Shown: piece after piece, positions 1 to 48,318 of the stretch | Position numbering within the stretch: position 1 is the first letter of the stretch | How the letters are laid out: the number at the start of each line of letters is the position of its first letter | DNA from: Sphingomonadales bacterium | Lineage (GTDB): Bacteria; Pseudomonadota; Alphaproteobacteria; Rhodobacterales; Rhodobacteraceae | Length of the DNA stretch: 48,318 nucleotides | NCBI GenBank assembly: GCA_014763785.1 | Contig: JACXUS010000003.1 | Coordinates: forward strand, 1-48,318 | Direction of reading: 5' to 3' | Notes under the pieces: generated by a model | Told to the model about the DNA's origin: nothing | The model's database searches: none | Seen by the model: only the letters and a program-made list of their open reading frames with translations | Position numbers and translations under genes: made by a program

Positions 1-1
1 G

Positions 2-481
2 ATCAACGATATCGGCGCGCCCTTCATCGTGACCACCGGGCGGCGGCTGCGCGACGAAGGCTGGCCTGCGGGCGTGGACACGATCGCGGTGATGCTGGAC
101 GGGGAATGTTCGTTCCGGTCGATTGACGCGAAAGGCGTGACGATCTGGTGGGGCGCCTATGTCGGCATGGCGGATGCGATCACCGTTTCCGGGCCGCTCG
201 CCGAGATGGCGCCGCGGATCGTCGCGGCCGCCGTGGATGATGCCTGCCCCGCGCCCGTGATCTACACGCTGGGCTATGGCGAGCCGTCGCTGATTTTCCT
301 GTCGCCGGGGCCGGTGCGCGACACCACGCCCGAGGCCGCGCAGGCCCATCTGGCCGAGCCCTGCGCGCGGGTGCTGCTGCCCGCCGATCTGACCCTGAAC
401 GGCCGGGTGCGGGCGCGGATCGAGGGGCTTAATCTGGGCAACGGGCAGGCGCTTGACCTGCAGCTGTGGTCGGCGGATTAA
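2..481 (+). CDS. C-terminal part of a membrane glycosyltransferase-like protein (GT39/ArnT-like), truncated by window start
   Basis: Frame open from base 2 to TAA at 479-481; the ...[12 protein letters not shown]... segment resembles the C-terminal soluble tail of alphaproteobacterial GT39 proteins (recalled, not searched). Confidence 0.5.
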
Positions 482-1659
482 CCCGCCAGCCCGGTCTTTT
501 CCCGTCGCGCGCGTTCGGTCGCCGATTTCAGCTGACCACAGGCCGCCATGATATCCTCGCCCCGCGGGGTGCGGATGGGCGAGGCATAGCCCGCCTTGTA
601 GACGATATCGGCGAAGGCCTCGATCCGCTCCCAGTCGCTGCGCTCATAGGGCGCGCCGGGCCATTCGTTGAACGGGATCAGGTTGATCTTGGCCGGGATG
701 CCCGCGATCAGCTTGACCAGTCGGCGGGCATCGGCATCGCTGTCGTTCACGCCCTTGAGCATGACATATTCAAAGGTGATCCGCTCGCTGTTCGACAACC
801 GCGGATAGTCGCGCAGCACGTTCAGCAGGGTCTCGATGTTCCAACGCTTGTTGATCGGCACCAGACGGTCACGGACCTCGTCGGTGGTGGCGTGGAAGCT
901 GATCGCCAGCAGGCAGCCGATTTCCTCGGCGGTGCGGGCGATTTCGGGCACCACGCCACTGGTCGAGAGGGTGATCCGGCGGCGGCTCAGGCTCAGCCCC
1001 TCGCCGTCCATCACCACCTTCATCGCGTCGCGCACGTTCTCGAAGTTGTAAAGCGGCTCGCCCATGCCCATCAGCACGACATTGCTGACCAGCCGCGTTT
1101 CATCCTTGGGCGCGCCGGGTTCGGGCCATTCGCCCAGATCGTCGCGCGCCACCAGAACCTGCCCGACGATCTCGCCCGCGGTCAGGTTGCGCACCAGCTT
1201 TTGCGTGCCGGTATGGCAGAAGGAACAGGTCAGCGTGCAGCCGACCTGGGACGAAATGCACAGCGTCCCGCGGTTTTCCTCGGGGATATAGACCGCCTCG
1301 ACCTCGTGCCCGCCGGTGATGCGCAGCAGATATTTGCGGGTGCCGTCGGCGCTGATCTGACGGGTGACGACCTCGGGCAGGCCGATGACGAAATGCTCCG
1401 CCAGAAGCGCCCGGTAATCCTTGGCCAGATTGGTCATCTGAGCGAAATCGCGCACGCCCCAGTGATAGATCCACTGCCAGATCTGGCCCTCGCGCATCTT
1501 GGCCTGCTTTTCCGGCGTGCCCGCCGCGATCAGCGCCTCGCGCAGCTGCGGACGCGTCAGACCGACCAGATTGACCGGGCCGCCCTCGGGCAGCTTGCGC
1601 GGAATGGTCAGAACGTCTTGCGTGATCGGGGCCGCGGTCGGGCCTTGGGGCGTGGTCAT
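478..1659 (-). CDS. rlmN: 23S rRNA (adenine(2503)-C(2))-methyltransferase, radical SAM
   Basis: 393 aa with [11 protein letters not shown] radical-SAM motif, GMGEPLYN and [17 protein letters not shown]. Confidence 0.96.
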
Positions 1660-1714
1660 GAGCGTATTTCCTGGCTGAAGCGCCTCATATAGGGGATTCG
1701 CGCCCCGCCGGGTA

Positions 1715-1746
1715 GCAAAAATGCAAAGACCCCGGCACAGCCGGGG
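1715..1746 (-). terminator. Intrinsic terminator of the IalB-family gene
   Basis: CCCCGGC(1730-1736)-aca-GCCGGGG(1740-1746); on the minus strand followed by TCTTTGCATTTTTGC. Confidence 0.65.
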
Positions 1747-1768
1747 CCCGCCGTCCTGTCACACAGGC

Positions 1769-2296
1769 TTATTTGCAGCGCGAGCCGGCCTCGTCCATCG
1801 CGGCGGTAAAGCCCATCAGCGAGAATTTGTCGCTGGTCTGGGTGCCGCGGCCCGAGCGGCCGGTCAGCGTCACATCGGCGCCCGATTTCAGCGCGGCGAT
1901 GATCTTGGCGTCTTCCTCGGGCGAGCGCGCCCAGGCGCCTTCACCATTGGTGAACAGGGTGAATTTCTGGCCGTTGTTCACGGTCATCTCAACCGTCGAG
2001 CCATCGGCGAAGGGATAGCCGCCCATGAAGGACACTTCGCCCGGCTTGCCCGAACGATAGGTCACGAACAACAGGATATCGCCGCGGCGCACCTGCACCG
2101 GCTTGCCATCCTTGGTGTTCACCGTGGTCTTCGGCGCCGAGACGCCCCAGCATTCCTTGGGGCTTTCCTCGACGAAGACGCTCCAGTCGGTGCTGGCGGC
2201 GACACGGTTGGAGCTTTGCGCGACCGCGCCGGTGGCGGTCAGGGAGGCGGCCGCCAGGATCAGCACCGCCGCGCCTTGCAGGAAATTCGATTTCAT
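1769..2296 (-). CDS. Invasion-associated locus B (IalB) family secreted protein
   Basis: ORF 1769..2383; preferred start MKSNFLQGAAVLILAAASLTATGAVAQ gives a signal peptide; W.V.....KECW and KFTLF patterns of the IalB family. Confidence 0.8.
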   Translation of the reverse strand: MKSNFLQGAAVLILAAASLTATGAVAQSSNRVAASTDWSVFVEESPKECWGVSAPKTTVNTKDGKPVQVRRGDILLFVTYRSGKPGEVSFMGGYPFADGSTVEMTVNNGQKFTLFTNGEGAWARSPEEDAKIIAALKSGADVTLTGRSGRGTQTSDKFSLMGFTAAMDEAGSRCK

Positions 2297-2462
2297 GGTC
2301 ACAGCCTCCAGCTGCCAGATGCCTCTTGCCCGCCGGGTTGCGGGGCTTTTGCCCCTTTTTTCGAATGGCGGATGCGATTTCAACTCGATATGTCGTCAAT
2401 AACGCAAAAGTGGCGTTGGGGGAAAGTCCCCTTGGCGGGATTTCGCGCATGGAGGGCAGGCG

Positions 2463-3452
2463 ATGACGGCAGCGGCGATGATCGAATTGTGGCGGGGCGG
2501 CATGCTGGAATCGGTCCATGCCGGGCATGCGGTGATCTATGGCCCCGGCGGGATCGAGGCGGCCTGGGGCGATCCGGGCCAGATGATCTTCCCGCGGTCC
2601 TCGTGCAAGATGATTCAGGCGCTGCCGCTGATCGAAAGCGGCGCGGCGGCGGCGGCGGGGCTCAGCGAACGGCAACTGGCGCTGTCCTGTGCCAGTCATT
2701 CGGGGGCGGCGCTTCATACGACGGCGGTGGCCGAGTGGCTCGGCGCGCTGGGGATGTCCGAAGGCGATCTGCGCTGCGGCAGCCATATGCCGGGCGACAA
2801 GGCCGAGGCCAAACGCCTGACCTGTTCCGATGAAGCGCCCTGCCAGCTGCACAACAATTGCTCGGGCAAGCACGCAGGCTTCCTGACGCTGAACCGCCAT
2901 ATCGGCGGCGGGTCGGAATATGTCGAGGTCGATCACCCGGTGCAGCGCGCGATCAAGCAGGCCTTCGAGGAGGTGACCGGCGAAACCTCGCCCGGCTACG
3001 GGATCGACGGCTGTTCCGCCCCGAATTTCGCCTGCACGGTGACGGGGCTCGCGCGCGCGATGCAGGTTTTCGCCGGGGCCAACCCCGAGGGCGGGCCGCG
3101 CGAGGCCGCCGCCGCCCGGCTGGCGCGCGCCATGGCGGCCTTCCCGGAAATGGTCGCGGGCGAGGGCCGCGCCTGCACGAAACTCATGCGCGCGATGGGC
3201 GGCCGCGTGGCCGTCAAGACCGGCGCCGAGGCGGTTTTCGTCGCGATCCTGCCAGAGCAGAAACGCGGCATCGCGCTGAAGATCGTCGATGGCGGCACCC
3301 GCGCCGCCGAGGCCGCGATCACCGCGCTGCTGATCCGTCTGGGCGCGCTCGATCCGGCCCATCCGGTCGTCGAGGATCTGATCCCCAGCGTGCAGAAGAA
3401 CTGGCGCGGCTTTGTCACCGGCCAGATGCGGCTGGCCCCGGGCTTTGCCTGA
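2463..3452 (+). CDS. L-asparaginase II family (rhizobial-type asparaginase)
   Basis: 329 aa; PRSSCKMIQALPL, SCASHSG, NNCSGKHAGFL, GYGIDGCSAPNFA. Confidence 0.92.
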   Translation: MTAAAMIELWRGGMLESVHAGHAVIYGPGGIEAAWGDPGQMIFPRSSCKMIQALPLIESGAAAAAGLSERQLALSCASHSGAALHTTAVAEWLGALGMSEGDLRCGSHMPGDKAEAKRLTCSDEAPCQLHNNCSGKHAGFLTLNRHIGGGSEYVEVDHPVQRAIKQAFEEVTGETSPGYGIDGCSAPNFACTVTGLARAMQVFAGANPEGGPREAAAARLARAMAAFPEMVAGEGRACTKLMRAMGGRVAVKTGAEAVFVAILPEQKRGIALKIVDGGTRAAEAAITALLIRLGALDPAHPVVEDLIPSVQKNWRGFVTGQMRLAPGFA

Positions 3453-3540
3453 TCCCGATCCGACCCGCCCCCCGGCTTGAGGGCGGGTCGCCGCGCCGCT
3501 ATGGTCCGCGCCGGGGCCGGTCCGCCCCGGGAGGATCGCG

Positions 3541-4419
3541 ATGTATCATCCGGGCTTGCACCGCTTCGCCGCCCCCGCGCGCCCGCGGGCCGAGGGCTGG
3601 CGCACCGCGCTGGGGCTGATCGGGGTCACGGTGATCTATCTTGCGGCGGTCTATGGCACGATGGGGGTCGTCGCCACGCAAATCGGCGAGCTGCGATTCA
3701 CCCGGCTGGTGCTGGAGATGGCGGCCGGCAGCACCCCGCAGGGCCTGACAACCCTGCTGGCCAGTTTTGCACCTCTCGGCCTTGCGGTGATCTTCGTCAC
3801 CCGCGCCCTGCATGGGCGAAGCGCGGGGGGCCTCTTTGGCCCGGGGGCCGCCCGCGACTTCGGGCGCACGATGCTGCCGCTCGGGGCGCTTTTGATGGGG
3901 ATGGCGCCGCTTGCGGTGCTCGACAGCAATGTGTTTCGCGCAACGCCCCTTGGCACCGTGCTGGCGTGGCTACCGCTGGCGCTGCCGCTGCTGATGGTGC
4001 AGATCGGTGCCGAGGAGCTGCTGTTCCGCGGCTACCTGCTGCAACAGATCGCCGCGCGCAATCCCAACCCGATCGCCTGGATGCTGCTGCCCTCGGCGCT
4101 TTTTGGCGCACTGCACTATGCCCCGGCCGAGTTCGGGACGAATGCGATCTGGCCGGTGCTCTGGGCCTTTGCCTTCGGCTGCTTCTGCGCCGATCTGACC
4201 GCGCGGGCGGGCAATCTGGGCCCGGCGCTGGCGCTGCATTTCCTGACCAACCTGTCCTCGATGCTGATCGTGGGGCTTTATGGCAACCTCGACGGGCTCG
4301 CGCTTTACACGCTTGTGATCAACACGCGCGATGCTGCGGCGCTGGGGCCCTACCTCGCCATCGACTTCGTCGCGATGCTGGCCGCATGGGCCGCGGCGCG
4401 GCTGATGCTGCGCCTTTGA
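3541..4419 (+). CDS. CPBP-family intramembrane metalloprotease
   Basis: 292 aa polytopic; GAEELLFRGYLLQ and FGALHYAP motifs of the CPBP/Abi family. Confidence 0.85.
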   Translation: MYHPGLHRFAAPARPRAEGWRTALGLIGVTVIYLAAVYGTMGVVATQIGELRFTRLVLEMAAGSTPQGLTTLLASFAPLGLAVIFVTRALHGRSAGGLFGPGAARDFGRTMLPLGALLMGMAPLAVLDSNVFRATPLGTVLAWLPLALPLLMVQIGAEELLFRGYLLQQIAARNPNPIAWMLLPSALFGALHYAPAEFGTNAIWPVLWAFAFGCFCADLTARAGNLGPALALHFLTNLSSMLIVGLYGNLDGLALYTLVINTRDAAALGPYLAIDFVAMLAAWAAARLMLRL

Positions 4420-4486
4420 TTGCAATTCCCGCGCGCGGGCCTTATCTGGGGCGGACGCGAGCGCACCACCAAGGGGTCCAAGACCG

Positions 4487-5401
4487 ATGAACTGGATTTC
4501 GAACTACGTCCGTCCGAAGATCAATTCGCTGTTTTCGCGCCGCGAGACCCCGGAGAACCTGTGGACCAAATGCCCCGAATGCGGGACCATGCTGTTTCAC
4601 CGCGAGCTGGCGGATAACCTCAACGTCTGCTCGAACTGCGATCACCACATGGCGATCACCCCGCGCGAGCGCTTCAACGCGCTCTTTGACGGCGGCATCT
4701 TCTCCGAGGTGAAGGTCCCCGAACCGATCATCGATCCGCTGCAATTCAAGGATCAGAAGAAATACCCCGACCGGATGAAGGCCGCGCAGAAATCCACCGG
4801 CGAGAAGGAAGCGATGCTGGTCGCCGAGGGCGAAATCGGCCGCACCCCGATCGTCGCCGCGGCGCAGGATTTCTCCTTCATGGGCGGGTCCATGGGGATG
4901 TATGTCGGCAATGCAATCGTCGCCGCCGCCGAACGCGCGGTGAAGCTGAAACGCCCGCTGGTGCTCTTCTCCGCCGCGGGTGGCGCGCGGATGCAGGAAG
5001 GCATACTGTCGCTGATGCAGATGCCGCGCACCACGGTCGCCGTGCAGATGCTGCGCGAGGCGAAGCTGCCCTATATCGTCGTGCTGACCCATCCGACCAC
5101 CGGCGGCGTCACGGCCAGCTATGCGATGCTGGGCGATGTGCAGATCGCAGAACCCAATGCGCTGATCTGCTTTGCGGGCCCCCGCGTCATCGAACAGACG
5201 ATCCGCGAGAAACTGCCCGAGGGCTTCCAGCGCGCCGAATATCTGCTTGATCACGGCATGCTCGACCGGGTGACCCACCGCAAGAAGATGCGCGAAGAGC
5301 TGATCACCCTCCTGCGCTTGCTGATGGGCCTGCCCCCGGCCATCGCGGGCGACCTGCCCGCCCCCAAGCCCGAGGCCGAGGCTGCGCCCGCCAAGGCCTG
5401 A
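4487..5401 (+). CDS. accD: Acetyl-CoA carboxylase carboxyltransferase subunit beta
   Basis: 304 aa; zinc ribbon CPECGTMLFHRELADNLNVCSNCDHHM, then FSAAGGARMQEG and HPTTGGVTASYAMLGD. Confidence 0.97.
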   Translation: MNWISNYVRPKINSLFSRRETPENLWTKCPECGTMLFHRELADNLNVCSNCDHHMAITPRERFNALFDGGIFSEVKVPEPIIDPLQFKDQKKYPDRMKAAQKSTGEKEAMLVAEGEIGRTPIVAAAQDFSFMGGSMGMYVGNAIVAAAERAVKLKRPLVLFSAAGGARMQEGILSLMQMPRTTVAVQMLREAKLPYIVVLTHPTTGGVTASYAMLGDVQIAEPNALICFAGPRVIEQTIREKLPEGFQRAEYLLDHGMLDRVTHRKKMREELITLLRLLMGLPPAIAGDLPAPKPEAEAAPAKA

Positions 5402-5412
5402 TCCCATCATCT

Positions 5413-5471
5413 GTGCCCAAATATCCTAGGGGTCTGGGGGCAAGGCCCCCGGCCTCTCCCGACGAGAGGCC
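5413..5471. repeat. Copy A of a palindromic intergenic element plus an adjacent hairpin before folC
   Basis: AAATATCCtaGGGGTctGGGGGCaagGCCCCC, then GGCCTCTC(5451-5458)-ccgac-GAGAGGCC(5464-5471). Reverse complement matches the outer half of copies B and C. Confidence 0.6.
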
Positions 5472-5474
5472 ATC

Positions 5475-6746
5475 ATGCCCCAGCCCTCCGATGAAATCCT
5501 CGCCCGCCTGATGGCGCTGCACCCCAAGGTGATCGACCTGACGCTGGACCGGATGCACCGCATTCTGGCCGCGCTTGGTCACCCCGAGGCCGCGATCCCG
5601 CCCGCGATCCATATTGCGGGCACCAATGGCAAGGGCTCGACGCAGGCGATGATCCGCGCGGGGCTGAAGGCTGCGGGCCAGCGCGTGCATGCCTATACCT
5701 CGCCGCATCTGGCGCGGTTTCATGAACGTATCCGGCTGGCGGGCGATCTGATTTCCGAACCCGCGCTGGCGGCGCTGCTCGACGAATGCGAGGCGGCGAA
5801 TGGCGGCGAGCAGATCACCTTCTTCGAGATCACCACCGCCGCGGCCTTTCTGGCTTTTGCGCGCACGCCGGCCGATGTCACGCTGCTTGAGGTCGGCCTT
5901 GGCGGGCGGCTCGATGCGACCAATGTGATGACGCCGCGGCTCAGCATCATCACCCCGGTCTCGATCGACCATCAGCAATTCCTGGGCGAGACCCTGCCCG
6001 AGATCGCCAGCGAAAAGGCCGGGATCATCAAGCGCGGCGTCCCAGTCATCGTCGGGCCCCAGCCAGAGGCCGCGCTGGAGGTGATCGAGGCCCGCGCCGC
6101 GCGTCTGGGCGCGCCGGTGCTCGCCTATGGCCAGCACTGGCACGCCTTCGAGGAGCGCGGGCGGCTGATCTATCAGGACGAAACCGGGCTGCTCGATCTG
6201 CCCCTGCCCAATCTGCCCGGGCCGCATCAGATTGAAAACGCAGGCGCCGCGATTGCCGCCCTGCGCCATCTGGGCTTTGACGAGACCGCCTGCGAGGCCG
6301 CCGTCACCCGCGCCGAATGGCCCGCGCGGATGCAGCGCCTGCGCCGCGGGCCGCTGGCCGAGGCCGCGCCCGGGGTCGAGCTCTGGCTCGATGGCGGGCA
6401 CAACCCTGCGGGCGGGATCGCGGTTGCGGCGACGCTGGCGCGAATGGCGCCGCGGCCCACGCATCTGATCTGCGGGATGCTCAACACCAAGGATGTGCGC
6501 GGCTATATGCGCCCGCTTGCGGCCCATGCCGCCAGCCTGACCGCCGTCGCCATCCCGGGCGAGGCCAATACCCTGCCCGCCGAGGTCACCGCCACAGCCG
6601 CGCGTGATGCGGGATTTGCCACGACCACCACCGCCGGATCGGTGGCCGAGGCGCTGGCCGCGATTGCCGCGACCGATCCGCAGGCGCGCGTGCTGATCTG
6701 CGGCTCACTCTATCTGGCGGGGCAGGTGCTCAAGGATAACGGCTAG
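5475..6746 (+). CDS. folC: Bifunctional folylpolyglutamate synthase/dihydrofolate synthase
   Basis: 423 aa; AGTNGKGSTQAMI P-loop, YTSPHLARFHERI, DGGHNPAGG. Confidence 0.95.
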   Translation: MPQPSDEILARLMALHPKVIDLTLDRMHRILAALGHPEAAIPPAIHIAGTNGKGSTQAMIRAGLKAAGQRVHAYTSPHLARFHERIRLAGDLISEPALAALLDECEAANGGEQITFFEITTAAAFLAFARTPADVTLLEVGLGGRLDATNVMTPRLSIITPVSIDHQQFLGETLPEIASEKAGIIKRGVPVIVGPQPEAALEVIEARAARLGAPVLAYGQHWHAFEERGRLIYQDETGLLDLPLPNLPGPHQIENAGAAIAALRHLGFDETACEAAVTRAEWPARMQRLRRGPLAEAAPGVELWLDGGHNPAGGIAVAATLARMAPRPTHLICGMLNTKDVRGYMRPLAAHAASLTAVAIPGEANTLPAEVTATAARDAGFATTTTAGSVAEALAAIAATDPQARVLICGSLYLAGQVLKDNG

Positions 6747-6841
6747 CTCCAACAGGCCCCCGGGCCCACAGGCCCTGTGCGCGCATGCGGATAGTGTCGC
6801 GGCCCCGCCGCCCCTATCTTGGTGCCAACAGGAGATTTGCC

Positions 6842-7870
6842 ATGAGCACCACCATCGAATTCGGCCTCGATACTTTCGGGGATATCACCCGCGACGCGAC
6901 CGGCCTGCGCAGCCCCGCGCAGGTGATCCGCGACACCCTCGATCAGGCGATCCTCGCCGATCAGACCGGGGTCGATTACTTCGGCCTGGGCGAGCATCAC
7001 CGCCCCGATTTCGCGATCTCGTCGCCCGAGCCGATCCTTGGCGCGATCCTGTCGCGTACCGGGCGGATCAAGGGCGGCACCTCGGTCACGGTGCTCAGCT
7101 CCGATGACCCCATTCGCCTGTTCCAGCGCTTCGCCACGCTCGACGCCATCGCCCCGGGCCGCGCGGAGATCACCATCGGCCGCGGGTCCTTCACCGAAAG
7201 CTATCCGCTCTTCGGCTATGATCTGTCGGATTACGAGACGCTGTTTCAGGAAAAATCCGAGCTGCTGGCGCAGCTGATCACGCAAGAGAAGGTCAGCGCC
7301 AAGGGCAACCATATCCCGACGCTGAAAGGCGTCACCGTGCATCCGCGCCCGGAAACCGCGCTGCGGGTCTGGCGCGGTGTGGGCGGCAGCCCGCAATCGG
7401 TGGTCGAGGCGGCGGCGATGAACATGCCGCTGATGCTGGCGATCATCGGCGGCGATCCGGCGCGCTTTGCCCCGCTGGTCGATCTGCACCGCCGCGCGCA
7501 TGAACAGATCGGCACGCCTGTCCTGCCCGTGGGCGTTCATTCGCCGGGCCATATCGGCGAGACGGACGAGGCCGCGCGCGAGGAGTTCTTTGCAGCCTAT
7601 GCCGCGATGCACGACGCGATCGGACGCTCGCGCGGCTGGCCGCGGCTGACCCGCGCCGCCTATGAGGCCGAGATCGACCACGGCTCGCTTTACATCGGCA
7701 GCCCCGAGACGGTCGCGCAGAAGATCGCCCGCACGGTGCGGGTGCTGGGGCTGTCGCGGTTCACGCTGAAGTATTCCTCGGGGCCGCAGGATTCCCGGCT
7801 GCACCTGCGCGCGATCGAGCTGTATGGCAAGCAGGTGATCCCGCGGGTGCGCGCGCTGCTCGCCGAGTGA
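6842..7870 (+). CDS. LLM-class flavin-dependent oxidoreductase (luciferase-like)
   Basis: Start MSTTIEFGLDTFGD within ORF 6785..7870; GLGEHHRPDFA, GRGSFTESYPLFG, VHSPGHIGETDEAA. Confidence 0.88.
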   Translation: MSTTIEFGLDTFGDITRDATGLRSPAQVIRDTLDQAILADQTGVDYFGLGEHHRPDFAISSPEPILGAILSRTGRIKGGTSVTVLSSDDPIRLFQRFATLDAIAPGRAEITIGRGSFTESYPLFGYDLSDYETLFQEKSELLAQLITQEKVSAKGNHIPTLKGVTVHPRPETALRVWRGVGGSPQSVVEAAAMNMPLMLAIIGGDPARFAPLVDLHRRAHEQIGTPVLPVGVHSPGHIGETDEAAREEFFAAYAAMHDAIGRSRGWPRLTRAAYEAEIDHGSLYIGSPETVAQKIARTVRVLGLSRFTLKYSSGPQDSRLHLRAIELYGKQVIPRVRALLAE

Positions 7871-7888
7871 TCCGCGGGGCGCGGAGCG

Positions 7889-8962
7889 TTACGCCTCGCG
7901 CCCCCAGTCGGCGCCCTGCATCTCGCGCAGGCGGCTGGCGGTGCGTTCGAATTCGAAACTGCCGGTGCCCTCGTTGTAAAGGCGTTCGGGTTCATCGGCC
8001 GCCGAGCAGATCAGCCGCACGCGCCCCTCGTAAAGCGCGTCGATCAGGGTGACGAAGCGCTTGGCTTCGTTGAAATTCGAGGCCGACAGATGCGGGATCT
8101 CATCGATCATCAAGACCCGCACGGCGCCCGCCAGCGCCAGATAATCGGCCGGGCCCAGCATCGCCCCGCACAGATCCCAGAAGCCCGCGCGCCCAACCCC
8201 GTTGTGATACTGCGGGATCACCACCTCGCGGCCCTTGACGTTCAGCACCAGCCGGTCGCTGTCATGGCCCGAAAGCTCATCCCAGAGCGCATCCATCGCC
8301 GCCTTGGCGTCGCGCCCGGCGGGCGTAAAATAGACCTGCGCCCCGGCCAGGCGATGCTGGCGGTAATCGGTCTCGCTCTCGATCTCGTGGACGTCGAAAT
8401 TCGCCTCGATCCAGGCGATGAACGGCAGGAACAGCTGCCGGTTCAGCCCGTTCTTGTAAAGCTCGGACGGCACCCGGTTCGAGGTGGTGACAATGGTCAC
8501 GCCAAGGCCCGTCAGCACCTCGAAGAGCCGCCCCACGATCATCGCATCCGCAATGTCGGTGATCTGCATCTCGTCGAAACACAAAAGCCGGATCTCGGCG
8601 GCGATCTCGCGGGCGGCGGGCATCAGCGCATCTTCGACCTTGGCGCGGCGGGCGGCCTCGATTCGGGCCTGAACCTCCTGCATGAAGGCGTGGAAATGCA
8701 CGCGGCGCTTGGGCACCGAAACGGCGTCGCAAAACAGGTCCATCAGCATCGACTTGCCGCGCCCGACCCCGCCCCACAGGTAAAGCCCGCGCTGCGCCGG
8801 GGCGGGCTTGGCAAGGAAGCCGAAGAGCGGCTTTTTCACCGGCGCCTCGAGCCCCGAGCGCACCCGTTCCAGCATCGGCAGCACGGCGCGTTGCGCGGCA
8901 TCCGCATGCAGCGTCCCCGCCGTCACGCGGGCGTCGTAGATCTGGGTCAGGCTCTGGCTCAT
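7889..8962 (-). CDS. zapE: Cell division protein ZapE (AFG1-like ATPase)
   Basis: Start MSQSLTQIYD; YLWGGVGRGKSMLMDLF Walker A, CFDEMQITDIADAMI, TTSNRVPSELYKNGLNR. Upstream ORF extension to 9808 is antisense to neighbours. Confidence 0.93.
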   Translation of the reverse strand: MSQSLTQIYDARVTAGTLHADAAQRAVLPMLERVRSGLEAPVKKPLFGFLAKPAPAQRGLYLWGGVGRGKSMLMDLFCDAVSVPKRRVHFHAFMQEVQARIEAARRAKVEDALMPAAREIAAEIRLLCFDEMQITDIADAMIVGRLFEVLTGLGVTIVTTSNRVPSELYKNGLNRQLFLPFIAWIEANFDVHEIESETDYRQHRLAGAQVYFTPAGRDAKAAMDALWDELSGHDSDRLVLNVKGREVVIPQYHNGVGRAGFWDLCGAMLGPADYLALAGAVRVLMIDEIPHLSASNFNEAKRFVTLIDALYEGRVRLICSAADEPERLYNEGTGSFEFERTASRLREMQGADWGREA

Positions 8963-9085
8963 GGCGCAGCGATAGCCGGTCGGAGGCGGTTTGAAAAGCC
9001 GCCCCGTGGCGGGCGGGGCGGCTTGAGATCGCGGGACCTTTCCCCTAGTCTGCCGCGCAACGCAACACCGAAGGGCCGGACCCAA

Positions 9086-9343
9086 ATGACCACGAAATCC
9101 CCGCAGCGTCTGCATCTTGTCTTCGGTGGCGAGCTCGTCTCGCCCTCGCGCAACGAGTTCAAGGATGTCTCGCAGATCCATATCGTCGGCATCTTCCCGA
9201 ATTACGCGACCGCCTATAACGCCTGGAAGGCCGAGGCCCAGCGGACCGTCGATGACGCCCACAGCCGCTATTTCATCGCGCATCTGCACCGCCTGCGCGA
9301 TGAGGAAATGGCCGCCTCGCCGACCGAAGAACTGGGCGGCTGA
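9086..9343 (+). CDS. DUF4170-family small protein
   Basis: MTTKSPQRLHLVFGGELVSPSRNEFKDVSQIHIVGIFPNYATAYNAWKAEAQRTVDDAHSRYFIAHLHRL; typical position before waaA/lpxK in alphaproteobacteria. Confidence 0.75.
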   Translation: MTTKSPQRLHLVFGGELVSPSRNEFKDVSQIHIVGIFPNYATAYNAWKAEAQRTVDDAHSRYFIAHLHRLRDEEMAASPTEELGG

Positions 9344-9353
9344 TCGACACCGC

Positions 9354-10595
9354 ATGAGCCGCTCGCTTCTGCTTGGGCTGCGGCTTGGCCTTGGTGCGCT
9401 GCGCAGGCCGGGCGCGCAGGTGGTTGCGGCGACGATCGCGACCCCGCGCCCCGAGGGGCCGCTGATCTGGCTCAGCCTCGGGCAACAGGGCGATCTGGCG
9501 GCGGGTGCCGCGCTGGTGGCGCGGCGGCTGATCGCGGCCAGTCCCGGGCTTGGCCTGCTGATCACCGCGCCCGGCGGTGCCCCCGCGGGCCTGCCCGAGC
9601 GGGTGATCGGCGCCCCCGCCCCCGAGGATATGCCCGCCGCGGTGCGCGCGATGCTGGCGCATTGGCGCCCCGATCTGATCGTGCATCTGGGCAGTGACCT
9701 GCCCGCCGCGCTGATCCATGCCGCCGAAGCGGCGGGGGTGGCGCAGATCGTGGCCGATGCGCGGGTCGGGCTGGAAACGGCCGGGCGCTGGCATCTGGCG
9801 CGCGGCATGACTCGCGCTTTGCTCGGCCGGATGGCGCGGATTCTGGTGCGCGATCAGACCAGTGCCGCCGCGCTGACGCGCCTTGGCGTGCCGCCCGAGC
9901 GGATCGAGGTCGGCGGCATTCTGGGCGAGCCGCCCGAGCCGCTGGGCTGTTCCGAAACCGAACGCAGCGCGATTGCCGCGCAGATGCGTCAGCGGCCGGT
10001 CTGGCTGGCGACCAGCGTCCCCGAGGCCGAGCTGGACGCCGTTCTGGCCGCGCATACCCATGTGCTGCGGCTGGCGCATCGGATGCTGCTGATCCTTGCC
10101 CCCGATGCGCCGGGCGACGCGGCCGAGCTGGCCGAGCGGCTGGCGGCGCAGGGCTGGACCGTCGGGCGCCGGTCATGGGAGGGCGAGCCTGACGACGAGA
10201 TGCAGGTGTTTCTGGCCGATGATCCGAATGATTACGGGCTGTGGTATCGGCTGGCGCCGGTGACCTATATGGGCGGCACGCTCTCGGCCCGGGCCGGGGC
10301 GCCTCGCACGCCGTTTGAGCCCGCGGCACTGGGATCGGCAGTGGTGCACGGGCCGCGCACCGATCCCTTTGCAGCCGATTATGCCAAACTCGATGAGGCC
10401 CGCGCCGCGCGCCCGATTGCCCTGCCCAATGCGCTGGGCGAGGCGGTGGCCGATCTGATCGCCCCCGACCGCGCAGCGATGCTCGCGCATAATGCCTGGG
10501 CGGTGACCTCGGGTGGCGCGGGGGCTGCGGCGGCGGTCGCGCAGGCGATCCAGAGCGAGCTGGCGCAGGCCTTGGCCCGCGCGGGGAGGGTGTGA
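9354..10595 (+). CDS. waaA: WaaA/KdtA-like 3-deoxy-D-manno-octulosonic acid transferase, divergent
   Basis: 413 aa; [23 protein letters not shown].....[15 protein letters not shown] matches the WaaA C-terminal pattern; next to lpxK. Signature motifs altered (see findings). Confidence 0.7.
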
Positions 10596-11584
10596 TGCAG
10601 GCGCCGCTCTTTTGGTTCACCCCGCCCGAGCGTCCGGCGCTGGCCGCGCGGCTGCTGGCGCCGCTGGGGGCGCTTTATGCCCGGGCAACGGCGCGGCGGG
10701 TGGCGCAGCCCGGCGCGCGTGTGGCTGTGCCCGTGATCTGTGTGGGCAATATCAATGCGGGTGGCACCGGCAAGACCCCGACGGTGATCGCGCTGGTGCA
10801 GCATCTGGCGGCGCGCGGGGTCAGCGCGCATGTCGTCACCCGCGGCCATGGCGGCAGCCTGACCGGCCCCGTGCGCGTCGATGAGCGCGCGCATACCGCC
10901 GATCAGACCGGGGACGAGGCGCTGTTGATTGCGGCCTTCGCGCCGACCTGGGTCGCCAAGGATCGCGCAGCGGGCGCCACGGCGGCAGCGGCCGCGGGGG
11001 CGCAGGCGATCATTCTGGATGACGGACATCAGAACCCGGCGCTGGTCAAGGATCTGTCGATTGTTGTCGTCGATGCGGTGAAGGGCTTTGGCAACGGGCG
11101 CTGCCTGCCCGCGGGGCCGCTGCGCGAACCGGTCGCGGCCGGGATGGCCCGGGCCGATCTGCTCTTGTCGGTCGGCGCCCCGGCCGCACAGGCCGATTTC
11201 GCGGCGCGCTGGGGCGGGGCGGTGCGGATGCCGCATCTGACCGGCGCGCTGGAGCCCTTGCAGACCGGGATGGATTGGGACGGGCTACGGGTGCTGGCCT
11301 TTGCGGGCATCGGCCACCCCGAAAAATTCTTCGCCACGCTGCGCGGCCTTGGCGCCGAGGTGCTGCGCGGCGAGGCGCTCGAGGATCATCAGCCCTTCAC
11401 CCGCGCCCTGCTGACCCGGCTGGAGACCGAGGCCAAGCTGCTGGGCGCGCAACTGGTCACCACCGAAAAGGACGCCGTGCGCCTGCCCGAAGGCTTTCGC
11501 CCCAATGTGCTGGCGCTGCCGGTGCGGTTGCGGATCGCCGACCCGGCGCCGTTGGACACGGCACTGGATCGGCTGGGTCTTTAG
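10595..11584 (+). CDS. lpxK: Tetraacyldisaccharide 4'-kinase
   Basis: [57 protein letters not shown] at 10595 overlaps the waaA TGA. Confidence 0.95.
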
Positions 11585-12723
11585 GCCTTCGCGGTCAGAC
11601 TGGCGCGCACCTCGACATCGTGCTGCCCCAGCCGCGGCGAGGGGCGATCGGTCGCGAGCTCCGCCCCCGAGAACACGATCGGAAGGCGCACACCCGGCAC
11701 ACCATCGGGCGCGATCTGCATGCCGCGCGCGACGATCTGCGGATCGGCAAAGACATCGGCCATCTCGTTGATCGGACCGGCGGGCACGCCCACCGCCTCG
11801 CAGGCCGCCAGAAGCCCCTCGCGGTTGAAGGTGCGGGTGCGATCGGACACAATCTCGGTGATCGCCTCGCGATGCGCGATCCGGTCGGCATTGGTCAGGA
11901 ACCGGGGATCTTTTGCGATTTCAGGAATTTCAAGAATTCCGCACAGCTTCACGAACTGGCTGTCATTGCCGACGGCCAGAATCACGAACCCGTCCGAACA
12001 GGGGAACACCGCATAGGGCACAAGGTTCGGATGCGCATTGCCCATCCGCCGCGGCGAGGTGCCGGTGGCAAGATAGTTCATCGCCTGATTGGCCATGACC
12101 GAGGTCGCCACGTCAAACAGCGCCAGATCGACATGCTGACCGACGCCGGTCGTCGCGCGCTGATGCAGGGCCGCCAGAATGCCGGTCGCCGCATAGACCC
12201 CGGTGAACACGTCGGCCACCGCCACGCCCACCTTCTGCGGCTGGTCGTTCGGATCGCCCGTCACGCTCATCATCCCGGACATGCCCTGAATGATATAGTC
12301 ATAGCCCGCGCGATGCGCATAGGGGCCGTCCTGCCCGAAGCCGGTGACCGAAGCATAGATCAGCCGCGGATTGACCGCGCGCAGGCTATTGTAATCCAAG
12401 CCATATTTCACGAGCCCACCGACCTTGAAATTCTCGATCAGGATATCGGCATCGGCCACCAGCGCGCGCACGAAGGCCTGCCCCTCGGGCGTGCGGAAAT
12501 CGCAGGTGACGGACCGCTTGCCGCGGTTCGTCGCATGGAAATAGGCGGCCGATGTCTCGCCGTCATGGGTCAGGAAGGGCGGGCCCCAGCGGCGGGTGTC
12601 GTCGCCTTCGGGCGCCTCGACCTTGATCACATCCGCGCCCAGATCGGCGAGGATCTGACCGGCCCAGGGGCCCGCCAGAATCCGCGCCAGCTCGACAACT
12701 TTCACACCGGCCAGAGGGGTCAT
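11581..12723 (-). CDS. CaiB/BaiF family CoA transferase
   Basis: 380 aa; [60 protein letters not shown]. Confidence 0.92.
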
Positions 12724-12726
12724 GGA

Positions 12727-13377
12727 TCAGAGCTTCGCGTCGAGGATCTTTTTCAGGTCGGCATAGGACATGTTGGAATATTTCTGCCCGTCGATCACCA
12801 GCGTCGGCGTTGCGTCGATCGCATCGTCGGTCGCGTGCTTCTGGAAGGTGGCGACCATCGACTGCATCCGCGCCTGATCGTTCATGCAGGCGTCGATCTG
12901 CTCCTTGGACAGGCCCGCCTTCAGACCGATCTTGCGCAGGTTGTCGGCGATCGTCGCCTCTTTGGCATCGCCGATCCACTCCTTCTGGGTGTCATAGAGC
13001 ATGCCCGAAACCGCATGATATTTCGGCGCGCCGACGCATCCCGCAATGGTCCCGGCCCAGAGGCCGAACTTGTCGAAATAGACCTCGCGGTGGATGAATT
13101 TCACCTTGCCGGTGTCGATATAGTCGCGCTTGAGCGGGGCGAAGACATCCTTGTGGAAGGTCGCGCAATGCGGGCAGGTGTAGCTGGCATATTCGATCAC
13201 CGTGATCGGTGCATCGGCGCTTCCCATCGGGATATCGGGCAGGATCTCGGCATCGGCTGCGGCGGCCGGGGTGGCAAAGCCGGTCTGCGACCCGCTCTGG
13301 CGGGTGGCGATCCAGCCGCCGGCAACCGCGACCACGGCGGCCCCGGCGAGGCCCAGAAGGAGAGAGCGACGGGTCAT
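12727..13377 (-). CDS. DsbA-family thiol:disulfide oxidoreductase (thioredoxin-like, exported)
   Basis: 216 aa; N-terminal Arg-Arg signal-like region; YASYTCPHCATFH active site CPHC. Confidence 0.9.
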   Translation of the reverse strand: MTRRSLLLGLAGAAVVAVAGGWIATRQSGSQTGFATPAAAADAEILPDIPMGSADAPITVIEYASYTCPHCATFHKDVFAPLKRDYIDTGKVKFIHREVYFDKFGLWAGTIAGCVGAPKYHAVSGMLYDTQKEWIGDAKEATIADNLRKIGLKAGLSKEQIDACMNDQARMQSMVATFQKHATDDAIDATPTLVIDGQKYSNMSYADLKKILDAKL

Positions 13378-13931
13378 TCTTGATCAGCCTTTCGTTGTGC
13401 GGCCCGCTGGGCCGACTTGGTCAATACGTTCTGTGCGAGCCGCTCGAGTGCGTGGCGCAAGCCTTCATCGGCGATGGGTTCGGCACTGGCCGCGGCGCGG
13501 GCCAGCAGCTCGGGCGCGGGCGGCGGGGCCGCGCGTTTTGGCGCGGGGGTGAATTGCGCCTGCCCCTCGGCAAAGCCGGTGGGCGCGGTCTGGGTCAGGA
13601 TCACCCGCGCGATCGCATTATAGCCATAGACGGCATTCACCTTGTCGCGGATCCGCGGCAGCTGCATCTGCAACATCGGCGCCGAGGCCCCGCGCACAAG
13701 CAATGTAAGCGTGGCGCCGAAGCCGCCCTTGCAATAGCCGATCTTCACCGGCAGGGTCTGGGCGGCGATCTCTTCGCCGACGACCTCGGGCCAGTGGGTG
13801 AGAAGCCGCGAGACGGCAAAGCCGCGGGTCTCGCCCGCCGTGCGGATCCGCTCGCGCAACAGCCCGCCCGCGGCTTCGAAACCGCGCATCCGGCGCTCGG
13901 GCGCCTTCGGTCGGGGCGTGTCGGAACTCAT
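13374..13931 (-). CDS. DUF721/DciA-family protein
   Basis: Start MSSDTPRPKAPERRMRGFEAAGGLLRE; LTHWPEVVGEEIAAQTLPVKI pattern of DUF721; TGA/ATG overlap with downstream dsbA-like gene. Confidence 0.75.
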   Translation of the reverse strand: MSSDTPRPKAPERRMRGFEAAGGLLRERIRTAGETRGFAVSRLLTHWPEVVGEEIAAQTLPVKIGYCKGGFGATLTLLVRGASAPMLQMQLPRIRDKVNAVYGYNAIARVILTQTAPTGFAEGQAQFTPAPKRAAPPPAPELLARAAASAEPIADEGLRHALERLAQNVLTKSAQRAAQRKADQE

Positions 13932-14019
13932 CCGGGCTTTCCTCTCCTGCGGCGATATTTTAGGCAGGGCGCGTGGGCCAAGGCCAGTCCATAGCACGAA
14001 GTGAGGGCATAAAGATTGC

Positions 14020-15093
14020 GTGACAGCGAGGCAAGTTTTGCGCGCGGGTGAAGAGGCGGCCGCGGGCGCGGCTTTGCTCGGCTGGTATGACCGGGCGGCG
14101 CGGGTGATGCCCTGGCGGGTGGGCCCGGCCGAGCGTGCCGCGGGCGCGCGCCCCGATGCCTATGCCGTCTGGCTCTCCGAGGTGATGCTGCAACAGACGA
14201 CGGTCGCCGCGGTGCGCGATTATTTCCGCCGCTTCACTGCGCGCTGGCCCGGCGTGGCCGATCTGGCCGCGGCCGAAGATGCCGAGGTGATGGCCGAATG
14301 GGCGGGGCTTGGCTATTACGCGCGGGCCCGGAACCTCTTGAAATGTGCCCGCGCCGTGGTGGCCGAGCATGGCGGACGCTTCCCCGAGACCGCCGCGGGC
14401 CTGCGCGCCCTGCCCGGCATCGGCCCCTATACCGCGGCGGCGGTGGCGGCGATCGCCTTCGATGAGGCGGCCGTGGCGGTCGATGGCAATGTCGAGCGGG
14501 TGGTTGCCCGGCTTTGGGCCATCACCGATCCGCTGCCCGGCGCAAAGTCCCGGCTGACCGGGCTGGCCGGGCGGCTGACGCCCGCGGATCGCCCGGGCGA
14601 TCATGCGCAGGCGATGATGGATCTGGGCGCCACGATCTGCACCCCGCGCAGCCCCGATTGCGCCGCCTGCCCGGTGGCGGCCTTTTGTGCCGCCCGCGCG
14701 CAGGGCATCGCCGCCAGCCTGCCGCGCAAGGCGCCGAAGCCCGAAAAGCCCACCCGCCGCGGCTTCGCCTATGTCGCGATAGACCCCGCGGGGGGCGTGC
14801 TTCTGGAGCGCCGCCCCGACAAGGGCCTGCTGGGCGGCACGCTCGGGTTTCCGGGCTCGGACTGGTCCGAGGACCCCGCCCCGCGCCCGCCCCTGACGGC
14901 CGAGTGGCGCGCGGCGCCGGTCATGGTGCGCCACACCTTCACCCATTTCCATCTGGACCTGGTGGTGATGGTCGCGCGTGCCACGGGCCCCGGCTTCACC
15001 CCGCGCGACACCTTCCGCCCCGGCGATCTGCCGACGCTGATGCGCAAGGTCTGGGACGCGGCGCAAAGCGCGGATTGGTCGCATCCTGACTGA
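14020..15093 (+). CDS. mutY: A/G-specific adenine glycosylase
   Basis: GTG start; WLSEVMLQQTTVAAVRDYF, LPGIGPYTAAAVAAIAF, CTPRSPDCAACPVAAFC 4Fe-4S ligands, C-terminal NUDIX-like part. Confidence 0.95.
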   Translation: MTARQVLRAGEEAAAGAALLGWYDRAARVMPWRVGPAERAAGARPDAYAVWLSEVMLQQTTVAAVRDYFRRFTARWPGVADLAAAEDAEVMAEWAGLGYYARARNLLKCARAVVAEHGGRFPETAAGLRALPGIGPYTAAAVAAIAFDEAAVAVDGNVERVVARLWAITDPLPGAKSRLTGLAGRLTPADRPGDHAQAMMDLGATICTPRSPDCAACPVAAFCAARAQGIAASLPRKAPKPEKPTRRGFAYVAIDPAGGVLLERRPDKGLLGGTLGFPGSDWSEDPAPRPPLTAEWRAAPVMVRHTFTHFHLDLVVMVARATGPGFTPRDTFRPGDLPTLMRKVWDAAQSADWSHPD

Positions 15094-15144
15094 TTGCCGC
15101 GCGCGCGGCCCGCGCTATCATGGCGCAAACCCCGGAGGTGCCCC

Positions 15145-16287
15145 TTGTCCACCCGCGAAGAGATCCGCCGCCCCGGCCGCGCCCTGCCCTTCTGGCTGTC
15201 GCTGGGCACGCTGCCCCTGGTGGTGATCGAGGCGCGGTTTGGCGGCTGGACGCTGGTGCTATTGCCGACCTATGCGTGGTGGCTGGTCAGCCTGCTCGAC
15301 GGGCTGCTCGGCCGCAACGAGGATCAGCCCGACACCGAAACGCCCGAGGCCGATCTTTTCTGGTATCGGCTGATCACGCTGATCTGGTTCCCGGTTCAGG
15401 CGGTCGCGATCTTCGGCACAATCTGGTGGGTGACCCACAGCGACCATCTGAGCGCGGGCGAGGTGGTCGCGCTGATGTTCGGTCTGGGGGTGATCTCGGG
15501 CACGATCGGGATCGTCTATGCGCACGAACTGCTGCACCAGAAAAACCGGCTGGAACGCTGGCTGGGCGATCTGTTGCTGGCCAGCGTGCTCTATTCGCAT
15601 TTCCGGACCGAACATCTTCTGGTCCATCACCACTGGGTCGGCACGCCGCGCGATGCGGTTTCGGCGCGCTATAACGAGGGGTTCTACCGCTTCTTCCTGC
15701 GGGTGCTGCGCGACTGTCCCTCCAGCGCCTGGCGGGCCGAGGCGCTGATGCTGAAACGCGCGGGCCGCCCGGTCTGGCATGCCAGCAATCCGTTCTGGCG
15801 CTATGGCGCGTTGCAGGCGCTGGCGCTGGCGCTGGCCTATGCGGTGGGCGGCTGGATCGGGGTCGGGCTGTTCGCCTTGCAGGCCTTCTTCGCGGTCTGG
15901 CAGCTCGAATTGACCAACTATGTCGAGCATTACGGCCTGACCCGCGAATACCGCGGCGAGGGGCGGTATGAACATGTCCTGCCGCGGCACAGCTGGAACG
16001 CCGATCATACCGCGTCAAACTGGCTTCTGATCAACCTGCAACGCCATTCGGACCATCATTACAAGCCTGACCGGCGCTTTCCCCTGTTGCAGACCTATTC
16101 CTCGGATGAGGCCCCACAGCTGCCCCTTGGCTATCCGCTGATGACCGCGCTGGCGCTGGTGCCGCCGCTCTGGCGGCGCCGGATGAACCCCCGGGTGCGA
16201 GCCTGGCGCAAACGGTATTATCCCCATATCGCGGATTGGACCGCCTATCGCGAGGGCACGACCCCGATGCCGCGCGGCTCTGTGTGA
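15145..16287 (+). CDS. Alkane 1-monooxygenase (membrane fatty-acid-desaturase superfamily)
   Basis: TTG start preceded by GGAGGTG; His boxes HELLHQKNR, EHLLVHHHWVGT, LQRHSDHHYKP plus NYVEHYGL. Confidence 0.88.
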   Translation: MSTREEIRRPGRALPFWLSLGTLPLVVIEARFGGWTLVLLPTYAWWLVSLLDGLLGRNEDQPDTETPEADLFWYRLITLIWFPVQAVAIFGTIWWVTHSDHLSAGEVVALMFGLGVISGTIGIVYAHELLHQKNRLERWLGDLLLASVLYSHFRTEHLLVHHHWVGTPRDAVSARYNEGFYRFFLRVLRDCPSSAWRAEALMLKRAGRPVWHASNPFWRYGALQALALALAYAVGGWIGVGLFALQAFFAVWQLELTNYVEHYGLTREYRGEGRYEHVLPRHSWNADHTASNWLLINLQRHSDHHYKPDRRFPLLQTYSSDEAPQLPLGYPLMTALALVPPLWRRRMNPRVRAWRKRYYPHIADWTAYREGTTPMPRGSV

Positions 16288-16292
16288 CCAAG

Positions 16293-16367
16293 CGCCGGGG
16301 CGCTGCCCCGGACCCCGGAGTATTTGGACCAAGAAGAAACATGGGGCTTCTTCTTGGTCCAAATACT
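16293..16367. repeat. Copy B of a palindromic intergenic element
   Basis: CCGGGG-cgctg-CCCCGG (16295-16311), then perfect 20-bp inverted repeat AGTATTTGGACCAAGAAGAA (16319-16338) / TTCTTCTTGGTCCAAATACT (16348-16367). Confidence 0.8.
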
Positions 16368-16376
16368 CAAAATCCG

Positions 16377-17012
16377 TCAGCGCACCACGCGCAGCGTCAG
16401 ATTGAGTCGCCCCCCCTGCGGCAGCAGCATCGAGGTGCCCGGCGCGATCCGGTCGATGCCGTGATAGAGGAGCCGCGCGGCCCCGCCCATCACCAGCACA
16501 TCGCCCGAACGCAACCACAGGCTTTGCGTCGCCCCGCCGCGCGTCTCGTTGCCGATGCGAAAGCGGCCGTCGTCGCCCAGACTGATCGACAGCACCGGCT
16601 GGGTGAAGTCAGCCTCGTCGCGGTCCTGATGCAGGCCCATCTTGGCGCCCTCGGCATAATAGTTGATCAGGCAGCATTCGGGGGCGCGCGCCTTGGGCAG
16701 GACTGCATCCCAGATCGCGCGAATGCTGGCGGGAATCGCGGGCCAGGGCGTGCCCTGCGGATGGGTTTCGCTGTAGCGGTATCCGCGCAGGTCCGACACC
16801 CAGCCGAACCGCCCGGCCGAGGTCATCCGCACCGACATCGGCCGCCCATAGGGGGTCATCGGCGAGAACAGCGGTGCCGCGGCCGCCACCGCGCGCAGAT
16901 CCGACACCAAAGCCGCCTGTTCTTGCGGCGACAGCCAGCCCGGATAATGCAGAAAGCCGCGGATCTCCTGTGGCACAGGGCGCGGGGCGCGCTCTTCGGC
17001 GGTTCCGTGCAT
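16377..17012 (-). CDS. alkB: AlkB-family alpha-ketoglutarate-dependent (DNA/RNA) dealkylase
   Basis: Start MHGTAEERAPRPVPQ; NYYAEGAKMGLHQDRDEADFTQPVLSISLGDDGRFRIG, and R.NLTLR C-terminus. Confidence 0.88.
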   Translation of the reverse strand: MHGTAEERAPRPVPQEIRGFLHYPGWLSPQEQAALVSDLRAVAAAAPLFSPMTPYGRPMSVRMTSAGRFGWVSDLRGYRYSETHPQGTPWPAIPASIRAIWDAVLPKARAPECCLINYYAEGAKMGLHQDRDEADFTQPVLSISLGDDGRFRIGNETRGGATQSLWLRSGDVLVMGGAARLLYHGIDRIAPGTSMLLPQGGRLNLTLRVVR

Positions 17013-17039
17013 TTCTCGTGACTTCCTCGGGACGGGGTT

Positions 17040-17068
17040 CTTGCAGGGCGATTTTCCCCTCCTTATAT
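17040..17068 (+). promoter_or_regulatory. Candidate RpoH (sigma-32)-type heat-shock promoter of dnaK
   Basis: CTTGCAG (17040-17046), 14-nt spacer, CCTTATAT (17061-17068); compare CTTGAAA-N11-16-CCCCATNT. Confidence 0.55.
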
Positions 17069-17181
17069 ACGCCGGGAGCCGGAAGGACCAAAGCCTTCCG
17101 GGCCAAACCGAAACCCTGGGATAGGGCGCGGGGGCCTGAATGGACCTGCACCCGCCAATCGCCGCAAGAAGAGGTATTGAA

Positions 17182-19104
<1,923 letters not shown>

Positions 19105-19123
19105 GCGCCGGAACCTGAGGAGC

Positions 19124-19145
19124 GGGCCCCCCTTGGGGGCCCGTT
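19124..19145 (+). terminator. Hairpin between dnaK and dnaJ (weak terminator/attenuator)
   Basis: GGGCCCCC-CTT-GGGGGCCC-GTTT; short T-run. Confidence 0.5.
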
Positions 19146-19175
19146 TCCCCATGTTCCCCCAAAGGGGGTACTGGA

Positions 19176-20330
19176 ATGGCAAAACGCGATTTCTACGAGG
19201 TTCTGGGCGTTGCGCGCGGGGCTTCGGCCGAGGAGCTGAAAAAAGCCTATCGCACCAAGGCGAAAGAGTTTCACCCCGACCGCAACAAGGACAACCCGGA
19301 CGCCGAGGCCCAGTTCAAGGAAGTGAACGAGGCCTATGACGTGCTGAAGGATGCCGACAAGAAGGCGGCCTATGACCGCTATGGCCATGCGGCCTTCGAG
19401 GGCGGCATGGGCGGCGGTGGCCCGCGCGGCGGCGCCTATGCGCAGGGCGATTTCGCCTCTGCCTTCTCGGATGTGTTCGAGGATCTCTTCGGTGACTTCA
19501 TGGGCGGCCGCGGCGGCCCGGGCGGTAGCGGACGAAGCCGCGCCACCCGGGGCTCGGACCTGCGCTATAACATGCGGGTCACGCTGGAAGAGGCCTACAA
19601 GGGCGCGCAGAAGACGATCACCGTGCCCGGCTCGGCGCAATGCGGGGCCTGCAACGGCACCGGCGCCGAAGGCGGGGCCGAGCCGCAGACCTGCCCGACC
19701 TGTTCGGGCATGGGCAAGGTGCGCGCGCAGAACGGCTTCTTCACCGTCGAACGCACCTGCCCGACCTGTGGCGGCGCCGGTCAGGTGGTGAAGAACCCCT
19801 GCAAGGTCTGCCATGGCGCGGGCCGGGTCGAGAAGGAACGCACGCTCTCGGTCAATATCCCGGCGGGGGTCGAGACCGGCACCCGGATCCGGCTGGCCGG
19901 TGAGGGCGAGGCCGGGATGCGCGGCGGGCCCTCGGGCGATCTCTATATCTTCATCGAGGTGAGCGAACATGCGCTCTTTCAGCGCGAGGGCGTGAACCTC
20001 TATTGCCGGGTGCCGGTCAGCATGGCCTCGGCCGCGCTGGGTGGCGAGGTCGAGGTGCCCACGATCGACGGCGGACGGAGCCGCGTGAAGATCCCGCAGG
20101 GCAGCCAGTCGGGTCGGCAGATGCGTCTGCGTGGCAAGGGCATGCCCGCGCTGCGCGGCGCGGGTCTGGGCGATATGGTGATCGAACTGGCGGTGGAAAC
20201 CCCGGTGAACCTGACCTCGCGGCAGAAAGAGCTGCTGCGCGAGTTCGAGAAGATCGAGGCCGAGAACAACCCCGAAGGCGCGTCGTTCTTCAAGAAGGTC
20301 AAGAGCTTCTGGGACGGGATGAAAGGATGA
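19176..20330 (+). CDS. dnaJ: Chaperone DnaJ (Hsp40)
   Basis: J domain with HPD, Gly-rich region, four CxxCxGxG-type repeats. Confidence 0.99.
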
Positions 20331-20332
20331 AC

Positions 20333-20359
20333 GGGCGCCTTCGGGCGCCCTTTCTCTTT
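20333..20359 (+). terminator. Intrinsic terminator after dnaJ
   Basis: GGGCGCC-TTC-GGGCGCCC followed by TTTCTCTTT. Confidence 0.65.
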
Positions 20360-20422
20360 GAGTATTTGCATCAAGGAAAAGCTTAAACGGTTTTTTAACC
20401 ATCCTGGGCGCAGGCTCGGGCC

Positions 20423-21187
20423 ATGAAACCCCGCGCCCCTGCCTTTTCCGAAGCCCCGCTGCCGCTTTTTGCGCCCGATGAGGCCGTGCCCGTGGCCATG
20501 GCGCCCGGGCGGCTGCCGTCCTATCTGGCGGACCATCGTGCGCGGTTGCGGGCGCGGTTCATGGAGGGGGGCGCCACCGCCCTGCCCGATTACGAGATGC
20601 TGGAGCTGGTTCTGTTCCGCGCGATCCCGCGGCAGGATGTGAAGCCGCTCGCGCGGCGGCTGATCGACACATTCGGGGATTTCGGCCGGGTGATTTCGGC
20701 CCCGCCCGCACGGCTGGCCGAGGTAACCGGCGTCGGCGCTGCCGTGGTGCAGGAATTGAAGATCGTCGAGGCCGCGGCGCAGCGGCTGGCGCGGGCGAAG
20801 GTGATGCATCGCCCGGTGCTGAGCAGCTGGGCCGCGCTGGTCGATTACTGCCACACCGCGATGGCGCATCGCGAGACGGAGCAGTTCCGCGCGCTCTATC
20901 TCGATCGCAAGAACGTGCTGATCGCGGATGAGGAGCAGGCCCGCGGCACGGTTGATCACGTGCCGGTCTATCCGCGCGAGGTGATCAAGCGGGGGCTGGA
21001 ATTGAACGCCTCGGCGCTGATTCTGGTGCACAATCACCCCTCAGGCGACCCGACCCCGTCGGAGGCCGATATCGCGATGACCGCTCAGATCCGCATGGCG
21101 GGCGAGATCATGGGGATCGTGCTGCACGACCACCTGATCATCGGCAAAAGCACCGAGCTGAGCTTCCGCGCGGAAGGCTTGCTTTAG
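20423..21187 (+). CDS. radC: RadC/JAB-domain DNA repair protein
   Basis: 254 aa; HNHPSGDPTPSEADI metalloprotease-like motif and HDHLIIG; helix-hairpin-helix region. Confidence 0.93.
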   Translation: MKPRAPAFSEAPLPLFAPDEAVPVAMAPGRLPSYLADHRARLRARFMEGGATALPDYEMLELVLFRAIPRQDVKPLARRLIDTFGDFGRVISAPPARLAEVTGVGAAVVQELKIVEAAAQRLARAKVMHRPVLSSWAALVDYCHTAMAHRETEQFRALYLDRKNVLIADEEQARGTVDHVPVYPREVIKRGLELNASALILVHNHPSGDPTPSEADIAMTAQIRMAGEIMGIVLHDHLIIGKSTELSFRAEGLL

Positions 21188-22173
21188 TTCGTCGCGGCGA
21201 GCGAAACCGCCGCCTGCGGCAGATCGAGAACCACCGATCCGCCCGGATCGGCCCCCGCCTCGGCGCCATCGACGGGCTGCAGAGCCTCGGCGCAATCGGG
21301 CATCGCGAAGGTGACTTGCACCGGCGCCTCAAACCGACCGGCCCGCACATGCAGCACCTGCGCCTGCAGATCACGGCCACAGCTTGCCGCGGTCACCGGC
21401 GCCTCGAGGTCAAAGCGGATATCGGTCATCGCGGCGGGCGCGGAATAGACCTCGGCATGGGGTCCCTCGGCGCCATCGCCATAGGCCAGCATATAGCCGC
21501 CGAGCGGCGTATCGGGGGTGCGCGGCGCCGCGGCGAAGATATGCCCCGCCCCGCCATAGGCCGAGCCGTATTCATAGGCGTTCAGATGGATCGCAGCGGG
21601 GCCGGTCCACAACAGAATCATCCGGTCGATCAGATCGGTTCCGGCAACCGCGCGGGTTGCGTCGAGCCCCTCGCCCGAGGGCAGAAGCGCCGCGACGGAC
21701 ACCTCGGGGCCGAGCGCGGGGATCACCCCGGACCAGCGCCCCGTCGCATCGAGCCGCGCCGCAAAGCCCATCGGCCCTTGGCGCAGGGTGACGGTCCCGC
21801 CCGGATCACAGGGCGCGCTGAGCGCGACCGAGACCAGCCCGCGGGGCATAGGGCCAAGCGACAGCGTGGCGGGCGCGCAGGCCGGCTGAAAGCCCTGAAC
21901 CGCGGGCTCGGCCGGCAGGGCGGGGTCGGCGCGCAGGGCCTCGGGCGAGAGCGGACGCGTGGGCAGTTGCGGCAGGGCGGCGACCTCGGAAATCGTCAGG
22001 CCGGTGACCTGCACCCCGGTCGCCATGGGATCGGCTGCGGGAACCGGGACGGGCTGCAGGGCCGCGGGATCAGTCGCGGGCATCGGGCCTTGGGCCGTTT
22101 GCATCACATGGCCGGTGGCAGCCGCCAGCAAAAAGGTGGCGGCAACGATCGACACCTTGCGCAGATTTTGCAT
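21184..22173 (-). CDS. Exported protein of unknown function next to secA
   Basis: 329 aa; MQNLRKVSIVAATFLLAAATGHVMQ signal/anchor, Pro/Ala-rich N-terminal part; no family recognised with confidence. Confidence 0.8.
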   Translation of the reverse strand: MQNLRKVSIVAATFLLAAATGHVMQTAQGPMPATDPAALQPVPVPAADPMATGVQVTGLTISEVAALPQLPTRPLSPEALRADPALPAEPAVQGFQPACAPATLSLGPMPRGLVSVALSAPCDPGGTVTLRQGPMGFAARLDATGRWSGVIPALGPEVSVAALLPSGEGLDATRAVAGTDLIDRMILLWTGPAAIHLNAYEYGSAYGGAGHIFAAAPRTPDTPLGGYMLAYGDGAEGPHAEVYSAPAAMTDIRFDLEAPVTAASCGRDLQAQVLHVRAGRFEAPVQVTFAMPDCAEALQPVDGAEAGADPGGSVVLDLPQAAVSLAATN

Positions 22174-22372
22174 CCCAACCTCCTGTCATTGCTGACCTTT
22201 TTACGGAAGCTAAAGCGGGATGACGGCGAAGCGATGGCGCGATCGGGGCATTGTTTCCAAATTCGGCGCGCGGTGCGGCCCCGTATCTGGAAGGTATTTT
22301 CCTAAAATCCGCTAGATATCGAAAGGGCGGCGGAGCCCTGCGGCCCGCCGCCCGAATGGCGCCATAATTCGG

Positions 22373-25108
<2,736 letters not shown>

Positions 25109-25294
25109 GTTTTCTCCGCGGGTTCGTCTGACCAAATCGTGTGACAAGCGACCTTGCCCCGCCCATCGCTGCCGCCTAGAACGGCTAACGAAAAAAGGGC
25201 GCAGCTGTCTTCACAAGACCCTTGGCGATGTAAGGGGCTGCCGTCTGAGTGTCAACGCCGCGGGCCCCGCGGCCCTTGCCGGGAGAGGCTTTCG

Positions 25295-26158
25295 ATGCGG
25301 AAACTGACCGAATTCATGGGGGCCACGGCGCTTGTGCTGTGCGCCGCGCTGCCCGCGCTGGCCGAGGATGCCAAGCCGCGCACCGATCTGACCGCCGACA
25401 GCGTTCTGGCCACCGTGAACGGCAAAGAGATCACGCTGGGCCAGATGATCACCGTGCGCAACGGCCTGCCGCCGGAATATCTGCAGCTGCCCGATGATAT
25501 CCTGTTCAACGGGATCCTCGATCAGCTGGTGCAGCAGACCGCGCTGGCCGAGATCGGCGAGGCGCGGATGACCCGGCGCGACGAGATCGCGCTGGAGGTG
25601 GACCGCCGCGCCTATCTGGCGGGCGCGGTTCTGGATTACACCGCCCAGACCGCGGTCACCGAAGAGAAGATCGAAGAGGCCTACAAGGTCAAATACGCCA
25701 GCGCCGAACCCTCGCGGGAATTCCACGCCGCGCATATCATCGTGGATAGCGAAGAAGCCGCGGCGAAGATCAAGGCTGCGATCGACGGCGGCGCCGATTT
25801 CGCCGAGGAAGCGCGGAAGAACTCGACCGATGGCGCGGCGGCGAATGGCGGCGATCTGGGCTGGTTCAAGCTCGAGGCGATGGTGCAGCCCTTCGCCGAA
25901 GCGATCGCCAGCATGAAAGAGGGCGAGGTCAAGGGCCCGGTGCAGACCGAATACGGCTGGCATGTGGTCAAGCTGATGGAAAGCCGTCTGACCGAGGCGC
26001 CCAAGATCGAGGATGTCCGCGACGAGCTGATCGGCGATCTGCGCCAGCAGGCCGTGGAAACCCGCGTGACGGAGACCGTGGAAAAGGCCAAGATCGAGAA
26101 GATGGTGGACGGGGTCGATCCCGCCATCCTGAAAAACGACGCGCTTCTGGGCCAGTAA
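25295..26158 (+). CDS. Parvulin-type peptidylprolyl isomerase, exported
   Basis: Start MRKLTEFMGATALVLCAALPALA signal peptide; AAHIIVDSEEAAAKIKAAIDGGADFAEEARKNSTD..NGGDLGWF, VQTEYGWHVVKL. Confidence 0.93.
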   Translation: MRKLTEFMGATALVLCAALPALAEDAKPRTDLTADSVLATVNGKEITLGQMITVRNGLPPEYLQLPDDILFNGILDQLVQQTALAEIGEARMTRRDEIALEVDRRAYLAGAVLDYTAQTAVTEEKIEEAYKVKYASAEPSREFHAAHIIVDSEEAAAKIKAAIDGGADFAEEARKNSTDGAAANGGDLGWFKLEAMVQPFAEAIASMKEGEVKGPVQTEYGWHVVKLMESRLTEAPKIEDVRDELIGDLRQQAVETRVTETVEKAKIEKMVDGVDPAILKNDALLGQ

Positions 26159-26170
26159 GGCGGGGACGAG

Positions 26171-27547
26171 ATGGCGAAGAAAGACAAGGAACTCAAGGCC
26201 AAGGTCGACAAGCTCAAGACCAAGGTCAAGAAGCTCAAGGCAGAGCTGTCGGCCTCGGTCGCCGAAGGGGTGAGCGAAGCCGAGGCCGTGGTCGCCAAGG
26301 TCAAGGCGCACAAGGTCTCGCCGCTGGCGCCCGCCGCCTTCCCGGCGCTGCCGGTGATCGAGGGTGTGGCCTTTGCCGCGGCGCCCGCGGGCGTGCGCTA
26401 TGCCGGCCGGACCGATGTGATGCTGGCGGTGATCGAGCCGGGCGCGACCCTTGCCGGGGTGTTCACCACCTCCTCGACGCGGGCGGCCTGCGTGCTGGAT
26501 TGCCAGGCCAAGCTGAAGGCCAAGACCGGCCTTGAGGCGGGCGCCGCAATCATCGTGAACTCGGGCAATGCCAATGCCTTCACCGGCGCGGGCGGTCAGA
26601 CCGCCGTCGACGCGGTGACCGGCGCGGTGGCCGAGGCGCTCGGCCTGCCCACCAGCCGGGTGTTCAGCTCCTCGACCGGGGTGATCGGCGAGCCGCTGCC
26701 CTATGACCGCATCACCGCGGTCGTGCCGGGCCTGATCGCCGCGCTCGACCCCGAGGGGATGGAGGCCGCCGCCCGCGCGATCATGACCACCGACACCTTC
26801 CCCAAGGGCGCCTCGGCCGAGATCGAGGGCGAAGGCGGCACCATCCGCATCGCGGGCATCGCCAAGGGCTCGGGGATGATTGCGCCGAACATGGCGACGA
26901 TGCTGGTTTACATCTTCACCGATGCGAAGATTTCTGCGGCGAACCTGCAAAAGATGCTGTCGCGTCAGGTGGATGGCACCTTCAACGCGATCACGGTGGA
27001 TAGCGACACCTCGACCTCGGATGCGCTGATCCTGGCGGCGACGGGGCGCTCGGCTGCGGCCGAGATCAGCGATATGCGCTCCAAGGTCGCGAAGGATTTC
27101 GAGGCCGCGCTGCGCGCCGTGATGCTCGATCTGGCGCATCAGGTGGTGAAGGACGGCGAAGGTGCGACGAAATTCGTCGAGGTCCGCGTGAGTGGCGCCG
27201 AGAGCGCCGAGGATGCCCATAAGGTGGCGATGGCGGTGGCCAATTCGCCGCTGGTCAAGACCGCGCTGGCCGGTGAGGATGCGAACTGGGGCCGCGTCGT
27301 GGCCGCGGTGGGCAAATCGGGCGCCAAGGCCGATCGCGACCGGCTACGGATCAGCTTCGGCGATATGGTTCTGGCCGAGAATGGCTGGCGCGTGCCGGAT
27401 TATTCCGAAGAGGCTGCAAGCGCCTATATGAAGGGGCAGGAGCTGGTGATCGGCATTGATCTGGGGCTCGGGCGCGCCGCGAAATCGGTCTGGACCTGCG
27501 ATCTGACGCATCGCTACATCGACATCAACGCGGATTACCGTTCGTGA
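26171..27547 (+). CDS. argJ: Bifunctional glutamate N-acetyltransferase/amino-acid acetyltransferase ArgJ with N-terminal Lys-rich extension
   Basis: SSTGVIGEPL, KGSGMIAPNMATMLVYIFTDA autoprocessing region; first ~45 aa are a charged coiled coil. Confidence 0.96.
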   Translation: MAKKDKELKAKVDKLKTKVKKLKAELSASVAEGVSEAEAVVAKVKAHKVSPLAPAAFPALPVIEGVAFAAAPAGVRYAGRTDVMLAVIEPGATLAGVFTTSSTRAACVLDCQAKLKAKTGLEAGAAIIVNSGNANAFTGAGGQTAVDAVTGAVAEALGLPTSRVFSSSTGVIGEPLPYDRITAVVPGLIAALDPEGMEAAARAIMTTDTFPKGASAEIEGEGGTIRIAGIAKGSGMIAPNMATMLVYIFTDAKISAANLQKMLSRQVDGTFNAITVDSDTSTSDALILAATGRSAAAEISDMRSKVAKDFEAALRAVMLDLAHQVVKDGEGATKFVEVRVSGAESAEDAHKVAMAVANSPLVKTALAGEDANWGRVVAAVGKSGAKADRDRLRISFGDMVLAENGWRVPDYSEEAASAYMKGQELVIGIDLGLGRAAKSVWTCDLTHRYIDINADYRS

Positions 27548-27987
27548 GCGGTGGCTGCGGCCCCGATATCCCCGCCCCGGTCAGCCCGGGGCGGGTGGTT
27601 CTGGTCAGCGCGGTCGCGCTGATCGACGCCGACGGGCGGGTTCTGCTGGCGCAGCGCCCGCCGGGCAAATCGCTGGCGGGGCTCTGGGAATTTCCGGGCG
27701 GCAAGGTCGAGCCGGGCGAAACCCCCGAGGCCGCGCTGATCCGCGAGCTGCACGAGGAGCTGGGCATCGAAACCTGGCATTCGTGCCTGGCGCCGCTGAC
27801 CTTCGCCAGCCACAGCTACCCCGATTTCCACCTGCTGATGCCGCTTTTCGCCTGTCGGCGCTGGGGGGGAATCGTTACCCCGCGCGAGGGGCAGGGTCTG
27901 GCCTGGGTCCGGGCGGCAGAGCTCAAGAATTATGCGATGCCGCCTGCAGATGAACCACTAATCCCGATTCTGCGCGATTGGTTGTGA
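27544..27987 (+). CDS. mutT: NUDIX (8-oxo-dGTP diphosphatase, MutT-like)
   Basis: GTG start overlapping argJ stop; NUDIX box GGKVEPGETPEAALIRELHEELGI. Confidence 0.9.
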   Translation: MSGGCGPDIPAPVSPGRVVLVSAVALIDADGRVLLAQRPPGKSLAGLWEFPGGKVEPGETPEAALIRELHEELGIETWHSCLAPLTFASHSYPDFHLLMPLFACRRWGGIVTPREGQGLAWVRAAELKNYAMPPADEPLIPILRDWL

Positions 27988-28118
27988 TTTGGCGTTCTCC
28001 GACCGCCACATTTCGTCGCATTTTAGTCGAACCCCTGCGTTTTTTGTTTGCCATTTGTAAACAATTTGCGACTAGACTGGAGCACGGAACGAATTCAGTC
28101 GCAATGGGAGGGAAAGCC

Positions 28119-28256
28119 ATGCTGCGCACGATCGTGGTCGGAAGTTCGGTGTCGGTTCAGGGCATTTTCGAAGCCCAGCTCGACAATGGCAAGATCGTGG
28201 TTCGCGTCGATGACCGGCTCTATGCCGGGCGTCCGGTCGTCAAGAAAACCTCCTGA
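28119..28256 (+). CDS. 45-aa small protein of unknown function
   Basis: MLRTIVVGSSVSVQGIFEAQLDNGKIVVRVDDRLYAGRPVVKKTS; GGGAGGG ribosome-binding site just upstream; AT-rich upstream region. Confidence 0.65.
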   Translation: MLRTIVVGSSVSVQGIFEAQLDNGKIVVRVDDRLYAGRPVVKKTS

Positions 28257-28343
28257 TCGCGCGGCGACCCCGGCGACGGGTCCGCGATCGGGATCGGGTT
28301 TGGGAGGACCCGTAACGAGAGCCAACCACAAGCTGAAATAAGA

Positions 28344-28370
28344 AACGGGGGGCATCTGCCCCCCGTTTTC
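28344..28370 (+). terminator. Strong intrinsic terminator between the small ORF and infB
   Basis: AACGGGGGGCA-TC-TGCCCCCCGTT followed by TT C; last gene before it on the plus strand is the 45-aa ORF. Confidence 0.8.
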
Positions 28371-28420
28371 GTTTCCGCTCATCTGGCGCGCCCCGTGAGG
28401 GGGCAGCGCATCGCACCCCC

Positions 28421-30958
28421 TTACAGGGTGCGCTGCACTTCCTCGCGCTCGAAGATCTCGATGACATCGCCTTGGCGGATATCGTCGTAGTTCTCGAAGG
28501 CCATACCGCATTCCTGACCCGAGATGACCTCTTTCACCTCGTCCTTGAAGCGTTTCAGCGTCTTCAGCGTGCCCTCGTGGATCACCACGTTGTCACGCAG
28601 CAGACGCACGCCCGCCGAGCGACGCGCCACACCTTCGGTGACCAGACAGCCCGCAACCTTGCCGACGCCCGAAACGCGGAACACTTCCTTGATCTCGGCA
28701 TAGCCGATGAAGTTCTCGCGGATCTCGGCCTTCAGCAGGCCCGAGGCAGCGGCTTTGATATCGTCCACCAGATCGTAGATGATCGAGTAATAGCGGATCT
28801 CGACGCCCTTCTGGTTCGCGGCCGCCCGCGCCGGCGCATTGGCCCGCACGTTGAAGCCGATGACCGGCGCGCCCGAGGCTTCGGCCAGGCCGATATCGCT
28901 TTCGGTGATGGCGCCCACGGCCGAATGCAGCACGCGCACGCGCACCTCTTCGTTGCCGACCTTCTCCAGCGCCTGGGTGATCGCCTCGGCCGAGCCCTGC
29001 ACGTCGGCCTTCACCACCACCGGCAGCTCCGAGACGTTCAGATCGGCCTTGGCCTTGGCCATCAACTGCTCCAGCGAGACGCTGGCACCGGCTGCGGCGC
29101 GTTTGTCCTTGGCGACCGAGATCCGGTAATCGGCGATCTCGCGGGCCTGCGCTTCGGTCTCGACGACGTTCAGCACGTCACCGGCTTCGGGCGTGCCGTT
29201 GAGGCCCAGAACCTCGACCGGAACCGAGGGGCCGGCCTCGTCGACGCGGTCACCCTTGTCGTTGATCAGCGCGCGGACCTTGCCCCACTGCTCACCCACG
29301 ACGAAGATATCGCCGCGTTTCAGCGTGCCGTGCTGCACCAGAACCGTCGCGACCGGGCCGCGGCCCACGTCGAGCTTGGCTTCGATCACCGCGCCCTGCG
29401 CCGCGCGCTCGGGGTTGGCGCGCAGCTCGAGGATCTCGGCCTGCAGCGCGATCGCCTCCAGCAGCGCATCGAGCCCCTTGCCGGTCTTGGCGGACACTTC
29501 GACGGTCTGCACATCGCCGCCCATTTCCTCGACCACAACCTCGTGCTGCAGCAGGTCGGTGCGGACCTTCTGCGCATTGGCGCTCGGCTTGTCGATCTTG
29601 TTGATCGCCACGATCATCGGCACCTTGGCGGCCTTGGCGTGGTTGATCGCTTCGATCGTCTGCGGCATCACCGCGTCATCGGCAGCCACGACCAGCACGA
29701 CGATATCGGTGACCTGCGCACCGCGCGCCCGCATCGAGGTGAAGGCCGCGTGGCCGGGCGTATCGAGGAAGGTCAGCTTCGCGCCCGATTCGGTCGTCAC
29801 CTGATAGGCGCCGATATGCTGGGTGATCCCGCCAGCCTCGCCCGAGACCACATTCGCATGCCGGATCGCATCCAGAAGCGAGGTCTTGCCGTGGTCGACG
29901 TGGCCCATGATCGTGATGATCGGCGGGCGCGAGACCAGATCCTCGGGCTTGTCCTTGACCGTGTCGATCACCTGCTCGACATCGGCATCCGAGACGCGCA
30001 CCGCGCGGTGGCCGAATTCCTCGATCACCAGCTCGGCGGTATCGGCGTCGATGGTCTGGTTCGCGGTGACCATCATGCCCATCTTCATCAGCGCCTTGAC
30101 GACATCGGCGCCGCGCTCGGCCATCCGGTTCGCCAGTTCCGAGACGACGATCGTCTCGGGCAGCTGCACGTCACGCGCCTGCTTCTCGGCTTTCTGACCG
30201 AAGCCCATGCCCTTCTGACGCGCCTTTTCCTGCTTGCGCTTCATCGCCGCGAGCGAGCGCTGACGCCCGCCTTCGCCCTCGATGTCGCTCAGGCTCAGCT
30301 TGCCGGACCGGCGGCCATCGTCGCCCTTGCCCTTGCCCTTGGCATCGCGGTCGCCCGCACCGGGGCCGGCGCGCTCGTCGCGGTCGCGGTCGGTCTTGCG
30401 GGGCCCGGTGGCCGAAACGCCCTTGGTCGCGGCCCGCGCCGCTGCAGCCTCGGCCGCCGCCGGATCGGCAGGCGTCGCCGGGGTGGCGGCTTTCGGGGCC
30501 TTGCGGACCTCTTCCTTCTTCTTCTCGCGCAGCTCGGCCTCGCGGGCCTTGCGCTCGTCTTCCTCGGCCTTCAGCCGCAGCGCTTCTTCGCGCTCGCGCT
30601 CTTCGCGCTCCTTGGCTTCGATCTCGGCGCGGCGGCGCTCACGCTCTTCCTCGCGGGCCTTTTCGTCGGCGGCGCGTTGCGCGGCTTCCTCGACCTCGCG
30701 GGCCTTCGCGGCCTGAAGCGCCTTCAGGCGGCGCTCCATCTCGGCGTCGGAAATCCCCGCGGGGCGCTTCGACGGATCGCCCAGCGCCGGGTTGCCACCC
30801 GGCTTGGTGCCGCCCTGCCCCGGCTTCGGCACGACCACCTTCTTGCGCTTGGTCTCGACCACCACGCTTTTCGTGCGGCCATGGGAGAAGCTCTGCTTCA
30901 CCTGACCGGGCCGCGCGCCGCCAAGACCCAAGGGTTTTTTGCCGTCCGTATCGTTCAT
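28421..30958 (-). CDS. infB: Translation initiation factor IF-2
   Basis: 845 aa; charged N-terminal region, [27 protein letters not shown]. Confidence 0.99.
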
Positions 30959-31584
30959 GCCGTCTTCGTATCCTTCAAGGCGGTCTTGCCGCCGTCCTGC
31001 TTGCGCAATCCCGCAAGCCTTGCCGCTTCCTGTATAACACGCGGAGTGAGTCCGCCAGCCGCAAGCGCGCCGTGTATGGCATGATCGCGGCCGAAAGCCA
31101 AACCCAATTCAGAGCTGGTGAGGCAACCGAACCATCGGGCCCCCTCGGGGGTCCAGAGCTTGCCCTTGCCGCGCTCGGATCCGTCCGAGGCCTGAAAGAG
31201 CACCTTCACGCGTCCCTCCGAGAGCCAGCCCTTGACCTTCTCGAAGCCGATGACCGCCTTGCCGGATTTCCGAACCAGAGAGATAAGCTCGATCACGCGA
31301 TGGGCAAGGCCCTGTTCCACGAGATCGGCCAGATTTTCCGGTGCCTTTGCGGGGGCCTTGGCGGCCCGCGCGAACAGCCCCTTGGCCGCGGCCTTCTCGA
31401 TCGCCGCCCGATCGGCGGTGACCCAGATGCCGCGACCGGGCAGTTTCTCGGCCAGATCGGGATAGATCAGCCCATCGGGGCCCAGCACGAAACGCACCAA
31501 GCCAGCCTTGGGCTGCACGTCACCCGTGACGATGCAGCGCCGCTCCGGCAGCTCGTTCGTTTTGTCCTGGCCCCCGCGGGTCAT
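30955..31584 (-). CDS. YlxR/DUF448-family RNA-binding protein
   Basis: Start [49 protein letters not shown]; located between nusA and infB; ATGA overlap with infB. Confidence 0.88.
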
Positions 31585-31585
31585 C

Positions 31586-33190
31586 TTATTCCTCTTCCTC
31601 CGGCTCGATTTCGTCTTCCTCGGCCTCAAGCTCCGACGGATCGACCCAGCCTAGCTGAATCCGCGCGGTCATGATCAGCGCCTGCGCATCCTCAAGGCTC
31701 ATGTCGAATTTCTCGAGCAGCCCTTCGTCCTTCTGGCGCTGGCCATCGACCGTGGTCCAGCCACCGGCCAGTTCCCAGTCGGCGCAGGTCGCGAAATCTT
31801 CCAGCGTCTTGATGCCATCCCGGGCCAGCGCCTCGATCATCTGCGGCGTCAGCCCCTCGAAATCGAAGAGCGACTGTTCCACGCCCAGTTCCTTCGCGGC
31901 GGCGATCGCCTTTGCGTTCTGCGCCTCGATGAAGTCGCGGGCGCGGGCCTGCAGCTCCTGCGCGGTGCCTTCGTCGACGCCCTCGATCGAGAGCAGCTCG
32001 TCGAGGTCGACATAGGCCACCTCTTCGAGGTTGGTGAAGCCCTCGGCGACCAGCAGCTGGGCGAAGAATTCGTCCAGATCCAGCGCCTCGGCGAACAGCT
32101 TGGTGCGTTCCGCGAATTCGGCCTGACGGCGGCTCGATTCCTCGGCCTCGGTCAGAATGTCGATGTCGAGGCCGGTCAGCTGGCTGGCCAGACGCACGTT
32201 CTGACCGCGGCGGCCGATGGCGAGGCTGAGCTGCTCGTCGGGCACCACGACCTCGATCTTGCCGGCGTCTTCATCGACGACAACCTTCGAGACCTCGGCC
32301 GGTTGCAGCGCGTTCACGAGGAAGGTCGCCTGATCTTCATTCCACGGAATGATGTCGATCTTCTCGCCCTGCAGCTCGCCCACCACGGCCTGAACGCGCG
32401 AGCCGCGCATCCCGACGCAGGCGCCGACCGGGTCGATCGAATTGTCATTCGACACAACGGCGATCTTCGCGCGCGACCCGGGGTCGCGGGCCACGGCCTT
32501 GATCTCGATGATGCCGTCGTAGATTTCCGGCACTTCCATCTTGAACAGCTCCGCCATGAATTGCGGATCGGTGCGGCTCAGGAAGATCTGCGGGCCACGG
32601 GTCTCGCGGCGCACGTCTTTCACATAGGCGCGGATCCGGTCGTTCGGGCGATAGCTCTCGCGGCCGATCTTCTCGTTGCGGCGCAGGATGGCTTCGCCGC
32701 GGCCGATATCCACGATGATGTTGCCGTATTCCTCGCGCTTGACCAGACCGTTGATGATCGTGCCCTTGCGGCCCTTGAATTCCTCGAACTGGCGGTCGCG
32801 CTCGGCCTCGCGGACCTTCTGCAGGATCACCTGTTTCGCCGATTGCGCGGCGATCCGGCCCAGATCGACCGGGGGAACCTCGTCGATCACCTCATCGCCG
32901 ATCTGCGGATCGCTGAGATATTGCTTGGCCTGTTTGACGGTCAGCTCGGCCTGATAGTTCTCCAGCGCCTCATCCTCGACCACGGTGCGCACCCGGGTGA
33001 AACGCGCGCGGCCGGTCTTGCGGTCGATATGCACGCGGATGTCCATCTCGGCGCCATAGCGCGACTTCGCGGCCCGCGCGAGGCTGTCCTCCATCGCCTG
33101 GATCACCAGATCCGGGTCGATCATCTTCTCGCGCGCAACGGCCTCGGCCGTCTGCAGAAGTTCAAGCTGGTTGGCAGAGGTGATTGCCAT
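31586..33190 (-). CDS. nusA: Transcription termination/antitermination protein NusA
   Basis: 534 aa; S1/KH segments ([47 protein letters not shown]), acidic C-terminus. Confidence 0.98.
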
Positions 33191-33193
33191 CTC

Positions 33194-33808
33194 TCAGGTC
33201 TCCTCGTCGGGGGAATTCTGGCCGTCTTCGGGCGTTTCGTCGTCTTCGGTCTCGATCTCGTCGAATTGCTCTTCGTCGATGATCCCGGCATCCTTGCGCT
33301 GGCGCAGCATCTCGGCGATCAGCTCGTCGGTCAGCACCAGTTTCGCATCGGCGAGCCAGTCGAACTGCAGGCCGATGGTCACATCCTGACCCTGATCCTC
33401 GATCTCGATCAGCACCTCGTCGCCCTCGGTGCCGCGCAGCATCCCCTTGAAGCGCTTGCGCCCGTCGATCTGCTCGGTGGTCTCAAGGCGGACCTCATAG
33501 CCTTCCCAGGCGTCGAAATCCTTCAGCCGGGTCAGCGGCCGGTCGATCCCGGGCGAGGACACCTCAAGCGTATATTGCTCGGTGATCGGGTCCTCGACAT
33601 CGAGCACCGCCGACACCCCGGTCGAGATCGCCGCGCAATCGTCGACATTGATGCCGCCCTCGGGGCGGTCGGCCATGATCTGCAGCGTCGCATGCTTGCC
33701 ACCCTGCAGGCGGATGCGCACCAGCTCATAGCCCAGCCCCTCGATCACGGGGGCGACGATCTCGGCCAGGCGCCGGTCGATCGCAGTCTTGGCGATGAGA
33801 TCGCTCAT
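33194..33808 (-). CDS. rimP: Ribosome maturation factor RimP
   Basis: Start [42 protein letters not shown] motif; first gene of the nusA operon. Confidence 0.95.
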
Positions 33809-33825
33809 AGTTCCGGTCCTTAAAA

Positions 33826-33850
33826 CAAAAAACGGGCCCTTGCGGCCCGT
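33826..33850 (-). terminator. Intrinsic terminator/attenuator in the rimP-nusA-infB leader
   Basis: Minus strand ACGGGCC-GCAAG-GGCCCGT then TTTTT, 18 nt before the rimP ATG. Confidence 0.75.
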
Positions 33851-33904
33851 CACACGTTTCCGGTGGGTCCCGGGTTTGGACCCCGGCACGCCGCTGTTGA
33901 AGCG

Positions 33905-33933
33905 CATATAGGCCAAGCGGCCCGAGTCTGCAA
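33905..33933 (-). promoter_or_regulatory. Candidate sigma70-type promoter of rimP operon
   Basis: Minus strand TTGCAG (33933-33928), 17-nt spacer, TATATG (33910-33905). Confidence 0.55.
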
Positions 33934-33961
33934 GAAAAGACTTGCTGCAAGAAAAGACTTC
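33928..33961. repeat. Tandem direct repeat (2 x 17 bp) spanning the -35 region
   Basis: CTGCAAGAAAAGACTTG / CTGCAAGAAAAGACTTC, 16 of 17 identical. Confidence 0.95.
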
Positions 33962-33963
33962 GC

Positions 33964-34935
33964 TTAGGTCCGCAGCCGGTCCATCGCCGCGACCAGCGCC
34001 GCGCTGATCCCCGGCTCGCTGAGCGCATGGCCCGCGGCGGGCACCATACGCAGATTGGCCCGCGCCCAGCCCTGCGACAGCCGCCAGCTGGACAGCGGCG
34101 GGCAGATCATATCCATCCGGCCCTGCACGATGGTCGCCGGAATATGCTCGATCCGGTGCCGATCGCGCAGGATCTGGCCGTCCTGCTCGAGAAAGGCCGC
34201 ATTGCTGAAATAGTGATTCTCAAGCCGGGCAAAGGCGCGGGCATAATCGGGCGGCGCCTCGCCCGGCAGGCCATCGAAATCGACGCTGGCCAAGGCATTT
34301 TCCCACATCGCCCAGGATCGGGCAAAGCGCGCCTCTTCGGCATAATCGCCGGAGAAGAGCCGCTTGTGATAGGCCGCGATCAGATCGCCGCGCTCATCTT
34401 CCGGGATCGCAGCGGTGAAGTTCTGCCACAGATCGGGGAAGAACTGCCCCGCGCCGCCGCCATAGAACCAGTCCAGCTCGCTCTGCATTGCCAGAAACAC
34501 GCCGCGCAACACCAGCGCGCGCACCCGGTCGGGATGCGCCTCGGCATAGATCAGCGCCAGCGTCGCCCCCCATGACCCGCCAAAGACGACCCAGTCGCTG
34601 ATCCCCAGCGTCGCGCGAATCCGCTCGATATCGGCGACCAGATGCCATGTGGTATTGGCGGTCACCGACGCATGCGGACGCGACAGACCGCAACCACGCT
34701 GATCGAACATCACCACGCGGTAATGCGCGGGATCGAAGAAGCGCCGCATCGCCGGGCTGCACCCGCCCCCCGGCCCGCCATGGCAGACCAGAACCGGCAT
34801 CCCGTTCGGATGCCCCGATTGCTCGACATAGAGCCGATGCCCGTCGCCCATATCCAGCATGCGCTGATCGAAGGGCTCGATCGGCGGGTAAAGAAAGGCA
34901 CTGGCTGTGCGCTTTTGCCCTGCGGTTCTGTCCAT
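33964..34935 (-). CDS. pip: Proline iminopeptidase (alpha/beta hydrolase)
   Basis: Start [61 protein letters not shown]. Confidence 0.95.
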
Positions 34936-35001
34936 GAACGGACTATATAACGGCACAAGCGTCCCCGCCATGGGGCGAATGCGAGGAATGCGGAGACAGC
35001 G

Positions 35002-35745
35002 ATGAGTGCGGCACCCAACAGCATCGACCCGGCCGAAGTGGCGAAATTCGAGGCAATGGCGGCAGAATGGTGGGACCCGAACGGCAAATTCAAGCCGCTG
35101 CACATGCTCAACCCCTGCCGGCTGGATTACATCGTCACGCAGATCGCGGCGCAATTCGGCCGCGACCTGACGGCGCCGCGCCCGTTCGAGGGGCTGCGGC
35201 TTCTCGATATCGGCTGCGGCGGCGGGCTCTTGTCGGAACCGATGGCGCGGCTGGGCGCCACCGTGATCGGCGCCGATGCGGCGCCCCGCAACATCCCGGT
35301 GGCGCAGCTCCATGCCGAGCAATCGGGCCTCACGATCGACTATCGCAATTGCGCGGCCGAAGATCTGGCCGGGGCGGGCGAGCAGTTTGACGTGGTGCTG
35401 GCGATGGAGATCATCGAACATGTCGCCGATCCGCAGGGGTTTGTGGATACCTGCGCGAGCCTCTTGACCCCCGGCGGGCTGATGATTTGCTCGACGCTCA
35501 ATCGCAATGCGAAAAGCTATCTGATGGCGATCATCGGCGCCGAACATGTGATGCGCTGGCTGCCCAAGGGCACGCATGAGTGGTCGAAATTCATCACGCC
35601 CGACGAGCTTTACGATCTGATCCGCAAGGCCGCGCTCGACCCGGTCGACCGCAAGGGGATGGTGTTCAACCCGGTCGCCTGGCGCTGGTCGCTGTCGGAT
35701 CGGGATCTCAGCGTGAACTACGTCACCGCCAGCGTGAAACGCTGA
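35002..35745 (+). CDS. ubiG: Ubiquinone biosynthesis O-methyltransferase
   Basis: 247 aa; [51 protein letters not shown]. Confidence 0.96.
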
Positions 35746-35865
35746 CCCGGGGCTCTGCCCCGGACCCCGGGATATTTGGACACTGTTGAGGGGAACAGCT
35801 CTTGCTCCTCAACAGTGCTGAAATATCCCGGGGGTGAGGCCGAAGGCCGAGGGGGCAGGGCCCCC
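35746..35865. repeat. Copy C of a palindromic intergenic element
   Basis: CCCCGGGATATTT (35765-35777)/AAATATCCCGGGG (35821-35833), inner stem CACTGTTGAGG (35781-35791)/CCTCAACAGTG (35807-35817), flanked by GGGGC-TCT-GCCCC and GGGGGC-AGG-GCCCCC hairpins. Confidence 0.85.
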
Positions 35866-35868
35866 TTC

Positions 35869-36405
35869 TTACTTCGCCTTGGGGCGGAAGGCCGCGATTT
35901 TTGCGGGATCGGTCTCGATATAACCAGCGCCGATCAGATCGAGGCAATAGGGCACCGCGGCGAAGACCGCATTCAGGCAGGTCGCAATGGCCGAAGGTTT
36001 GCCGGGCAGCGTGATGATCAGGCTTTGGCCCGCGATGCCAGCCGATTGCCGCGACAGGATCGCGGTCGGCACCTCGCGCAGGCTCGCGCGGCGCATTTCC
36101 TCGCCAAAGCCCGCCAGTTCTTTCTCGATCACCTCAGACACGCCCTCGGGTGTCTCGTCGCGCGGTGCGGGGCCGGTGCCGCCGGTCACAAGGATCAGAT
36201 CGGCCCCTTCCGCCACCAGCTGGCGCAGCATCCCCGCCACGCTCTCGCGCCCGTCGGGGATGATGTGGCGGGTGATGGCAAGCGGCGAGGTCACCACGCC
36301 GCGCAGCCAATCCTCGCAGCCCGGGCCGCCCTTGTCCTCGTAGTCGCCGCGGCTCGCGCGGTCGGACACGGTGACAATGGCGGCGCGGGGCTGCGCGGCA
36401 CTCAT
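35869..36405 (-). CDS. mog: Molybdopterin adenylyltransferase (MogA/MoaB family)
   Basis: 178 aa; [47 protein letters not shown]. Confidence 0.9.
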
Positions 36406-37628
36406 TTCTTCACACGCGCGTTGCGGGTCGCGATCAGTTTCAGCCGCAGCGCATTGAGGTGGATGAAGCCCGCCGCGTCGCGCTGATCATAGGCGCCCGC
36501 ATCTTCCTCGAAGGTCACGTGCTTTTCGCTGTAAAGCGAATAGTCCGACCACCGCGCCACGGTCCGCGCCGAGCCCTTGTAGAGCTTGAGTCGCACGGTG
36601 CCGGTCACGAATTCCTGCGTCTTGTCGATCAGCGCCTGCAGCGCCTCGCGCTCGGGCGAGAACCAGAAGCCATTATAGATCAGCTCGGCATAGCGCGGCA
36701 TGATCGAATCCTTCAGGTGACCCGCGCCGCTGTCGAGCGTGATCTGCTCGATCCCTCGATGCGCTTCCAGCAGGATCGTGCCGCCGGGAGTCTCATAGAC
36801 GCCGCGCGATTTCATGCCGACGAAGCGGTTCTCCACGAAGTCCAGCAGCCCGATCCCGTGCTTCGCGCCATATTCGTTCAGCTTGGTCAGGATCGTCGCG
36901 GGCGACATTGCCTGCCCGTTGATCGCAACCGCATCGCCGCGCTCGAAGGTCACTTCGATGAACTCGGGGGTATCGGGGGCATCCTCGACCGCAACGATGC
37001 GCTGCGCGACATAATCGGGCGCCTCTTCGGCCGGGTTTTCCAGAACCGTGCCCTCGGAGGAGGTATGCAGCAGGTTCGCATCGACGCTGAAGGGCGCCTC
37101 GCCACGCTTGTTCTTGGCGATCGGGATCTGGTTCTGTTCGGCGAATTCCAGCAGTTTGGTGCGCGAGGTCAGATCCCACAGCCGCCACGGCGCAATCGTC
37201 TTGATCGCGGGATCAAGGGCTGCCACGCCAAGCTCGAAGCGCACCTGATCGTTGCCCTTGCCGGTCGCACCATGCGCCACCGCATCGGCGCCGGTGGCCT
37301 GCGCGATTTCCACCAGATGTTTCGAGATCAGCGGCCGCGCGATCGAGGTGCCGAGCAGGTAAAGCCCCTCATAGACCGCATTGGCGCGGAACATCGGGAA
37401 GACGAAATCGCGCACGAATTCCTCGCGCAGGTCGAGAATGTGGATGTTCTCTTCCTTGATGCCCAGCATCAGCGCCTTTTGGCGTGCGGGTTCCAGTTCC
37501 TCGCCCTGGCCCAGATCGGCGGTAAAGGTCACCACCTCGCAGCCGTATTCGGTCTGCAGCCATTTCAGGATGATCGAGGTATCGAGGCCGCCGGAATAGG
37601 CCAGCACGACTTTCTTGGGAGCGGACAT
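36402..37628 (-). CDS. argG: Argininosuccinate synthase
   Basis: Start [53 protein letters not shown]. Confidence 0.98.
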
Positions 37629-37790
37629 CAGCAAGTCTCCGAAAACGGGCATTTGCGCGGGTCTAGTGCGTTTTCACCTGTATCTCAAGGGCTGCAACGG
37701 CAGGCGCCCCTGCGGAATTGTGCCCCATACAAAGGCCCCGCCCGGCCGATTGCGCTTGCGCGGGGGCCGATCCCGCGCCAAGTCTGGCGC

Positions 37791-39038
37791 ATGACCCAAT
37801 TCGCGCTTTCCGCCCTTGCTGCCACCCGCGCCCTGCGCGCGCTGTTCGACCCGACGCCGCTGCAGCGCAACGAGCATCTCTCGGCGCGCTATGGCGCGGA
37901 TATCTGGCTGAAACGCGAGGATCTGACCCCGGTGCGCAGCTACAAGCTGCGTGGCGCCTTCACCGCGATGCGCAAGCTGCGCGACCGCGATCCGGCTGCG
38001 CGGCATTTCGTCTGCGCCAGTGCCGGGAACCACGCGCAGGGCGTGGCCTTTGCCTGTCGGCATTTCGGGGTGAAGGGCACGATCTTCATGCCGGTGACGA
38101 CGCCGCAGCAGAAAATCGACAAGACCCGCACCTTTGGCGGCGATGCGATCGAGATCGTGCTGACCGGCGATTATTTCGATCAGACGCTCGCCGCCTCGCA
38201 GGCCTATTGCGCCGAGGCGGGCGCGCATTTCCTTGCGCCCTTCGACGATACCGATGTGATCGAGGGGCAGGCCTCGGTCGGTGTCGAGATCCTCGATCAG
38301 CTGGGCCGCGCGCCCGATCTGGTGGTGCTGCCGGTGGGCGGCGGGGGCCTTGCGGCCGGGGTCACCGGCTATCTGCGCGCAACCGCCCCGGCAACCCAGT
38401 TCCGCTTCGTCGAGCCGATGGGCGGCGCCAGCCTGACCGCCGCCGTGGCCGAGGGCGCGCCGGTCACGCTGCGTCAGGTGAACAGCTTCGTTGATGGTGC
38501 CGCGGTGGCGCGAATCGGCGCGCGGCCCTTTGCGGCGCTCGATTGGGTCACGCCCGAGATGATCCTGCGCGCCCCCGAGGACCGGATCTGCATCACCATG
38601 CTGGAAATGCTCAACGTCGAGGGCATCGTTCTGGAACCCGCGGGCGCCCTGTCGGTCGACGTGCTGCCCGAGCTGGCCGATCAGATCCGCGGCAAGACGG
38701 TGGTCTGCGTCACCTCGGGCGGGAATTTCGACTTTGAGCGCCTGCCCGAGGTCAAGGAACGCGCGCAACGCTATTCGGGGCTGAAGAAATACTTCATCCT
38801 GCGGATGCCCCAGCGCCCCGGCGCGCTGCGCGAATTCCTGCAGATGCTGGGGCCGGAAGATGACATCGCGCGCTTCGAATATCTGAAGAAATCGGCGCGC
38901 AACTTCGGGTCGGTGCTGATCGGGATCGAGACCAAGCAGGCCCGCGCCTTCGATGCGCTGACCGCGCAGCTCGATGCCGCGGGCTTTTCCTATCGCGACA
39001 TCACCGAAGACGATGCGCTGGCCGAATTCCTGATCTGA
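37791..39038 (+). CDS. ilvA: Threonine ammonia-lyase
   Basis: Start MTQFALSALAATRALRALF; LKREDLTPVRSYKLRGA PLP lysine motif, PVGGGGLAAGV, C-terminal ACT-like domain. Confidence 0.93.
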   Translation: MTQFALSALAATRALRALFDPTPLQRNEHLSARYGADIWLKREDLTPVRSYKLRGAFTAMRKLRDRDPAARHFVCASAGNHAQGVAFACRHFGVKGTIFMPVTTPQQKIDKTRTFGGDAIEIVLTGDYFDQTLAASQAYCAEAGAHFLAPFDDTDVIEGQASVGVEILDQLGRAPDLVVLPVGGGGLAAGVTGYLRATAPATQFRFVEPMGGASLTAAVAEGAPVTLRQVNSFVDGAAVARIGARPFAALDWVTPEMILRAPEDRICITMLEMLNVEGIVLEPAGALSVDVLPELADQIRGKTVVCVTSGGNFDFERLPEVKERAQRYSGLKKYFILRMPQRPGALREFLQMLGPEDDIARFEYLKKSARNFGSVLIGIETKQARAFDALTAQLDAAGFSYRDITEDDALAEFLI

Positions 39039-39055
39039 CCGGCTCAGACAGCGGC

Positions 39056-39400
39056 TCAGGCCGCGCGGCAGAATTCCTCGGCGCGGGTCATGAAGACCTC
39101 CTTGGAGGCGCCGTAGCAGGTGATGATCGACCGCAGATCGACCGCAGCACAATTGCCGGCGGCGCATTTGCGTTCGCCATCCTGACACATCGCCCCGAAT
39201 TCACGAAACCCGAGGTTCCAGGCCGAACCCTTGAGGAAATGCAGCTCCTCGCCCAGCCGATCGGGCCGCGCCCCGAGGTTCATCACCACCGATTCGACCT
39301 CGTCCAGAAACAGCTCAAGCACCTCGGCAAAGCCCTCCGGCCCGATTTCCGATTGCAATTCCTTCACACGCGCCCAGTCAATCATCTCCACCTCCACCAT
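39056..39400 (-). CDS. Histidine phosphotransfer (Hpt) domain protein
   Basis: Start MVEVEMIDWARVKELQSEIG; ELHFLKGSAWNLGFREFG matches the HxLKGSAxNLG Hpt motif; ~114 aa single domain. Confidence 0.85.
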   Translation of the reverse strand: MVEVEMIDWARVKELQSEIGPEGFAEVLELFLDEVESVVMNLGARPDRLGEELHFLKGSAWNLGFREFGAMCQDGERKCAAGNCAAVDLRSIITCYGASKEVFMTRAEEFCRAA

Positions 39401-39563
39401 ATCCGTCCCACCGGCAGGCAGCCTAGGCGTGAAACATTGCCGAAGGCTTAAAGGCGCAATTCTCCGGGATTTCGTCGCAACCGGCCGAAACATGATTGAC
39501 GGCATTCACCCGATCTTAAGGTGCTCACGTCAAGGTCACGCAAACACTTCAGGGTGATGGACC

Positions 39564-40850
39564 GTGGTCGACCAGAGGCTTCAGCGCAGGGACAAGGGGC
39601 AAGCCCCTGCACGCGGCAGAGCGCGCCGTGTCCTTGTGGTCGATGACAGCCGCATGCAGCGCCGGATTCTCAGCGCGCAACTCTCGCGTTCGGGCTATGA
39701 TGTGATCGAGGCCGGATCCGCCGAAGAGGCGCTGGATATCTGCGCCCGGATCGAACCCGATATCGTTCTGTCGGATTGGGTCATGCCCGATGGCATGTCC
39801 GGCATCGAATTCTGCCGCAAATTCAGACAGATGGAGCGGTCGGGCTACGGTTATTTCGTGCTGCTGACCTCGAAGACCGACAAGACCGAGGTGACCGAGG
39901 GGCTGGAAAGCGGCGCCGATGATTTCCTGTCGAAGCCGGTCAGCGGCGACGAGCTGCGCGCCCGGCTCAGCGCCGGGGAACGCATCCTGCGGATGGAGCG
40001 GGAGCTGAAGGAAAAGAACCGGATGCTCACCTCGACCCTGACCGAGCTGCAGGGTCTTTATGACGTGATCGACCGCGACCTGTCAGAGGCCTGCAAGCTG
40101 CAGCAAAGCCTTGTGAAGGAGCGTTTTCGCAGCTTCGGCAATGCGCAGGTCTCGTTGATGCTGCGCCCCTCGGGTCATGTCGGCGGCGATCTGGTCGGCT
40201 TCTTCCCGATCAATGCGCGCCGCGTCGGGCTTTATGGTATCGACGTGTCGGGCCACGGCATCACCTCGGCGCTGATGACCGCGCGGCTGGCGGGCTATCT
40301 GTCGGGCTCCTCCCCCGATCAGAACATCGCCCTGATCCAGAGCGAATTCGGCATCTATGACGCGCGGCCGCCCGCTGAACTGGCGAGCTATCTCAACGAG
40401 CTGGTGCTCGAAGAGATGAAGACCGAAAGCTATTTCACCCTGATCTATGCCGATGTGGACCTGATTTCGGGCAAGGTCGAGATCGTGCAGGCGGGGCACC
40501 CCTATCCGGCGGTGCAGCGCGCCAATGGCTCGGTTGAGTTTCTGGGCGTCGGCGGGCTGCCGGTCGGGCTGATCGAGGGGGCAAGTTACGATCAGGTCAG
40601 CACGGTCCTGACGCCCGGCGACCGATTGTTCCTGATGTCGGACGGGATCACCGAGGCCTCTGATATCACCGATACGATGCTGGGCGAGGCCGGGGTCGGC
40701 CGTTTCCTGCAAAAATCGGCCGGGCTGCGCGGCGGGGAATTCCTCGATGCCTTCTATTGGGATCTGGAGACCTTCGCCTCGGGCGATCTGGCCGATGATG
40801 TCTCGGCCGTGTTCTTTGAATTCTTCGGCGCCAAGGAAAACGTGGGCTAG
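39564..40850 (+). CDS. Response regulator with C-terminal PP2C/SpoIIE phosphatase domain
   Basis: REC: VLVVDDSRMQRRIL, IVLSDWVMPDG, LLTSKTD; phosphatase: HVGGDLVGFF, GIDVSGHGITSALM, LFLMSDGITEA. Confidence 0.93.
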   Translation: MVDQRLQRRDKGQAPARGRARRVLVVDDSRMQRRILSAQLSRSGYDVIEAGSAEEALDICARIEPDIVLSDWVMPDGMSGIEFCRKFRQMERSGYGYFVLLTSKTDKTEVTEGLESGADDFLSKPVSGDELRARLSAGERILRMERELKEKNRMLTSTLTELQGLYDVIDRDLSEACKLQQSLVKERFRSFGNAQVSLMLRPSGHVGGDLVGFFPINARRVGLYGIDVSGHGITSALMTARLAGYLSGSSPDQNIALIQSEFGIYDARPPAELASYLNELVLEEMKTESYFTLIYADVDLISGKVEIVQAGHPYPAVQRANGSVEFLGVGGLPVGLIEGASYDQVSTVLTPGDRLFLMSDGITEASDITDTMLGEAGVGRFLQKSAGLRGGEFLDAFYWDLETFASGDLADDVSAVFFEFFGAKENVG

Positions 40851-40851
40851 A

Positions 40852-42024
40852 TCACGGCTCGCGCAGCGCCTCGCGCGATTTGTAGAGCGGCTTGAGCAGA
40901 TATTGCAGGATCGTTTTCTCGCCGGTGTGCAGCTCGACCGTGGCCTGCATGCCGGGGCGAATTTCCAGATCGCGCTGCCGCTCTGACAGATTGTCCAGAT
41001 CGACCCGCAGCGTCACCTTGTAATGCGGATCGCCATCGGGCTTGCGTTCGTCCTTGAACGTGTCGGCCGAGACAAAATGCACCGCGCCCTGCAGGCTGCC
41101 ATAGATCGTGTAATCGTAGGCCGACAGCTTGATCGTCGCATCCTGACCGATCCGCACATTGGCAATATCCTTGGGCGCGATCCGGGCTTCGACGAACATT
41201 TCCTCATCCATCGGGATGATCTGCAGGATCTCTTCGCCGGGCTTGACCACCCCGCCGATCGTCGTGACCGAGAGCTTGTTGACGATCCCGCGCATCGGCG
41301 CGACCAGAACCGTGCGGCCGAGCTGATCTTGCGAGAGCTTCAATTGCTGGCGCAGGCTGCCCAGTTTTTCCAGCGTCTCGGAATAATCCGCGGCCCGCTC
41401 CAGCTCGTATTTCGTTTTTATTTCAGACAGTTGCGCCGCAGCATCGGAATAGGCTTTGCGCGCACGGGTGACCTCGATCAGCGGCGCGATTTCCTTCTCG
41501 AACATGTTTTCCAACAGGTCACGCTCGGTCTTGACCTGTTTCAGCACCGCCTCGGCCCCGGCCCTGCGCGCCCGGTAATCCTCGAGCCGCGCGGCCAGCA
41601 GCGCCGCTTCCGAGGCGACGATATCGGGCACCAGCCGGGCCTGTTCATCGGTCGGCTCGAAGGCGTCGATGCCGTTCATCTCGGCCTCAAGCCGCAATTG
41701 CCGGATCTCGAGGCCCGCGATCTGGGCGCGCAGATCATCGACCTCGGTCTGATATTTCGTGCCATAGAGCTTGGCCAGAACCGTGCCGGGCGTCACCTCA
41801 TCGCCCTCGGCCACGTCCAGCTCGGCCAGAATCCCGCCCTCGAGGTTCTGGATGATCTGCGGCTTCGAGGAGGAGACGATCTCGCCCGGGCCGCGCACGA
41901 TCTGATCGACCCATGCGACCGAGGCCCAGATCAGAAAGATCGCGATCACCGCCGCAACCAGCCAGATCGTCGCGCTCATCCGCCGGGTTCTGGCGTGCAT
42001 GGCCATCGGATCGACCGTGGTCAT
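40852..42024 (-). CDS. HlyD-family type I secretion periplasmic adaptor
   Basis: 390 aa; single N-terminal TM, GEIVSSSKPQIIQNLEGGILAELDVAEGDEVTPGTVLAKL, coiled coil, LEIRPGMQATVELHTGEKTILQYLLKPL. Confidence 0.95.
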   Translation of the reverse strand: MTTVDPMAMHARTRRMSATIWLVAAVIAIFLIWASVAWVDQIVRGPGEIVSSSKPQIIQNLEGGILAELDVAEGDEVTPGTVLAKLYGTKYQTEVDDLRAQIAGLEIRQLRLEAEMNGIDAFEPTDEQARLVPDIVASEAALLAARLEDYRARRAGAEAVLKQVKTERDLLENMFEKEIAPLIEVTRARKAYSDAAAQLSEIKTKYELERAADYSETLEKLGSLRQQLKLSQDQLGRTVLVAPMRGIVNKLSVTTIGGVVKPGEEILQIIPMDEEMFVEARIAPKDIANVRIGQDATIKLSAYDYTIYGSLQGAVHFVSADTFKDERKPDGDPHYKVTLRVDLDNLSERQRDLEIRPGMQATVELHTGEKTILQYLLKPLYKSREALREP

Positions 42025-44273
42025 GCCCCGCCCCCCGCCTTGGCCTTGGTCAGATGCGCCAGCACCGCGTCGCGCGGCCCGTCCACCGCCATCTTGCCGT
42101 TTTGCAGGATCAGCGTGCGCGCGGTCAGCGACAGGATCGGCACGCGGTGGGTGGCGATGATCGCCGTGCGCCCGGCAAGCCAGGGATCAAGGCGACTGAC
42201 CAAAGTGGTTTCCAGCGTCGTATCCAGCGCCGCGGTCGGCTCGTCGAGGATCACCACCCGCGGGTCCTGCAGCCAGAGCCGCGCCCAGCCGATCGACTGG
42301 CGTTGCCCGACGGAAAGCCCCTCGCCGCCGTCGCGGATCTCCAGATCGAGCCCCTTGGGATGGCTGCGCAGGAACGGCCCGAGGCCCGCGAAATCCAGCG
42401 CCTGATAGAGCCGGTCCTCGTCGCGTTCGAGCTGCGTCAGGTTCAGGTTGTCGCGCAAGGTGCCGGAGAACAGCCGCACATCCTGCCCCAGATAGCCGAC
42501 CTGCCGGCGCAGATCGCGCGGATGCAGCTGCCCCAGATCCACCCCGTCCAGCAGGATCCGCCCGCCCGAAGGTTCATAAAGCCCGGCAAGCAGCTTGAGC
42601 AGCGTCGATTTCCCCGAGCCATTCGCGCCCAGCACCGCGACGCGCTGGCCTTCGGGGACCCGCAGCGCGGGGATATCGACGGTCGCGGCGCCGTCGGGAT
42701 CGTATTTGAATTCCAGCTGGCGCAGCTCGTATTCGCCGCCGATGGTTTCCGCGCGCAGATAGTGCCGCCCGCCCGCCTGCACCTGATCGGCCTCGGCGAT
42801 CGCCTCAAGCCCCTCGAGCGCGGCCTTGGTGTTTGACCAGCGCGACAGCGTCCCCGCCAGCTGGGTCAGCGGCGCCAGCGTGCGCGAGGTGAGGATCCCG
42901 ATCGCGATGATCGAGCCCACGGTGAAATCGCCCACGAAGACCTTGTAGGTGCCGACCACCACCGCGGTGACATAGGTCGCCTGTTGCACCATCTGCGCCC
43001 AATAGGTCAGCATCGAGCTGAGCTTGCGTTGCTCGGCGCTTTTGACGGCCGACAGGGTGATCAGCTCTTCCCAGATCCGCTTGAACCGCTCGGCCCCGCG
43101 GGCGGTCGAGACGGTTTCATGTTCATAGATCGCCTCATGCAGCAGGCGGCTGGCGCGGGCCGAGGCGCCCTGCGTCGATTTGGTCAGGGCGATCATGCGC
43201 TTTTGCAGCAGGAAGCCGGGCAACACCATCAGGACCCCGCCCGCCACCAGCACCCACATCAGATTGCCCCCGATGCTGGCCACCAGCGCAAGGAAGAGGA
43301 AGATGAAGGGGATATCGGCCAAGGTTCCGATGCTCGAAGCGGTGAAGAATTCCCGCACCGAGGAAAATTCCCGCATCGCCGCGAACAGCTGGCTGGGCGA
43401 GCGGCGCCCGGGCGCGGCCTTCATGCCCAGCAGCCGGTCCATCAGCAGCTTCTGCACGGTCAGCTCGATCTTGCGGCCGGTCATGTCCATCAGCCCCGAG
43501 CGCGCCAGCTTCAGCGCCATTTCCAGCATCAGCGCCAGAAACGCGCCCAGCGCCAGCACCCAGAGCGTGCTTTCCGACTGATGCGGGATCACCCGGTCAT
43601 AGACCTGCATCGAGAACATCGCGACGGCGACGGCAAGGATATTGGCGAACAGCGAGCCCACCGCCACCTCGGCAAAGGCGCGGCGCTCGCTGCGGAAGGC
43701 GCCCCAGAACCAGTGCGGCCGGTCCTCGAGCACCCGGTGGCGTTCCTCGATCTGGCGCAGGCTGGTGCGCGCCCGCACGATCCGCCCCGAGAAATAGGGC
43801 GCGAATTCCGCCATCGGCACTTCGGCGCGGCGATCGGGCAGGGTCTTGTCATAGACGAAAAGGGTCTCACCCTCTTGCGCCAGGACCAGCACCATCTGCC
43901 CGGAGGTCATCTGCGCCAGCGCGGGCCATTGGCCGGGGGTGATGCGGTCGATCTCTTCGACGGCGGCGGTCATGCCGGCCACCCGCAGGACGGCCGCGAC
44001 ATGCTCGGGGGCAACCTCGCCCGAAGGCGCGCCGGTCACCGCGGCCGTCGCCTCGCCCACCGCCAGAAGCATCTGCTCGAGGATATCGGCCGCGGGCACA
44101 TCGGCGCCCAGCACACCGGCATAGGCCGAGGCCAGCTCGGCCCGCGCCTTGGCCCGGTTCGGTATCTTCTGGGGGCCCATGCGCAATGACTGCATGGGCC
44201 GGGAAGTCAGCCCCCCGGCTGCCCCGTTGATCTGGGCCGCGTTGATGTCAAAAGCGATGACGCGGTCGGCCAA
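42021..44273 (-). CDS. Type I secretion permease/ATPase (LapB/HlyB-like, degenerate peptidase-like N-terminal domain)
   Basis: 750 aa; RTLAPLTQLAGTLSRW, GANGSGKSTLLKLLAG Walker A, VVILDEPTAALD Walker B, signature LSVGQRQ. Confidence 0.93.
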   Translation of the reverse strand: MADRVIAFDINAAQINGAAGGLTSRPMQSLRMGPQKIPNRAKARAELASAYAGVLGADVPAADILEQMLLAVGEATAAVTGAPSGEVAPEHVAAVLRVAGMTAAVEEIDRITPGQWPALAQMTSGQMVLVLAQEGETLFVYDKTLPDRRAEVPMAEFAPYFSGRIVRARTSLRQIEERHRVLEDRPHWFWGAFRSERRAFAEVAVGSLFANILAVAVAMFSMQVYDRVIPHQSESTLWVLALGAFLALMLEMALKLARSGLMDMTGRKIELTVQKLLMDRLLGMKAAPGRRSPSQLFAAMREFSSVREFFTASSIGTLADIPFIFLFLALVASIGGNLMWVLVAGGVLMVLPGFLLQKRMIALTKSTQGASARASRLLHEAIYEHETVSTARGAERFKRIWEELITLSAVKSAEQRKLSSMLTYWAQMVQQATYVTAVVVGTYKVFVGDFTVGSIIAIGILTSRTLAPLTQLAGTLSRWSNTKAALEGLEAIAEADQVQAGGRHYLRAETIGGEYELRQLEFKYDPDGAATVDIPALRVPEGQRVAVLGANGSGKSTLLKLLAGLYEPSGGRILLDGVDLGQLHPRDLRRQVGYLGQDVRLFSGTLRDNLNLTQLERDEDRLYQALDFAGLGPFLRSHPKGLDLEIRDGGEGLSVGQRQSIGWARLWLQDPRVVILDEPTAALDTTLETTLVSRLDPWLAGRTAIIATHRVPILSLTARTLILQNGKMAVDGPRDAVLAHLTKAKAGGGA

Positions 44274-44288
44274 ACCTACCAGACCTTG

Positions 44289-45632
44289 TTAAATGGAACT
44301 CCCGTCAACCAATATCCCGTATTCCCGCGCCATTTCCAGTTCAATCAGCGCGATGTCGTATTTTAGCCCGGCCTGATCGCGCGCCATATCGGCGTAGCTC
44401 TCATACATGTTCACCAGCTCCATCAGGCTGCGACGGCCCATCTTGTATTGCTCGGTGAACATCTTGAGGCCCGCGCCGGTCTGCGACACCACAGCCGCGT
44501 CGCGCGCCTCCTTGGCCTGCAGCGCCGACAGTTTCGCCCGCAGCGCCGCAATCCGCAGGCCGGCGTCCTGACGCTCTTTCTCGATCTGGCGGGCAGCCAC
44601 ATCCTTGCTGGCCTCGATCGCGGCCAAAGTGTCCTTGGTGCCCAAGCCCAGCAATTGCCCGGTGCCAAGGTTCACCCCGATATCGGGCTTGCCATGGCCC
44701 ACGCCCGCGCTGGCGGTCAGCCCGGGCAGATGACCCGCCCGCTGCATCTTGGCTTCGGCCACGGTGCGCGCGCTTTCGCCTTCGGCGCGGCGGATGCTCA
44801 GGGCCTCGGGCGGATCGCCGGGCAGGCTGAGCCCGCCAAGCCCCCGAAGCCCGTCGAAGCTGCGCCCGGCCAGCGCGGCCAGCTGCGCATCCGCGGTCGC
44901 GGCCGCATCGCGGTCGGCCGCCGCGGTCGCCTCGATCTCGGCCAGTTTCTGGCTCAGGATGCGGGCCTCGGACATATCCGACAGGCCGCCCTCGACGCGG
45001 GCGCGCATGATCCGCTCGAACTCGACCAGCTTCGCGGTCGAGGCTTCCGCCACCGCCGCCTGATCCCGCGCCTTCAGCCCGTTGACATAGTATTTCAGCC
45101 CGTCATGCACGGTCTGGTTCATCTCGGTCGCCAGCGTCACCGCCGCCACCTCGACATCGGCCGCGGCGAATTCGCGCTCGGCCTTCTTGGCACCATTGTC
45201 GAACAGGATCTGCTGGAAGACGATATCGGTGACCACATCGCCCAGCGAGGTCAGGCTGATCTGCGGCCCGACCTGCGGCAGCCAGTTCTTGGATTTCGCC
45301 TTCGCCGTCAGCCGCGCCACACGCAACTGCGCCTGAGCGCTGCTTTTCGAGGCGCCCAGAACCGCCTGCGCCACCTCGGCATAGGGCCCTTTCGGCGCCA
45401 GCGCCGAGCGCCGCGCCGACAGATCGGCGATGATCAGCGAGGTTTGCGCCGTGGTCCCCGGCTTGCCGGGGGTCAGGGCACCTTTCGAGGCCGCGCTGAA
45501 GGGCGCACGGCTCGAGGTGCCGGGGTCTTGCCCCAGACAGCCTGAAAGCCCCGCCGTGATCAGCGCCGCGGTGAATATCCGGGCCGCCGCAGTGGCCCGG
45601 AGAAGCGGCTTGTCGCTGCTTTTCCGGGTCAT
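44289..45632 (-). CDS. TolC-family outer membrane protein, probable lipoprotein
   Basis: 447 aa; lipobox-like LSGCLG; KMGRRSLMELVNMYESY and coiled-coil repeats of outer membrane efflux proteins. Confidence 0.85.
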   Translation of the reverse strand: MTRKSSDKPLLRATAAARIFTAALITAGLSGCLGQDPGTSSRAPFSAASKGALTPGKPGTTAQTSLIIADLSARRSALAPKGPYAEVAQAVLGASKSSAQAQLRVARLTAKAKSKNWLPQVGPQISLTSLGDVVTDIVFQQILFDNGAKKAEREFAAADVEVAAVTLATEMNQTVHDGLKYYVNGLKARDQAAVAEASTAKLVEFERIMRARVEGGLSDMSEARILSQKLAEIEATAAADRDAAATADAQLAALAGRSFDGLRGLGGLSLPGDPPEALSIRRAEGESARTVAEAKMQRAGHLPGLTASAGVGHGKPDIGVNLGTGQLLGLGTKDTLAAIEASKDVAARQIEKERQDAGLRIAALRAKLSALQAKEARDAAVVSQTGAGLKMFTEQYKMGRRSLMELVNMYESYADMARDQAGLKYDIALIELEMAREYGILVDGSSI

Positions 45633-45643
45633 CCCGCGCCCCC

Positions 45644-48318
45644 TCAGATGGTCAGGTTGGTGATTTGACCGTCGATGATCAGCGTGCCGTCATCGCCCAG
45701 CGTATAGATGCTGTAGCTTTCCCCGCCGATCATCGTGTCATTGCCGCTGTCGATCGCGCCCAGCGCGGTGACATGGTCGGCACTGTCGCCATGGACCACC
45801 AGCGTGTCATCCGGCCCGGTCAGCGCCTCGAGCTGCGCCGCGGTGATCGTCAGATCCGCCTCGGCAAAGCTCAGGTCGATCGAACCGAAGTCGAACTGCT
45901 CCAGCCCGCCGCGGCCCAGATCCACATCCACCCCGGCATTGTTGTCGACCACCAGCAGGGTCGAGGCGGTGTTGCCCGCATGATCCTCGTCGGTCACCAC
46001 CAGATAGGAGCCATTCGGCACCGAACCGTTGAAGGCATAGAGATCCTCGGTCCCGAGCCCGACCGGATCGCCGGTCGAAAGCGTCACCTCGCTCACCTGA
46101 CCGCTGCCAGCCACCGCATGGATCGCATAGTCGGATTCGCCATCCGCATCGGTGTAGATCGCGCGGATGCCCTCGGAATTCGCGGTCAGCGTCACCGCCT
46201 CGATCGCGGGGGCTTCGGGGGCCACCAGATCGAAGGTGAACGACAGCCCGCCATCACCGCCCAGAACCGCGGTGTTGCCGACATGATCGGTTGCCGCGAC
46301 CGTATAGGTCATCGTGCCGGTGGTGCCGGCAAGGTCGTTCACGCCGAAGGTCACCGACCACAGGCCATCGGCCCCGGCATGCACGGTCTGCACCGCACCG
46401 CTGGCCAGCGTCACCACCACATCGGAATTCGGCTCGACCGTGCCCGAGATCTGGAAGCCCGCCTCGGCCTCGGTCGCATTGACGATGTCGTCGGCGGTGA
46501 CATTGGTCGTCTGGGTGAAGTTGGTGACGATCGTGTCATATTGCACCGAGCCGGTGACCGGCGTCGTCAGCGTGTTGCCATAGGCATCGACGGCGTTGAC
46601 CGAATAGCTCAGCGTGCCCTCGGCATTGGCGATCTTGGCCACCGGAACCGTCGCGGTCCAGGTGCTGCCCGAGATCGTGCCCGAGACGGTCGAGCCATCG
46701 GCCAGCGTCACGGTGACCGAGGTCGCCCCGGCCTCGACGGTGCCGGTCAGCACCACGCCATTCGCGCCCTCGGCCTTGTTCACATAGGCGTCGTTCACGA
46801 TGGTCGTGTTGGTGGTGGTGCCCGCGGTCAGGGTGTTCAGCAGCGTATCATATTGCACGCTGCCCGACAGCGCGGGCGAGCTGTTGCCGCGTGCATCGGT
46901 CGCCTGCGCGGAGTAGTTCAGCACCCCCTCGCCGGTCACGGCGCTGGCGGGGATGGTCGCACTCCAGGTGGTGCCGGAAACGGTCGCGTTGACCTTGCTG
47001 CCATCGGCCAGCGTCAGCACCACGGACGAGCCCGCCTCGACGGTGCCGCCAACGGTGACCGAGGTCGATTCCGCCTTGTTCACCACGCCATCGGCGCCGC
47101 CCGTGGCACCGTTCAGCGTGAACTGGTTGACCAGCGTGTCATAGAGGACCGAGCCGGTGACCGGCGTCGTCAGGCTGTTGCCATAGGCATCGGTGCCGTT
47201 CACCGAATAGCTGAGCGAGCCTTCACCCGTGGCATATTGCGCCGGGATCGTCGCGGTCCAGCTGGTGCCCGAGATCGTGCCCGGGATCACCGTGCCATTG
47301 GCCAGCGTCACGCTGACCGAGGTCGCGCCCGCCTCGATCGTGCCGGTCAGCACGACGCCATTGGCGCCCTCAGCCTTGTTCACATAGGCATCGTTCACCA
47401 CGGTCGTATTGGTGGTGGTGCCCGCCGTCAGGGTGTTGAGGATCGTGTCATACTGGACCGAGCCGTTCAGCGCGGTCGAGTTGCCGTTCGGATCGGTGGC
47501 CGAGACGGTATAGGTAACCGAACCCTCGCCGCTCATGCCGGTGGTGGGGATATTCGCGCTCCAGCTCGAGCCGGTGACCGTGGCCGGGATCACCGTGCCA
47601 TCGGCCAGCGTGACGGTAACGGTCGAGCCCGCATCCACCGCGCCGCCGATCGTCGCGGCCGCGCTGACCTCGGAGGCGCTGACCACGCCATCGGCGCCGC
47701 CGGGGCTGATCGTCTGGGTCAGGGTGATCTCGGTATCCACGACCAGAGTGTCGGTGATCGTCGTGGTATTGCCGTTCACATCGGTCGCGGTGACGGTGAT
47801 CTGCTCGGTGTAGGTGCCGCCGGGCAGGTCGGTCGTCGGGAAGGTCACCGTCCAGGTGCCATCATTGCCAACCGTCGTCGTCTGCGTTTCGCCCGCCACC
47901 TCGACCACGATCGAGGCGCCCGCCTCGCCGGTGCCGCCGATGGTGATGCCGTCCTTGTAGTCGTCACCGTTCTCGACATCGCCGGTCGATTCCGCGCCCT
48001 CGGTGATCGCCACCGGCGGCGGGGTCAGGTCGATCAGGAAATCGGGGCCGTCCGGCTCGTATTCGGTGCCATCGGGCGCGGTGACCGTGACCTCGGAGCT
48101 GTAATCGCCATCCGAGGGCAGGGTGTCATCCTCGAACACCACTTCCCAGGTGCCGTCATCGCCGATCACCGTGGTCTGCGTCTGATCGCCGATCGTGACC
48201 TCAACCGTCGAGCCCGGCTCGCCCGTGCCGCTGACAACGGCTGCGGGATCGGGGGTGTTGGTGGTCAGCGTGCTGTCGGCATTCGGATTGTCGACCGTGG
48301 GGACGATCACCGCGGGGG
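45644..48318 (-). CDS. Giant Ig-like-repeat adhesin / type I secreted surface protein, C-terminal part (5' end outside window)
   Basis: Frame open to the window edge; tandem ~100-aa Ig-like units (EAGSSVVLTLADGSKVNATVSGTTWSATIPA); C-terminus NDTMIGGESYSIYTLGDDGTLIIDGQITNLTI; 12 nt upstream of tolC-like gene. Confidence 0.88.
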   Translation of the reverse strand, partial: PAVIVPTVDNPNADSTLTTNTPDPAAVVSGTGEPGSTVEVTIGDQTQTTVIGDDGTWEVVFEDDTLPSDGDYSSEVTVTAPDGTEYEPDGPDFLIDLTPPPVAITEGAESTGDVENGDDYKDGITIGGTGEAGASIVVEVAGETQTTTVGNDGTWTVTFPTTDLPGGTYTEQITVTATDVNGNTTTITDTLVVDTEITLTQTISPGGADGVVSASEVSAAATIGGAVDAGSTVTVTLADGTVIPATVTGSSWSANIPTTGMSGEGSVTYTVSATDPNGNSTALNGSVQYDTILNTLTAGTTTNTTVVNDAYVNKAEGANGVVLTGTIEAGATSVSVTLANGTVIPGTISGTSWTATIPAQYATGEGSLSYSVNGTDAYGNSLTTPVTGSVLYDTLVNQFTLNGATGGADGVVNKAESTSVTVGGTVEAGSSVVLTLADGSKVNATVSGTTWSATIPASAVTGEGVLNYSAQATDARGNSSPALSGSVQYDTLLNTLTAGTTTNTTIVNDAYVNKAEGANGVVLTGTVEAGATSVTVTLADGSTVSGTISGSTWTATVPVAKIANAEGTLSYSVNAVDAYGNTLTTPVTGSVQYDTIVTNFTQTTNVTADDIVNATEAEAGFQISGTVEPNSDVVVTLASGAVQTVHAGADGLWSVTFGVNDLAGTTGTMTYTVAATDHVGNTAVLGGDGGLSFTFDLVAPEAPAIEAVTLTANSEGIRAIYTDADGESDYAIHAVAGSGQVSEVTLSTGDPVGLGTEDLYAFNGSVPNGSYLVVTDEDHAGNTASTLLVVDNNAGVDVDLGRGGLEQFDFGSIDLSFAEADLTITAAQLEALTGPDDTLVVHGDSADHVTALGAIDSGNDTMIGGESYSIYTLGDDGTLIIDGQITNLTI
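46561..47700 (-). repeat. Higher-order tandem repeat (~600-bp unit, two Ig-like domains) inside the adhesin
   Basis: 46741-46840 vs 47341-47440 align at exactly 600 bp, encoding TAGTTTNTT(V/I)VNDAYVNKAEGANGVVLTGT(I/V)EAGATSV twice. Confidence 0.85.

Follow-up and report, generated by a model that had tools for sequence, protein, structure and literature searches.

The locus raises the question of how, and in response to what, genes for core transcription and translation factors are expressed from behind a strong terminator. On the minus strand of the window, by which we mean the whole 48,318-nt stretch of DNA analyzed, a leader of ~72 nt runs from a promoter to a strong terminator and stands before four genes, identified with Pfam in the order rimP (33194..33808; PF02576 and PF17384; ATG at 33808), nusA (31586..33190; NusA_N and KH domains), ylxR (30955..31629; PF04296, start codon uncertain), and infB, encoding IF2 (28421..30958; IF-2 domains). 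A likely ribosome-binding site for rimP, AAGGA, could be read from the sequence at 33817..33821, and upstream of the promoter the neighboring gene encodes an alpha/beta hydrolase and ends at 33964. The terminator T run ends 18 nt before the rimP ATG, leaving little room for a separate promoter. A sequence-only reading of this DNA had proposed an attenuator-like leader whose terminator must be read through to make NusA, and the promoter, the terminator, and their conservation all support that proposal. We consider it very probable, judging from sequence, that the element is a cis-acting attenuating leader of rimP-nusA-ylxR-infB. The same reading had seen no tRNA gene here, and ARAGORN indeed returned none in the 48,318-nt window, which also ruled out a metY-like tRNA remnant before rimP. 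Just past infB, at 28343-28368, a strong inverted repeat rich in GC is flanked on both strands by T-rich sequence and is possibly a two-way terminator closing the operon.

The promoter first described as TTGCAG-17 nt-TATATG was found exactly so on the minus strand. The -35 element TTGCAG (33928..33933), preceded by C, is separated by exactly 17 nt from the -10 element TATATG (33905..33910). Among 166 relatives, 154 had the arrangement TTG-17-TAT and none had a different spacer, as compared to 8 of 1780 random stretches having any such promoter, and the -10 element was TATATG or TATATC in 135 of those 154. A sigma-70 scan, which uses the consensus of E. coli, left the promoter unflagged at 7 of 12 matches. 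The distance from the -10 element to the sequence box that follows is likewise fixed among relatives. Transcription is predicted to start at A33898, so that the RNA would begin with AACAGCGGC.

The leader itself consists of three near-invariant blocks around a hairpin that varies. The first block, AACAGCGG at the 5' end, belongs to the near-invariant 5' box AACAGCGGC (33890..33898, minus strand, as are all the leader features), which is complementary to the arm and loop of the terminator. It is followed by Hairpin 1 (33867..33889), formed by CCGGG-GTCCAAA-CCCGG and lower pairs, in which six of seven pairs have changed on both sides among relatives, with 94% of cells paired. The initial reading had drawn a hairpin within 33860-33886 as GGGTCC/GGACCC, with CCGGG/CCCGG as the alternative. 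Both registers exist, but it is the latter that is conserved and covaries; the former appears in this species' predicted fold and is not kept among relatives. After the hairpin comes the ACCG motif (33861..33864), with an invariant ACC, for which two partners are available, the box CGG and a CGG at the base of the 5' arm of the terminator. Both pairings occur in predicted folds, and the invariance of the motif precludes covariation. The canonical terminator was as described, a hairpin ACGGGCC-GCAAG-GGCCCGT (33832..33850) recovered by sequence, terminator scan, and predicted fold and conserved in the family, with a T run at 33827..33832 at which transcription would be expected to end in vivo, giving the 3' end of the ~72-nt RNA. 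Its 5' arm and loop hold the third block, CGGGCCGC (33842..33849). The loop of Hairpin 1 (33875-33881) is GTCCAAA here, with GTCCACA or CTCCACC in its place among relatives. It looks like the anticodon loop of tRNA-Trp, and its DNA version like the DnaA half-sites named in PMC4287350; both resemblances are probably coincidence.

The sequence-only reading had made its case depend on both hairpins being conserved in relatives, and this was borne out, with covariation in Hairpin 1 and a conserved terminator. A covariance model built from 40 diverse leaders matched the window leader at E = 6e-25, no other place in the genome giving a comparable score, and matched 294 of 299 sampled family genomes (298 genera; Rhodobacteraceae/Paracoccaceae), nearly always in one copy. 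The rimP upstream regions of relatives carry the same element, and all 81 further regions fetched from relatives by their place matched the model. An independent pattern scan of named genomes yielded 120 loci, 111 of them with rimP immediately downstream in genera including Rhodobacter, Ruegeria, Paracoccus, Roseovarius, Leisingera, Shimia, and Gemmobacter; eight, mostly from unrelated bacteria, were without rimP and one lay too near a contig edge to tell. A pattern match in Salipiger pallidus (L168), with neither rimP nor nusA nearby, was set aside as chance. Five family genomes (G079, G093, G100, G678, and G683) gave no model match, G079 being also without a RimP match, and one genome (G013, contig C20) has a second, divergent rimP with its own leader of the same type, probably through assembly contamination.

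Model matches elsewhere in the Alphaproteobacteria were mostly chance, and among the best 24 non-family loci only L223, L227, and L230 lie beside rimP; these are distant versions of the leader in two other families (L223 in one, L227 and L230 in the other). The 5' end and the terminator loop of the latter two look complementary, as CGUCCG/CGGACG and CCGAC/GUCGG, with both sides differing between the species. Many rimP genes of other Alphaproteobacteria are preceded by a GTGGGCC...GGCCCAC-like terminator and a promoter-like stretch with no AACAGCGG box. Since these bacteria keep the terminator without the box, the terminator is old and shared, in agreement with Naville and Gautheret (PMC2965389), and the box and hairpin were added in the Rhodobacteraceae lineage.

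Attenuators before rimP are well known, rimP-leaders having been described as the commonest bacterial attenuator (Naville and Gautheret 2010, PMC2965389), a precedent not mentioned in the sequence-only reading. The present element lies directly upstream of rimP-nusA-infB and has the GGGc...gCCC stem and U run at 18 nt from the ATG, within the 4-130 nt from the gene start that defines the class, and in these features, as in its likely NusA feedback, it resembles the rimP-leaders of Firmicutes and Proteobacteria (PMC2965389). Those leaders were reported as a terminator only, with no larger conserved element outside some Gammaproteobacteria (PMC2965389), whereas here a conserved 5' box, a covarying hairpin, and ACCG precede the terminator and a possible antiterminator is predicted. 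The Rfam rimP family, RF01770, shares the gene context and the idea; a search of the genome with it at E 0.001 came back empty, as did one of the leader with E values as high as 10, while the E. coli control was matched. When the leader was searched against all of Rfam, whether under the gathering threshold or with E values of up to 10 allowed, the sole match was a chance one on the opposite strand. In B. subtilis, NusA has been shown experimentally to autoregulate its operon by stimulating termination in its leader (PMC12288461), and in E. coli two terminators, t1 and t2, precede rimP under NusA control (PMC6511841). Our leader is like the former in placing a terminator where NusA could control its own operon, although the NusA dependence is here deduced and a possible antiterminator is added. 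It is like the E. coli metY-rimP-nusA-infB operon (PMC6511841) in having a terminator before rimP and probable NusA feedback, but there is no tRNA gene and a single conserved promoter lies immediately upstream. We found no paper on a Rhodobacter rimP leader or sRNA. By its sequence the element belongs with the known rimP-leader attenuators, as a structured and lineage-specific variant not covered by any Rfam family; control of the NusA type is known, and the family-wide RNA design appears to be undescribed.

That design suggests a switch. An alternative structure in the leader had been noted before and exists, but the conserved one lies between the RNA 5' end and the terminator arm and loop, where GCGGC in the box is complementary to GCCGC within CGGGCCGC, and not within the hairpin. 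At least 5 bp of box-arm pairing were possible in 75 of 80 leaders as compared to ~14% for random loops. When growing transcripts of the window leader were folded, the box-arm helix was predicted at lengths of 58-66 nt and the terminator once 68 nt had been reached. For RNAs ending just past the terminator loop, the minimum-energy fold contained the helix in 163 of 168 leaders, versus 47% with shuffled boxes. In about half of the leaders the predicted folds also paired ACCG with the CGG at the arm base, a pairing absent from the window leader's own minimum-energy form; with it added, the whole 5' arm would be occupied and every conserved block would have a role. Pairing of ACCG with the box CGG instead would free the arm. 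We rejected this box-ACCG closing helix as an essential static helix, for it is nearly invariant but broken in CTG and ATG variants.

Further evidence came from leaders with altered boxes or loops. In a TGT-loop subgroup, the loop pairs instead with ACAG of the box, and the box CGG is lost in four of ten TGT-loop leaders as compared to two of 155 CGC-loop leaders (Fisher 1e-4, kinship ignored). When arms were permuted among the leaders with altered boxes, complementarity dropped (p 0.02 and 0.002), p values that are optimistic since the sequences share ancestry. Such subgroups, re-paired in another register, lend the box-arm helix moderate support. Among family leaders the helix showed no in-register covariation, so that its support consists of invariance, shifted registers, and energies; for this reason we call the antiterminator plausible only, and on these predicted folds we lean slightly toward its being functional. 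For the window leader the terminator fold is favored over the antiterminator fold by ~7 kcal/mol, and read-through would thus need kinetics or a factor.

The leader might instead work as in B. subtilis, where NusA-stimulated termination in the leader is precedented (PMC12288461), with NusA acting directly on the terminator, the antiterminator irrelevant, and the box and hairpin serving to bind a protein or protect the 5' end. To Naville and Gautheret most rimP-leaders appeared to lack an antiterminator (PMC2965389), and the box-less terminators of other Alphaproteobacteria and the missing in-register covariation of box and arm fit such plain attenuation as well. It leaves unexplained that the loop CGC is conserved only together with a complementary box, and it does not account for the TGT/ACAG subgroup. 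We regard it as somewhat unlikely.

Which gene the leader serves is indicated by a natural experiment. In one family genome (G082; L338, 339-4301), a gene of the RTX type, with an RTX calcium-binding repeat, separates rimP from nusA. There nusA is directly preceded by a promoter, leader, and terminator, all intact, whereas rimP retains its promoter and a leader that no longer matches the model and has an interrupted T run. This leader-nusA junction occurred only in G082 among 397 family genomes. As the leader stays with nusA while that of rimP has decayed, nusA is probably the regulated gene, the one needing the leader, on the strength of this single case. The link to NusA made in the sequence-only reading is likely in light of the split operon and of the B. 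subtilis and E. coli precedents, and we infer NusA to be the signal, probably the main input to attenuation by both sequence and analogy.

Attenuation could instead answer RimP, IF2, the state of ribosome assembly, or temperature. A signal of this kind would suit an operon whose products include factors for ribosome maturation and initiation and which in E. coli is cold-induced (PMC6511841). We consider it unlikely, because in the one genome with a split operon it is nusA that keeps the leader and rimP that has lost its copy, and because no ribosomal-protein leader or riboswitch family in Rfam matched. That the leader is mainly a trans-acting small RNA, from whose read-through rimP-nusA is expressed, would suit a compact, deeply conserved, single-copy unit with its own promoter and terminator, but is very improbable given that it invariably accompanies rimP (nusA in the case of G082), that no unlinked copies were found, the three second model matches inspected in family genomes (L421-L423) being ordinary terminators without a box, and that its apical loop is variable. 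The sequence-only reading had also offered a stable sRNA as a possibility; a separate function of this sort may exist but drew no support from the analysis.

The explanation we favor, and hold to be fairly probable on sequence evidence, is attenuation tuned by NusA with an antiterminator supplied by the RNA 5' end. Transcription would start near 33898, so that the RNA begins with the box AACAGCGGC, and Hairpin 1 would be the first to fold. As the terminator 5' arm emerges, the box would pair with GCCGC and ACCG might take the CGG at the arm base, forming the antiterminator. Emergence of the 3' arm would then allow the more stable terminator to displace it, and RNA polymerase would stop in the T run unless it had already escaped. 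NusA, by slowing the polymerase and stimulating hairpin termination, would tip this race; plentiful NusA would favor termination and less nusA-infB mRNA, and scarce NusA would favor read-through. For the question of how NusA acts on rimP-leaders outside B. subtilis, the Rhodobacteraceae leader offers a case: it is compact and strongly conserved, its candidate antiterminator is concrete and can be mutated, and a natural experiment points to nusA as the regulated gene.

The promoter may add a second layer of control. A GANTC (CcrM-type) site, GACTC, overlooked in the sequence-only reading, lies at 33924..33928 on the minus strand (~-30 to -26), between the -35 and -10 elements and overlapping the last base of the former. 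Of 149 aligned promoters of relatives, 55 have GANTC at this same offset, its first base being base six of the -35 element, and the next commonest offset occurs in seven. At the N position C, T, G, and A all occur, with GACTC making up 40 of the 55. The site is otherwise rare in the window, with 36 observed versus 235 expected (~6.5-fold depletion), and GcrA turned up in 17 of the 18 genomes of the genus, all but this 84%-complete assembly. Placed between -35 and -10, GANTC is the mark of cell-cycle-regulated promoters in Caulobacter, which become active at 40-60 minutes; in ctrA P1 it sits at -29 (PMC4287350). The rimP promoter resembles these GcrA/CcrM promoters in the placement of the site, but GACTC misfits their extended YGAKTCK motif (PMC4287350, PMC7987155). 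The fixed position and the depletion suggest CcrM/GcrA control of the rimP promoter, and we take cell-cycle control of the operon as a lead; a probable promoter of this type on a rimP leader appears to be undescribed. Should the site be functional, a large and ecologically important family of bacteria would couple its NusA and IF2 output to DNA replication. More tentatively, the whole could form a family-wide switch in which the first nine nucleotides act as antiterminator strand against the terminator 5' arm and loop, ACCG swaps partners between box and arm base, NusA level or polymerase speed sets nusA-infB expression, and a methylation-sensitive CcrM/GcrA promoter in many genera ties the operon to the cell cycle. 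The closest relative (L003) is without the 17-nt tandem duplication, AAGTCTTTTCTTGCAG(C), that spans 33928-33960 in the window and doubles the -35 element.
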